From Tetraselmis striata (taxonomy: Eukaryota > Chlorophyta > Chlorodendrophyceae > Chlorodendrales > Chlorodendraceae): DNA of 64,000 bases. The DNA is taken from contig VCJN01002586.1 of the NCBI GenBank assembly GCA_006384855.1, forward strand, positions 157,709-221,708. Direction: 5' to 3'. Every line of letters starts with the position of its first letter. Position 1 is the first letter of the stretch. The notes beneath the pieces are model-generated. The model had not been told where the DNA came from. It searched no databases and saw only the letters and a list, made by a program, of their open reading frames with translations. The translations under genes and the position numbers were made by a program. Shown piece after piece: positions 1-64,000 of the stretch.

Positions 1-3000
1 GAGTGACCTCCGGGTCCTCCAGCGCGCTGAGGTAGCCCAGGCACTTGTTCTTCAGGCTGCGGCGCGCGGAGGAGGCGGCATCGAACTTGTATGGTGTGCC
101 CGGCGGGGAGTCATTGGCGGCCAGGGCGGCGGCCAGCTCCGGACGCATGCGCGCCGCGATCTGCTTCAGCATGTAGCCGCGCACCTCGTGGAAGGCGACG
201 GGGTCGCAGGCGGGGCGCGACTCGTACAGCTCGGTCTCGGAGGGCAGGCTGATGGTGCGCGCGACAAAGGCCTTGTCGGACTTGGTATCCTGCACATTGG
301 CGGCGGGCCACAAGGCACGCACCGGCGGAGTTAGCCTGATAGCGCAGGGAGTGCTGCAATTTAATGGGTTAAGGATTAAGTGTCGAGTCGGGAAAAGCAA
401 CCAGCTTGTATGCTCAGGGTGCTAGGTAGACGCAGCTGTCCAGGCTCGGTTGGTATGAAGTCGCTAGCCAGTATTGATGTGTTCAGGGTTTTCGAGTTGA
501 AACCCTGAAAAGTCGGCCACGAACAAACATTCTCCCACGGCAAACATCGGATCGCAGAGCACAAAGGTCGCTGGAGGGAGAGGGGGGCTGAGGTTGAACG
601 GGATCGTTCAGGGGAGACACCGGAGCGGGCTGGATGGGGGGAGATGCGGGGTGGATTCAGTGTGTGTCGGGGGCGGGACCTTGAGCACAGCCTTGAACGC
701 CTCCGTGATGCGGCCCAGCAGCTCCGTTGCGTCGGTGGCGCAGCTGCAGGTGCGTTTGGGAAGGTGACGGAAAACAACGGGGTTAGAATGGTAAGGGGGG
801 GGGGGGGGGGGGGGCAGTTCTACCCAAGGGTAGGCACGAGCTTCTGACAGCCGGCGGTCAGCCTGACATGCTAGATGATGAGGTTCAATGTACTATAGTG
901 TTCTTCTTGTCATGCTACGCAATTCAATATCAGCATGTCGATCACCAAAGAGCTGCATGCATTGGGGGAGGGGGAGCTGCATAGGGCGCCGCGCACCCGA
1001 CACGGTCCTCCAGCGTCGCGCCGTTCTTGGGGTTGGTGGCGGCGTCATAAAGGTCGAGCAGGCAGAGCTTGGACAGCCGCTGCCCGGCCTCCCAGCGGTT
1101 GTAGGGATCGCTGTCGTTGGCAAGCAGGAAGATCAGGTCGTCTGCGCTCTGCCCGGGCAGTTCCATCTTGACGGGCGCACTGAAGTCGCGCAGCAGGCTC
1201 GGCACGGGCGGCGACTCCACGTTGGTGAACACAAAGGTCTCCTCGGCGGTATTGAAGCGCAGCACCGTGCTGGTGCCGAGCTCCTTGGTGGCGCCGCCGA
1301 TCTGCAGGTGTGTCACAGGGAGCACCGCGGCGAGTTAGCAGCCGCTGATGTTTTCGTACGAGTCTCGTGGAACATATACAACAGTGAAAATGATTTACAC
1401 GTGATCGAGAGGCGCTGACCTGCAGGTGGAGCGGCATGTCCTGGCCGTCGGGGCCGAGCAGTCCCATGGCGATAGGGATGAGCACCGGCTCGCCGCTGGT
1501 GGCCTGCTTGCACGCCAGGCTGTACGTCTTGTCGGCGGCAGAGTAGGTGCCTATGATGGTGAGGGACGGCGTGCCGGCCTGGCTGTACCACTTGGACAGG
1601 TCCTCCAGTGGGAAGTCGTTGGCGTTAGCCATGGCGGCGAGGAAGTCGTCGCAGGTGACCGCCTGCGCCGTGTTGGATAGGGCCATAGGGAGGCCTTCAC
1701 TCAGTGTTGCGCGTGTACGTTGTAATGTACATGTGCGCAATTATTCACGATTATATTGCTTCGTTCCCTCGCTTGGCGCGGATCAACATAGTACACCGTC
1801 AATGGCAGGGGTGTTATCAATCCTGAATACATGGTTGGAAATGCGGTGCAGTGGTAGGGATTTTTTATCTCTTGTGATATTGGAGCAGTTACAGTAATAC
1901 AATGTGCTCCGAAAGCATTTTCCTCCATAACAGGACGGTGTGCACACAATTATCTACACGGCAAGGAGACACCAGATAGCCAAAACGAATTGAAACAGAA
2001 CAGTCATGCGGCATTGGGAAATATGAAAAAAGGGGCGGTAGGTCGACGCTTTCCAAGGGCGTGAGGCAAGGATAAGCTGGGGAATGGGTGGGTGGGGGTG
2101 TGGGGGGGGGGGGGGGGTCACCTGCCCATCGTGGCGCTTAAAGTAGAGGTCCATGCCCTTGCGGAAGCCCTCCTTGCCCAGCATGGTCTGATACAGCCGG
2201 ATCACCTCCGCACCCTTCTCATAGACCGTGACCGTGTAGAAGTTCTCCATCTTCATGTAGCTATCGGGGCGCACGGGGTGCGACATCGGGCCCGCGTCCT
2301 CGCTGAACTGCGAGGTGCGCAGGCGGATGACGTCCTCGATGCGCTTCACCGGCCGCGAGTTGAGGTCCGCCGTGAACTCCTGCAAGCGGGCGTGGGCGCC
2401 ATCCACGTCGGGTATATAAGCCTAGCCTGCTTTTATCTTGAATTCTATGCAGGCGTGTGGCTGTAAGTAGTCATCCATATACGGCAGGAAAGCGCTGGGA
2501 CTGTCACTTCCCTCGCTGTCTCCACACATACATTTATACAGGCACCGACTCAATGCGGAACATCTGACTCAAATTAGGGCCCGTACAAAATATAGAGCAG
2601 TCCCTAAGGGGTTGGTTCGTTGGCCCATATTAATTGGCTCCATATTCCTGTGGTAGTCAGGAATTTTTCTCTGTGCGCAGTGTACTCATTATCAGGGAAT
2701 GTCATCCCGTATGATACAAAAACATATGTACCACACACTATCATGTGTGTCTAAATATCATGCCCTTGGCATCATGCCTTGGTATCACGGCCAAGGCGGG
2801 CCCGCAGGTCCCGCAGCACCACGGCGCAGGTATCACTTCAGGCCACCCAGCAACCTTCGGCAGGCTGCAGGCCGCACCTGGTCGCGGAACACGGTGAGCC
2901 CCTCCTTGAGCGTGAGCTGGAACCAGTCGCGGCAGGTCACGCGGTTGCCAGTCCAGTTGTGGAAGTACTCGTGGCCGACGACGCCCTCGATGCGGCTGTA

Positions 3001-5637
3001 GTCCGTGTCGGTGGCGGTGGTTGGGGACGCCAGCACCAGCCTGCACGTGCGCCGAGGGAAGTATGTCAGGATGCAGGCGACGCAAGTGGGGCTAGCCATA
3101 CGTGAAAGGGAGGGAGAGGGGGCCTGGGGGCGTGAGTCACCTGGAGTTGAAAATGTTGAGCGACTTGTTCTCCATGGCGCCTGCAGCCCACGGCAGAGGC
3201 GAGAGTGAGGGTGAGTGTTGGGTACGGCGCACGAGATTAAGCGTAACAACAAAGAGGCGGTTGAAGAGTGGATGCCTGAAAGGGGGGGGGGGGGGGGGGG
3301 GGCACCCATGTTGAAGTCGTGCACAGCCACAATGTTGAAGAGGTCAAGGTCGTACTCGAGCCCGAAGACGTCCTCGTCCCACCTGCGCCACACCTCGTCA
3401 GCTCGAGCTTGGTCAATGCCCTGGAAGGCGCAGGTTGGGAAGGGTGGGAACTAGAGTGGGAATGAGGGGGGGGTTCACTTCATGGCATGCTTGAGGCTCT
3501 CCATGGCGAAGGGGCACTTGGGTAGGTCGGCCTCCTCCACAAAGATGCGCAGCTTGACGTCGCGGCCAGAGCTGGTGGTAAAGGTGTCCTCCAGGACCTT
3601 GAGGTCGCCCGCCACCAGTGCAAACAGGTAGCACGGCTTCTTGAAGGGGTCCACCCACACAGCGTAGTGCCGGCCATCCGGCAGATCGCCGCTCTCCTTC
3701 AGGTTGCCGTTGCTGAGCATCACGGGGTGCTCCGCCTTGGAGGCCTCCATGCGCACGGTGAACTTTGACATCACGTCCGGGCGGTCCGGGAAGTATGTGA
3801 TGCGGCGGAAGCCCTCCGCCTCGCACTGGAAGCCAAGAGGGAAGCATTGAGCACGGTCAGCGCAGCGCCGTTCATTGCGACAGTGCCTCCGCTGCGCACC
3901 AGTGCGCAGCCGGAGCCTCCGCTGCGCACCAGTGCGCAGCCGGAAAGGCATCCTCCAAAGCCAGGGGCCATGGTTCAACTGGGCCCCTCCCCAGGAAACA
4001 AGCCTTCCCCTATCCAGATGAGCAGAGGGGTGAGTGGATGGCCTATCATGTACTTATGCATTAAGATATATAAAACATCGCGTATCTAATGGCTTATCTA
4101 GGGCTCATCTACGTTTGATACGCCCCCCCTCCCTTGCTGCCTCAATTCCTGCTCTCCTGCTGGGGCGGTAAGCGGCACATGTTAACCCCATCTCACGCCT
4201 GAACTACGATAGATCCATCCCAAAGTAGGCAGGCAGCGTAGTTGAGCCAATTGAGCCAGTTTGGACCACATTTTTGGACCCCCCCCCCCCCCCCCCCCCG
4301 CCTCTCCCCCCCTCCGGGGTGTTTATCTGTCCCTGGCAGCTACCACCAAGGTCCCCGCTGCCGTGCACCACTCTCCGACGCAGGGGGAAGGCGGGCAGCA
4401 ATATGCTGCAGCGATGGGCCATCAATGGCGGCTAGACGGCGGCTGCTGGGTCATATGTTGAGCAGGCGCTTGTATGAGGTGACACAAGCAACTAACAAGT
4501 GTGGCACCGAACCCCTCCCCCCCTTAATTCCCCCTTCCTTACATACACCGTGATAGAATATCAATTAAAAGTTTAGTACTACTACAGGTGCCGACACACC
4601 TATTAAAACCACTACTATGGGCCTCAAATATGCTCTACAGTGTCATATGAGAGGAAATATGCTCTACAGTGTCATTCACAGTGCGTCTCATTCAACACCG
4701 ACAGTTAATACATCATGAATTGACATTAATACCATATCCACATGTATAGGTATTAAAGAATACAGTGTTATATGCATGTACCAGAAAGGACGTGCAGGTG
4801 ATGAACACGGGATGCGCCCTCTGGCGGCACCCACCTGCGTGCAGAAGTTGCCGGACGACTTGTACAGCCCCTCGCACGCGGTGTTCTCATGCGGCTTGAT
4901 GTCAACCGACACCTCCAGCTCAAACTCCCCAGCCGGCAGGCCGTTCAGCAGCAGCTTCCTGTCCGACACCTCGTATGACGCTGCAGTGGTGGCAGCGGCG
5001 GCGGCATCAGGGGCGGCCCCATTGGTGTCGGCCGCGCTAGCAGATGACAGCCGCAACTGGGCGCGGGTTGATGGTGGATCGGGCTGGGGGACACACCGGC
5101 ATCCACCTCCTTGCCGTCCACCTTAATTGAGTTCAGCTTGAGCTCCATGCCTGATCAAGCAGCCACAAGGGGACGCTCAGGCAGCCAGAGAGTTCCCATG
5201 GCAGGAAAAGGGGGGGGGGGGGGGGGCGAGGAAGCGCGGGCGCGTAGGAGTGCGGGGGGGGGGGGGGGGGGGGGGGCACCGTCCAACTCCATGGTGGGGG
5301 CGCTGCCGTCATGGTTGGGCGCCACGCTGAACTTGCTGATCACGGTGGTGGACTCCTCGCCCAGCTCAAACTTGAGGTCCACCTGAGACACGGAGACAGC
5401 CACTCCCTCGGATATGCCCCGCCCTGCCCCCTGCCGAATCTCCCCCACCCTCCCGCACCCCTCCGAGTCGATGCCCAGCATGAGGACCCCGCCGCTTACT
5501 TTCCCCCACCAAGCACAGCGCTGTGGAGGTTTACCGCGCACCTGCTTAAGCTCATACGGGTACGGCTTGTAGTCCTTGCGGTACACTGTCACGGGGCCGG
5601 TCTCCGTAGTGGTGGTCATCTGCGCCACAACAAGCAT
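1..5637 (-). CDS. pepN: PepN-type M1 alanyl aminopeptidase (3' end outside window)
   Basis: Zinc metallopeptidase that removes N-terminal residues from peptides. The pieces match bacterial PepN in order. Exons read on the minus strand: N-terminal beta domain (about 5,544-5,619; 5,271-5,383; 5,095-5,148; 4,837-5,057), then about 3,477-3,827 and 3,303-3,421. A mini-exon at about 3,142-3,182 carries the GAMEN substrate motif. An exon at about 2,876-3,045 carries [17 protein letters not shown], the HExxH zinc site with its downstream Glu within LKEG. Later exons lie at 2,120-2,386, 1,422-1,658, 998-1,304, 681-744 and 1-289. Donors are mostly GTGCG or GTGAC. The last third of the protein lies beyond position 1. 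The start is uncertain: the ATG at 5,619 directly follows a possible acceptor (GCGCAG), and an in-frame ATG lies at 5,637. An upstream exon at about 6,336-6,543 would read like a plastid transit peptide (Ser/Arg/Ala-rich), but its phase does not join directly. Confidence 0.9.
3884..3943. repeat. Two-copy 30-bp tandem repeat with internal palindrome
   Basis: Two near-identical 30-bp units lie in a PepN intron. Each contains the dyad GCTGCGCACCAGTGCGCAGC, able to form a perfect 8-bp-stem hairpin. No function is assigned. Confidence 0.7.
4625..4675. repeat. Short duplicated segment in PepN intron
   Basis: The 20-mer AATATGCTCTACAGTGTCAT occurs twice, 30 bp apart. It lies in the intron sequence of the aminopeptidase gene and is probably a local duplication. 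Confidence 0.6.
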
Positions 5638-7330
5638 TGTTTCAACAGGTCGAGGGGGGGAGGGGCGCTGGATGAGTGTGCAGGTGGGTGAAAAAGAATG
5701 AGTGAGAAGGGAGCGTGAAAGGGAAGAAGGGGCGGAAGGGGGAGGGGGCATGACGGCGTGACGGTGGGACTTAAAAAGTATACGACTCTCGCCGCAGTCG
5801 ACTCCAATCCGCCACACACATCCGCCCAGCTTCGCTGAGCCTCGCCCGCCATTCTGATCCCCCCAACCCCGCCCCACCCGGCTAAGCGCGCCCTGACGCT
5901 GTGCGGAGCGTTCTCCCAGTGCCCTTGAAAAACATGCAGGCGAATTGCCTGGCAACGCAGCATGTAGCCAGGGGAAAGAGGGGAAACGACGAGCTTCTTT
6001 CGGGCGGGATTACCGTGCGGACGCTGGCGGCGAGGGAGGCGGTGCAGGGAGCGGGTCCGCGAAGCCTCTGGGCACGAGGTCCTGCGAGGGAGAGGGAACC
6101 GCAATGTTATGTGAGTTATTTGCGCATGCGGCAGTCTCCGCCGCGCAACGGCCCGCCGCGCTCGTACTGCCGGCGTTGCGGGTCGGCGCAGCGCCAGATC
6201 GCGGACGGGCGAGATTTCCTGATCGAGATCGCCGAGGCTTAGGCTGCGCCGCCCCGCGCGCAAGTGCACGCGGGCGGGGACCAGGCGCCCGGGGGGGCGG
6301 AGGATAAAACTGCTTACGGCGGAGGGTGGGGTCACCTTCGGCAGAGGCGGCGGCGGCGGCGCTTCCGAGCTGGAAGGCGTTGCTACGAGGGGAATATGAA
6401 GTGGCGGCGACTCGGCGGGTGGCTCCGCGCAGGAGGGACGCGCCGCGCAGCAGGGAAGCCGTTGTGCGGGGTCGAGGCGCCGCGGCTCGCGGTGCCGGGC
6501 TGGGGAAGCAAAATGCAGAGGTGGTGGGCGGCTGCGATGGCATACGGAGGGGATCGGGGACTGGGCGGGAAGCGTGTGGGTGGGTTGCTACGTTGCTACC
6601 TGTATATGGTGGTCGATGGTCGCTACTTGTTTCCGAGACGGTACCTCCCGCGTGCCATCGCAGCAGAGTCGCCGGCGAACCCACCCAACCAAAAAGAATT
6701 ATTAACCCACCCGCTGCTGGCCAAGCAGTAGCGGGAACGGCCGCGTGACGCTGCATCGTCATCAGATCATCCACGACAGTAGCATCAGAACGCACCCCCG
6801 CCAGCATCGTCATCGCCCGCGCATGTAGCGACTAATATGTAGAAGGATCATGTATCGTCTGGATTTCTGTGTGGATTTCTTGAATGTTGCGTCTACGGGT
6901 AGCACAGCATGTAATCACACATGTACAGTAGTATCGACATCAGCAGCGCAGCAGCAATAACCTGTAGCCAACAGACAGGCGCTGATCTAATAAATAATCC
7001 TATTAAAAGCAAGTAGCCTAGGATGCTCGTCGCGCACGAATATAATTGCCTAAATCCTAAATCATTGAATAAATCGTTTATTATGCTGATATATTCCGTA
7101 ATACATTCTTCAGTGATCGGCACTCCCATTTTTAAAAGGTTTTGGGCAGGCGCACAGCCGTGCACCGGCCCGCCCGCCTGGACCGCCGCGCCGCCACTGC
7201 CTCAACTGCGAACACGAGCGCTGGTAACCTTGCAGGTATCGTCAACACTGCCCGCCGACAGAGCAACCCGCAGGCTCCCTCTCAACACAAACGCTCGCGC
7301 GTTGCTCCTGCACCCCACTGACAGCCCCAA
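5638..7330. other. Intergenic region between divergent genes
   Basis: This holds the 5' regions of the minus-strand aminopeptidase and the plus-strand CGL160-like gene. The GC-rich part (5,900-6,550) can be read on the minus strand as a possible transit-peptide exon (ATG at 6,543) for the aminopeptidase, but I could not connect it in phase. The stretch 6,820-7,150 is AT-rich and looks non-coding, a candidate shared promoter. Confidence 0.4.
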
Positions 7331-7873
7331 GTGCCTGGCGTCACCGCAGTGGTGGATTCGACCGCGAGATCCCACATAGCCCGACGTTGCGTCCTGCCGA
7401 CGCCAGGCGCAGGTTCATCGCGGGTAAGCGAGATGCCGACCGCTACTGCGCAGGGCGCCGTCGTCGTGCGGTGCGTCCCACTTATTGCTTGGAGGCTTTG
7501 GGGTATTTCTGATTATTTCTGATGGGGTGAGACGCCCATCTGACTGTGGTCTCCCCGCTTCCACTCCAGCTTTGCGGCGCTTCATCAGGCGCGGTGGCGG
7601 GCATCGCCCCGAGCGCGCCCCGCAAGCGTCGCTGTCCGGCAGCCGTCGCGGGCGGTTCGGGTCGGCCGCGCAGGGGCTGGCGGCGGCCCACTGCGCGCAG
7701 CGCCCGAGGCGGGCTTCCCCGATGCAGAGGCCGAGGCCCAGTACTACGCCAACTACCAAATATGGCTGGAGAACACACAGCGCGACGGCGCTGAGGTGCG
7801 AGCGGCTGGCGCAGCTTCCGGGCTGTCACTCCGCATACTTTCCATGTGGCTACCTGTTCCGATGCCAACAAAG

Positions 7874-7916
<43 letters not shown>

Positions 7917-8909
7917 CCCCTCCCCAACCCTGCCCCAGGCCTATGAGAAACTCAAGACTACGCTGCTGAAGCGCACGCAGCGCGGCGGCACCTTCCTGAC
8001 GCTCTACATATTCCTTATTGTTAACTCGCCGGTGCGGCGCCATAACACCCATCCGCCCCCTGAGCCCAGCCAACCTCATCGCCTTGATCGCATATTACCC
8101 CCCCCCCCCTCCCCTGACATCCTCCGCTCCGCCTCTGTGAATCCTGTCCAGGCTGCACTCTGCACGATGCTGGGCGCGGCGGGCAGCTACCTGTACCTGT
8201 GGCTGCTCATCAAGGATGTGGACGGAAGGGACGTGGAGGATGGAGCCAGCACGCGGGTGCTGGATGCGGAAGAGGTATGGGCCATGGGGCGGGCGCGAGC
8301 GGAGGACTTCTGGGAGCAGGCCAAGCGAGTGCCCATTGAGGACGCAGCAGTGCTTGCCAAAGCCCATGAGATGCGTCTGTACGCTGAACTGGTGGCTTGG
8401 GAGGGCACCTTATGTGATGGCGGCTGTCACAGGTGGAGTCGCCAGTGGGTCGCTTTGTATCCAAGGCGATGGCGGGCTATCGGGAGTCGCTGAAGCCAAG
8501 GCTGCTGGTGCCTGCAATGCTGGCTGGCGGCTGCTGGTGAGCGCCCAGTCCACAGCTGTCACAGGGCGTCATGTCCGGAGCAGAGGCAGCACCGGCTGGT
8601 TTCCGGAGGGCATCGCCGTGACGGCCCTCAATGCAGCCTACCCTAGGGTCTCACCGGCTGGCTGCCTCTGCCGCTCACAGGCTGTACAACCACGGCGCGG
8701 AGCCGAGCGCGCAGCTGGGCCTGGTGGAGGAGGGCTGCCTCGTGCTGGGATTTGCCTCCTACAAGCTCGCGCTGGCTGGCGAGATCTGGGAGTCGCTCAA
8801 GCCGCGGCCAAAGACGGCAGAGGAGATCGCGCGCGAGTCGCGGCCGATGCTGCCGCAGGTCGAGGATGTGGAGGATGTGCGGCCCGATCTCAAGGACGAG
8901 CGCTTTTAG
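7331..8909 (+). CDS. CGL160: CGL160-like chloroplast ATP synthase assembly factor
   Basis: CGL160 proteins are thylakoid membrane factors that assist chloroplast CF1Fo ATP synthase assembly and have an AtpI-like membrane domain. Exons read: a possible transit-peptide exon from ATG 7,331; 7,569-7,793, Arg/Ala-rich then an acidic YYANYQIWLENT motif; 7,942-8,030, beginning YEKLKTTL; 8,151 to about 8,274; about 8,433-8,536; and 8,682-8,909, ending DLKDERF-stop. Four hydrophobic segments are visible (LTLYIFLIV; MLGAAGSYLYLWLLI; PRLLVPAMLAGGW; LVLGFASYKLALAGE). The PRLLVP...YN...LVLGFASYK stretch resembles the C-terminus of plant CGL160. Poly-C tracts lie in the introns at 7,875-7,915 and 8,099-8,109. 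The family call rests on recalled similarity; the first exon is the weakest part. Confidence 0.6.
7875..7915 (+). repeat. 41-nt poly-C tract in intron
   Basis: An uninterrupted run of 41 C is followed by a C/T-rich stretch ending in a CAG acceptor at 7,941. It forms an extreme polypyrimidine tract of the CGL160-like gene. Confidence 0.9.
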
Positions 8910-10060
8910 CTTATGGGGCGCGTGAGCGCCGGAAGTAGACAACAATGCCCACTTGTTGAGTATTGCGGTGGTTAGAGGGGCAGCATGCGGGAGGCACAGA
9001 AAGCAAAAGAGCGAGGGGCGGGAGGGCACATGTACCTGATATATCCCGTCTCGACACCAGGATTACGGAGTCGACCATGTATGCGAGCTGTGGGGTGGCA
9101 ACAGGTACGGAAGGGTACGGGGAAGGACGTAAGGAGAGTGCTTGGTTGGATGGCGGTGCCTGTTCCATCGTCCATTCATCACCTCTCATCAACGGTTTCA
9201 GCACAACGAGCCTGTTGGGACCCGAAACCACAGAGTATAGGATATACTAGCGCGCAGGTGGCAAAAAAACTGAACGGTGTCTGGCCGTGATTTGCCACCC
9301 TTCTAGCGTTTCCTACTATACCCCGCTATTAATATGTGGAGTCTAGTGTCCTTCTTTTGTTGCTTAAATTCCATCGTAACCGACAGGTGCATTACTAAGG
9401 ATTATGTTGTAATCATCCAGCATGTCTACATTACCACAATTATATATTTGTACAGAGTCGTAGATGTTCTGGCTCTAACCGTGTTTGTGTTGGTGACTGA
9501 ACTGTCACAGTACTGGTACCTGCACTGCTGATTAGTGATTGCAGGTAGGGGCACTAGTACCCGGGTACACCCCAGCCCAATTAACCTTAATACTCGAGTA
9601 CGGGTACTACCGGCCAGTATCACCCCGCAATATTGTCTGGTCGCAGTCGTACGCCGCGTGCGTGATGATAACAACGCGAAGTACTCATTGATGTAATCTT
9701 ATCGTTGTGCATCGGTACGCATTCCTGTACCGTTTTCTAATTTCATGCACTACACGTGTGTTTCTTCCTAACATATGGGCAATACAAATGCAAACAATGC
9801 ACATACCAAATCCTGAATCGATTCGCAATACCACTAAAATACACCTGTCAGATTTTCCTTCAAGAAAAGGCAAATTGTCAAGATAGTTTTATTATATTCC
9901 ATTCTAATTGCCGACCTTCTATCCTAATAGAGCGGTTAGTCTGGACAAGGTTGGGCGACCCACCAAACCGCGCAGCTGTAGGTTTCCTCCAAAGTCCCCC
10001 CCCCCCCCCCCGCCCCGCCCCCCTTCCCTTATGATAGCGGACTAGAGGATAAGCAGCACG
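8910..10060. other. Intergenic, no gene seen
   Basis: 3' flanks of two convergent genes. No ORF has recognisable content. The segment 9,500-9,640 is rich in short GTAC-type palindromes (GGTACC, CCCGGGTAC, ACGGGTAC). A poly-C run lies at about 9,997-10,010. Confidence 0.5.
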
Positions 10061-10066
10061 TGCCTG

Positions 10067-10071
10067 TTACA
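10067..10071 (-). terminator. Putative poly(A) signal TGTAA of eIF2B alpha gene
   Basis: TGTAA on the minus strand lies about 45 nt downstream of the eIF2B alpha stop codon. TGTAA is the usual poly(A) signal of chlorophycean nuclear genes. Confidence 0.45.
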
Positions 10072-10116
10072 CGCACGGCAGCGCTAATGGCAGGAGACTA
10101 GAGCGGCAGGCGGCGG

Positions 10117-10847
10117 CTACAGATAGAGCTGGATGAGCTCGTCGCTGACGGCGGCGGGCGTGAGCACGCCGAGGTCGGTGAAGAGCAGCTTGATGTAGGA
10201 GGGCGGGGTGTAGTCGGCGGAGGGGTTGTCGATGAGCGTCGTCTTGGGCAGCAGCGGTCCGAAGTCCACGTGCTTGGGGTCCATCGGGTAGTCGCGCTGG
10301 TTGAGCGGGTAGAGCCGCGCAAACTTGTAGCTCTCCGCCGCCACGTAGAAGGGCTTGTTGAGCGCGGCGGCACACAGCGAGATCTGGTACGTGCCCAGCT
10401 TGTTTATTATGCCGCCGCTCTCCACCACTCTGCCGGATTGGCCCGCAACGCAAAGAGTGACAGTCGTCAGGCCCGGACATACACCAACAAGGCACTCAGC
10501 GAATCCAGGTCAACCATTACAAGCTCTGGACGCCCAGTTCAGCTCTTGGGTATACATTCCTATACATACAGCTGCCGGGATACCAGATGACGCACACGGT
10601 TGCCAACGGGGTGCGGAGAAACTCATCCGTAAGAAAATGCCCATCTTTCACAGCCTCTATTCAAACGAACTACTACCATAATTGGTGCGAACTTAAGAAC
10701 ACGCCATCAGACGACCCTGAAAAGTCTCGAGCACTATACACTGCTCTCTCACTGCCCCGCTGGCATCCGTATATAGCTATGCTTATTTCTGCTTGTTTTC
10801 CTTGAGCTCTCTGAAACTATGAAGTATCATGAAGTGGCTTCCTCAGC

Positions 10848-10913
<66 letters not shown>

Positions 10914-12410
10914 AAAGAACGTCTCATGAAGGAATCAGAATTGAGTGTGCGTTTACTTCATGCCACAGACACGTACATGCACGATATTTCTTATGAGAGG
11001 GAGAGATTGATTCACACACAAGCTGCAGAACGCTAAAGGGCATCATAACTGCAGTACAGTATTAAGCCCCATGAAGGGATGATCTGTCTTTATTTTCTAC
11101 AGAGGGGTCAAACGTGAGAGACGTCTGAGACCAAGCATAGTATTGCCAAAGCTGAGGACATGGACCCCGGCAGCTGCACCTGGCTCGCATGCGGATTTGC
11201 TCAGCCTCTTGGACCATTGGGATGCCAGATTATGTGAATGGGGAGAGGAGGGGGAAGGAGTGGGGGGGGGGGGGGGGGAGGGGGTTCCTGGGCGGCGCAC
11301 CCCTCAGCGCCCATGAGCACCATGTCCACGCGCTCCATGATGTACGCCACGCCCGAGTCCAGCACAATCGTGACAGGCACGCCCAGCTTCTCCAGCTGCC
11401 GGGCCATATTGATGCCCGTGCTGTCAGGCCGGCCCTCTGTCACGATGACGCTGAACTGAGTACCCTGCGGGACGCCAGCCAGGAAGGGAAACAGTGAAAA
11501 GGGGGGGGGGGGGGGGGGGGGGGAGGGGTGTAGCAAGTCAGAGCTATCATCACCAAGCAATGAAACATGTAGCCATTATTTCCCTGGGAAGAGTGTAAGG
11601 GAGGGGCGGAGGGAGGGGCACCTTGGACACGCAGCGCTGCAGCAGCGTGAACACCACGCGGCTGAAGCCGTGGCAGAGTACGGTCATGTTGGGCAGGATG
11701 AAGCGGCCGCCGAGCTCGGCGATTGTCTGCCGCGCCCGTACAGACGTCTCCGTGAACTGGTTGCCGCGCTCGATCAGCCGCTCCTGCGGGAGGCAACAGG
11801 TAACGTGTCAAGAAGGGGCCCTGGCTGCCCATGCAAGCACTCCCTGCTGACCTTCCTCACGGCCACCCATGCGCACTGATAGCCAGGACTGACAACAATC
11901 CCCATCAGCTGCGGGACTCAGGGGCCTGTTAAGGCGGCAGCCAGTCCCCGCACAGTGGTTCATCTTGCAGCCGCGCTTCACCTTGCATACGTCAAAGTTC
12001 TCGCTCTCCAGGGAGTGCGCGGCGGTGCGGGTGACAAAACGCAGGAAGAGCTCGCAGCCGGCCTGCAGCGAGATGGCGGTGGGATTACAACGCGTCAGGC
12101 TGTTGGCGGCGTCCCGCAGCTCGCGCTCCAGCCCCATCATCGTCGCCGCTTCACTCTTCTTCATCACCGCCGTCAGCGCCTGGTGGGGAGATGTCGGTTG
12201 GAGCGGGAGTCAGGTCATGCCTGCGAAGCTGTAAGATTGCGGCAGGCCCGGCTGGCGGGGGAAGGGCGCGCCTTGATGGCGGAAACAGCGACAGCCATGT
12301 CGGGGCTGCGCATCAGCGCCTCATGGAACTCTTTCACAACGACCGAGTCGCTGCTGATGCCTGCCATTGCTACAGGCGTTTCAGAAACACAGGCAGGGTT
12401 ATTTTGGGGG

Positions 12411-12443
<33 letters not shown>

Positions 12444-12820
12444 GCGCCCTCACCGGTGTAGAAGGTGGAGCCGCCAGAGGCGACGCCTTCATTAGGATTG
12501 TGGAAGGCGCTGGGGCCCAGGGTGCGCCCGGAGATGATGGGCACCGGGAAGGCAGGATTCCCGGCGTTGCCGTAGCCTCGATCCGCCGGAGATTTCTCTG
12601 CGCGCCGTGAAGGGAGATGGGGAGTGGTGTGGGCAACAGGATGGGTGGTGCATGGAGTCAAGAAAAGGATTATTACCTCAGCGGACTCGGACTCCGACTC
12701 CGCACAGGGGAAAGTCCAGCAGCACAGGCAGGGCGGCTACCGGGAAAGGTAAGAATGGAGGGAGGGTTACTGACGTGTTTCGCCGCTGCTAATCAGCGAA
12801 GAGATGCTGCGCTGGTGCAT
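10117..12820 (-). CDS. EIF2B1: Translation initiation factor eIF2B subunit alpha
   Basis: Regulatory subunit of the cytosolic eIF2B complex, the guanine nucleotide exchange factor for eIF2. Similarity to human eIF2B alpha is clear along the protein: an N-terminal helical part ([15 protein letters not shown]..., ELFLRFVTR), the [14 protein letters not shown] strand, the [19 protein letters not shown] helix, GAEG joined to [31 protein letters not shown], and the C-terminus [19 protein letters not shown] ending at 10,117. The GAEG/VVES junction splices in phase (donor near 11,305, acceptor near 10,430). The start at 12,820 is inferred: a short exon with donor GTCAGT joins in phase to an exon at about 12,461-12,606. 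The resulting N-terminal extension of about 65 residues is absent from human eIF2B alpha. Several introns carry poly-C tracts, and the last intron carries an AC microsatellite. Confidence 0.9.
10849..10911. repeat. (AC)n microsatellite
   Basis: About 31 AC units lie in the long last intron of the eIF2B alpha gene. Confidence 0.95.
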
Positions 12821-13489
12821 GACGGCTGACCCGTTGAGACCCCTCCCTCGCCGCCGCCTCTGAGCCGCCGCGTCACTCGCCGTGCGATATGCGACAACGC
12901 CTCGCGCGGGCGCACGCACCGCCTCCCCCCTCTCACCACCGAAAGAGCGGGAATAACTGGGTGCGGGTGCAATGCGCAGCTGCTGTGTGAGCTGATCGCG
13001 GGCAGGTGTGCTCTGCTGGCCAGCGACGAGTCGCGGAGTAAGCCTGCCGGATCGGTAATGGTTGGCTTACACTACGGGGACACGGGGTAGAGTCGAGCCG
13101 GATCGGTCCATCCTCCTGTACAATAAGAATTATCCGACAGCAGCATTAGGCAGCAGCCGGAGCACGGAACCACACCGACCGGGATATTGCTGATTTGAAA
13201 AAGGATATAAAATCCGCTGCAGCCGGTTCTCCGCCGTTTTAGTCGCTAATTTCATGAATTAATCCTCCTCAATTGTTAGCGCCCAATAAATCTAAAGCGC
13301 CCCTGTTCCATAGTATCGATGAATGAATATACAAAAAACTGGCTGGCTGCGTTGTTCGCCGCCACTGTCACCGCCAATAAACAGCTGCTCAAACATTATC
13401 ATCATAATCATGCATGCCTCGTTGTCTGTCCGCTTGGGAGAGCGATGGTCTCTTGCTCATGAGGTCCGACTCCGGATGGATTCCCGGCT
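12821..13489. other. Upstream region of eIF2B alpha gene, no gene seen
   Basis: 5' flank of the minus-strand eIF2B alpha gene. It is GC-rich to about 13,050, then AT-richer. No coding sequence is recognised. Confidence 0.4.
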
Positions 13490-13630
13490 CTGTCATGTCT
13501 TGGCAATATCGTCCGGGCCCGTGTCCCGGGTTACTAGTTTATCCGGTTGCTGCATTAGCCCTTCGGGTTCGAATGAGACAACGGTCTACTGCTGGCTATG
13601 CTAGACACTGCGCGGCTCAGGAGGGCAACC
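13490..13630 (+). repeat. Dispersed repeat, copy 1 (pol III B-box-like)
   Basis: This shares an ordered set of matches with the reverse complement of 28,740-28,912: GGCAATATCG, GTGTCCC, TGCATTAGCCCTTC, GGTTCGAATGAG, GGTCTA and GGCTATG. GGTTCGAAT at 13,565-13,574 resembles a pol III B box. It lies directly upstream of the mariner transposase relic, so it could be part of that element or an unrelated SINE-like repeat. Confidence 0.65.
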
Positions 13631-13925
13631 GTTCACGCGGTCTATGAAGACGGCGCCTCTCCGCATCGGGCAAAAATAACAGTAGATGTGGCAAAAATAA
13701 ACGCGCACATCACAATGGTGCACGCACCTCCGTACTCCTCGGATTTGAACCCTATCTAAAATATGTGGAACATAATAGTCGAGGACTTGCTGCGGGGAAT
13801 GAGATTCTAAAGCTTCCGCAACATTGAGAATGCACTCCATCGCAAATGGGGCGATGTATCAATGGAACAATGCAAAAACGGTGCGCCTCTGTCAATGCCC
13901 AAGCGACTATCAAAGCGATTTATTA
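13622..13925 (+). pseudogene. Tc1/mariner-type transposase relic, C-terminal half
   Basis: One reading frame, interrupted by two stops, shows the second catalytic Asp region (EDGASPHRAK), the hallmark PPYSSDLNPI-stop-NMWN (normally SPDLNPIENxW, third acidic residue lost to the stop), then ENALHRKWGDVSMEQCKN and SMPKRLSKRF, the usual C-terminal pattern of Tc1/mariner/IS630 transposases. The catalytic N-terminal half is not recognisable. This is a dead copy. Confidence 0.8.
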
Positions 13926-14610
13926 GCACGGGAGGAGGACACATAGAGCAAAACATATACACACACAAATTAAAGTTGTAAACTGAAAGCCTTTGCCTAC
14001 AAAATCGGCAGTAATACCAAATATGCGCATCATATTTCCATCCCGCTATGGGCGTCAAAAGTAATGAACGGGTAGGTCTTAATCCGTGCGCATAGTGACT
14101 GCACGCCACATGTCGCCAAACTGATTGCTGCGTTGTGAATACATATCCTCATCTTCCCTCGAGCTAGGCGCCCCATAGTAGTCGCACAATGAATGCGATG
14201 GCGTATGGTTCGTGGCCATATACGCATCTACATTTAGAATTGGTGAAATGCTAGATCCTGCCAGACGCAAATGCGTTACATCGCATTTATGCGGTGTACA
14301 TATATGGTGATCTACGGTATTTCTGTGCCCTACTCTGAGACATGCGGGGTCATGTTAAGGCTATCTTGCGCCGCAACCCTATGGCGTATGCGTCGCGACC
14401 CCAGTTTCCCTGCGTTTCACGCAACGATTTTTGTCTCGTAACATGTTGCGAGCCAAGTCACATGTTGCTTCAAGACCACACCCGGCTGAACATCCGTGTG
14501 TGAAAGTATCATCTGCGCGTCGGTGCGTCACCATGTCAGATGGCGGAGAGCCCGTCACCGGGCCGACGCTTGAATCGCTACAAGCAGACTCGAAGATAGA
14601 CCCAATCTAG
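13926..14610. other. Repeat-derived or intergenic, no gene seen
   Basis: AT-rich sequence downstream of the mariner relic and upstream of the gag-like remnant. I see no coding sequence or terminal repeats. Confidence 0.35.
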
Positions 14611-14611
14611 A

Positions 14612-15490
14612 TTGTTGCACGAGCTCACATCGGCGTTGGCCCAATTGACGGCCCGTGATCGTGTTGTTGATGGAGACGGAGCACATGGCTATGGATCCGG
14701 GCAGCGCTTCGCCGGACAGCCGACAAGCAGCGGGGGAGCCGCAGGGCGCCCCGACATGCTAGTAGAGCTAGCCATGAACGGCCGTGTCGGAGCAAAATCC
14801 GCGACTGACGAGGACGACTACAGGCGGTGCCAAAGCTACTTCAACGAGCAACGTCTGGTTACGAGGCCGCTCGACAGGTCAACCGGGTGCGTGTTTCCCT
14901 TCGAGTACCGACATGCTGACGAACGACCACCTCAAGCAGAATGACCGGCGTCTGCCGGCCCAAGAGAAACACCTTTGGATGACGTGTTTGGGGCCCACAT
15001 GGTTGCTTTTTTCGTGGCTCTCGACGAGCTGCTATCTTATGTCCCTGCTGCTAATCAAGACTTCACCACCTACCTCGCGCGAGCCCGGAATCACCCCGAG
15101 GCCATCGACAAGGCGTTTCGCTTATTTCGTCTAGCCCTCCTATGGTGGCTAGACGAGATCAAGCGTGTACACGGTGACCAAGGTGTGATGGACGTATTGA
15201 GAGCCCAGCATTTTCAGGCTGCCGCCGAGCATTTGGGCTCTACGATTTATTTTTGGGGACAAAATGAAGGACTGCTACGACACGTCTGCTACGAAGACAC
15301 GACTGCTACGAGCGTCGTGTCTTCGAGGCGACGGTCGCCAACAACGCAAAAGCTAACACTACTGCTCGGGCGGCGGCGGCGCTCGCTGGACGCGGCCGCG
15401 GGCGTGGCCGCGAAGGTGAGCACGAGTGACGGTGTAGGGCGCCTTTCGTGGGAGCTGCTGGCGTATTGCGAGGTCACCTTTCGGTGACCG
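14612..15490 (+). pseudogene. gag-like ORF remnant of a DIRS-like element
   Basis: Coding-like sequence in shifting frames. The clearest stretch, 14,975-15,400, reads as a helical protein (AFFVALDELLSYVPAANQ, FRLFRLALLWWLDEIKRVHG, VLRAQHFQAAAEHLGSTIYF) without a known enzymatic motif. It ends in a basic Arg-rich region. It precedes a tyrosine recombinase in the same orientation, as gag precedes the recombinase ORF in DIRS-1. The assignment is inferred from position. Confidence 0.4.
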
Positions 15491-15811
15491 CCGCAATCGA
15501 ACCTTGCTGGCAGCTCAGCGGCGCGAAATGAGCGCCTTGTGTCCGGGTCAGATCCCCCCTCCCCCCCCCCCCCCCCCCCCACCTTACATACTTCATTTTG
15601 ACCTTCTTTGGTGCGGCGCTTCTTACAACCACAGCCGATTGCGATTAAACCATCCGCACTTCTGCACATGGCGGCTCAACAATCCGCCTCCCGTATCATA
15701 TCATCACCGCGTCCGTATGTTGTTAAACTACGTGTTACAACTGGTTAGCAACGACCATCTTCCGCGCGTGTATGTTACGCGCGTGACAGGCGCTACGAGC
15801 GCGACGGGCTC

Positions 15812-17230
15812 GTGGGGCGGCCCTCCTACCTGAACCTTGCCCCGCAAACCCGTAATGGTGCCCTCACTAACCCGTCTAGCGATTCCCGACCAACCGCCGG
15901 CAACCTAAACGCCGCAGCCGAGTACTTTGTTGCAATGGACCGGCCCCCTGTTATTCCGTCGGCCAAGCGTCGTACCTACGTAATTGACGAGCCCGAAGCT
16001 GTCGCCCCGCCGTGGGCTTCTTCACTTCGGCCCCGTCTACAACAAGTGTTTGCCTCGGACGAGTCAGGAGAACGGATCCTCGACCTACTCTCCAACTCCC
16101 TCTCCACTACTCAGACGCTCAAGAGCTACGCCGGCAGGCTGTCTCAGTTCGCGGAGTTTTGCCATGATTCCGAGAACATCAGCCCGCTGGAGGGGACCAC
16201 TGCCACTGTCGTCCGGTACGTCGCTTGGATTGGTGAGCGGGGTTACTTTGGGAACGACTAAATCGTTACAACCCTACATGCATGCAATCAACACGTTCGT
16301 CGAACTGCACAACCTCATCGACCCCGTCGATATAAGAACAACTTGCACCTCGCTGCTGCGCGTTGTGGCATGATGCTAAGGCAACGCCGCATGGAGGCTG
16401 TACCTTTGGGAAGTTCGCTGCCTGCTGATGTCGCTTCCAACTTTGTTGAGCGGGCCGAGTTGACTTTGTCTGCTCTCCCACCGAGTATTACACTAGTAGT
16501 CGACTTCTGAGCCCTCGTGGCCTCGGTTGCCAATTTCATGTAATTTGCCAGGGGACTTACTAGCGTGTCTTGCGGGACGTGCATGTCGACGCCTACATAA
16601 TTACTCTGCAGGTGTACCATGAAAAGGGGCGCGCCGGACGGCGCGGCCTCGATGACCTACCCGTGCTGCCCTTTCCAGTGTCGGAGCACCCCCGCGTCGC
16701 GCGTCTCATGCACCACTTCATCGACAACGTCCAGTCTGTCCCCGTGGTCCATGGCTGTCTTGACCGGCGAGACAAACTTCTGAGCGGTCACCCCGAGCGA
16801 GCAGTCCAAGTCTCGGATTGCCGCTACAATGTCGGACTGGCTCGTCTCTACGGCCGTTCGTCTCGTCGTTGGCGCCCCTCCCGGCGGCACGACTTTATGG
16901 GGCTCGCACAGCCTTCGCAAGGGTGCATCATCTGTTGCTAACGCCATCGAAGTCCCGCTGTCTCACATTCACCACCAAGGCGTCTGGGCCACGAACTCCG
17001 ACGTCGTTTTGGACTATAATACATCGACCCAAACGTTCTCCGTTCCTATGGCGCGTGGTTCTTCGGTCACATCGCGCCCCTTCGCCACTTATTCCAAGTT
17101 CATCACGATGACTCCGCAGCAGTGGCCCTCCCGGTGCACCCTTCATGACCTGGCGCTACCTCTTCTTTGTCAGTCTACCGCTCTCTCCGTTCGCTCATCA
17201 CTAGCAAAACCAGACTCAACTTTGAAATGA
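15812..17230 (+). pseudogene. Tyrosine recombinase of a DIRS-like or Crypton-like element, frameshifted
   Basis: The first frame (15,812-16,261) gives an N-terminal SAM-like DNA-binding domain of phage-integrase type (LSTTQTLKSYAGRLSQFAEF). After a frame change at about 16,262 and several stops the catalytic part resumes at 16,829 with SHSLRKGASSVANAI, the HxxR box with the second catalytic Arg, followed by a VVLDYN tyrosine near 17,015. The first catalytic Arg region (16,400-16,800) is in broken frames. Eukaryotic tyrosine recombinases of this kind belong to DIRS/Ngaro retrotransposons or Crypton transposons. No RT lies next to it. Confidence 0.7.
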
Positions 17231-17547
17231 TCTAAACTCGTTTATGGGGTTCTTTCCGTCCTTCCTAACTGCTTTTCCGGCTAGCTACCGTTGCTGCTAA
17301 GCGGTACGGGTTACTCTAGGTCTCCTGTCGTTGCGCCCTTTTGGGTGCAGCACGAGCACACATAATAGCAGCCGTAACAGTTGAGCCTGCCATCTTCCAG
17401 TTTCGCTGCGTTACACCCAGCGGCCCCCTGACTCCGTTTACCCTCCACGTTTTAACATTTTCTTTCACTACACCTTCTTGCCAATTTCGGCTCTTTTCCT
17501 TGTAAACCAGCCTTCGCAACTTTCTTGGCAAAACCAGACTCAACTTT
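17204..17547 (+). repeat. Split direct repeat at recombinase 3' end
   Basis: The identical 20-mer GCAAAACCAGACTCAACTTT occurs at 17,204-17,223 (last recombinase codons) and 17,528-17,547. Such repeats at the 3' side fit the internal complementary or split repeats of tyrosine-recombinase elements, but the element ends are not defined. Confidence 0.55.
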
Positions 17548-17781
17548 TAAGTCGGTACTATTTACAGTAGTAATCTACTAGTATTGGTGTGAATTACAAA
17601 AGGACCAGTAACGAATCCACCGCGCGCTATTAATTCATAAAAGGAGTAGCTGACATAAAAGCAGTAGCGTGGTGCGCCGCGAACTCCACATCGCTAACCC
17701 GCACTCCTCCCTCTCCACCAGCCCACCCCGCCCTGCGCCTCCCTCCCCCGTCACCCCGGTCACCCCACCCGCACAGCAATC

Positions 17782-18189
17782 ATGTCATCCTCGGGCTTCC
17801 GGGCAGGCCGGACCCTGCTCAGCCGCGGCATTGCCGCCGCGGCCTCCTCCGCCGGGCGTGGCGGCTTAGGGTTGGCGCCCCCCGCCATCGCCGCCTCCGC
17901 GGGCGCCCCCCCCACGCTGGCCTCCGCGCTGCTGGCCGGCCCCCAGCGCGGCAGCAGCCTGCTGCCGCTGGCCGCGCGCGGCATGGCGGGCGGTTCCTCG
18001 GGGGAGGCCGTCACCTACGCGGGGCTGACCCTGCACAAGCCGGCCGCCTGGCAGAAGAACACGGGCACGGCGATGGCGGCCATCATGTGGTTCTGGGTGT
18101 TTGTGCGCCTCTACCACGACTGGGACCTGCTCATCTTCGGCCCCGAGATCCACCTCAAGCACGACGACCACGACGAGGAGCACCACTGA
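17782..18189 (+). CDS. NDUFB2: Mitochondrial complex I subunit NDUFB2 (plant type)
   Basis: Single-exon 135-residue protein. Residues 1-70 form an Arg/Ser/Ala-rich mitochondrial presequence. The mature part has TYAGLTLHKPAAWQKNTGT, then one membrane helix (AMAAIMWFWVFVRLYHDWD) and a His/Asp-rich tail (KHDDHDEEHH). This matches the small accessory NADH dehydrogenase subunit NDUFB2 of plants (TYKG...H.P..WH...G...AVMWFWV...H-rich tail). It acts in the membrane arm of complex I. The start is the only ATG in frame before the presequence. Confidence 0.85.
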   Translation: MSSSGFRAGRTLLSRGIAAAASSAGRGGLGLAPPAIAASAGAPPTLASALLAGPQRGSSLLPLAARGMAGGSSGEAVTYAGLTLHKPAAWQKNTGTAMAAIMWFWVFVRLYHDWDLLIFGPEIHLKHDDHDEEHH

Positions 18190-18366
18190 GCAGCAGCCGC
18201 TGCGGACGGACGGGCTGCCGGGAGCATGGACAGACAGGACAGGGCAACAGTCGGCGGGGTGCAGTGGTTGCCAGGCGCCATGCTCCAAGCCCACACCTCA
18301 TTACACACCGACCCCAGCTTCTCCTCCTGAATGCGAGCCGCCGTGACAGCAACATCGCTACGCTGC

Positions 18367-18371
18367 TGTAA
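18367..18371 (+). terminator. Putative poly(A) signal TGTAA of NDUFB2
   Basis: TGTAA lies about 178 nt after the stop codon, the expected place for a chlorophycean 3' end. Confidence 0.5.
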
Positions 18372-18915
18372 TATGGCCCCCTAGCTGCGCGCCATGTATT
18401 ATTCCCACCCGTATCCCCCCCCCCCCCCCCCCCCCTTGCCGTGCCACATCTCTGGTAACATGATCTACCAAACATGTGTCTGCAGCGCCATGGCCAGGGC
18501 AGGGCGGAGGAAGGAGGGGGGGGGGTCACTCCCCTGGAAGGTGGACGCTGGGAGGGGGGCGGCTGAGCACAATCACGGGCATTTGGCAGCCAGCCAGCCA
18601 CTGGAGCGCCTGTTTGATGGGCAGGCAAGAGGAGGAGGGGTCCCGGGGGGGGGGGGGGGGGGCAGAGTCAGAGTCCAGAGGGATGGCACCGGTATGGTAT
18701 GCAAGTGCCGTTCCTCGAGGAGCGGGTGTTCAAACGCGGGGCACTACCGGCACATGCCCGCCGCCAATGCATCGGTGCACCTGCGTACCGCCAACGGGGC
18801 GCAGAGGCATGCGGCCCCAGCAACAGGCAGGGAAGGCACCGACCCCGCGAGTCGCGCCACGGCATTGGACTCCATCGGTGCATGACGGCGCGCGGCAGCT
18901 GGCAAATTGAGGAAA
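18372..18915. other. Intergenic, no gene seen
   Basis: Contains a poly-C run (18,418-18,434), a poly-G run (about 18,645-18,662) and GC-rich sequence without recognisable coding content. Confidence 0.4.
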
Positions 18916-19359
18916 TCAGTCTGAAGGAATGGAAACGAAAGGAAAGAGTTTCGACAGCCGGCACGCATTTGCATCGGCTGGCCGCCGCAGGACGGGGCAC
19001 CTCGCCGGGGGCAACATCACCCATGTCACCGCGCCCTTTCTTATGGAGTGCGAAACTCCCCGGGCAGGTATGGAGCGCCCGGCGCTGGACGCGAATCTGG
19101 ACATCACGTCATCTGGACTCACCAGCAATGGAGTATTTTTTCCTGCCACCGGGAGAGGACCGCTAACAGTGAGAGCCTTGCAGCACCTCTCGAGCGCGGC
19201 CTTATCGGGCAGCAACCCGGATACGGGATGCCCTGCATGGGCATTCTGTCGGCCTTGAGAGGGCTGCACGCCATGCGATTTGGTTAGTGTTGAAGGAGGA
19301 CAAGACGGTGATAGTGCGGCGCCCCCCCGCTTCCCTCGTCCCGCCACACGATCGTCCAC
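18916..19359 (-). pseudogene. Possible tyrosine-recombinase C-terminal relic
   Basis: A 147-codon minus-strand ORF contains GVSHSIRKGAVTWVM, which resembles the HxxR box of eukaryotic tyrosine recombinases (compare SHSLRKGASSVA at 16.9 kb). No catalytic Tyr can be placed after it and the rest is not recognised. Chance similarity is possible. Confidence 0.3.
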
Positions 19360-20113
19360 TGTGTCACCCTGACCGCCACTTTGGCAACCCTACACCCCCA
19401 CACCGCACGCTGCACAGTTGTCAGTGTCCCCCCCCCCCCCCCGCTCTTCATCCTGATATGTTCTTTACGTTGAATTCGCGGCGCGTGCGGCGTTGGTGTT
19501 GATTGTCTTGAAGCCCCCCCCCAAGTGGACCCTAGGCGGGGTTGTGCAGCCGGGCCGAAACACAGCTGGCCTGGTTCGCCCGGGAACAAAGTTTGTAGCA
19601 AATTTCACTCCGCAAGACGATTGCGCTATGAATTAATCGGGGCGCCAACCTCGTCAGGGACTGAAACAGTCCACAGACCGCAGCTCAAGCAAGATGAAGC
19701 CCCTCTGCTGGTGGTGGCCCGGAGGGGGGGGGGGGGGGGGGGGGGATGGAATTGGTCTCGTGGAATGTCTGGCGGCATTTTGCTTGATGACACTAATGGA
19801 GTTGGCCCCGAGACGACGTGGGTCATCACTAGATTGCCGCCGCACCGGTGCCGGAAGGGTGTTCTTTCCGTACCCCAGGGGAGGAAGGCAATCATGGCCG
19901 TCCAAGCGGATACGCCGGCAACGTGCGTGAGCACAGTCAGCCATCTTCCAAGCCCACACTGTCGGTGCTTTGGCACGGATTTCGCCAGGAACGTTCGGAA
20001 ATGATTGCCCCCCCCGGGTGAGAGACCTTCCCGGCTAGCACCTCGTAAGAGATTATAACGCATAGTCCCCGCGGCGTGCGCCCTGCTTTCCAGAGGGGCC
20101 GGCGCGAGGCTCG
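19360..20113. other. Intergenic, no gene seen
   Basis: Poly-C at about 19,429-19,442 and poly-G at about 19,724-19,745. Several ORFs span these tracts and are low-complexity artefacts. Confidence 0.4.
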
Positions 20114-20535
20114 CTAACTATCCAACGATAAGTGCCGCTCCGCAGCGGTCAGCGCCGCCCCGTCCGCCGCGAGCGCGAGCTCTAGCTGCGTCGCGCGGGG
20201 CGGCTTGACGCGCGCCGCCTCAAACATGCCGGCATCCCAGCGGCGCAGCGCCTTGGTCACGTAGCGCGCCACGATCATGTGCACGCCCGACGCGCCCTCC
20301 ACTGCAAACCCGTCCTCGAAGTACACCTGCGACACACAAGAGGGCAGAGACGGCAGTGGGCGGGGATGGAGACCCCGGCGGGGGACGGTGACATTGTCAG
20401 CTGCCGCGCTGCTTGCCAAGTTGCTGGATACATATGTATAACGCCCTGCCACTATGCAGCGGGTATACTCATACAAGAGGACTACCGGCGGCATAACATT
20501 ATGTACAACACAACTACCGTTGTTGACCGCCTAGC

Positions 20536-20566
<31 letters not shown>

Positions 20567-22702
20567 GATAGAATAGCCAAATGCACTGAATGCGCCACGA
20601 TCAAACCGCAGCGTTTTCACCGGAATGCCGCAAAGCAGTTGATTGTTTCCCAGCGCACAAAGGCAGCTGATCAAGTTTTAGTTTCGTTGAAAAATCGCAA
20701 GATATGCATCGCTCAACAAGTCATCCTTCTTCCACTGGCCCACCGCCAGACTCCTCTGCTCGTACGGTCCCGGCAGCAGCACCTCTCACCTTGCCGGCGA
20801 GGAAGTCCACCACCTCCGGCCCCCACAGCAGCGCCCCCAGGCGCCCGGCGCGCTGCATCTGCCAGGTGAGGCGGCGCAGGTGCATCCCCACCACCTGCCG
20901 GGCAGCACACGCCAAGCTCCGTGTTGGCGGGCTAGGGAAGGCGCAGCAGTGTCTCACCAAGGAGCAAAGAGGCAGGAAAAGGGGGTTGGGAGGGGGGGGG
21001 GGGGGGGGGGCTCGCCTGCTCGACATGTATGTGCTCCAGCGGGAAGAAGGGCACGAAGGCGTCGACAAGGTTGACCAGCCGGCTGGCCTCCACATGGCTA
21101 AGGCAGTCCAGCGCCATCGTCTCCACAAACATGCGGTCCTTGAGCGCGCTCGTGACCGCCTCCAGCGGCACCTGTGCACCCCACCCGAGCACAGCGCCCG
21201 GCGGTCAACTCACCAACCAACACCCGCTTGTGCGCGTGAGCACCTGAGCAGCTGGTGGGTCTAGGGAGAGGACAGGGCTCATAGTGGCGGCAGCATCTCC
21301 TCCATCCGCCTCTACTCCCCCCCTACCTCCCCCCTCTTTCGGCTCCCCCCGCGTCGGTCCCTTCCCCCTTCTGCCACAGTTGGTGAGGCGCACCTGCGAT
21401 CGGTCTCCGGCCTGCTGGAGCTGCGTCACGGTGTCGAGGTAGCCGGTGTTGGACTCCAGGATCACGATGGACCTGATGCCGGCGGGCGGAACCACGGGCG
21501 CGTCAGGGTGTGCGGCGCCCAGCCTCCCAGTGTGAGGGACGCTGCAGCATCCCGGAGAGCAACATCTATGCCGGCTATGTTCATGCACATACACGGACAG
21601 AGACAAACACACATACGGTGATTGCGCTCAAGCCACGCCTTTCGTGAACAATGACACCCTGCCATGTGCATTATTCACGGCAATAGGCTTGATCAATTGC
21701 CTGGGAAGCGAGAGGGGGGCGGGGGGGGGGGGGGGGGGGTTGGAGGCAGGCAGCGCACCTGCTCAGCCCCAGCGTGGTGTTCTGGTCCCCATGCAGCAGC
21801 AGGTGGCGTAGGAACTGCCGCGACTCGCAAGAGGCCTGCCGCCGCGCAATTGCCCCGCATCCGTCAGCCGCCTCCTTGCATGCCAAGGGGGCGAGCCACA
21901 ACCAGTTGGAGGGGGGGGGGGGGGGGGGGGGGACACCTTGTCAAACTCCTCGACCACCACTAATGCCTCTTTGTACGCGTGGAAGTGGTTTAGCAGCGTG
22001 TGCCGCAGCATGATGTGTTGCTCCGCTGCCTCCCCCGCCAGAAAGTCCATCCCAAAGACAATCTGTTGGTGCACACCGGGGGGCTCAGAGTGGGCCGCGC
22101 TGTGGGCCTGGCAGCTTGGCAATTAAAATGGAGGCGGAGGGGGCGTGCCTTGTACGCCGGGCAGTGGTACCCGGGGCACTCGTACTGCCCGTCGGTGAGG
22201 TTGTACAGCGCCTGAGCCGCCAGCAGGTGGAAGTAGGACTTGCCCACGCCGGGCGGGCCGTGCACGGAGAGCACCAGCGGCCGCTGCGGGTGCGTGTCCG
22301 CCAGGTGCGCGCACACCGCGTCCGCCGCCGCCTCCACGGCCGGCGCCTGCCCCGCCAGGTGGCTGCCCAGGTGGCGCTCCAGGCGGGGGCAGGCACCTGG
22401 CACGTACTCCCGCGCCGGGCCTGCCCCGGCGCACAGTGTCAAGGGCGGGCAAATACGCTTGATGAGGCCTGAGCACAGTGGCATACTGGCATGAGGGTCG
22501 ACAATGCTCATGCATTTGCAACCCCCGCTCTCCTTCTCCATGCACCTATTTCCTTAAGCCCCCCCCCCCCGCCCCCCCCCACTCCCCACCCTTTGTTCCC
22601 CGCCTCAATGCACCGACATTTCAAAAAGGCCACTTTTACCTCAATGCACCCACGCTTGGACAAGCTCCCCCTCTCTATAATGCACAACACATACAGCGCC
22701 CC

Positions 22703-22734
<32 letters not shown>

Positions 22735-22735
22735 A

Positions 22736-22768
<33 letters not shown>

Positions 22769-22925
22769 CGCAGGCAAAGTAGGCTGACAGTCAGCGGCAT
22801 GCCGCCGGGAGAGAGATGCCGCCATGATGTGGAATTCCCAGGAGCGAATGAGTCGCCGCACCTCGGAACACTTGCCACGCCATGGCCGCGATGGCCACCA
22901 CCCCGGACAGCGTGAATAGCTCCAT
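20114..22925 (-). CDS. Torsin-like AAA+ ATPase
   Basis: Torsins are AAA+ ATPases of the ER and nuclear envelope lumen. Exons on the minus strand: 22,858-22,925 (MELFTLSGVVAIAAMAWQVF, a signal-anchor-like helix); about 22,152-22,425 with Walker A GPPGVGKS in LVLSVHGPPGVGKSYFHLL; about 21,950-22,066 with Walker B ALVVVEEFDK; about 21,761-21,820; about 21,400-21,482 (IRSIVILESNTGYLDT, sensor-1 region with Asn); about 21,020-21,172 containing FVPFFPLEHIHVEQ, very like the torsin FLPLxxxHV motif; about 20,790-20,900; and 20,114-20,328 (C-terminal lid region). Walker A has the ordinary GKS rather than the GKN of animal torsins, and Walker B reads EE rather than DE. Poly-C lies in four introns. The first exon is the least certain. 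Confidence 0.75.
22700..22768. repeat. (CT)n-(CA)n microsatellite
   Basis: About 18 CT units run into about 14 CA units, inside the first intron of the torsin-like gene. Confidence 0.95.
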
Positions 22926-23299
22926 CTCCCCCGCGAGTCGCCGAGGGGAGATGAGCCCCGGTGAGCAGGCTATCGGCTGCGCACCCTCCCTCGGCAGTGC
23001 GCGCCAGCTGCCAGACGCAACTCACTTCAGCCCGGCTGGGCCTTGTCAGGATGTCAGTTACTTAGCGGCTAAGCCGTATTCCCGCTTTGACGGATTCCTC
23101 CACTCCACAAGAATTAAGCAGCACTGGAGTCCAGTCCTTCCGCCATTCTGAGAGAAGCGGCGACCGGTACAGGTACTGGCAGTCGTTTGCCCGACGACGA
23201 CGCTGGCGCGCGACGACAGCAATAGTCGCTAGAACATCCGACGATAGTCGCTACAGGTAGTTGTTTTCCCGCCCCCGGCAATGGCGGACTGGCAACAGT
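22926..23299. other. Upstream region of torsin-like gene, no gene seen
   Basis: 5' flank of the torsin-like gene up to the left end of the 23.3-kb TIR element. Two copies of the short motif ATAGTCGCTA lie around 23,224-23,252. Confidence 0.35.
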
Positions 23300-24222
23300 G
23301 ACCCCCGTCCTATCCTAACGAAATAGCGATCCTGACTAATTTGGTAACCCGTACATTAAAAGGTCGTGGCCGTAGGATCCTTGATGACGTCAGTACTGGC
23401 TAATCGTACGGTCCAGATCCCATAGTGATTTGGAAAACCAAATCGCTATTTGGTCATCGCGGGTGTTCGGATTGGTGGTCAAATCACGAGGCTCCAGTAA
23501 TTCGGACCTCGGCGAGTGACGAAATCACTCGCGTTTCCTATTTGGTCGCGTAACGGTCGGTACGTCAAAGAGGCTGAATGGACGGCGCACAGGCGCCCAT
23601 CGTTCATCGCACGGCTCGCAGCTTTCGTGTGTAACGAACTCGCCGCCGCCCACGGGTGGCCCACCTGCGGCCCGCGCCCCACCCGTGGCACACCAACCAG
23701 TCCACCACCCGGCCGCCATTACCCGTCTACTGCGTGTTCGGCCGCCTACGTCGAGGCGACCGCCCCAACCCGAAAGTCAGTCAACGTTTCTCGCCTAGGG
23801 GCTATTGCTAGCGTACAGGAAGAGGACAGTCTCTTTGCTCTCATCCCAACCGATGACGACGAGGAACACACGGCGCCATGGCGGGCGGCGAGCAGTCGGC
23901 CGCGCCCGCCGTGTGTGCGCCAGTCCGAGCGGCGCCATGGTGGTAGGCGGGTGCCACATATGTAGGCGGCGCAATGCGATATACCATCAGTGAGTACGGA
24001 CACAATGCGCACGGGCGGGGCTCCGAGCCGCTAACCACAGCGGCGGGCGCGGCGGGGGGGAGCGGCTACCGTTACGGGCGCGGATGGCGTAATCAATTGA
24101 AATCGCGAAATATGCAGACACGGTCGCTATTTGGTCAGGATAGGATGCATTCCTGCATGCTATTCTCGTAGGGGCAAAATCAGGTTTCAAAATCAGTGAT
24201 TTGGTTAGGATAGGACGGCGGT
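23300..24222. mobile_element. Non-autonomous TIR DNA transposon, about 0.92 kb
   Basis: The left end ACCCCCGTCCTATCCTAAC (23,301-23,319) matches the reverse complement of the right end at about 24,200-24,223 (ACCGCCGTCCTATCCTAAC). A second inner inverted match links TCCTATCCTAACGAAATAGCG (23,309) with 24,125-24,147. TATTTGGTC recurs inside at about 23,451, 23,539 and 24,128 as possible subterminal sites. The internal ORF (23,516-23,965) shows no transposase motif. A target-site duplication could not be fixed, so the exact ends are provisional. Confidence 0.6.
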
Positions 24223-24439
24223 GAGACCCTTAATGCAGCATCTATACGACGGCGCGGCCGTTTAGGAAGGGACCAGTATCTCCATAGTAATACGAAAACT
24301 CCTGGGCGGTAGGGAATGCTCCGTCATAGTTAACAATCAAATCGCCAAAGCATTCTGCAAGACTAAATAAATGGAGGTCAGTGATCGAATTTCCAACACT
24401 GCTCCATCACCGTCTTAAAAACGGCCATCAAAATACCCG
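24223..24439. other. Spacer between TIR element and LINE-like remnant
   Basis: No coding signal is seen. Confidence 0.3.
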
Positions 24440-25000
24440 ACACTCACCACGAAAGGTCTGCCCTACCCGTTAGGACGTCGGCCCATTCGAGTAATGCGAG
24501 TTGGGGCAAGCCCCATTCTGCGGAGCAATGAAAGCAATTCGGGAGTGCGATATACCCGTACATGTGCAACAAAATAAAACAAGGCAATGTGACGGAGGGC
24601 ACGACGCCATGTAATTGGAAAAATCCCATTCCTAGTAAAATCCAGTGCGCCGTGAAGGGAGGGAGGGACCCCGCCCGAAACAAAGGCAAGTAAATCCTCA
24701 GGCGTTGACGCAATAACCCGATTACAAATACAATCCCCGAACTCCGGCACTAACAACCCCAAATTATGACGGTGATACCGCCCCTACCGCGGTCACTCCA
24801 ACATATGTTCGATAGTCTCAGATTCGCTTCCGCCACATGCATGGCAGTGCTCAGGGAATCATACATGCATTGCATGAATCCGGGGCAATCGGCGGGCAGT
24901 GGGAAATACTCGGGTGCGTAATTGTATCATAATGTAATCCTTACAACCCGGCCACAACCCCTTGCGGAGACCATACACCCATCCCGTGTTGTGGCAAGGC
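24440..25000 (-). pseudogene. Possible non-LTR retrotransposon 3' end
   Basis: The minus strand at about 24,797-24,847 reads EHCHACGGSESETIEHMLE, which fits the CxxC...E..EH motif found after the RT domain of LINE-type proteins. It is followed after stops by a 99-codon ORF (24,463-24,762) without known motif. No RT core is visible upstream. The call rests on one short motif. Confidence 0.4.
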
Positions 25001-26496
25001 GGGCTTGACACATATTAAGACGCATAGACATATACCTCTGGTGATGTGAAGCACACACGTGCATTGTAACACTTGCCTAAATAAGATGAAAGCGGCGCAA
25101 CAACCGCCATTGACCGCAGCATGACGCATCGTCGTACACGCCGCGGAAGGTTAGCCGACGCAGGTTAGGACCCCGTCCAGCCCGTCGCCTAGCCAGTCGG
25201 CGTTTTGCCGATATATTCATGTATTGAAAACAACATGCATGCGGACGAGGGGAGCTATCAAGACCATCGCTCGGAGCGTTGCGCATGAATAGGCACGGGA
25301 ACGAGAGGAGCAAACATGGGGGTTGAAGGACTTTGCACAAAAGCGCACAGCTACACTATACAATACACATGTAGCGCAGCCAAGTCAAAGTAAGCATTAG
25401 TGCTAAGTCACATTTCGCTACATTCATAATCCCCGTCCTGCGAATTAGCGGTAGTCGCTTGTACTAGCGAATGCATTCAGTACTTATTGGAAAATAACAC
25501 CGTTACTGATCACGTAATGGAATCAAGGAAACGGGGTTTGGAAACAAAAGAGGATGGCCGGAAGCTTGGGTTGTAATTACACTATATATGTGTGTTCCCT
25601 ATACTATGGTTTGGGATGGCATGCCCTAAGAGTTCCTTGGTATGAGCGGCGGAGAGCGGCACGCAATCACGTTATACTCAGCAATTTCGATTGGGATATG
25701 CCCATCCTCCACCAAGTCCTGGCTCGCGACCGTCCCGTTGTCGTCGAGGAGGCATGCGGTTCCTCAGATTGGGTAAGAGAATAAGTCACCTTTGTAGCTT
25801 GCGATATCCGAGTAGCATGAGCGACGAGAGTTTCGAAAGCGCCTCGTGATATGTCGCGCAGCACGTGTGGGCGACTAGTTAATCCTTTGACTGATGCCAC
25901 GGCGTCGTAAGGGATAGTAATTAGTGCCAAGACTTAAATACTGAGGTCATGCTCGCTTCAAAGTCGTTGTTGTTGAGATCTTCAATATGGCATAAGGCGG
26001 AACATGGTTTCAAGGTGGATTTTGCGCTGGCATCTCCGGAGAAACAGCATATAAGTACACATGGTATGTCTGCGAGGGCGGTTACGGTACCATGTACAGT
26101 ACGGACGACACATGATTATCGCAACAACCCACAAATCGTTCCCGACCGGCCGATACCGGGCCCGTCGTTATCGTGTGCGAGTACCCTACATACAAGCGTA
26201 AGTACTGCAGCCCATCAAATTTCATCGGAAATCAAAAAAGGCGGTGAAGCTCTAGCCGTGGTAAAATCTTCCGGGATGCCGTTTTCAGATCTTTCGTTCC
26301 GTTTCGACGGTCCTCCCATTTTCGTCTCAAGATGTACTGCGCAGTATACTGTTAATGCTTAGCGCAGAATGGGACGAGGGGTTCCGGGACCGTCGGGACC
26401 GATCTTGCCCGACACATACACAGTTGTCCCCTAATTTGATGACGTCTAGGACCGTGACCGAGCCAGATTTTCAATTTTCGCTTTTAATTTTTAAAA
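25001..26496. other. Degenerate repeat DNA, no gene recognised
   Basis: AT-richer sequence with only short ORFs. It may include more of the LINE-like remnant on the minus strand (25,000-25,340). Nothing else can be supported. Confidence 0.35.
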
Positions 26497-26690
26497 TACA
26501 TCAGGGCTTTCACAAAAGCGCACTACAACAGAACTAACAACAATTATGAAAGGTTGCCAGCAAAAGAGAGACATAAGCCTGAAACCAAGGTCGAGCATGA
26601 GGACGGGGAGCCAAAAACCAAGAAGGAGCCAAGGGAACCATGAAGTCACTTAGCTGCCAGGAACTAAAGGAACCCCCGCCCCGGGGTAGG
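26497..26690 (+). repeat. LTR fragment of the Ty3-type family at 62 kb
   Basis: This matches the reverse complement of about 61,960-62,130 over most of its length, including GAGAGACATAAGCCTGAAAC, GCGCACTACAACAGAACTAA (near match) and the repeated GAGCCAAG blocks. It is probably the end of a long terminal repeat left by an element of the same family. It abuts the 3' end of the 26.7-28.1 kb ORF. Confidence 0.65.
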
Positions 26691-26693
26691 CTA

Positions 26694-28145
26694 TCAGGCG
26701 CGGCGAGGACGCTTGCAGCCAACGACCCGGGTCATAGCAACACATGCCGACGAGCGACGCGACGCAGGCGCAGGAGCACCATCACGTGCCGCACGCGCAG
26801 CCGCGACCCCGCCAAGAACGTTGTCTGCATGTGCCATGTTGATGAGCAAGGAGAAACGGCGGCGCCACGCAAACAAAAGCTGGCCGATTTTTTGGCCAGT
26901 GTGTGCTTGTCTAGCTTTCGCGAGCTCCACCAAGAAAGCCTCGGCGTGCGGGGCCAGCGAGCCAAACTCGGAAACGGCGAAAGGAACAGAGCGAAGCATG
27001 CCGGCAGCGTTTCGGACACCCTCGTCATACTTCTGGATTTTGCGGCGCTCTGCAGCCCGCAAAGCAGTCGTTGGATCCGAGGTTGACACGCCGAGGATAG
27101 GGGCAATGGTGGTATCGACAGCAACCGTGTTTCCGCGGATGCCGCCATACCCAAAAAGCCCAACATCGGCAGGCCGCCCGTCGCTGCCCTTCGGGAGAGA
27201 AACAAGCACCGACGGGTCCGTGAGGATATGGACACCCACGCCCCGCGCGGATTTCACGTCGTGGCAAATGTCGGAAAGGCCATGTGCCGCCCACTCGTGT
27301 GCGGCGTGATTGGAGTCGCCCCCGGAGCAACGTGCCACGTGATCAGCGTATGCGACCGCCCAAGTTGAAGGAGTGAACTCCACGCCAGCATCCTCAAAAC
27401 GGGCCAGCATACCTTGTACCGAGAAGGAGCAAAAAGCAAAAGAGCATAGCTCGCCAAGGGAGAGGACAGGAGCCGCCGGAAGGCCAAATGGGCGGCAAGC
27501 GGCAACACGGAACATGGAATCGTAGTACTCAGGGGAACGCTCACGGACTTCACCAAGGCGACCCTCACTTGGAGGATCAGTCACCAGGAACGCCGTCGCT
27601 GCGCGTAAGAGGCGGCCTCGGAAGCGGTTGCTGTCAGGGCCGCTTGTAGGCATACGCGCAACAAGCTTTGCGAAACGGACCGTGTGAATGCGGTGGCTCA
27701 GGGTTTCCTGTACTTTCCGCATGGAGTGCAAGGGGAAGTCCGAGTAATGCGGGATAGCTTGGAGGTCGGCCGCCGAGCGCATTGCAGACGCCGGCTCAAC
27801 CCCTGCGGTCGAGCAGCCGGCACGGGCAACGTGGGAGCGCTTGGAGGGGAGCAACTTTAGGGCAGAGGCCAACGGCCCCGCTAGATCTTCGAGCACCGCG
27901 TCTCCACACTCGTCAATGACACGGGTATGAGCGGCGCGAAGCTCGACTGCCCACATCGGCGCCGACGCGTTGGCGCCGGCATCGAGCTCCAACGTTGGGG
28001 TGGCCAACGCCTGGTGGATCGAGGACGCCCCAACAAGGTAGAGACTATGAGGGCTGGATACGCTGGACGGGTCGGAAAAGAACGCCCCGGCGTCGCTCAG
28101 GGTGGCGTGTTGAGCACGGAGGAAAGTCACAGCTTGGCCAACCAC
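26694..28145 (-). CDS. Retroelement ORF with restriction-endonuclease-like C-terminal domain
   Basis: Uninterrupted 483-codon ORF. Its C-terminal half has the pattern of the PD-(D/E)xK nuclease-like domain seen in algal and oomycete reverse-transcriptase-type proteins: a His-rich segment (HAAHEWAAHGL), RPADVGLFGYGGIRG, NTVAVDTTIAP, AERRKIQKYDEGVRNAAG, then SVPFAVSEFGSLAPHAEAFL. No reverse transcriptase motifs (no YxDD) are present, so it is either a 5'-truncated element or a stand-alone ORF. A second degenerate copy of the region containing the endonuclease core lies at 54,708-54,980 on the opposite strand, showing that it is mobile. The ATG at 28,145 is simply the first in the open frame. 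The domain call is recalled family similarity. Confidence 0.65.
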   Translation of the reverse strand: MVGQAVTFLRAQHATLSDAGAFFSDPSSVSSPHSLYLVGASSIHQALATPTLELDAGANASAPMWAVELRAAHTRVIDECGDAVLEDLAGPLASALKLLPSKRSHVARAGCSTAGVEPASAMRSAADLQAIPHYSDFPLHSMRKVQETLSHRIHTVRFAKLVARMPTSGPDSNRFRGRLLRAATAFLVTDPPSEGRLGEVRERSPEYYDSMFRVAACRPFGLPAAPVLSLGELCSFAFCSFSVQGMLARFEDAGVEFTPSTWAVAYADHVARCSGGDSNHAAHEWAAHGLSDICHDVKSARGVGVHILTDPSVLVSLPKGSDGRPADVGLFGYGGIRGNTVAVDTTIAPILGVSTSDPTTALRAAERRKIQKYDEGVRNAAGMLRSVPFAVSEFGSLAPHAEAFLVELAKARQAHTGQKIGQLLFAWRRRFSLLINMAHADNVLGGVAAARAARDGAPAPASRRSSACVAMTRVVGCKRPRRA

Positions 28146-28739
28146 GAGGGCGGCAGGGGGCGGCCACGAGGGCTTTCGCTTTTAATTAAGTATGATATAG
28201 TGATATAATGCATCAAAGCAAGTACTAAACTGGCTTCGCGTGTACGAGGAGAACCCGATACCGGCATTTCAGGAACGCCGGCATTTTAGGAACGGCAACA
28301 ATAGCAACCAGACGAGCACGACCCTACGTACTCCCTACGCTACCAAACGCACGTCTAGCGTGATGTTGTGATTGACGTGCAGTGAACGGCCGCAGCACAG
28401 GGGCGACCGCACGAGCAGCGACTCTATGTGCGCAGTAATCGCCACGAGTAGCGACTCTCCACCCGCGGGGTCCCCCGGGGCTGGCGGCGAGCCCGGGCGC
28501 CCTTTGCGGCCGGCGCGCGTCCGCGCGATTCTGAATCTGAATCTGAAACGCGAATAATCTCAGTAGATGACTCTCGACGGGTTCGCCCGATGTCTTGGGG
28601 CGATCTTCGATTCAGATTTAGATATTTTTCCCCACAAACTCATCCACATAATGATATTCAATAGGACGTCATGTACCGGTATCCAGTGGTAAACAATTTT
28701 CCAAACTACCGTTTACATGTATACTCTGATTCGTGCTTG
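28146..28739. other. No gene seen
   Basis: Upstream flank of the 483-codon ORF. It contains an imperfect duplication of CACGAGNAGCGACTCT (28,409 and 28,444). Confidence 0.35.
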
Positions 28740-28912
28740 TTCAGACTAGACCTGTTGCGCCAACTGGAGTCGTAGGTCTGGCATAGCCCTTAAAGCACTC
28801 AGACCCATAACCATCATAGCCCTTATAGACCATTGCCTCATTCGAACCCCGACGGAAGGGCTAATGCACCAACCAGGAAAACATGGGACACACCGGGCCG
28901 ATATTGCCGGAA
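28740..28912 (-). repeat. Dispersed repeat, copy 2
   Basis: The reverse complement matches 13,490-13,630, including the B-box-like GGTTCGAATGAG (28,838-28,849 on this strand) and TGCATTAGCCCTTC. No transposase sequence follows this copy, which suggests the repeat is an independent unit. Confidence 0.65.
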
Positions 28913-30398
28913 TACATCGACAAGGATAACTATGGCGAAAATATGCCATGGTTTCGACATATTATCTGCTAGCACCACGCACACCAACCGTCACCACGGC
29001 GCAACACATCCGGCATAGTCCATCCTCACTCATCCTTGACCAAGGTAAGGACCATGTCTAGGTCTGGCAGGCGCGGCTGGGTCAATGGCGGTCGTATTTA
29101 GGTCATTCGGATTGCCACAACGGTGGGGGTGGGGGTGGGAGTGGTTGGTGTGTAACGTAGGATGCCCTTAGGTTTCGACACGGCGCTGGCTGGCCAGTCC
29201 CGCTCATCAGCGCCATTGTTACTCGCACTTGCTAACCGAAGCCACCAGAAGCCCCCAGGTTGTGTCAGCGAGTCTACTAAACCCTCTTACATGCATGTGG
29301 GCTGGTGGTTGGGCGCGTTGTAGGCTTTGAGGCCGGCCGCGGAAAGACCGCGCGGGCGGCTCGTTCTCGCGCGCATACCCCCACTCCGCGTCTACCCTGT
29401 ACCGGCACGCCACCCAACGGCATCGGGCTTGTTAGCCCGGCTACATAGCCCAGAACTAAGATGAAGGGGAGCCTTCGTGCGACCACCACTAAGGTCGCAC
29501 GGAGGGTGTTGCCGTCTTCTGTGGGTCAAGATGGGTGCGTGTATGCTAGAGCCGTAGTGTACTCGTAGTATTTGTCGCCCCTAGGTATAGGTTACGACAA
29601 CTTACCGCACTTTTATCGCACTCGCCGATCACCATCGACGCCACGACACCACCCACACCTCCACACCACCTCCATATTTCTTTTTCTTTTAGGTGCAGGC
29701 CCTTCGAACAGGCGCGCGGTGTGGCGGCAAGGAGAGGTGGAACACTTGCAGCGCGAGTTTCACTTTGACTGCATGCATGCAACCGGCGGTCCGCCGGCGC
29801 CGGCTGCGGGCAGCCAACCTACGGCGACCGCATGCTGGGGTTCATTGCCGATATGTGCCAGATAGCCCTCAATCAGACGAACAAAATGCGCCATTGTTGG
29901 CCGGCATATGGGAGCCCGTCCGACGACGAAGATACACGATGAAAACTGAGCGAAAACTTAGGGCGTGTCGAAACTTAGGGCTTTTCTCGCTATATGGAAC
30001 TGAAATGCCAAGTTATTAGGCCAAGCCGCATTGATTACAGCCACTCATGGTGATGAGTGCTTGGTACCCATGCCTGGCACCGGTGGTAACTACCGCTATC
30101 CTATAAGGATCAGTCGCTGGGTGTTGCAAGACAGTGAGAAACTCTCATTTTAATATAAGTAATAAATCCGGGAGACTACTTCATCCAATTCAGCGACGAC
30201 AAATCCCCCCCCCCCCCCCCCCCCCCCCCCCCCGCCCCGCCCGGGGACAGGACCGGCAACAGTGAAACCCTAGCTTGCAGCGACCACAGGTACTGGTACG
30301 GTACGGTACGGTACGAAGCTGCGCACCGCCGGCGCGCCTGCCGCCGAGTAATCCTTACATGATTATGTGAATTAAGCCCCGAATTATTAATCACTGAA
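28913..30398. other. No gene recognised
   Basis: Low-similarity sequence. An ORF at 29,572-29,865 includes a possible CTTTTAG acceptor (29,687-29,693) but no known domain. A 31-nt poly-C run lies near 30,207-30,233, and a GGTAC pentanucleotide repeat lies at about 30,291-30,315. Confidence 0.35.
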
Positions 30399-30668
30399 TT
30401 AGAGGCATATCATACGGACATCGCGTCATCAGATAATCCTTGTCATCATCTACCGTTCGCGCACCGCGGGCTGCCACGTCGACAACGCTAACGCATGACA
30501 AGAGATGTGATTCATACGGACAAACGTCAAGATTCGTTGGTCTGTCATCAGATATCGCAAGAAATCGGCCGGCGGTTCTAGTTCCGCCGCCGCCATCGGG
30601 CCCGCAAACACCATCTTTTCCCTCGTGTCTCTCGCCCAGTCCCTTCCGCCCATCCACACTGGACAGTC

Positions 30669-30932
30669 ATGGAGCGTCCCAGCTTTGCCGTAGACGAAGT
30701 TGGTGGGCTTGCACTTACCTACGGCAACGCGCAGTCGGAGGGCAGCGCGTTCCCTCGGATGCTGGCCGTTGCCGGGGCCGCACTAGACATAGACATGGAC
30801 AGACCGCATACAGACGAAGCGTACACCGATGAGGACGACCACGGGGCCACGCCCCAAGGCAACGCGGGCGCACGCCATCCTAACCGTGCAGGCAACGAGA
30901 AGCGCGACAGGGATCAGGCACTGCGCCGGTAG
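30669..30932 (+). CDS. Small ORF inside the Harbinger-like element
   Basis: An 87-codon ORF starting at an ATG preceded by pyrimidine-rich sequence. The protein is acidic in the middle (DIDMDRPHTDEAYTDEDDH) and basic at the end. No domain is recognised. It could be a remnant first exon of an element protein or chance. Confidence 0.25.
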   Translation: MERPSFAVDEVGGLALTYGNAQSEGSAFPRMLAVAGAALDIDMDRPHTDEAYTDEDDHGATPQGNAGARHPNRAGNEKRDRDQALRR

Positions 30933-31239
30933 TCGAGGGATGACCACGCGCGGGCGGGCGAGACGGGCGCAGCGCGGTGGCGGCGGGCGAGGCGCCAGGG
31001 CTGCAGCCCCTGCGCCCCGCCAGTGCACGGGCCTTCGCGCGTAACTCCCGCGGCGAAACCGTGAACCCAGGGGAAACAGGACCCCCCATAGTGCGGGGAG
31101 GGGGGGTCTCCCATGTGGGTACGCCCCGCCTGGGTGTCCGTTGCGGAGACTGCTCGGTGGAGTTTGCCATGGCGTCGGCGGGTGCCGGGCAGGTAGGTAG
31201 ACTGGTCGAAAATGTTTTGAAAATGGGCTGGCCGAGGCT

Positions 31240-31333
31240 GCTATCTGATGACGCGTGTGCACTGTACACGGGGGCATTTCCATTTGGAAATGCCCCCGTG
31301 TACAGTATACACGCGGGTCTGTCATCAGATAGC
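31240..31333. repeat. 94-bp near-perfect palindrome
   Basis: The arms begin GCTATCTGATGAC and end GTCATCAGATAGC. The inner 22 bp on each side (ACTGTACACGGGGGCATTTC plus CA) pair perfectly around a centre at about 31,283. Only a short segment between outer and inner arms is unmatched. It lies inside the Harbinger-like element and reuses its TCATCAGATA motif. Confidence 0.9.
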
Positions 31334-31437
31334 GGCGCGGGGCATGTCATCACTTACGACGTGGCACGCTCCGGTGCGAGTATTTATCCGATGACAGGAT
31401 TTTCTGATGACGCGATGTCCGTATGAAATGCCTCTTA

Positions 31438-31861
31438 TTGACAAAACCTGGCACCTCCCACAAAGGGATGTGGTCGACCTGCCGCCTGCTCGTCTGAGTC
31501 CACCCTCTTTCGCTCGCACCACTTCCGAGACCGCACCCAATCAAAGCCCGAGCGTTTAATATGTTACTGGCACAGGTGCATAGAGGAAGCTTGGTAGTGC
31601 ATATCCTGATGGCGAGGAGGGTCTGGTGGGCATCCTTCCCCAAGCAGTAAGCCAGCGTGAAGGTTCTGCTGTGTTGGTATGGGTAATAATCGGCTGGCGG
31701 ATGAGTGGCAGGTCGGTCGGCAGGCGGCACAGGTAGTACTCAATCAATAAAATCCAGTAAACAAGCCGCGCCCCAAAGGAGCGGCAGCAACGCCGCGCCG
31801 TCCGACCCTTCAATCGGCACGTCCGGACGGGGCTTGGGGCGGGGAAGCACGCGGGCGCAAT
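31438..31861. other. Promoter region of the membrane-protein gene
   Basis: Sequence between the Harbinger-like element and the start codon at 31,862. No clear TATA box or other site. Confidence 0.35.
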
Positions 31862-34424
31862 ATGGGCAGGGACGATGGGGCGCTGTCGCCTGCCCGCGGC
31901 GAGGGCGGCCCGGCGGAGGACGACCGTCAGGCGCTGCTGTCGCCGGCCTCCAAGGGTGCTTCATCTTCCTGCTCCGTGCGCAGTTCCGCAGCGGGCGCAC
32001 TGAAGCAGCGGCAGAGCCCTCGCAGCGTGCGCCGGCTGGCGGTGGCGGAGAAGGAGGGGGGCGGGGCTACTGTGGAGGCGGTTCGGTCGCCGGAGCGGAT
32101 CGACGAGGAAGCGGCGCGGGAAGAAGAGGGTGGCGCGGGGCTGCCAGGGCCGGGCTGGATGCGCGTGGGCGGCTATCTCATCGGGCATGGTATCCGCGTG
32201 GTCACCGACATCGAGGGGCGCGACCACGGGGGGCACCCCTTCTCCTGGCGCATAGAGACCGCCGCATTGGCGGTGCGAGCGGAGGTGCCGGGTGCCAGCT
32301 TGATTCTGCCCCCCGGCCCCGCGCGCTCCGTCGCCTTCTGGATGGGGCTGCTTTACCTCGCGGGCTCCACACTCTTCGTGTTCGGCGCCGCCGCCAGCCT
32401 CTTCTCCACCGTGGTGAGGCACGAACTTACGCTCTTCGCGCTGGTGGATGTGCCATACTTCGTGGGCGCGGTCCTGTACCAGGTGGCCAACTACTTTGCC
32501 ATGGTGGAGCCGCTCAACGAGGACCTCGGCTTCCGGCAATACCTGTGCGCGCGCGCCCGCCCTCTCCAAACACCCACACTCACACACATGTCTTGCCCCA
32601 CCATAGCATGGCATCAGGCCGCATGGTCGACACATGTCGGCCTCATACCCACTGCCGCGTGCGAATCAGAGTTGTGCCGGCCCTTACTCAGCCCCGACCA
32701 CCACTTCAACCATAAGTCCGGAGTTGGGCTGGATTCAGGTCTGAGTTCAGCCTGAATTCAGCTGAATTCGTGCCTTAGTACCATGGCCATAGTCTTCACG
32801 GAACCACACATTCGTATTGCACCTTTCAGTCATTCAGGACTGGACGCATGCCGAAATCCCGCTGAACTCAGTTCCGGCCACACTTCACCCTTCCCTACTC
32901 CCTCAGGTCCGTGCCACTCTGATGGCTGGTGCAGACTCATCCATATGCTCACACCCACACCCTGACAATGTGGCGCAGGTGGGAGCGCAGCGCGCTGGGC
33001 GGGCAGGCGCCCGCCGGCCTGCCACCCCCCATGCCGCGCCCCACTGCGCGCTGGCTGGGCTTCGCCAACCGGCTGCCCTTCTACGGCGGCACGCTCTACT
33101 TCCTGGGCGGCCTTGCGTACGTGGTGATGACGGCGGTCCCCATGCTGGACGCCGACCCCAGCGCGCTGGCGGAGACGCTGGCGGTGGACACGATGGCGGT
33201 GCTGGGCGGCGTCGGCTTCGTCTTGGGCGCGTACTGCTACTGCTTTGAGTACGGCCAGCAGGTGCACGCATGCAGCACAGCTGCCATGCCTGACTTGGGC
33301 GGGGCAGCCAGGGTGTCAGGAGACCAGGCAAGCGGGTGGTTGAGGCCGCATGCGGTGCGGTGTACGCATGGGCACGGCAGTACGAGTTGCCTCACCAGTA
33401 GCGCGTTATGACCACAGCGGAGCTGTCGCCTGCACAGAGCGCCCGGGAAGTGGATCGCTGCCTGAAAGACCGTTGTAGATAGATATACTGTGGGGGTGTG
33501 TCGCTGTTGCCAGTCCTATCGCGGGCCGGGGGGGGGCTCACCACACACCCAATGGGGGGCTTTCATGTCCTTGAGCACCGCCCGCGTTCCAAGGTCGCTT
33601 CCTCGCTGTACTCGCAGCGCTTCTCACAGGATTTGGAGTTGTTCGATATAGGTCTGATCAAGTTAAGCGCGTTTTGTTTCAGAACCCAGCACCCCAGTTG
33701 CTATTTTCGGCCCTTGTGACAACCGCGCCAGCGAAAATAATGTCTCCATCTCCATCATGCATGCAAAACTAGGTTGTTTTGACTCAAGCTCTGCCGATTG
33801 TGCGGGTTGTCGGGTTTGAAGGAGTGCTCATACAATAGCATCAGTGCATGTTAGTATATCTTTCTCACTTCTAGATGATGAAGACATGGAAGGGTGAATC
33901 GGCAGTGGTGAGTGCACCGGCAGGGCTGTACACCCTCTCTCCTTGCCCGCGGGCCTACAGGCTGAGCCCCGGCTGTGTGCTCCGCCCCATGTATCCCCCA
34001 GCTCTCCAAGCAGGACCCAAACACGCGCGCCTCCGCCGGCGGTGCGCTCTTCTACATCTGCGCTGGTGTGTGCCCCATTGCTGGCTCGCACGAGCTCCTC
34101 CATGTCGGCTTCCTCATCAACAGCGCCAACATGCTCGGCTCGCTCGGCTTCCTGCTCAGCGGCTTCTTCTCCTTCGCGTCCCCCGGCAGCGTGGCGCGGC
34201 TGCTCATTCAGGCGGAGACCTTCGTGGGCTACCTTGTCGGCTCGATGCTCTTCGGCGTGGGAGCTGTGCTGCTGATGGTGGAGGTGTACCAGCCCACCTC
34301 GCGCAGCCGGCGCCGCTATGAGGAGCTGCGCCGCCTGCCCGGCAAGGGTCGGGCGCAGGGGCCTGGCTCGCCCCTCCTGGGCCTGGGGCCTGAGGCGATT
34401 GAGCTCATGGGCCACACGGCATAG
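31862..34424 (+). CDS. Polytopic membrane protein with three two-helix modules (YrhK-like)
   Basis: Three exons join in phase: 31,862 to about 32,545 (donor GTGCGC), about 32,981-33,260 (GCGCAG acceptor, donor GTGCAC) and 34,002-34,424 (CCCCAG acceptor). The N-terminal 100 residues are polar and disordered-looking. The membrane part repeats a pattern of paired helices: FWMGLLYLAGSTLFVFGAAA with PYFVGAVLYQVANYF; FYGGTLYFLGGLAYVVM with MAVLGGVGFVLGAYCYCF; and NMLGSLGFLLSGFFSF with FVGYLVGSMLFGVGAVLLM. The small-residue FxxGxxLY signature resembles bacterial YrhK-type two-helix domains, but this is a weak match. The protein ends in a basic cytosolic tail. Function unknown. Confidence 0.7.
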
Positions 34425-35829
34425 CAGTGCCGCTGCCGCCGCTCGGCTCACCTCGGCCACTCGATTTTTGCAAGCCCTGATGCCCCAGAAGTACCGAACT
34501 GCATGATGGAGCCCGTTCTCCATTGCTAGCGCGCCGCAATCCTTTTTGACCCCATTCTTCAGTTTTCAGCCTTGCATTCGGCTATTGTATCCCTCGGCTG
34601 GAACCACCAGGCTGCAAGGTATCACTTCTATTCCACCCAAATTTACTGCAGGTGCGGGTGCCATCCACTTCTGTCTTTGAGGAGCAGAAGTTGTAGCCAC
34701 ACGAAGCTCGGTCACAGACCTGAGGCTCTTGTATATACACGTATCCATGACGAAAGCAAAGGACACTTCATAGCATCGCAACGCGGCTTATCATAGAAGT
34801 TTGTGGGCACTGGGGCTTGGGCCTGGCGATACTATTGAGGCTGTATGCGCGCTTCACATTGCCAGCTGCGTGCCATCAATTATTCGCCATCCACAGCCCC
34901 CAGCTACTGTCCGCGGGGCGTCAGCGGGACCGCGATGAAGCGTATGGACCGCACACACGCGTCTGCCAAGACTGTTTTTCGAGGTGGTCAGGGGGGGGGG
35001 GGGGGGAGGTCATCCCCGGAAGTATGTCTGTGTGCATCATTACCAGCGGCTGCATAATACCTGCAAGACCAGGTATTGTGTGAGCGAACGCATGGCACTG
35101 CAGCTGCATGAGCGAAACTCCACGGTTTGAACGCATCACACACATGCAACAGTGCTCGTGGACACCCCGCAGAAGCAGTAGAGAAGCGATATTCAGTAGA
35201 TTGCTGAAGACTTCAAATTGTTGGCATGCAAAGCGGCAATGAATTAGTGACTGCTGGCGCGGGCCCTATGCGGGCGCCTAGTGACCTTGCGAATAACAAT
35301 AGAGCAAAATAATGTATTGTATGCAATAGTAAAGCAAAGCAATATGACAGGTGACAAGTGGGAAAGTGCTGCACAGCATGACCCTGTGACATGCGGTCAG
35401 AGTGGAAGACGGCTGAGTGCGTTCAAGTGCGACCAGCTGCCATCAATGCAACATATATCGCAAAGATTCTGTGAATCAGAGGCAATGATATGTGACTAAT
35501 GTCAAAGTTATGCTAGTTGGATGTCTCCATGACCTAGCGGGCACTCTCTCTTGAAGTGAGGGCACTTTGATATCCAGGTTGCTACGGTTCTGCTCATCAG
35601 ACTAGCTGGGCGCTGATTCAGTGCGCTTCAGTGTTTTGCAGTGAGCTGGAGTCGGACATACGGTTGCCTGTAATGAACAGAACAGGCCACAGTCATCGGG
35701 GTGTCATGCTGCACCGTTGTGTTCGAGGTCTCATCTTGATAGAGGCTGGGGTGCAGCGCCTTCAGATAGGCCGCGCGACGTTGCAGGCCCACCCCAGGAT
35801 GTCTACGCCCGAGCCGCCACCCTGAGGGC
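34425..35829. other. Intergenic, no gene seen
   Basis: 3' flank of the membrane-protein gene. A G-run lies at about 34,991-35,006. No recognisable coding sequence. Confidence 0.4.
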
Positions 35830-36270
35830 AAACAGGGCGACGCCATCCACCTTGCCAATGTCTTCCGCCAAGAGGTCGTCCAGGTGCCCGTCCTATCACA
35901 TCCCGCAGTTTGCGTTGACATCTCGTAGGCGCCACCCTTTGTCTCTTTGAAGTGGTAGAGGTAGCTGTGACACATATGTCGACATCGCAGTAGTGGGGGC
36001 CGAAGAACTCGCACTGAAAGGAAAGGAATCCCGAAAAGCGGAACCCACTCGCCCCAAACCATCGTCATATATCCCCAGGAAGGTTTCTTTATAGAATTAG
36101 GGCCGGCTTTTTCGTGAGTTCGCAGGCAGCTACACGCAGGCCGGCCAGATTGACAGCGAGGTTCATTCTCGCCAGGTACTGCTGCGAGAAAATGCGAGAT
36201 ATGATGTGGCGGAGCTTGCAGTCCTTCGGACGAGGACCGCCGATCTTGGCATCGGTGTTGCGTTGGGACG
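35830..36270 (-). pseudogene. Unidentified coding remnant
   Basis: In shifting minus-strand frames there are protein-like stretches: KIGGPRPKDCKLRHIISRIF followed by QQYLARMNLAVNLAGLRVAA (about 36,120-36,260), FQCEFFGPHYCDVD (about 35,975-36,015) and GHLDDLLAEDIGKVDGVALF (about 35,830-35,890). They are separated by stops or unrecognised introns. The family is not recognised. The 250-codon ORF overlapping this region in another frame looks like a shadow. Confidence 0.3.
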
Positions 36271-38310
36271 CCTGCTAAAATACTTTGCTTTCCGTAATTG
36301 ATTATTTTGCCGCACACATCAGCTGCATGGGCGTGGGCAGCACACGCCCGCGCCATTCTCGAAGCCACCAAGTAACGCACCGCGACTGACCTATTAGTCC
36401 CAAAGAGGTATTTTATGGGGCGGGGAACGAGACACTAGCAACTAATGAGTAGGTCGGCGGCTAGATAGTTTGCCATGGGGATTTTGAGAAAGTGTCGGGA
36501 GGGGCGGACGTGCCGACAGCGCCGCGATACGCGAGAGATTGCAAATTTTGGCCCGCGAATGCGTACTTGCGTAGTACGCTCCGATGGATCTAACGAAGTC
36601 TTCATCTCCGTTCAGCGCGGTCCCCTTTCACGTCATCACGACTTGGATTTTGTGTCGAAATCATGGGCAATTCGATGTCGGCAGTGATGACGGTGCTTCC
36701 AAGCGACTGTGTATCCAATACTGTAATTACAGTTTGTAGTTGATGCGTGTTACGGCGCAAAGCACAGTGCATGGAAGCGCGGCCCAGGTTGCAAAGAAGG
36801 GAAGACAAGTTACTGCGACAAATCTTGTCTAGAAGGCAGTGAAGGAAGCATGCATTGCCACCGACTCGAATGGTGTCGACAGCACTGACCGCGGACGCGT
36901 TTGTATCCAACCGTCCGGTTTCTTGAAGTGCGTTATTGCCAGGGTATAATGCTGTTGAGCAGCCACTCGGTTGTGCACATACCTCCGGGACCTCCGCCAC
37001 CATTCGCAACTTTCATGTATATCTTGCTGTAGTGCTTCACGGCGAGTCAGTGGTGAGGCGAGTCGATCTCCGCATAATATCATCATCGACGATATATAGT
37101 CGTCCGCCCCCTAAAACTGCACTCGTCATCATCGTCATCGCCTCTAGCTAGTGTGCAGTCTCCCACAAAAGTCTTCCCAGGTTTCTCAGGCATCAATTAT
37201 ATACCGGCATGTTATATCAACTCTCACCTTCGTTTCTGGCCCCGCCCTTCCGTGTGCGATGCGCAAACAGAACACTCCTCAAACGAAAAGTTTTTACCAG
37301 CATCCATTCGAGGCAACAGTACCAAGTGTCGGGGCTGCATCCCTACGTATTGCACACGCGCCACTGCCCAACAATCGATAGACAAGAGCTACGTGCATCA
37401 TCAACAGCTCGCGAAAGTATACAGCTGATATCAATATTGGTGATATGTCTGATATCATAAGCTGAATTTGATGCATTTCGCAGTCGCTTGAGCACAGACG
37501 CGCTGCGATACACTTGGTCAATATTAACACTTCGTTTCAGTCAATGCTGTCAATTCAAATTAAAGCATATTTGTATGAGTGATCAATGCAATACAGCATG
37601 CAGATCTGATTCAAATAACCGCTAATTCGCAAAGGCGCAGAGAGCTGAGAGAGCAGACACTGCTGTGTTTGGTAACAGTTCAGAGGAGGCGCAGAGTGAG
37701 GTTTATCCGGCCTCCAGGAGGCGCCAGCGACAGGCCCTTGGGGGTGCCATGTGGCAGCAGCCGCCTCAGTCCTGCGCCATGGGGGGGGGGGGGAGGGGAC
37801 TATAGTCAGACTGCGCCGCCACCCGTACTCCATGCGCCCACAACGCACACAAGTTGCCCGGTATGTTGCTACTATGTCTGTCTGCCAGCGACCCAACACA
37901 CTCAAAGTCACACAATACACAACTATTGTTATGTAGTTGTTATGCCCGTACGTTGCAGATGGATGCACTACCTTGTCCCTGATGTGCTATGGTAAGATGG
38001 TCGCTATTTCCGCCGCAGAATAATTCACATCTCCGGGGAACGGATGCGTCAACTCGCTATACACGGTAACAACCCGTGCGAAGACTTCTAAAATAAGTAC
38101 CCGCATGTTTGGAAGGTGAATATACGTGTACAGGTACAGTAGGTATATTCCCCTTCCATATTCCCTTTTTCGAATCTTGGTATAGTTGTTCAGCAAGAGA
38201 CTATATATGGGCAGTCCCTTGCAGTTGTGAGCAGCAGAAGTTGTATCAAATAACCAGCCATGTAAGCCAATTGCTTAATGCACTTGTTTAGGAAGTTGTT
38301 CAATGTCTTT
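36271..38310. other. Intergenic desert, no gene seen
   Basis: Two kilobases of AT-richer DNA with only short ORFs and no recognised terminal repeats. Confidence 0.4.
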
Positions 38311-40141
38311 TCAGTAGCAGGAAGCAGCTGGCATGATCCTGCTGATGGCGATTAGAAGATGCCGCGATGCAGCCCCCTGAACGGGCTGCACAGGGGGTGT
38401 TTGGGTGCGCCTACCGTGTGGCATCAGGCGCGCTGGCCCGCCAAACAGCAGGGCGTCCCCGGACAGGAGGTGCACACTGCGGGTGATGGCCGCCTCTGAG
38501 CTCGCCTCTCCGCTCTCCGGCGGCGGCTGAAACTCAAACACCGCCGAGCTGCCCAGCGACAGCGACACCACTGGCGCGCCGCTGCGGATGGCCTCCTCGC
38601 CCTCGTCGCAGTCGCGGTGCATGCCCAGCCGCCCCTGCCAGCATGAGACGCCCGGGTCACGACTTCATGACACAAACAACACCCTGGGCTGGCCGTCTCA
38701 TCCGCTTGTCTCGGCCGGGACGCCTCAACCAGCCATTTTCGGGGTGCAGATGTTGTTCAGGTTTGCCGCAACAAATGTTGGGCGTCTTGCAAGCCATGCG
38801 ATGGGATTGCCGAGGTGGTGGCAGTCCGAGCACATACCAATACCGAGTCGGGGTATAGCCATGCTCTCTAGTATTGTACTTAATATCCAGTGAGTTCATT
38901 GCCCCTACGGGACTGTGTGCGTAAATGTATGTTGTATTGTGCTTGCCGGCTGAAACAGAACATGAGAACATCAATATATATGTGCACGGTATCAACACGT
39001 ATGCCATTCGCCTACAAGCATAGAGATTGAAAGCGACAAGGAGGGTACAGTGGCATGCAAGTATGCAACAGCCGTATGTATCCGTACTGCCTTCCCTCCC
39101 AAGGTTAGACTCAGAGCATGGCAGAGTGGCCGTCGCAATGTCCAGGGGCGCAGTGCGATGCCGCAGACTTGCCCGGGGGGAAAAGGGGGGCAGACGGAGG
39201 CGGCTGTGTCAGGCACGGCGGTGCATCGCGCAGCTGTACGCCGGCTGCTCTGCGCCGCACTGGTATTCGCGAGTGATGCGGCCCACCTCAGCTGTGTACC
39301 GGTTGGCAATGCAAACGTCGAAGGGCCGGTCGAGCGAGACGTCCCAGCCGCCATCGGACGCCGGTGCGGAGAGCGCGACCGCGCGGGCTGCCAGCTCCTG
39401 CAGCTCCTGCGCGAAGCCCCACCCATGGTAGGTTTGTCATGCGGCATGCGTGGCACAGCCAGATGGCTGCCTGCGCGCCTTGTGGCCCTACCTGCGGGAT
39501 GGGGCCGGCATGACGTCCAAGAGATGGCTCCCGCTCGTACCGCCGGCGCTCTGGGTCCCACAGTGCGCCCAGGCACATCATGTCCAGATGCATGCGGCGC
39601 CCGTCGGAGAATGTTGGCGTTCGCCAGCCCGCCTCTGCGTCCGCTGCCATCTGACCCATATGGAGATGCACTCAGCTCTCGTGTGTCTCCAGGAGGGAGG
39701 AGGTAGACACCGCTTACACTCAAGCGATATTAACATCGCCAAAGACGCAACATCCACAACACAGATGAAGCCCCGCGAGGAAACATGGGTCACCACTGTT
39801 TTCTGGCGAGGTAAGCATGCCCGCACATATGTTGCTGATTGTAGCAGGTGCGCTGTTGTTATAAGGTGGGTGGGTTATTGTGATGATGCCTTTGATGGTT
39901 CTGGCTACTGTACGTTGCCATATGGGCGTCGTCGCTTGCGAGAGATATTCTGGTTCCTTTGTGATTTGGGAAGTGGGTGCGGGTATATGGGGCCCGCAAT
40001 GTCTACCTGAGCGAGGAGCTCCAGCAGGCGCTGCTGCTCCGATAGGCTCAGCAGGCTCTGCACACGGACCACGCCAGGCGCAAGCCGCCGCACCCGCCGC
40101 CGCGGAGCGCTCTGGCCACTGGGCGTCTTGCTGCGCACCAC
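38311..40141 (-). CDS. AlkB-family Fe(II)/2-oxoglutarate dioxygenase
   Basis: AlkB enzymes oxidatively demethylate nucleic acids. Exons on the minus strand: about 40,005-40,141 (APGVVRVQSLLSLSEQQRLL, donor GTAGAC); about 39,495-39,660 (RRMHLDMMCLGALWDPERRR); about 39,283-39,425 (WGFAQELQELAARAVAL... FDVCIANRYTAE); and about 38,413-38,640, with the iron-binding HRD in GMHRDCDEGEEAI, then VVSLSLGSSAVFEF and LLSGDALLFGGPARLMPHG with the distal iron His. The pattern is closest to the ALKBH1-like plant branch and bacterial AlkB. The C-terminal Arg motif (RxNxTxR) that holds 2-oxoglutarate was not found before the stop at 38,311, so a further exon may be missing. The ATG at 40,141 may be internal if the upstream RRM exons belong to the same gene. 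Confidence 0.75.
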
Positions 40142-40281
40142 TCCAGGCTGGTATCCGTTGGCTAGCCTATCAGTGGCAGGGTGCAGGTGTTAATGATGGG
40201 CATTTAGTTTTGGTGTGCGTCTGGGTGGGTTCTTGCGTGGCGTATGGCGTGTCAAATAAACATTATTCATTAAAAAGCAGT

Positions 40282-40321
<40 letters not shown>
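40282..40321 (-). repeat. 40-nt homopolymer tract (poly-C on the minus strand)
   Basis: Uninterrupted run lying between the RRM exons and the first AlkB exon. By analogy with the sense poly-C tracts in other introns here, it suggests that this interval is an intron. Confidence 0.85.
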
Positions 40322-40323
<2 letters not shown>

Positions 40324-40377
40324 AGCTTGCGCATGCCGGCTGGCTCGCAGCAGCTCTGGAGAAGACCCAGCCGGCCT

Positions 40378-40953
40378 CTACTCGGCGGCAGTTTGCTCGC
40401 CACTCCACCAGGGCGCGAGCAGCTGCACGCACCTGACGTCCAGCGCCTTGCCCAGTACGATCGGGGGGTCGGCAGGCGAAGCCAGCGCCGCCGCCGCGCC
40501 CTCGGGCTCCCGGAAGCGAACGTACCCGAAGCCGCGGTTCTTGCGCGCGCTGCGCATCACCACCTGAGCGCTGTCGACCTCGCCATAGCGGCGCAGAGCC
40601 TTCCAGTGGCAGCCCCCACGGCTCAGCCGGAGCTTTGGTTGGGCGCGACGACAAAGATTTGGCTGGGCGCGACGGCAAAGACAATAACGAGGTGGGCGAC
40701 GGGGGAACACACTGATGGTTGAGGCCAGCCGAGTTTCACAGAAGCGCCGTACCTCCCGAAGCAACTCCTCGGTCACATTTTCGTGCGGCAGACCGCCTAG
40801 GAACAGCACGCAGCAAGCATCAGGTTCGCCGGCGTCATGCTGCTTGCCGTCGGGTGCTCGTGGTGGGGAGCAGGCCACCGGCTCAACGACCGCGTAATCG
40901 GCTCCAAGCGGAGCCCTTGACGGTGCGGCGTGCGTAGAAGCGCACTCAGCCAT
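40378..40953 (-). CDS. RRM RNA-binding protein, possibly the 5' part of the AlkB gene
   Basis: Start ATG at 40,953. The first exon ends in VLFLGGLPHENVTEELLREV, containing the RNP2 strand, with donor GTACGG near 40,754. The second exon starts at an AAG acceptor near 40,600 with ALRRYGEVDSAQVV and holds RNP1 as RGFGYVRF, then an alanine-rich helix and the final strand (LGKALDVRCVQLL). Together they make one complete RRM. Read through, the frame stops at 40,378, but a GTGGAG donor near 40,415 would splice it onward into the AlkB exon at 40,141. It could be a separate small RRM protein or the N-terminal domain of an RRM-AlkB protein. Confidence 0.7.
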   Translation of the reverse strand: MAECASTHAAPSRAPLGADYAVVEPVACSPPRAPDGKQHDAGEPDACCVLFLGGLPHENVTEELLREVRRFCETRLASTISVFPRRPPRYCLCRRAQPNLCRRAQPKLRLSRGGCHWKALRRYGEVDSAQVVMRSARKNRGFGYVRFREPEGAAAALASPADPPIVLGKALDVRCVQLLAPWWSGEQTAAE

Positions 40954-41224
40954 CTACACTGAACCGAGCTGCCACTGTGTGGGAGTGCAGCAGCTGCAAC
41001 GCCTCAAATCCCCCACTCGTCGCTCCCGAGATTAGCGACAGCAGAGTAAGCCGATGACGACGAGTTGGGGGAAGAGTGATGGCGAGGTTTAGCGAGGTTT
41101 GGCAAGGCCGGCGGAGGGAGAGCGGGCAGGGGGGGGCGGTTGGCCTGGGCCAGGCCTGGGCTCGGGCGCGCAGCGCGCGAATGTGTGGGTAGTGTGGTTT
41201 CGGAGCGTGCGTGCCGTAACAATG
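40954..41224. other. Upstream region of the RRM gene
   Basis: GC-rich flank with a G-run at 41,130-41,137. No coding sequence is recognised up to the Copia relic. Confidence 0.35.
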
Positions 41225-42420
41225 ATACAGGTACATGCGCTTACATGAGCGATTCAATGATGGCACAAAGCGGGTGCTCAGTTTGAGAAAGTCGTTGTAT
41301 GGCCTCAAGCAATCCCCTCGGAATTGAAACAAGTTGATCAGTGGATGGATGCTACAAAACGAGTGGAAGCAGTGCTATAAATATTCTAAATATTCTTGTC
41401 TGTACTACTAATGCTATCAAGATGGAGTATTTTCTATGTTGGGACTGTACGTGGATGGCATGCCCTTTATTGCGTCGACCTCCGTGGAGTGTGCTACCCA
41501 CGTTAAGCAGCCGATTAGTGAGCGCTTCCAGATCACCGTCACGGATCGGTAATGGCTTGTGGGCATGCACATCGCCATGGACATAGCCAACCGGACTATC
41601 ACACACGACCAGCCGAAGTACATTGGTGGCATTCTGTGTTAGTTTCGGATGGAGGACTGCTACCCCTCTGCACTTCCCATGGACACTGACTACAAATTCA
41701 CCTTCCTTACTCAGCGCCGCCGTCACCAGCACTTGGAGTGGAGGGTCGTGAAACTTACCGGTCACTGATGGGCATCCTCCTGTATGTCGGCTGCAATATC
41801 AAACTTGGCATAAGTGCTGCTCTCAACATTATGGGCCAGGTGCAAAAAACACCATGTCACATGCATTTATTGACTTCTCTGAAGAAGATCCTCCGTGATC
41901 TCAAGGGCACGTAGTCATGGGGACTCACCTTGGGGGGTCACCGGCCAGTCTGCAACTCACATGCTATGCAGATGCTGACCATTCCGGGGATTTGAAATAT
42001 CGCCGCTCCAGGTTTGGCGGCTATCTCTACTTTCTGGGTGATCATGGCGATGTTAGCTGGAAATCCAGACTTCAGCCACTCGTGTCAACCTCTATACCTG
42101 TGAGGCAGAGTATTACTCTCTCAGCTTCGCTCTAGAGGATGCCCTACATCTCCGACAGCTCGTGGGGGAGCTGCTGGATCGGGATACAACCAGCGTGTCA
42201 GCCGAGCCAGTCTATATCCATCAAGACATTCAGAGAACCATCAAGTACTGTCAAAATTCCATCGTCAGTGACAAGACTAAGCACATCGACATCAGATATC
42301 ATTTTGTCAAGGAAAGAATCCTCTGGGGCACAATACATCGGGTACTCGCCCACAACTGAGATGGTTGTAAACATGCTTACAAACCACTTCCCAGGGAGGC
42401 GGTGAACATACAACCGCGCA
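41225..42420 (+). pseudogene. Ty1/Copia reverse transcriptase/RNase H relic
   Basis: The order of motifs fits a Copia pol 3' end: LRKSLYGLKQSPRN (RT), LYVDGMPFIAS (YVDD changed to YVDG), TITHDQPKYIGGIL, then RNase H with CEAEYYSLSFALEDALHLRQ and KTKHIDIRYHFVKERI. Stops and frameshifts occur at about 41,324, 41,550, 41,640 and later. A dead copy, followed by a likely LTR. Confidence 0.85.
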
Positions 42421-42447
42421 AGGGTATGGGCTGGAGCGCTGCAGCAT

Positions 42448-42780
42448 TGAGTCGGGGTGTTGACGACTGAGGTCTCACTGTCAGTGTGTTTGATACTACA
42501 ATGCTACTGCGCTTATCCGCTGCTGATAAGCACGCGCTAGCGCGCGCGCACGAGGACAACATCACGACTATGTGCGTGATGTGCGCTCCCCTAGCTAGTA
42601 TCGCCAATAGTCCTCCAGCTCCGGCTGCTCAGCCCTCATCAGTGAGCGGTTGCTAGCCTTGTGCTCATTTTTTCGGTCTCACCTAGAAGAGCCACCAGCA
42701 CATGTTGCACCACCACTTGTGACTCAGGCAGGAAAGCACAAGGTTGTGCGCTACATGACACTACCGCTTGCTCTTATTCA
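42448..42780 (+). repeat. Probable 3' LTR start of the Copia relic
   Basis: After the pol remnant a purine-rich GAGTCGGGG precedes TGTTGACGACTGAGG at 42,457, the expected polypurine tract and TG start of an LTR. The other end is not determined. Confidence 0.4.
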
Positions 42781-43059
42781 CCATAGCGATCCTTGTTGTG
42801 ACCACGCTAGCGGCATGAGGATGCGATGAACGGGCGGGCGACTGTCGTTGTCCGCGGCTGTCCCCGCGCCCGGCTTACCACCGACTAGTTTGTACAACTC
42901 GCAATGACGCTGGGTTTGTGTAGCATTATTAATACACCGTACTCTTCCGTGTCTCACGACGAGGACATGACAAACCTGATTCGCAACGCGAATGTTTGTC
43001 GACGTCGCTTTATTAAGACGGGTTGTACAAACACTTAGCGGCATTATGTGAAGTTAGGC

Positions 43060-44610
43060 GTGACGCGGGGGCATGACATGCCGGCCATGCTCAATCACGC
43101 TCAACGTACCACCGTGCGCGTCGACGGAGTGGGCGGCATGGTACGAAGTGCAACCGGGAAGATTAGACTCCGTGTACGAGATTCATAAGCCCGGGATGCG
43201 GGTCAACGTAGAGAGTTTGCTAGCATCGGAACACGTCTCCGCGGAGTTGAAAGAGGCGCTGCAGTATGGGTACATACTGTAGTGAACCGGTCGACCGCCA
43301 AAGCTGCGAAAGATGAATTACCGATCTTGCCAGGCACGGCGTTCCTGAAACGCGAATACGCGCTTTTGTTCGCCCTTGTAACACCACACCACCCATCAGA
43401 GGTGCTTGGCTACCACACGACCTCATGGCTTGCCCAAGACTCTTGTGGACTTCGTGCGTGACATATACGGGTTAATGTGCGCCAACACAAGCGAGCGAAG
43501 TGGCGTGTGGGGCGCTCAGGAGGCGGCGGTGTGGGTAGGTCGGGGGAATGTGGGAGGGCATACGCGGCGGCATGGCGACGGCGGCGGCGCGGTACTGTCA
43601 GCATATCTATCGCAGCCCCCCATGCCCGACGACGAGCCAGACCCGCAACAGCCCGCCGTTGCTAGCGGCGGCAAAGCTGCACGTGCAGTGAAGCGAGGCA
43701 GCTTTGGTAGCCGTCGGCGAGTGGAGGAGGCGGAGCAGCGCTTGATAGCGGCGGAAGCTGCGAGTGCTGCTCAACCCCAAAATGCCAGCGAGCCAGCGCC
43801 GGCGGCGAGGACATAGCGGGCAGCCGCGGAGAGCGTCTCGCTTTCGCAGCAACGTTGACATGCTCAACAAGCGTGTTGAGAAGCTGGACAAGAATGCCGA
43901 GTCGCTACTAACAGATCCAGCTTGAGGCGGAGCGGTGCGCTCCCTGACTAAGTAGGTGGATGTAAAAGAGATTCGCGCGGCCGCCGTACGGGCGGAGGCT
44001 GCGCATGCGGAAAAGCTCGCAAAGGCCGTAACTCGACGCGACTCTGCCAAGGCAGCCCCTTCGTTACAAGCTGACGGAGTCAAGATTTTGGCGGTGTGGG
44101 AGAAGTACGACGGCATGTCAGCAGCCAACATGTAGTCAATATGCATGGAGTGCATACCCTGGCGGCCTCAAGGCCAACGGGCGGGCAGCAGCCAACACGT
44201 TGCGGATAGCTACGGAGATGCTTTTCGCAGCCTTCTCGACATTATTATTGCGACAGCAAAGGACATCGCTCTGTACAATCATGAAGTTGCATGGCACTTA
44301 ACCCGATGGATGGAACTGCATGGCAACCGTGACGCGCTGAGCGTTCAGTACGTGCAACACTGTAACAGGGGAGATCAAGGAGGGCTTCCGCAAGGGCAGC
44401 AACCACCACCCCCATCGCCTGCTCAAGTCCGGCAAGGTGACGCTCTCGAGGACTGGCCAAGTCATGACGCGCAACACCGTAATGGCGCACATCCGTGACA
44501 TGCATGGACCGTCAAGCCCATCGTGCGCATCCCCACCTGCCCAATGCGAAGGCATATGCCGTGAAGGCAGAGATGGCAGAGAAAGCGGCGACGAAGCGAA
44601 GGAAGATGTG
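43060..44610 (+). pseudogene. Unidentified decayed coding region, possibly element gag
   Basis: Protein-like segments appear in alternating frames: VYEIHKPGMRVNVESLLASE and SAELKEALQYGYIL (43,170-43,281); NRSTAKAAKDELPILPGTAF and LKREYALLFALVTPHHPSEV (43,284-43,400); RRRVEEAEQRLIAAEAA (43,710-43,765); and AHIRDMHGP near 44,490. Several stops break it. No enzymatic motif is visible. It sits among retroelement relics. Confidence 0.35.
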
Positions 44611-44719
44611 AATGCATTAACTACATGTAGTGAGCGTGCCCCTTCCCCTTCTCGCCCCTACTGGATTTGCCATAGACAACCATGTAACGTGAGCGGCGGG
44701 TGCTTGGCTCACCCCCGCC

Positions 44720-46060
44720 CTCAGCCCCCCCCCTCACCGATGCTGCCCGCCTCGCCTCCCGCCTCCATCGCTGCTTCGCGCTCCGCCCTCATCTGCATGT
44801 AGTACTTCTTCACATCTAGCCCGCAGTTTGTCGCATCCCAGTTGCCAATGCTGTCGTAGCGTTCAGGACTGCGCCAATGTGGGTTCTTGGGCGCTGAATA
44901 ATCGCCTTCGCTAGTGCTGTCTGAGGTACCCGCAAACTCTCGCTCCATGCGCTCTTGCCGCTCCTTAGCGCGCATCTTCCGAGCACGTTCACGCAGCTCA
45001 CGCGCACGCTCTGAGCGCACAGTTCACAACGCCTCCCGTTCCAGTGTGTCTGCCTTACTCTCGCCCGGCAACCCCTCCCACCGGAATACATAGCCATATC
45101 CCTATGTATGGGAAGCGGTGGCGGGATGGGTGCGCTGCAGTCCCAGCCCATCACATAGCGCGGAGCATCGCTGTCACCCATCGGGGGCACAAGGTGCATA
45201 AAATGCGCCTCGCATAGCGCATGCAGCTCACGCCTTCCGTATGCTTTGGGATCATCAAAAAAAGGGGGGAAGGGCCATGCCTTTGGACCACTTGGGTCCA
45301 CAGAGTAGCCAGATGGCAGCTCCAGGTCGGTGTTGTTCTCCTTCGCTACCACCACTCCGGTGTTAAGTACACAGTCCCCTTGCTTGACCACCTTCAGCTT
45401 GTTGCACTGGCCCCGGAATGGCTACACCTTCACTTCTAGGGGACAGAGGGTACAACGTGGACACGACGTCCCCCCCCTGTCGGACATCCTGACCCCACCG
45501 TGCGCTCCTCTGTTCAAGTGCAGCTCCGCGCGTGTCTCAGCATGTGCCTTCTTCGCAGGCTGCCTATAAACGCCGTGCACGTCCTAGAAGACGGCGAACG
45601 ACTCGAGTCCCTCGCGACAGGTGGTCATGTATCGGACCTTTTGCTCCCGCCGCCGGCTGTGACGCGGACCTTGCGTGCCACATACTGTCCGGCCGTGCCT
45701 CGCAGAACGAGACGAGGAGGTCCGCTGGCACGTTGTGAAAGGTCGCCATCGCGGGCTTCAAGCCTCCCTGCATGTGGTGGATTTTCAAGCGGTCGTACGT
45801 CGCCTCGGTCACCGCCGAGCCCAGCGCCTCCTCGCCTAGCACTTTCAGTCCGTCTACTGGGTGGACTTGCCACACTCAGGGCAGAATTTGGAGGCGGCGG
45901 TCGGGTTGGCCGAAACGGCCAAAGGCACCGAGCGCAGTTCTCACGCCGCGCCATATCGTTGGGGCGCTGCGTCGGCGCGACGGGTTTTCAGCCTTCAACT
46001 CCATGTAGCATCAATGGACAATGCGAGAGAACATCGGAGGAACTCAAAAAAATCCGCCAT
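44720..46060 (-). pseudogene. Unidentified coding remnant with zinc-ribbon-like start
   Basis: The minus strand reads MADFFEFLRCSLAL (about 46,060), SKFCPECGKSTQ (about 45,870, half of a zinc ribbon), VTEATYDRLKIHHMQGGLKP, KVRYMTTCREGLESF, CNKLKVVKQGDCVLNTGVVV, then PPFFDDPKAYGRRELHAL, and ends with a coiled basic segment (RELRERARKMRAKERQERME) and YDSIGNWDATNCGLDVKKYY. Stops and frame changes occur at several points. The continuous protein-like character suggests a decayed gene or a transposon ORF. I do not recognise the family. Confidence 0.35.
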
Positions 46061-46499
46061 GGTAACGAACTCAGCTTCCCCGCCCTCCCTCTAGCGCTGC
46101 CGGGTGCGTGTCGGATCGGTGCCGAGATGCCTCCGATTTTGTTTGGAGTGGGTGGGCTGCAGTGAGTGAGCTGGGCAAAAAGGGTGGCATCCGTATCGAA
46201 TGCGGCCGATTGCGCACCCGGTGTTGACCAATGTGAGCACCACCTGCCCGACCACCGCCGGTTAGGTGAGCCTAGGATATCTGGTTCGCGCTCCGGGGGC
46301 CGTGATGCGCAATGGCCGCGCACCGGCGGCGAGCGCGCTATATGTAGCTCGGGGTGGGTGAGGGAGTTTGCTGTGTGAACGCGCCGCGAGCGGCCCTTGT
46401 AAAGGATTCTCGTACAGAAATAGTTCGCGCGCGATATCCCGATACTGGTACGCCGTGGGAAGGGGGCGCTGCGGTGGGGACCGAGGTGGACCGGTAGCA

Positions 46500-48545
46500 C
46501 GACCATGGGTATGTTGAAGGCCCCTTGCAGTTCGTGCCCTAGACGCACGGTTAGCGCGATCACATGCATTATCAAACCTAACCCGTATAGGATTCGGAAC
46601 GTATTCGATTTCCTTCGGTCTGAAGTGATTCCGAATATTGAGCGTCATGCATGCAAGTTGTACTTCCATTCCGATGTACTCCCGAGCATTCAACAGTTTC
46701 TTTCGTTCGCGAAGTTTGACCACACGGACACATTCTATTATTGGCCTATTTACGGCGGCGACGCCGACTATATATGGGATTCAAACATCCGATAAGCGGT
46801 GAGTATTTTCGATATCGATTCGCCATGATGGGAGTCCCGTCGTCACGGGCTTTGCAACTGCTGTGGGCGCGAGTGATTCGCAATATTCTGCTCGCTGACG
46901 GCTTGAAATGTTGTCGCCCGGGCAATCCTAAGGTCGACGATTCGAAGCTGCGCCTGCCGGGGGTGTACCTAGATGATTTCCTACTTGAACTCTGCCGAAC
47001 ACTTTCGCGGTGGCAACGGAAGATGATGTTTTACTCCGTGCTTCTGGTCCTCGAGGATTACGGCTTTCTGGTGAAGAACGTAAAGACCGAGTGGCCGAAC
47101 ACGCGAACGAAATATTCTACCGGCGTGATGATCGATTCATTCCGCGCGGGGAGAGGTGTCGGTCTTTTATCCAGCCCAGTAAATCTACGATTTGGCCCTA
47201 GCCGCGGCAGCGGTACCCCCGGGGGGGGGGGGGGGGGATTGGCATATTAAGTCGTCAGGAATATGCAGTGGTGCTGTGCCGTTTTACCCCGAGGGCATGC
47301 ATCTTTGATGGGGTTATACGTTGCGCGAGACACGCACGCTCCTTTCCGGCCCGACGTCAAGCCCGACGGACGAGCGGGACCCGGACCCGGACTGACGAAC
47401 GAGTAAAACCCAGAACGGATGCATTACGGTTTTACGCAGCATCTGACTCGTACAAGCCTCGGCGAGTCATCGTATTTGCGGGAATTACACACGATGCCGG
47501 ACACTTTACACAAGGCAGGTGGGGCCGCGCGTACGCTATAAACGCGTTTTGTTCCGACTGGGCAATGAAGCAGTTGTCGGTGCGGTGAACAAGGGCGGAT
47601 CGACTACGTATCCCCAAATCAACAAGTTGTTGCTTGCGTACCATTAAATGTGCAAAACGTACAATATGCACGTAGTGGAACGGCACAAACACAATAACGG
47701 TATGACGGACGGCTTTCCCGGTTGAAGGGGCGGATGGACGATCAAGATTGGATGTTGATGCTCGCTATCTACAAGCGTCTCCTCGCCGAGTCAGACCCTT
47801 GGACGTCGATGCATGCTCCGACCCCCCCCCCCCCCCCCCCCCCCCCGGCCGTAACGCTTGCTGCGAGGTCTTTTGAACGGCAGTCGATTGATGTCTACGC
47901 CATCATTGGCGAAATCGGCATGTTTACGGGTTGATGGCAACCCGCCGTTGGCGAGGATCAAAGCGATTCTCGAATATGGTTGTGCCGAATTTCACGCGGC
48001 CCCCACCGCGACGCATGCCATATTCGTTCTACCGACTTGGTTCTCTGCACCATGGTGGAAATTGCTCACGGGGGCCCGCACCACACGTGGGTTATGTCCG
48101 GCAGGGCAAGGCCATGTTTACGCGCCCGGACGCGACGCGAGAACAACCGATGCCGCAGCATCTCGTATTTCGCGGCCCCTCTGAGCGGGACGTCGTGCTA
48201 ATTCGTTTCCCCGCTGTGTTGATGGAGGGTAGCGCCCCGCAGGACGTCGGCCTGCCTCGCTTGTCAGGCAATCGACATGCGGATTGTATAGTAGTGGATT
48301 GTGGGATGGCTTTGTCGGCGACATGCACGGGGCGAAGAGACACCGGTGCGCCTAGATGGTTTATATGCACAACGTGCAGTTTGCCATTTGGAGCGGCATG
48401 TCATGCTGCTGAATGGACTGGGCTGGGGCAGTTGGCGGACAATCTGGAAGCTCAACGCCGTCGTCTAAGGAAATTTATGAGGCGTCGCTGGCCATTTTCA
48501 CGCGGTTCTACAGGGCCAGAGGTGTGGCACCCCTTCTTGCAATAG
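46500..48545 (+). pseudogene. DIRS-like reverse transcriptase/RNase H region
   Basis: RT motifs in order: KLYFHSDVLPSIQQF and DHTDTFYYWPIYGG (first catalytic region, 46,640-46,755), then after a frame change FRYRFAMMGVPSSRALQLLW, LPGVYLDDFLLEL with the YLDD box (46,950-46,990), and FLVKNVKTEWPNTRTKYSTG. The C-terminal part includes ATHAIFVLPTWFSAPWWKLL (48,011-48,070), a hallmark of the region after RNase H in tyrosine-recombinase retrotransposons. The frame is broken near 46,795, 47,230 (poly-G) and 47,825 (poly-C). Inactive copy. Confidence 0.75.
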
Positions 48546-48689
48546 TGAGACCGCTGCGAACATTTATTGCACACTGAATTTGACTTAAAACACCGGCCTA
48601 CAACGGTAGGCGCTAGATTATAGCCGCTATTCGTGTCTGGCATGGGCGCCAGCATCGGTCGTTGTCATGCGCCGCCCGGATGGTCGCCG

Positions 48690-49450
48690 GCTAATCCCTG
48701 CCAGGAGACGGCTGTCAAAGAATTGCTAAAAGTGGTGGCAAAGCGGGTTGCACGCAAGCCCGGCACACGCATGGCACTTGCCTTAGTCGAATTATGCAAT
48801 ATTTATAGCTAGGCGGGGCTTCAGCCTCAGCCGGTCATATGGTTTCCACCAGCGGTTATGCCTAGTATTTTCAAACCTAGTCTGCCTGAGGAGAGATGAT
48901 GCATCGCAGCTTCGGATAAAATATCATATCCTCCAAGATGGGTCCATAGCATTTTACCCAATCTCAGATGATTGTGCAGATTTGCAAACATGCACATCCC
49001 CGCATCTATACATTTGCATCTGCGTTAATGTCGATAAAAAGTGGACAGTAGGCAAGAGGCTTTTGCTTCTATTCCTTACGATATCGCATCATTACAAGTC
49101 AAACCGGTGCAACTGCTAGAACAATACGTGAAGGTATTTCGCCCCCCAACGGGTGGTGTCTTGCTCACACCGCCAACCACACGGGGGCTGAGGCCGGCTA
49201 CACTTTCGGGCAAATCTTACGCCGGATTTTCGGTAGCATCAAACAATAACCATACGTCCGGGCGTATCCCGGCGCTGCAGCCCGCACCGCGGACTTGGCA
49301 CGGGTTTCCAGCGATTCGGGCCGGGAGTCGCTCGCCAGTTGGTTGAAGAACGCATACCTTAGTCGGCGGTTGATCGCGGATGTGGGCCGTTGGGTTTGCT
49401 GAGATTGGGATGCGATGGATGCATATTCTCGCACATCTGTGGCACACATT
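48690..49450 (+). pseudogene. Tyrosine-recombinase relic downstream of DIRS-like RT
   Basis: Protein-like stretches in the same orientation: KELLKVVAKRVARKPGTRMA and LALVELCNIYS (48,715-48,810), VQLLEQYVKVFRPPTGGVLL (49,100-49,165), SGKSYAGFSVASNN, then a degenerate segment ending GVARQLVEERIP (about 49,325-49,355). The last segments resemble the C-terminal catalytic region of DIRS-type recombinases but lack a clear HxxR box. An RT-then-recombinase order fits Ngaro-type elements. Confidence 0.4.
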
Positions 49451-49470
49451 CTCGCACATCTGTGGCACAC
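49424..49470. repeat. Two-copy 23-bp tandem repeat
   Basis: ATTCTCGCACATCTGTGGCA (plus CAC) is present twice in tandem. Confidence 0.8.
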
Positions 49471-49964
49471 ATTTTGCTTTTGATTCGTAATTTATAATTA
49501 TAAACCAACACTCAGTGCCGCGCCGCGCAGAGCGCGACACGCGCACCGGAAATGATCTCGTTCCGTCGTGCCGTGCAAGAGCGCGCTGCATGAGCATACA
49601 CGGACGAGTTTTTTTCCGGCGGAATGTTTTCTTTGTTGATGACGCCATGCATGATATGTAAGCAACGCGTACACGCCGGCATGCCTTGCATGTCATGCGA
49701 AGGATTACTTTGGGTGTGCCCTGCTAACATGCCATGCAGCAGCACTGGCAAGGATCGCATGACGGTATGGGGGACGCATATGGAACTTACATCCCGGCGG
49801 CGACTTCGCCGCTGATGACGCTACGAAATACGCAGCTGCGTAGACGTTGGCGTGCACTTGCTTGACTGATCCAACATGTGTTAAAACGGGCGCGTTGTCT
49901 ACGGCGGCGTTACCTAAAAGTTTGTGAGTGGAGTATGTTGGGATTCATGTCTAAAGTATTGGAT

Positions 49965-50695
49965 GCTCTTCGATGATATCGAATATCCATGAAGCTCTAG
50001 AGCCGGCAGCACCTCAGGCCGGTTTATACTAAATAATGTGCGGGAGGGGCCACTTCGAGCAAAGTAACGCTGTAATGTACTTGCTTTTTTTATGTCACTG
50101 AGTGTGGCCCAACCCCTCCAAAAAGTATATTTCGCTGACTTTGGAGCTGTGGTGACAGTGGCGGCGAAATATTGTGTTTGAAAGGGGCGTCACGGCCGCA
50201 CGCGTCACGCCCTCTCTGATTAGCAAACGGCATTACGGTTAGTTTAACTAATTATGGCAACGCCTCTCGACAGCTGCTGCGACAGCTTAACCTGCTGACG
50301 AAGAAGCGTTGCCCTTTAACGGGCAAACAACCGCATGAGTGACGGAAGAGGAAGATCAAGCGACACCGTGTCAGAGTATAGGAGCCTCGGCTATCACACT
50401 ACAAATAGTTAGGAAGTCTGCAAGATCCGGCTGAATTCCGGCCTTTTAATCGCTCGTCCCGCCCACCTCGCCCTACGCGATTGAGCCAGAGGGGTAGAAG
50501 TAAGGTCTATTCTGCTCTTCGTCAATGTAAATATCGAATATCGATGAAGCTAGCTAGACGAGCTGGCCCCTCAGACTGGCTAAAACTACTGGGCGGCAGG
50601 GGCCACTTCGAGCAAACACTGTAATGTATGTTTTTATCAGTCATTATATATACATTGAGCGTGACTCAGGGCCCCAGCCCCTCCACAAATATTAA
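49965..50695 (+). mobile_element. Pair of about 170-bp direct repeats flanking 390 bp (TRIM-like?)
   Basis: 49,965-50,135 and 50,525-50,695 share ATATCGAATATC.ATGAAGCT, then GGGGCCACTTCGAGCAAA, CACTGTAATGTA-type sequence and a CCCCTCCA-rich end, in the same order and orientation. The interval between them has no long ORF. Terminal-repeat miniature elements look like this, but LTR ends and a primer-binding site were not confirmed. Confidence 0.45.
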
Positions 50696-51143
50696 CGCGG
50701 CGGCCGCGGGCAGCAGTTCTTATTTATAGTCGCTACCTAGTGCTGCACCGCGGTGAGCGCGCCCCCTCGTCTTCGTCGCTTTGCGTGTACCTGTACCCGT
50801 ACGCTTACTATTGCTGATGTGATGATGAGACGCGGTGCAGTTTTTTTTCGTCCCCGGGGCAGGACTGGCACCAGCAGTGAAACCCTTGCAGTATCCGCAG
50901 CAAAGGACGCAGCGCGCAGGTGGTGGGCGTTCCGCGGACACCGCCGCTCCGAGTTGCGGTAACCGCCCGATACCATTCCGCCAAGGACGTACAGCGGGAA
51001 CATATCGGTGGCCACAGCCGCAAGGGGTGTCTGTCCCACAGCTTCCAGCGTATCGACGCCAGACAGCGGTTCTGACAGGAGGAAACGGGTCGCGTTGTCG
51101 AGACGACAGCGCGCCCGTGCGGGAGGGCAACAGTACCTTTATT

Positions 51144-52559
51144 ATGTCCTCGGCGTCGGCCGCCGCCGAGCCGAACGCCCCTCCCGGCCGAGCCACGACA
51201 GCGGCTCCCGTGGAGGCAGCGTCCCTTCCGTCGAGCGCCAGTGCGCAGATGTTCGGGAATTCCCCAGGCTACAGGTGGGATTGCTGCCCCCTGGAAGCTC
51301 GGGTCCCCCGCTGCCTCGGCTGGCCCGTGCGGCCACCCTGCTGGCCCGCTGGCGTTGCGATCGGGGTGCACAACGGCGCTGCTACGTACCAGTATGTAGT
51401 ACACGGACGACTGCTGCATGCGAGCAACATTCGACAATTTGACACGCCCCCGCGCCCTTCGCCGGCCCTTACCCACCAGCGGAGTCACTTCGGAACGGGC
51501 TGAGATTCCGGGCCAGGGGCTGGACCAGCCTGCATGTAGCGCGCGGTCGGCGGGACATGCGCCTTCCGCGGCCTTACGCCCATAGTCCCTGATTGCCGCC
51601 AGCAGGCGGCGCAGTTCGACTGCCGGTCGTCGGCGGCTTATCTAGGACTAGTACATCACAGCTGCACTTAGGGAAGGCTCTTAGCTCCGGTGGACGACGC
51701 CCCCCCCCCCCCCCCCCCCCAACCTTTCACCTGTCCTCCCCAATGTACGCCACCGTTTTAGCTCTGTGGCGAGGCTTTTGCAATAAAAAAGATACTCCAG
51801 CATGGCCTGAAGGCTGGCTTTCTGCCTGGATGTATGCTCAGGAATTCATCAGCGACAGCCACCTTTCGCAGCTCCAACAGTCCGAGCGTGGTTCCACACT
51901 ACATGCTGCCGCACATCGTGGCCGTCGCCATGCTGGCCTTTGCCGTGCTGCTGTTGCTGACGTGCACGCTGCTGCTGTGCAAGATAGTGGTGTGGTCGCG
52001 AAGGCGGCGGGGGGTGCCCGCCGACACGCAGCTGAGCGTGGCGTCGCTGCGTGTGGTGGAGAGTGCCCTCATAGAGAGCATAGCCAGCCAGACATACGGG
52101 GTGAGTCCCACCACGGGCACATATTGGGCAATGCATGTCAGTGGCGGGTGGGGTGGCATGTGGACTGACTGACTATGGGCGCTGCTGGCTCAGGAGCTGC
52201 TGCAAGAAAGCGGCGGGCATGCGGGGTGCGCAGGCGACGCCCCCGAGGGCAGCGAGCCACGTAGTGGCGCACAAAGCGTCAGCGACAGCGAAGCAGACCT
52301 GTGCTCGGTGTGCCTCTGTGCGTACGAGACAAGCGAAACTGTGCGCAAGCTGCCCTGCTCGCACTATTTCCACGCCGAGTGCCTAGACCCCTGGATGAAG
52401 CGCACCGGCACATGTCCCTCCTGCCGCTGGTCCATCGTGGAGTGGGTCCAGGCCAAAGACACCAGCCCGCCACCCACAACAGCCGAAGCGGCGGACACCG
52501 GGAGCGCTGCGCATTCCCCAGCAACAGAGCTCGCACTGCAGCTGGGCTCAGCCGTGTAA
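51144..52559 (+). CDS. Membrane-anchored RING-H2 E3 ubiquitin ligase
   Basis: The certain part is two exons. The first, about 51,841-52,100, encodes one transmembrane helix (VAVAMLAFAVLLLLTCTLLL) followed by basic KIVVWSRRRR, with donor GTGAGT. The second, 52,192-52,559, starts after a CTCAG acceptor and holds a C-terminal RING-H2 finger: CSVCLCAYE, CSHYFHAECLDPW and CPSC, with the eight C/H ligands in C3H2C3 order. RING-H2 proteins of this TM-RING layout transfer ubiquitin at membranes. The start is uncertain: an ATG at 51,144 opens an Ala/Pro-rich exon that could be the N-terminus. A poly-C tract (about 51,701-51,720) lies in the proposed intron. Confidence 0.75.
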
Positions 52560-53349
52560 GCATGAAGTGCCATCCGTCGCCTAGTATGGTCCGCATCAGA
52601 GGACGGCTGGCACCCCTGGCGTGTTCAGCTCTGCTGGTGTGGCAGCAGTGCCTGACCCATGGGAGCAACAAACCCTAAGTTATCAACCCTAGATCCAACG
52701 CCTTGCAGCACTTTGATTGGGAGCGCAACCCCCTGTCTACTGGACCTGCATGCATACTTGCCGTTAAGACCGCAAGCCAATATACTGAAGAGTACATCTA
52801 CAAAAAAAAGTATCTCCAAAAAGCTCACTAGCGCCGGCCCGTATATTGGTTTTCGGTGTTATTTATTGATACAAACCGAGTACTGCCAATACCTCAATAC
52901 AAGTATTTTGCAAATCGTTTGTACGATATCCAGCACTGGTTTACACTGACGTACAGTCCAGCACATGATGTGTGTTGTATGTTCACTCCTTGTGTGATCC
53001 CCCGCCAGTACGCGTAGCTACTAGGGGCCGCACAGTTATTTATTAAATTAATTCCGTGCGGGTTACTACTATGGAGCCGATGGATCGCGCCCCATAGAAC
53101 TGCGCTAAATGTCAGCATTTCCACTGTACGCTACAAGGTGCGCGCCCATAGTGTCATAGTGTGGCTGTTTATAGTGTGGCGAGATGGTCGGCTCCCGAGT
53201 TGGTGGTGGTGAAAAGTGAGAAGAATTTACAGGGTGGTCTGCGCTGCGGTATATACTCAGGACTCGGCGGGATGCCGCGCCAACGCTATCAAGCATGTAT
53301 GGTGAATGGATCTCGTCAACAGTGCACATGAGGTTATGTAGGAGGGCAT
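52560..53349. other. 3' flank of RING gene, no gene seen
   Basis: AT-richer sequence between the RING gene and the LTR-type repeat. No coding content. Confidence 0.35.
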
Positions 53350-53935
53350 TTAGTGAGGTAAAAATCTAGTGCGGCAGTCTCACCCCTCACACAAGCAAAA
53401 GGCAAGACTGGCGTGAAAATACAGAGGCAATAGAGAAGAAAGAAACAATGGTTACAACGTTGTCACCACCCGCCGCTATTTATGCGTGTGGCTAGCTCAT
53501 AGCTAGCCACCACCACGCGGCACGCGCACTGCTAAGCGCGTCACCGTGGAGAGTCGTGCCTTGAAGTGTCGAACAGGAGGTCGTCGCTTAGAGACCTCCG
53601 CACAAGTAGTTGACACATCAGTTATACACAAGTATACAACTGATGTTACAGAGGCAGGTGCATTATACATATATGCCCGCTACGGGTACGCACAAGCGTG
53701 CGTATTATCCCGTAATTACTCCTGAACAGTGTACCGGTACCAGTAGGACTCGTCTCATGATTCATCATCCACCAGTACTCGTATTGTGGCGCGTGACACA
53801 CGCGCGCACACATAGGATACAGCAGGTACTCGTACATGAATGATGCTACGATCATACAGTACCCGTACAGAGTATGCCATTATGGTCACTACATTTAGGG
53901 TTGTAACCCTAACATGATTTCCTCACATTCCTCCC
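53350..53935 (-). repeat. LTR-type repeat, minus orientation (left end undefined)
   Basis: On the minus strand a polypurine GGCGGGGAGGAA is followed by TGTGAGGAAATCATG at about 53,925. This matches the PPT/LTR junction of the Ty3-type element at 62.5 kb (GCGGGGTGGAA then TGTGAGGATATATCC). An imperfect inverted repeat (ACATCAGTTATAC / GTATACAACTGATGT) lies at 53,612-53,648. Confidence 0.5.
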
Positions 53936-54707
53936 CGCCATAAAGGTGTCCACTGGTGGTGATATATGGGGAAAGGTGTTTGGCTGCGCAGTGTGCAAAT
54001 ACAGCAGCAACATATGTCATTGTCCGGGAAAAAAATAGCATCAATGGCAGATTTTCAGAGGTAACACTCCAAAGTGAACGTTTTGTCAACGACATGGAAA
54101 TTTGGTGTGTCACAGGTAGAATATGATAATGACAGAAACGGTGTTTGAGGTTTTTGTTTGTGTTTTGGAGGTAGTTGTCTGTGCTGATGAGAGTGTATGT
54201 TCCGCCGTTGATGGTGCGACCATGGAAGACCCAAAGACCACAACATGTTGGCCCGAATGATGCAAAGCAGAGTGGACATGGTTGGTAAAGGGCCATGACC
54301 ATTGTGCATTGTTAAGAGGCACTCCCGTACTACCGTGTGAACCAGTATCCCTCCGAAGATAGCGCACACACGGCAGTATGATGTCACGTGGTTCGGCATG
54401 ATGGGTGCTTGTCAGAATCAAATGGATCTTGCCTCCGGATTGGAACCGATTATTGAGACAAGTGGCAGTCAGCACCATGACCAGCCCCAAAGCGTCCCTT
54501 GGGGGATCACTGGGTGAGCACAATCCACACCATTGATTCCCAAAACCACATCGGGCCCCAATATGGCAATACAACACCACAAAGGAATTCATATGGTGAC
54601 ACATCGCAAGAACTTATGTTCGATTGCGGCATGCAACAGCGCACAGCAAGGTGCACTGTGCGAATAGTGTTGGTTGGCTTAGGGCTTAATGTGATCAACC
54701 GCAATAT
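53936..54707 (-). other. Internal 3' part of an LTR element or unidentified insert
   Basis: Upstream, in minus orientation, of the LTR junction at 53.93 kb. Overlapping ORFs of 135-164 codons exist (53,895-54,302; 54,110-54,604) but none shows a pol motif. It ends at 54,707 where the endonuclease-domain fragment begins. Confidence 0.35.
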
Positions 54708-54980
54708 TTGAGGATGCTGGCGTGGAATTCACTTTTTCGGCTTGGGCGGTCGACGCGTACGTTGATCACGTGGCACGTTGCTCGAGGGCGACTAGAATTA
54801 CGCCGCACATGAATGGGCGGCACATGGCCTTTCCGACGTTTGTCACGACGTAAAGTCCGCCTTGGGCGTGGGTGTCCAGATTCTCACGGACCCGTCGGTG
54901 CTTGTTTCTCCTCCAACCGGCCGATGTTGGCCTTTTTGGGTATGGTGATATCCGCAGGAACACGGTTGCGGTGTCGATAC
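54708..54980 (+). pseudogene. Truncated copy of the 26.7-28.1 kb retroelement ORF
   Basis: By eye, strong nucleotide identity to the reverse complement of about 27,120-27,400, covering FEDAGVEFT..., GRHMAFPTF (frameshifted) and ADVGLFGYG, up to GTCGATAC at 54,980. There similarity stops abruptly and Copia sequence begins. Small indels shift the frame. Confidence 0.85.
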
Positions 54981-55480
54981 TAGGTGCTGACCTCAGTCTC
55001 GGTGCACTGTTCGGACTCGCGGGGGTCGCTGGCCACACTGGGAACCTTGGCTGCACAGCACTGCTCCATTCCAAATCGAGCGAGGAGGTCACGGATGTAC
55101 TTTGACTGATGAATGGTGATGGTACGTGCTGCTCGGTCTCGCTCAACCTTGACTCCCAATAGCCATGAGCAGATGAAGCACAGTAATGACAGCTCATCTT
55201 GTACGGGGCACTCGCCAGTCATCACCGCTCCTGCATAGGACTGAGTCTGCCACGAACCATCATCTGGGTTGTACACTCTGCGGTGTCTGTTGTGCACTCC
55301 TCGGGTGCCCTGTCGGGTACGCGTTGCTGCGGCTGGCGTTGGCGCGGTTGATGAAGACGGTGCGGTCGCAGGTGCAGTGCCGGATTGTAGTGGCTGATTG
55401 GGGACGATCGGCGCGCGAATGACTGGTGTCGGGGGCAGTGGGGTGATAATAGGGGGCTGAGCTCCTGGCATAGGAGGAGG
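54981..55480 (-). pseudogene. Copia element: residual reverse transcriptase
   Basis: The minus strand reads SWLLGVKVERDRAARTITIH and QSKYIRDLLARFGMEQCCA, the segment that follows the RT core in Copia pol. The core with YVDD is missing: the sequence runs from the pre-RT linker (PDDGSWQTQSYAGAVMTGE) straight into this part, so there is an internal deletion of most of RT. RNase H is cut off at 54,981 by the junction with the 54,708-54,980 fragment. Confidence 0.8.
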
Positions 55481-57096
55481 GGGAGTGATTTCTCTGCTCG
55501 GAGGCGGAGGTGTTGCTTCGCGAGGCGTTGTAGGCTCAAAGGAACTGGGCGCCGGGGGTAAGGTGCTGTCAGGAGTATCACTGTGGTTGCTGTCGTCCCT
55601 GCCGTTGTCGCTGTCGCTGTTGCTGTGGATACGGTTGCAACTCCGGGTAGAGCCCCAGGCACGAGGTAGCGGGTCGATGGGCTGCGGTGCTGCGCATGTG
55701 GGGCAGCGGGGATTCGGGGCTTTTCCAAGGGCGGATGCCCCTCCTAAGGTGGACGCCCCTCCTGAGGCTGACGGTGGTCTCGACCCCTCCTGAGTGGCAG
55801 CATGCTACTCATCTGGCACATCAGTCGCCACGGCGGGACCATGGGGCGTCTCATCGAAGGCGACGGACCGGCTGGCGATGACGGTGCGTGTGTCAGCCAT
55901 GTAGACTAGCCACGCTGGGGAGTCGGGCGAGTAGCCAATGAACGAAGATGCCCTTGCGGGCTGAGTGAGCGAGTTTGCGCCGATTCTCTCGGGGGGTGTG
56001 GACATAGGCTGGACATCCAAAAACTCGCAGGTAGGACAGGTCGGGCACGGCGCCGGTGATTTCCGCAGTTGGATATCCGCGACGCCTCGCTACATGGTGC
56101 GGTTGTAGATATGGACTGCGACCATCATACCAAACTCCCAGTACGAGTCCGCGAGGGCGGCATGGGTAAGCATGCAGTACGTCCAGGTATTGAGAGTGCG
56201 CCACGAGCGTTCAGAGAGGCCAATCTAGAACTGGCTGTAGGGGGCTGCATATGTGCGACGCACTTGTAACTCGTCACAGGCGGCAATGTATGATGCGCTC
56301 CGGAACGCGGTGTCATTGTCAAGTCGCATGGCTTGTACAGTGAATCCGAGGTTGACAACCATTGTGTTGAAGGCGCGGAGACAAGTAAATGCCGCAGAGC
56401 GAGAGTGCACAAAGTACAGGCATGCCATGGACGAGGCGTAGTCAACGGCGCCACAGCACTAGGTATTGCCTTGCAAAGATGGAGTCATGGTTTCTTAGAA
56501 GTCCCAGCCCACCAGTGAGAAGGGGACAGTGGGTTTGTCGTGGCATCGGCGCGGCATCGGTGCAATAGTCGACTTGACCAGTGCACATGCCTCACAAAAC
56601 GGTAAGCTGATGTGCTGGAGGTGACCATAGCGGGGGACATCGTGGTCTGCCAGGGCGGCATCCATTGCACGCTCATGGAGATGACCGAGACGAGCGTGCC
56701 ACAGTATCTTGATATGTTCCTTCGGCAAGCGCACGGCCAGCATGCCTGTGGAGCTAGATGTGTCGGCGGACAACGATGATTGAGCGCGCGGTAGTGACTG
56801 CTGTGTTCAGCACAAAGAGCTGACCATTGATCTCAATGGGGACAGATACATCGTCGGATGGCATTGCGCTGAGCTGTCATCAGCGCTTTGAAATCTGGGT
56901 TGGCTATCTGAGCGGCTCGCGCACTGAACAGCCGAAGCACACGTCCATTTGATTTCGATGCCAGGTCGGGGACGTGCAGGCGATTGCGGACCATGGAAGA
57001 CACAGAGCGTTCATCCTCAGTCTGCATGGTAAGGTGGATTGTGCCCACACCCACTGCGTACGCGCCAAGCCCATTGATCCATCGTCGGGTTATAGT
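55481..57096 (-). pseudogene. Copia element: integrase region, decayed
   Basis: Pre-integrase HARLGHLHERAMD (about 56,665-56,703) and FCEACALVKSTI (zinc site), then the core with VGWDF (first Asp, about 56,500), RLDNDTAF (second Asp, about 56,310-56,330) and SERSWRTL (Glu, about 56,195-56,218). SYLRVFGCPAYVHTPRENRR and FIGYSPDSPAWLVYMADTRT (with SRSVAFDE after it) lie before the RT linker. Stops at about 56,225, 56,460-56,495, 56,785 and 57,097, and a frame change near 55,960, show it is inactive. Confidence 0.85.
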
Positions 57097-58140
57097 TCAG
57101 TAATCACCAGCGTCGGCGCAGTCTGCGAAGCAAGCGGCCATATAGGACGTGGCGCCGGTGTCGAGCACCCACTGGTCAGGTAAGGTGTGGATGCTGGGCA
57201 AGGCTGTTTTATCCTTACAGGATGTCATGGAGATAGCGAGAGCCAACCAGCGAGCAACGTTGGCATCAATACACGCTCCAAGTGCACGACGTCGTAGGTT
57301 CTCAGATATGCCAAGGAGGTTGAGCGTGGACTGATCGAAGCCCATGCTTTCGCAGCGGACGTCGCAGTCAGGTTCCGTCCAGACTTCATCGAGGAGCAGC
57401 ATGCCGCGGCCCGGGGTTGGGCCGTGCATTCTATATGCCCAGGTTCCCTTGCGAGATGACAGGAGTTTTGGAAGGACGTTGTCTTTCGGGCGCGGGGGAG
57501 CCGCCCATGCATGCGAGAAGTTGCCACGGGTAAGCATGTCATCCACTGTCACTGGTGGTCTCACACATCGCTGATAGTGTCGTCGCAGGTCAGCAAGGCT
57601 GTGAATGTTGGTCCAGAATAGAGTGTCACGTCGTGCAGTGGAGCCCAGTTCGTGTGCTCGTGCGAGCATGGGCTGCCCAAGGGCTGCGCGGATCTGTGGT
57701 AGCCGAGCCGCGCCAGTGACATTTTCAACCACATAGTTGAGACCACGCGGCTGTTGGCGTTGGATCCCATAAACGAGTCTGGTCGTCGCAGAGAATGCAT
57801 GTGCTCGGTCGTCTCGCATGCCTAGACGGAGCCCCGCAACAGAGAACGGTTGACACGGTGGGGAGCTGACCACCAGCTCGACAGGTGGCAGAGATTGGAA
57901 GTCCTCAGCCGAGAGTTGGTTGACATCTTGTGATGGGAGGCGATCAAACGCATTGTCCACGGCCGCACGTGGCAAGCTGTGATACCATTTGCTTTGCAGA
58001 GTGTGTAGCTCCGACTGAGCTGCTGCCGCGATTGCACGGTCGTTCTCTACCAGTGTCACCATACTAAAACGATGCCCTAATGAGCACAGCTCACCAAGGC
58101 TGATGAAAGTATCTCCGCTGCAGAGGCCAACGTAGTGAAT
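57097..58140 (-). CDS. C5-cytosine DNA methyltransferase fused to Copia protease
   Basis: The uninterrupted ORF runs 58,062-57,097 (321 codons). Coding sequence for motif I extends upstream in the same frame to about 58,140 (HYVGLCSGDTFISLGELCSL). Methyltransferase motifs in order: SAM-binding G-rich start and LVEND (motif II), SSPPCQPFSVAG with the catalytic Cys (codon at 57,853-57,855), VVENV (motif VI, about 57,720), ARRDTLFWTN (motif VIII-like), and a C-terminal MGFDQSTLNLLGI...LGACIDANVARWLAL (motif IX-X-like). The spacing and C-terminus recall DNMT3-type enzymes, but with PCQ instead of PCN. About 30 codons later the same frame gives the Copia aspartic protease DQWVLDTGATSYM (DTGA at 57,151-57,162), then stops at 57,097. 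The initiation point is unclear; in a Copia element it would be part of a polyprotein. Confidence 0.85.
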   Translation of the reverse strand: MHYVGLCSGDTFISLGELCSLGHRFSMVTLVENDRAIAAAAQSELHTLQSKWYHSLPRAAVDNAFDRLPSQDVNQLSAEDFQSLPPVELVVSSPPCQPFSVAGLRLGMRDDRAHAFSATTRLVYGIQRQQPRGLNYVVENVTGAARLPQIRAALGQPMLARAHELGSTARRDTLFWTNIHSLADLRRHYQRCVRPPVTVDDMLTRGNFSHAWAAPPRPKDNVLPKLLSSRKGTWAYRMHGPTPGRGMLLLDEVWTEPDCDVRCESMGFDQSTLNLLGISENLRRRALGACIDANVARWLALAISMTSCKDKTALPSIHTLPDQWVLDTGATSYMAACFADCADAGDY

Positions 58141-59780
58141 AGGCCATGACTTGCTAAAGGCTGTGCTATCGGGTTTCAGGTGTTGAATCTCTGTGAGGGG
58201 GCAATGCTGTCCAGGATGTCACGCTCTTGCTGTTGGCATGCATCTCATGCTGACAGTTGGTCTGTAGCGTCAGTGCGGGTGCACCAATGCTGCGCGCGGC
58301 GGCGAGCTCGGCGGCGTTGACGCTGTGTGCGGCGTCGCCATTGTCGCTTGGCATCGCGGTCAATCAGCCCATTGTCATAGTGACGAGCTACATTGTGATG
58401 TAGTTCTGCGAGCGCCGTTAGCGCACGCCTCATGTAAGCACCTCCAGGAGAATCATCATCGTAGTCCGGATCACTGCTATCATTGGTGGAGTCAAGAGCG
58501 AGAGACGGCATGTCTCCCTCGGTGTGCGCGGTGTGGGCAGAGCGCTCATGCTCATCCTCAGAAGGGTCATCTGACGTGTCAGAGTTGGATTCGAGGTCAG
58601 GCATGTCTCCATCACTGTCTGTCTGGGTAGTGTAGGTATCGCTGACATGCATAAGGTTGCCTAGGCCTGGAGTGCTGCGCAGTTATTGTCTGGGGAGCGT
58701 CGACAGTGGATACCGTGCCGGGCGTGGGATGTTCATGGCGGATGCCAAGCGCATTGAACCGCCCCTCGGCTGTCTCGCGAGCAGATGAGACCCATAGAAG
58801 TCGTAGTCCTGAGGTGTGCCTTGAAACGCTTCCAGAGCCGCAACTGCAGCTGAGCTCTCCATCTGTTTTGTGTGGGACTGGCGAGCCATATGGGTCTTGT
58901 CCGGTTGAGCAGCCGTTTTGGGCAGGGGCTGGTGTCTGCCCCGCATGCGGCTGAAAGTCAGACACATCTGGCGCTTGGTGCGACGGCCACTCGGCGGTAG
59001 GGCTGTTAGATGAGGTGATGCAGCTGGTACATGCTTGAGGCAACATGCGTACACGTACTGATGTAGCCATTTGAGCTCCTCGTCACGGCGTTCCGAGGAG
59101 CTGAGGATTGCTGGCTCCGAAACCAACTCCTTGATTTCCATGACAAGTGTTCCGGCCACTTCCTCCATCGCGGCTTGTGTGGCCCGTTCTTCCACTGCGA
59201 GGGCATGCGCTCGCGCGAGTGTCTCACGCTGCCGCACAAGGAGAGGCTCTTCGTCAGGGCCACCAAGGCCACGCCCTCCTGCCAATGCTTGGTACAGGTT
59301 GACTGTGGTCGTTGTCAGCGGAGTGGTTACCGCGCTTGTCGCGCTGATGCCGTGACGAGTCTTGGTTGGCACCCACTGCCACATGCCTGCATCCCCTCCA
59401 TGCGCGCTGGAACTGCTCGCATCGGGCATGGGCGCCGGACCTTTGCCCTTGGCTCGCGTTGACAAGCGGCGTGCCACAGGGGGGCTTGACCCCGAACAGA
59501 TTGGCTCGGATGTGGGTGAGCGGGCTGGTGCAGAGATCATGAGCGGTATGCTCTCGTCGACAAAGGTGAGAGTGCCAAACGGGCTCTGCAGCAGGGACAT
59601 TGGGGAGCTGCGCACCAATTTTATACCGGATCTGTCAACCGACCAGGCTTGCGGCGGCATTGGGGGCAGTGAGTGGGGTCTCAGCAGGTGGGAGACTCGC
59701 GTCATCCGCAAGGAAGCTAAATGACAGTGCGCCAAAGTCGTGAGTAGGAGCGGTAGTTGTTGGAACAGCGTCCGCTGCAA
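58141..59780 (-). pseudogene. Copia element: extra segment between gag and methyltransferase
   Basis: Coding-like sequence absent from ordinary Copia elements. After a frame change near 59,690 a long open stretch (to 58,683) includes a probable helical segment (ARAHALAVEERATQAAMEEV, EELKWLHQYVYACCLKHV) and DYDFYGSHLLARQPRGG. It is followed after a stop by an acidic region (58,480-58,650; DSDGDMPDLESNSDTSDDPS, DPDYDDD) and a basic Arg-rich stretch (RRRTQRQRRRARRRAQ, about 58,275-58,325). At least two further frame changes separate it from the methyltransferase. No known domain is recognised. Confidence 0.6.
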
Positions 59781-60956
59781 CATGGGTCTTGGCACGACAT
59801 TCTGATTCACGGTGCCTCTGACGCCCGCAGGTCTAACACTTGCCACTGAACGGACGAGAGGTGCGGGGGGCACTAGGACCGGTGTGGCGGCCCCGGAATT
59901 TGCGGAGTTCCTGTGACTGAGCTTGGAGCTGAGTTTGTATCTGCTCCAGCTGCGCCATCAGGGCTGCAATGTCGCCTGATGGAGCGGTCGGCGGTGATGA
60001 AACGGCTGCCACTGGGGGTGCGGATATCCGAGCAGGCCCTGCGGTGAAGGCTCCAGTCGGGTCCGTGCTGGGACTTGGGAGTGATTGGAAGAGCGCTGAT
60101 TTGTAGGGAGCAAAAGTGGTGAGTGAGGTGTCCATTCGTAGTGCAACGCGGTACATCTATATCTCGGGATTCATGCCATGTTTGAAGAGGGTCAACATTT
60201 CACGATATGTGATGTGACCACCTGCATCCAAGAGCGCACTGCGGCATTGCTCCAAACGGCGAGCGTAGTCACGCACCGACTCGGTTGCACGCTGCTTCTC
60301 ATCCAGGTCACGACGCCGCTCGAGGGCTTCACCTTCATAACTCGGGATGAACTCGAGACGCAGAGCTTCCAAACAGTGGTAGGCTTGCCGACCATTGGGC
60401 CCAGCATCCTCACGGGCTGTCAGAATTGCATTGACTGCGATTGGGTGCTTGTCAAGCAGTGACAAGAGCAGCTGGGAGACCTGCTGGTGGTGATACGCAA
60501 TGCATGTGTCGTCGGCATCACTGGGCTCAAAGATGGTGCGATAGCCCTGCACATTCTTGATGGATTCCTTGAATTGCACGAGGAACATGCGGAAGGCTGC
60601 GATATCGTGACAGTCTGACACTTGGAGGTATGTGAACTGCTTGGGCCGGAGTTCAGCGTCACGGCGCAGACGGCGGTCATCTGCTGCAGCTTGGGCAGCA
60701 GCCGCAGCACGAGCTGCAGTTGTTGCCGCATGAGCCTCTGCAGCAGCAAGAGCGGTTGCATCATCACTAGGCGGGCTTGTAGCCCGGCTGCGGCGGCAGC
60801 GGCAGCAAGAGCCTGGTGATGTTGCGCAACAGCATGAGCCTCCGCAGCAGTAACAACAGCGGCTGCGTCAGCAGACACACAGAGTTCTGCTCCATGCGCA
60901 ACACCATCAGTGATGATGCCACTGGTTACATGTGCTGGCGGGTTAGCGTCCGCCAT
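59781..60956 (-). pseudogene. Copia element: gag
   Basis: Start ATG at 60,956 (MADANPPAHVTSG). An alanine-rich N-terminus carries a frame change near 60,780. The main helical domain (60,157-60,650) contains TYLQVSDCHDIAAFRMFLVQ and ATESVRDYARRLEQCRSALL, typical of retrotransposon capsid-type gag. A stop (TAG) at about 60,154 interrupts it. The nucleocapsid zinc knuckle CxxCx4Hx4C is visible at about 59,795-59,840 as C-stop-TCGRQRHRESEC, with a stop codon between its first two Cys. Confidence 0.8.
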
Positions 60957-61929
60957 GATGAAGGTGGCGAAGGTTAGCGAGTTACGCATACTAAGGGGCA
61001 CTTACTAGTATATCCCCGCAAGGTGAGGCCTGGTGCCAGTAGTGCGCCCGCCTCTCTGTTAGACTTGGGCACCTTGCTCCGACAGAACCAGCTAGAAACA
61101 CCCCAGCGCCAAAGCACTGATGTCAGCGAGGGCTCAAAAATCGCACTCCCAAAGGAATAAAGGCAGCTGCAGAGAAGCATGCCTAGGAGTGTGACCGACA
61201 CACCCCTCCTCAGCACACCGGTGATGGAAACGAGAGCGCCACCAACGCTCGGAAGACCGAGAGGGGCAACCGAAAAGGCAGCCCACCAGAGACCATGTGG
61301 GGGCAGCCAATGCAGCACCCACGGAACAGAGCAATGCGCCCACAGAGGAGTGTCAGCAAGGCAACTCCGGCGTGCAGTAAGCCATAACCTTTTGGAGTTG
61401 GTGTAGGTTGTCTTGCAAACAAGCGGCAGCTGAGGGTGGCTTAGAATATGTTAAAGTTCTCAGGGCTCAACAGAGCCCTTAGTACTATCAGCGGCTACAC
61501 CTGCTGGCTATGGGCTCAGGCGTGGATGCTAGCTGGTGCACCTTGGCACTGATGTATTCCAATATATAAAGCATGTTGAGCCGCCGTTCTGGCGGCTCTT
61601 GTCTCTAAACTACTGGCTGAGGTGGTGCCCAGAGTTGCATGACCATCTGAGGTCATTCTAGAGTGTCTATGTTCGCCTCATGCCTGTTGATGGCTCTCTA
61701 GGAACTAGGCTCCTTCATGTATTATGCCATGTATGTACTATACCAAATAAGTATAAGAATATAAAATATAATATAGTATCAGTATATACCATAAGTACTA
61801 CTGCCAAATATCGGCGCAACACATGCAGCTCTCAGTGGGCAGTGCAGTCTGCCAAACACTGCAGTTGGTGGCCTTATTGTCAGATCAGTAGATCAGTAAC
61901 AGACCAGTGTAATCTATTACTACTCAACA
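60957..61929 (-). repeat. Probable 5' leader and LTR of the methyltransferase Copia element
   Basis: About 80 bp upstream of gag the minus strand reads CTACTGGCACCAGG, where TGGCACC could be a primer-binding site complementary to a tRNA 3' end. Minus-strand TGTTGAGTAGTAATAGATT at 61,929 is a candidate LTR start. The 3' LTR is not recognisable because the element is truncated at 54,981, so the LTR cannot be confirmed by comparison. Confidence 0.35.
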
Positions 61930-62503
61930 CTGCTGTAGTGCTTCCCTTGACCCTTTGGTTCCTTGGCAGCTTGGCGACTTCGTGGTTTCCTTGGCTCAGT
62001 CTGTCTTGGTTCTTGGCTCCATGACCTCCTGCTTGACCTTGGTTTCAGGCTTATGTCTCTCTTTTCTGGCAAGCTTTCATAGTTGCTTTTAGTTCTGTTT
62101 GTAGTGCGCACATGTTCAAGCACTGATGTAAGTAATGAAGACAGTACAGACGCTACCCGGTACCGAACGGCTCGCTGTACCGGGCGGGGCACCGATTGAG
62201 GTCGAGCTGTTATTAAAAACCCGTTCATTACTTTTGACGCCTGTAGTATGGCAGCCGCTGACGAGGTACATGTGTTTTGTAGTTCTGCTGTGAGGGGATG
62301 CGCTTATGGTGGCGAGAGTCTGTGCTACTCCGAGGTTGTGAGGGTGAGAATGTTATGATTACAGTTCCGGCAGGGCGCCGTGCTGATATATCAGCAGGCG
62401 CCGATCGGCCGACGCGCCTACACGCCTACGCGCCTGGCGCTACGCGCCTTAAAGTGTGCTACTGTTGATTAGGGTTAGTGAGGGTATAGGATATATCCTC
62501 ACA
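61930..62503 (-). repeat. 3' LTR of the Ty3-type element
   Basis: It begins after the polypurine tract (minus strand AGCGGGGTGGAA, 62,504-62,515) with TGTGAGGATATATCC. Part of it (about 61,960-62,130) recurs at 26,497-26,690, proving a dispersed repeat. The far end near the Copia LTR is not exact. Copia may have inserted into or next to it. Confidence 0.6.
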
Positions 62504-62538
62504 TTCCACCCCGCTCTGATGAATCTGAGCCAGCAGAT

Positions 62539-64000
62539 TCACGGTGAAAACCTTTGCGGGTGGCTCGCCTTAGCAGCAAGGTATGTTGGTGAGGTCGAGA
62601 TATGTTTGTATCGTTCTGACAGCATATAGTGCTGCATCAGCGGTGAATACCGCATCGTTTCATAGGGGCTCCAGTCATCTCCGGTTGCTGGAAAATTATG
62701 GAACCTTACTTTGAACAGCAAGGCTTTGCCCTTTGCATACAGTCTGGGGTATAGTGCCAATTTACAATCAGTGATGTCCGCAATGATTGGGTCATCAGTT
62801 CTGCGCGTCTGTCTGCCAATCAAGGCATCCGGAATGTCTGTTTGCGCAGATATAGTATCCCAGGGTCTCAGCTTTGAGACATAAAACACTGGGTGGCACT
62901 CAAGCTCAGGTGGTAATAGTATTTTGTAGGCCTGAGGGTTCACCTGTTCCATGACCTCATATGGTCCTACATATCGTTGTTTGAGCTTGGGACACTTATG
63001 TCCTCTTATGATCATATCGTCAGTTTTTACCATTATTTTGTCACCGATCTGAAAAGTCATCGGCTGTTTATTGTTTTTGTCATGGTAATGTCTTTGGTAT
63101 TCTTTGGCAATTATGATGTTTTCATGCACCAAATTGTGTATATCTTGGATTTTTGACAGAATGTCTATGGTAGTTTCTCTCACTCCAGTTTTGGGATTTA
63201 CAATATCGATTGGCAACTGAGGATGGAAGCCATATATTGCCTGGAATGGAGTAAATTTTGTGGTTGACGATTCTGTGTTATTGTAATTGAACTCAGCAAG
63301 GGAAAGGTAGTTGACCCAATCCTGCTGGTTATTGTAACAGAATGCTCGCAGCAACTGCTCAATGATTTTGTTGAGAATTTCAGTCTGTCCATCAGTCTGC
63401 GGATGATATGCAGTACTGAGATTTAAAGTTGTACCAAGCTGTTTGAACAGTTCTTGGAAATATGATGATGTATATTTGACATCTCTGTCTCCTATCATAA
63501 AGGTACTGAGACCGTGGAGTTTGTATATATTTTTGATGTACAGTTGTGCCAGTTCAGGAGCCGAGATGGCTTTCTGGCATGGTATAAAGTGTGCCTGCTT
63601 TGTGAACAAATCCACAAGTGGATTACAGTCATAACCATCCACTGATGGTAAATTTGTGAAAAAGTCAAGACTGAAATATTCCCATGGTACAGTTGGTGTT
63701 GGCAGTGCTGGTAAAGCCGCTGCTGGGGCCTGCGTATGCTGTTTTGTCAGCTTGCAGACATTACAGTTTCGAATATATGATTTTATGTTTTGGTGCATGT
63801 GCGGCCAGCAAAAAATTCTTTTGATCAGGTTCTCTGTCCTGAGTATACCGTTATGGCCAGCCGTCTTAATATCGTGATGTTCTTTGATGATGCTCTTTTT
63901 GAGTTCATCATCATCATCATGGCTCAGATCAGTATGGTAATTATGGTGTTCTTTGATGATATGGTTCAGATCAGTATGGTAATTATGGTGTTCTTTGATG
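62539..64000 (-). CDS. Ty3/gypsy chromovirus-type integrase (pol C-terminus, partial)
   Basis: Open frame running off the right edge. It contains the HHCC zinc finger (HDIKTAGHNG ... HMHQNIKSYIRNCNVCK), the catalytic core with SLDFFTNL (Asp), IGDRDVKYTSSYF (Asp) and DGQTEILNKIIEQLL (Glu), the GPY/F region (KQRYVGPYEVMEQVN), and a C-terminal chromodomain-like segment (ALLFKVRFHNFPATGDDWSP). A chromodomain places it among plant and algal chromoviruses. The integrase is intact as far as seen, unlike the other elements here, so this copy may be young. RT and RNase H would lie beyond 64,000. Confidence 0.92.
   Translation of the reverse strand, partial: IKEHHNYHTDLNHIIKEHHNYHTDLSHDDDDELKKSIIKEHHDIKTAGHNGILRTENLIKRIFCWPHMHQNIKSYIRNCNVCKLTKQHTQAPAAALPALPTPTVPWEYFSLDFFTNLPSVDGYDCNPLVDLFTKQAHFIPCQKAISAPELAQLYIKNIYKLHGLSTFMIGDRDVKYTSSYFQELFKQLGTTLNLSTAYHPQTDGQTEILNKIIEQLLRAFCYNNQQDWVNYLSLAEFNYNNTESSTTKFTPFQAIYGFHPQLPIDIVNPKTGVRETTIDILSKIQDIHNLVHENIIIAKEYQRHYHDKNNKQPMTFQIGDKIMVKTDDMIIRGHKCPKLKQRYVGPYEVMEQVNPQAYKILLPPELECHPVFYVSKLRPWDTISAQTDIPDALIGRQTRRTDDPIIADITDCKLALYPRLYAKGKALLFKVRFHNFPATGDDWSPYETMRYSPLMQHYMLSERYKHISTSPTYLAAKASHPQRFSP
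63921..64000. repeat. 42-bp in-frame tandem duplication at the N-terminal side of integrase
   Basis: CAGATCAGTATGGTAATTAT (plus GGTGTTCTTTGATGATATGG) occurs at 63,925 and again at 63,967, a 42-bp period (14 codons) that keeps the gypsy pol frame open. It continues past the window edge. Confidence 0.85.

Follow-up and report, generated by a model that had tools for sequence, protein, structure and literature searches.

A C5-cytosine methyltransferase-like domain within the polyprotein of Copia retrotransposons in the green alga Tetraselmis striata

The region analyzed here, referred to as the window, is a stretch of 64,000 nucleotides from Tetraselmis striata (GCA_006384855.1, contig VCJN01002586.1, positions 157,709 to 221,708). 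Its minus strand carries a reading frame at 57097-58218 that is open over 373 codons between stops and matches the DNA_methylase profile PF00145 across residues 93-169 (E = 8.9e-9; score 35.6 bits, gathering threshold 22 bits). A preliminary description of this DNA had proposed a C5-cytosine methyltransferase fused to a Copia protease. The motifs it named (PPCQ, ENV, and RRDT) can all be located in the frame, its 321-codon ORF belongs to the frame that PF00145 matches above the cut-off, and the protease signature DTGAT lies within the same stop-free frame. The interval it gave, 57097-58140, covers most of the domain; comparison with L031, an open-framed relative elsewhere in the genome, places the start near 58197, and the interval therefore cuts off the N-terminus.

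The frame sits in a decayed Copia element (Table 1). A Retrotrans_gag match in the ORF at 60157-60867 (E = 0.0083, 16.8 bits) falls below its cut-off of 24.1. Multiple frameshifts and stop codons interrupt the copy. Gag, knuckle, and linker no longer have open frames, most of the reverse transcriptase (RT) is gone (L031 positions 7101-7857 have no counterpart ahead of the RT remnant), and the last part of L031, including its 3′ LTR, finds no blastn match in the window, leaving the 5′ LTR alone. The window copy is dead, and the still-open methyltransferase frame within it is probably luck. Its 3′ end may have been removed by a later deletion. Both flanks (54707-54980 and 61952-62130) match, in inverted orientation, one repeat at window positions 26497-27398 with 84-87% identity, so the element seems nested in another repeat. 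The window also holds a second, distant Copia RT with a downstream remnant at 41259-42384 on the plus strand (about 27-39% identical to families A-C and G, described below) and, at 62539-63999 on the minus strand, a Gypsy-type integrase end that runs out of the window (Integrase_H2C2, 1.8e-17; SH3_Tf2-1, 1.1e-18).

Table 1 Features of the window copy, of the element read in each Copia family, and of the presumed LINE L145 (TSD, target-site duplication)
Feature	Location	Strand	Remarks
5′ LTR	61390-61930	(-)	two pieces, 92.6-94.7% identical to the L031 LTR (blastn of L031 to window)
Element body	54981-61390	(-)	matches open-framed L031 in pieces (92.6-95.8% identity); stops directly after the RT remnant
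Gag region	59905-60956	(-)	interrupted; tblastn pieces of L031
CCHC zinc-knuckle region	59722-59901	(-)	contains a stop codon
Long linker, knuckle to methyltransferase	58215-59721	(-)	frameshifted
Putative C5-cytosine methyltransferase domain	about 57193-58200	(-)	no stop inside; limits by comparison with L031
Motif I-like LCSG	58105-58125	(-)	window frame
Motif IV PPCQP	57847-57861	(-)	window frame
ENV (motif VI)	57718-57726	(-)	window frame
RRDT	57622-57633	(-)	window frame
Motif X-like GACIDAN	57259-57279	(-)	window frame
ALPSIHT, methyltransferase-protease junction	57184-57204	(-)
Copia protease region	56923-57192	(-)	stop codon of frame at 57097-57099
Protease DTGAT	57148-57162	(-)	in frame with the methyltransferase motifs
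GAG-pre-integrase domain	56537-56746	(-)	Pfam, E 3.9e-7
Integrase core	56087-56536	(-)	contains stops; tblastn 90.7% to L031
SH3-like domain of Pol (SH3_retrovirus)	55814-56072	(-)	Pfam, E 5.8e-8
RT C-terminus remnant	54981-55172	(-)
Family A, L031	C2193		LTR 512 bp, 99.8% identical; TSD ATGTA; frame 2483 codons
Family B, L032	C2750		LTR 469 bp, 100% identical; TSD GGCGC; frame 2299 codons
Family C, L033	C997		LTR 447 bp, 100% identical; TSD GACGG; frame 2147 codons
Family D, L034	C193		LTR 324 bp, 98.5% identical; TSD CTCTT; frame 2164 codons
Family E, L144	C1014		LTR 481 bp, 100% identical; TSD ATGTC; frame 2162 codons
L145 endonuclease	L145		weak, E 0.012
L145 RVT_1	L145		1.9e-25
L145 PCIF1_WW (PF12237)	L145		9.1e-15
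L145 PF00145	L145		1.1e-8
L145 RNase H	L145		9e-11

Searching the window's own genome (224,097,584 bases in 2903 contigs) with the window protein returned at least 111 match rows at E ≤ 0.001, fragments included; the figure is a lower bound because 110 of 525 candidates were scored. Stop-free frames of at least 2000 amino acids occur at 20 of these 111 rows. With a family-D query, for which 119 of 504 candidates were scored, at least 122 rows were obtained and a further family, E, came to light, five of whose rows lie in stop-free frames of at least 2000 amino acids. PF00145 itself gave 123 rows, from transposons and other sources. One open-framed element was read per family (A-E), and all five display two LTRs and a 5-bp target-site duplication (LTR lengths in Table 1 are those in the alignments; duplications were read by eye, and in B, C, and D they are offset from the LTR boundary by 1-2 bases). 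Families A-E have open frames and young insertions. Instead of the one-off insertion for which the preliminary description had allowed, five families thus share the domain order, and the proposal of a Copia element with a built-in methyltransferase is borne out, though the window copy itself is a relic.

The shared order runs from a CCHC knuckle motif through PF00145, protease (DSGA or DTGA), pre-integrase, integrase, and SH3 to RVT_2. RVT_2 and the protease-integrase-RT arrangement of the Ty1/copia group are present in all five elements, and the window copy retains protease and integrase with the RT remnant. PF00145 scores above its cut-off in A, B, D, and E and reaches 18.5 bits, below 22, in C. 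Several other domains are recognizable below their Pfam cut-offs: the integrase in B, D, and E, the pre-integrase in A, C, and D, the knuckle in A and C (D and E match other weak knuckle models), the beta-barrel in E, and gag in A. Pfam returned no gag match in the B-E elements and no RNase H match in A-E; RNase H motifs are visible in some.

The fusion also appears in predicted proteins. A piece of the family-B polyprotein matches six T. striata proteins in EukProt, the best three with 98-99% identity and the others with 87-91%, which supports a chlorophyte source, and one T. striata protein (P0005) unites the knuckle, methyltransferase, and RVT_2 in a single prediction. Protein P0001, from a 6.7-kb ENA contig, likewise carries a methyltransferase-Copia fusion; since its best long match in the window's genome is just 48% identical (58% across one piece of 154 residues; scores were computed for 92 of 688 candidates), it probably derives from another genome.

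In sequence, the domain resembles C5-cytosine methyltransferases. Columns C117, E160, N161, and V162 are invariant in all five aligned copies, which represent four families. The motif IV Cys, the ENV Glu, and the motif VIII Arg are likewise invariant in these copies, and they recur in family E and in the LINE enzyme described below. Motif IV itself varies (PPCQ in the window, PPCA, PCCE). Canonical motif X of C5 methyltransferases reads GN[SA]V. This signature is absent, its position being occupied by G.C.D.N in A-D and the LINE and by GGVIDLN in E; the motif IX/X-like C-terminus of the preliminary description holds only loosely. In the predicted structure, the domain adopts the class-I methyltransferase fold of C5 enzymes and matches the DNMT3A/B catalytic domains best. 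The best sequence-profile match is HaeIII (3.1e-8), ahead of DNMT3A (3e-5), and the top PDB sequence matches include DNMT2/tRNA methyltransferase chains (E = 0.0096 and 1.6e-5).

The enzyme has no close relative among the other methyltransferases compared; the nearest one found outside Copia is that of the LINE. No close free-standing donor emerged from 8000 scored candidates, among which the best match outside Copia-type proteins has an E value of 1.3e-6. Prokaryotic genome contigs gave no match to the enzyme. Viral contigs gave no confirmed match to a single-protein query; an alignment query found 77 loci that match at or around the catalytic core, with the C-terminal half not covered in any of the best 40 profile-search rows. 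The top-ranked viral match (L035, a 58-kb IMG/VR contig) is 42% identical over 69 core residues.

The LINE enzyme came from a PF00145 row on contig C2687 that sits in a 3505-aa frame. The 10-kb stretch L145 (C2687:14900-24899) holds the domains of Table 1 in a single frame, which has 2765 codons and is truncated by the stretch limits; we take it for a LINE. Three full-length matches and one split match at 91-100% identity occur in the genome; those beyond C2687 lie at C653, C2172, and C596. L145 combines two methyltransferase-type domains in one retrotransposon, the C5 type and a PCIF1-like domain (PF12237, an mRNA-cap adenine methyltransferase family).

A profile built from the A-E Copia enzymes scores the LINE enzyme at 240 bits over profile positions 12-322, and scores 11 free-standing database enzymes at 50 bits or less with partial coverage. 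A six-enzyme profile (A-E and the LINE) gives at most 15 bits to 12 PF00145 loci of the genome (L112-L123). Nine of these loci (L112-L117 and L120-L122) are C5 methyltransferases that stand alone and come in two lengths, 325 and 341 codons, each in several copies, with PF00145 matched to position 320; they lie outside the transposon clade and could be a host gene, a virus, or another mobile element. Against each Copia enzyme, the LINE enzyme shows 29-34% identity, in the same range as A-C against D-E (29-36%). These relationships point to an enzyme clade common to Copia and LINE elements of one genome.

The history of the clade was approached through trees. An unrooted Copia tree from the protease onward joins A, B, and C on one side and D and E on the other, with the methyltransferase-free family G on the branch between them and all supports at 100. 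The enzyme tree again separates A, B, and C from D and E; where the Copia tree has G, it has the LINE, and its supports are 100, 81, and 68. From the protease on, G is 41% identical to A-C, and D and E are 31-32% identical to A-C. The enzyme may have been captured once and lost in G, captured twice, or exchanged with LINEs; a single capture is favored because the position ahead of the protease is common to all five families.

Family G (L146, C1926:1200-6900) is a conventional Copia element with one frame of 1561 codons. It shares with A-E a Gag (weak), protease, integrase, and RVT_2 (5.9e-68) in a single frame, along with SH3 and pre-integrase domains, but lacks the methyltransferase: PF00145 does not match L146, and the six enzymes reach no better than E = 0.033 against it by tblastn. 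Frames of this same length, 1561 aa, are seen in at least 40 of 150 RVT_2 rows, which, judging from this length and the one element read, probably also lack the enzyme. Since conventional Copia elements are numerous by frame length, the domain is not needed for Copia transposition in this genome. Two further candidates for methyltransferase-free Copia, L148 and L149, were rejected; L152, the stretch upstream of L149, shows the family-C methyltransferase.

In 11 copies of family B, the pooled Nei-Gojobori dN/dS of the methyltransferase (0.225) lies below those of the protease-to-integrase stretch (0.441) and the linker (0.696), figures that are descriptive because pairs share history. Three of the 14 copies were left out for a broken flank (L015 upstream; L025 and L030 downstream). 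The methyltransferase domain of family B is under purifying selection. The signal is weaker in C, D, and A, where methyltransferase ratios are 0.449 (nine copies), 0.422 (eight copies), and 0.50 (three copies, one being the dead window copy), respectively; they compare similar copies, in which post-insertion mutations presumably weigh more. Between 14 family-A copies and L031, C-to-T change affects 420 of 7311 CpG sites (5.7%), against 2.5-4.1% at CpA (217/8686), CpC (262/7265), and CpT (271/6626), with AT-to-GC change at 5.1%. The CpG excess varies by copy and is largest in L011 (61/498 versus 18/696, 36/566, and 20/577), and CpG observed/expected ratios are 0.79-0.98 in the window and seven loci. 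This decay signal is weak, and so small an excess does not indicate heavy CpG methylation.

The junctions of the domain suggest how it might be used. The B and C polyproteins read each have exactly two LPS[IVL] motifs, one at either end of the methyltransferase; A has one (C-end), D has one (N-end), and E has none. The motif could mark protease sites that free the enzyme or an insertion scar, and sites are favored because both motifs are kept in B and C. In families having these repeated junctions, the protease would cut the enzyme out, and the freed enzyme would enter the particle alongside RT and integrase. There it could methylate the element's cDNA, or new insertions, before or at integration. 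A new copy would then enter the genome premarked, which could shield it from foreign-DNA recognition or tune its silencing. Our main reading is that the window holds a dead family-A copy of a Ty1/copia group whose methyltransferase, built into a single polyprotein with the Gag linker before it and the protease after it, is excised, packaged, and marks the element's own DNA; we put its probability at roughly 0.7. A broader proposal, to which we give somewhat less than even odds, is that a retrotransposon-resident C5 methyltransferase lineage moved between LINE and Copia elements in green algae, is excised by the protease at duplicated LPS[IVL] junctions, and marks cDNA before integration.

Several alternatives bear on the substrate and activity of the enzyme. 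It could act on RNA in the manner of DNMT2, methylating cytosines of the packaged element RNA or of the primer tRNA. The DNMT2/tRNA methyltransferase chains among the PDB matches are in keeping with such a role, as is SymbioLINE-Dnmt, which when tested produced no DNA methylation in yeast and for which an RNA substrate was proposed (PMC5890265). The best profile match is nonetheless a DNA enzyme, HaeIII, and the best fold match is DNMT3A/B; neither settles the substrate, and we regard an RNA role as unlikely. We consider somewhat less likely still that the domain, like DNMT3L, is catalytically dead and serves the polyprotein in a structural or nucleic-acid-binding capacity. The noncanonical motif X and the PPCA and PCCE variants fit such a part, but the catalytic Cys, Glu, and Arg, residues of the kind that DNMT3L lacks, are invariant here in the aligned copies of four families and kept in E and the LINE.

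Other alternatives concern origin. Capture from a host DNMT3-like gene, independent of the LINE and as in the Klebsormidium Gypsy element, would agree with the fold match, yet the 240 bits for the LINE enzyme against at most 50 for free-standing enzymes speak for the shared clade, as do the low scores of the genomic PF00145 loci (12 of 123 rows, a sample hardly touching exon-split host DNMT genes); independent host capture is improbable, on a par with the RNA role. A one-off insertion, assembly chimera, or chance frame might be suspected from the window copy, a relic with a broken frame and no 3′ LTR. We rejected this reading, which retains a negligible probability, given the many genomic copies, the five same-order families, the T. 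striata proteins, and the second genome; the 111 match rows in the same genome in themselves rule out a chance frame.

With these elements, one more retrotransposon superfamily, in one more eukaryotic lineage, joins the carriers of cytosine methyltransferases. Some copies in this alga look young, and conventional Copia elements alongside them serve as a control. Self-written methyl marks become testable by comparing 5mC on methyltransferase-bearing and methyltransferase-lacking Copia elements in the same cells. The LINE-Copia clade, if true, would mean that unrelated retrotransposons can hand accessory epigenetic genes to one another and do not have to acquire them from the host each time.

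Earlier cases of retrotransposons with a DNMT are LINE and DIRS elements in Symbiodinium and Gypsy in Klebsormidium, according to PMC5890265, which also describes Symbiodinium Copia elements as lacking a DNMT and reports that retrotransposon DNMTs methylate CG sites de novo. The precedents named in the preliminary description are right in part, the Klebsormidium case being Gypsy, not Copia. One sentence of PMC12344493 mentions DNMT3 in "LTR Copia and DIRS" of streptophytes and dinoflagellates, citing PMC5890265, the 2018 paper; as that paper has Gypsy, the wording is possibly a slip or an undescribed case, and the text does not mention Tetraselmis. The portions available of PMC9998398 list DNMT5a and DNMT6 for Tetraselmis and no retrotransposon case, those of PMC6338049 speculate on antiviral roles, and those of PMC12542154 and PMC10120064 hold nothing on Copia-borne DNMTs. 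In our survey, which was largely confined to the open-access literature, no chlorophyte Copia carrying a DNMT came up.

Among known systems, SymbioDIRS-Dnmt3 and SymbioLINE-Dnmt are likewise retrotransposon C5 methyltransferases, and the LINE enzymes also form an orphan lineage (PMC5890265). The SymbioLINE enzyme lies in an ORF upstream of RT (PMC5890265), whereas that of L145 lies behind RT and before RNase H. KnitGypsy-Dnmt3 of Klebsormidium nitens is, like the elements described here, an LTR element with a C5 methyltransferase within its Pol frame and under purifying selection (PMC5890265). It is, however, a Gypsy element of a streptophyte whose enzyme is a Dnmt3 by tree (PMC5890265), while the present elements are Copia, reside in a chlorophyte, and carry ahead of the protease an enzyme not assigned to any named DNMT family, with PPCQ in the window copy.
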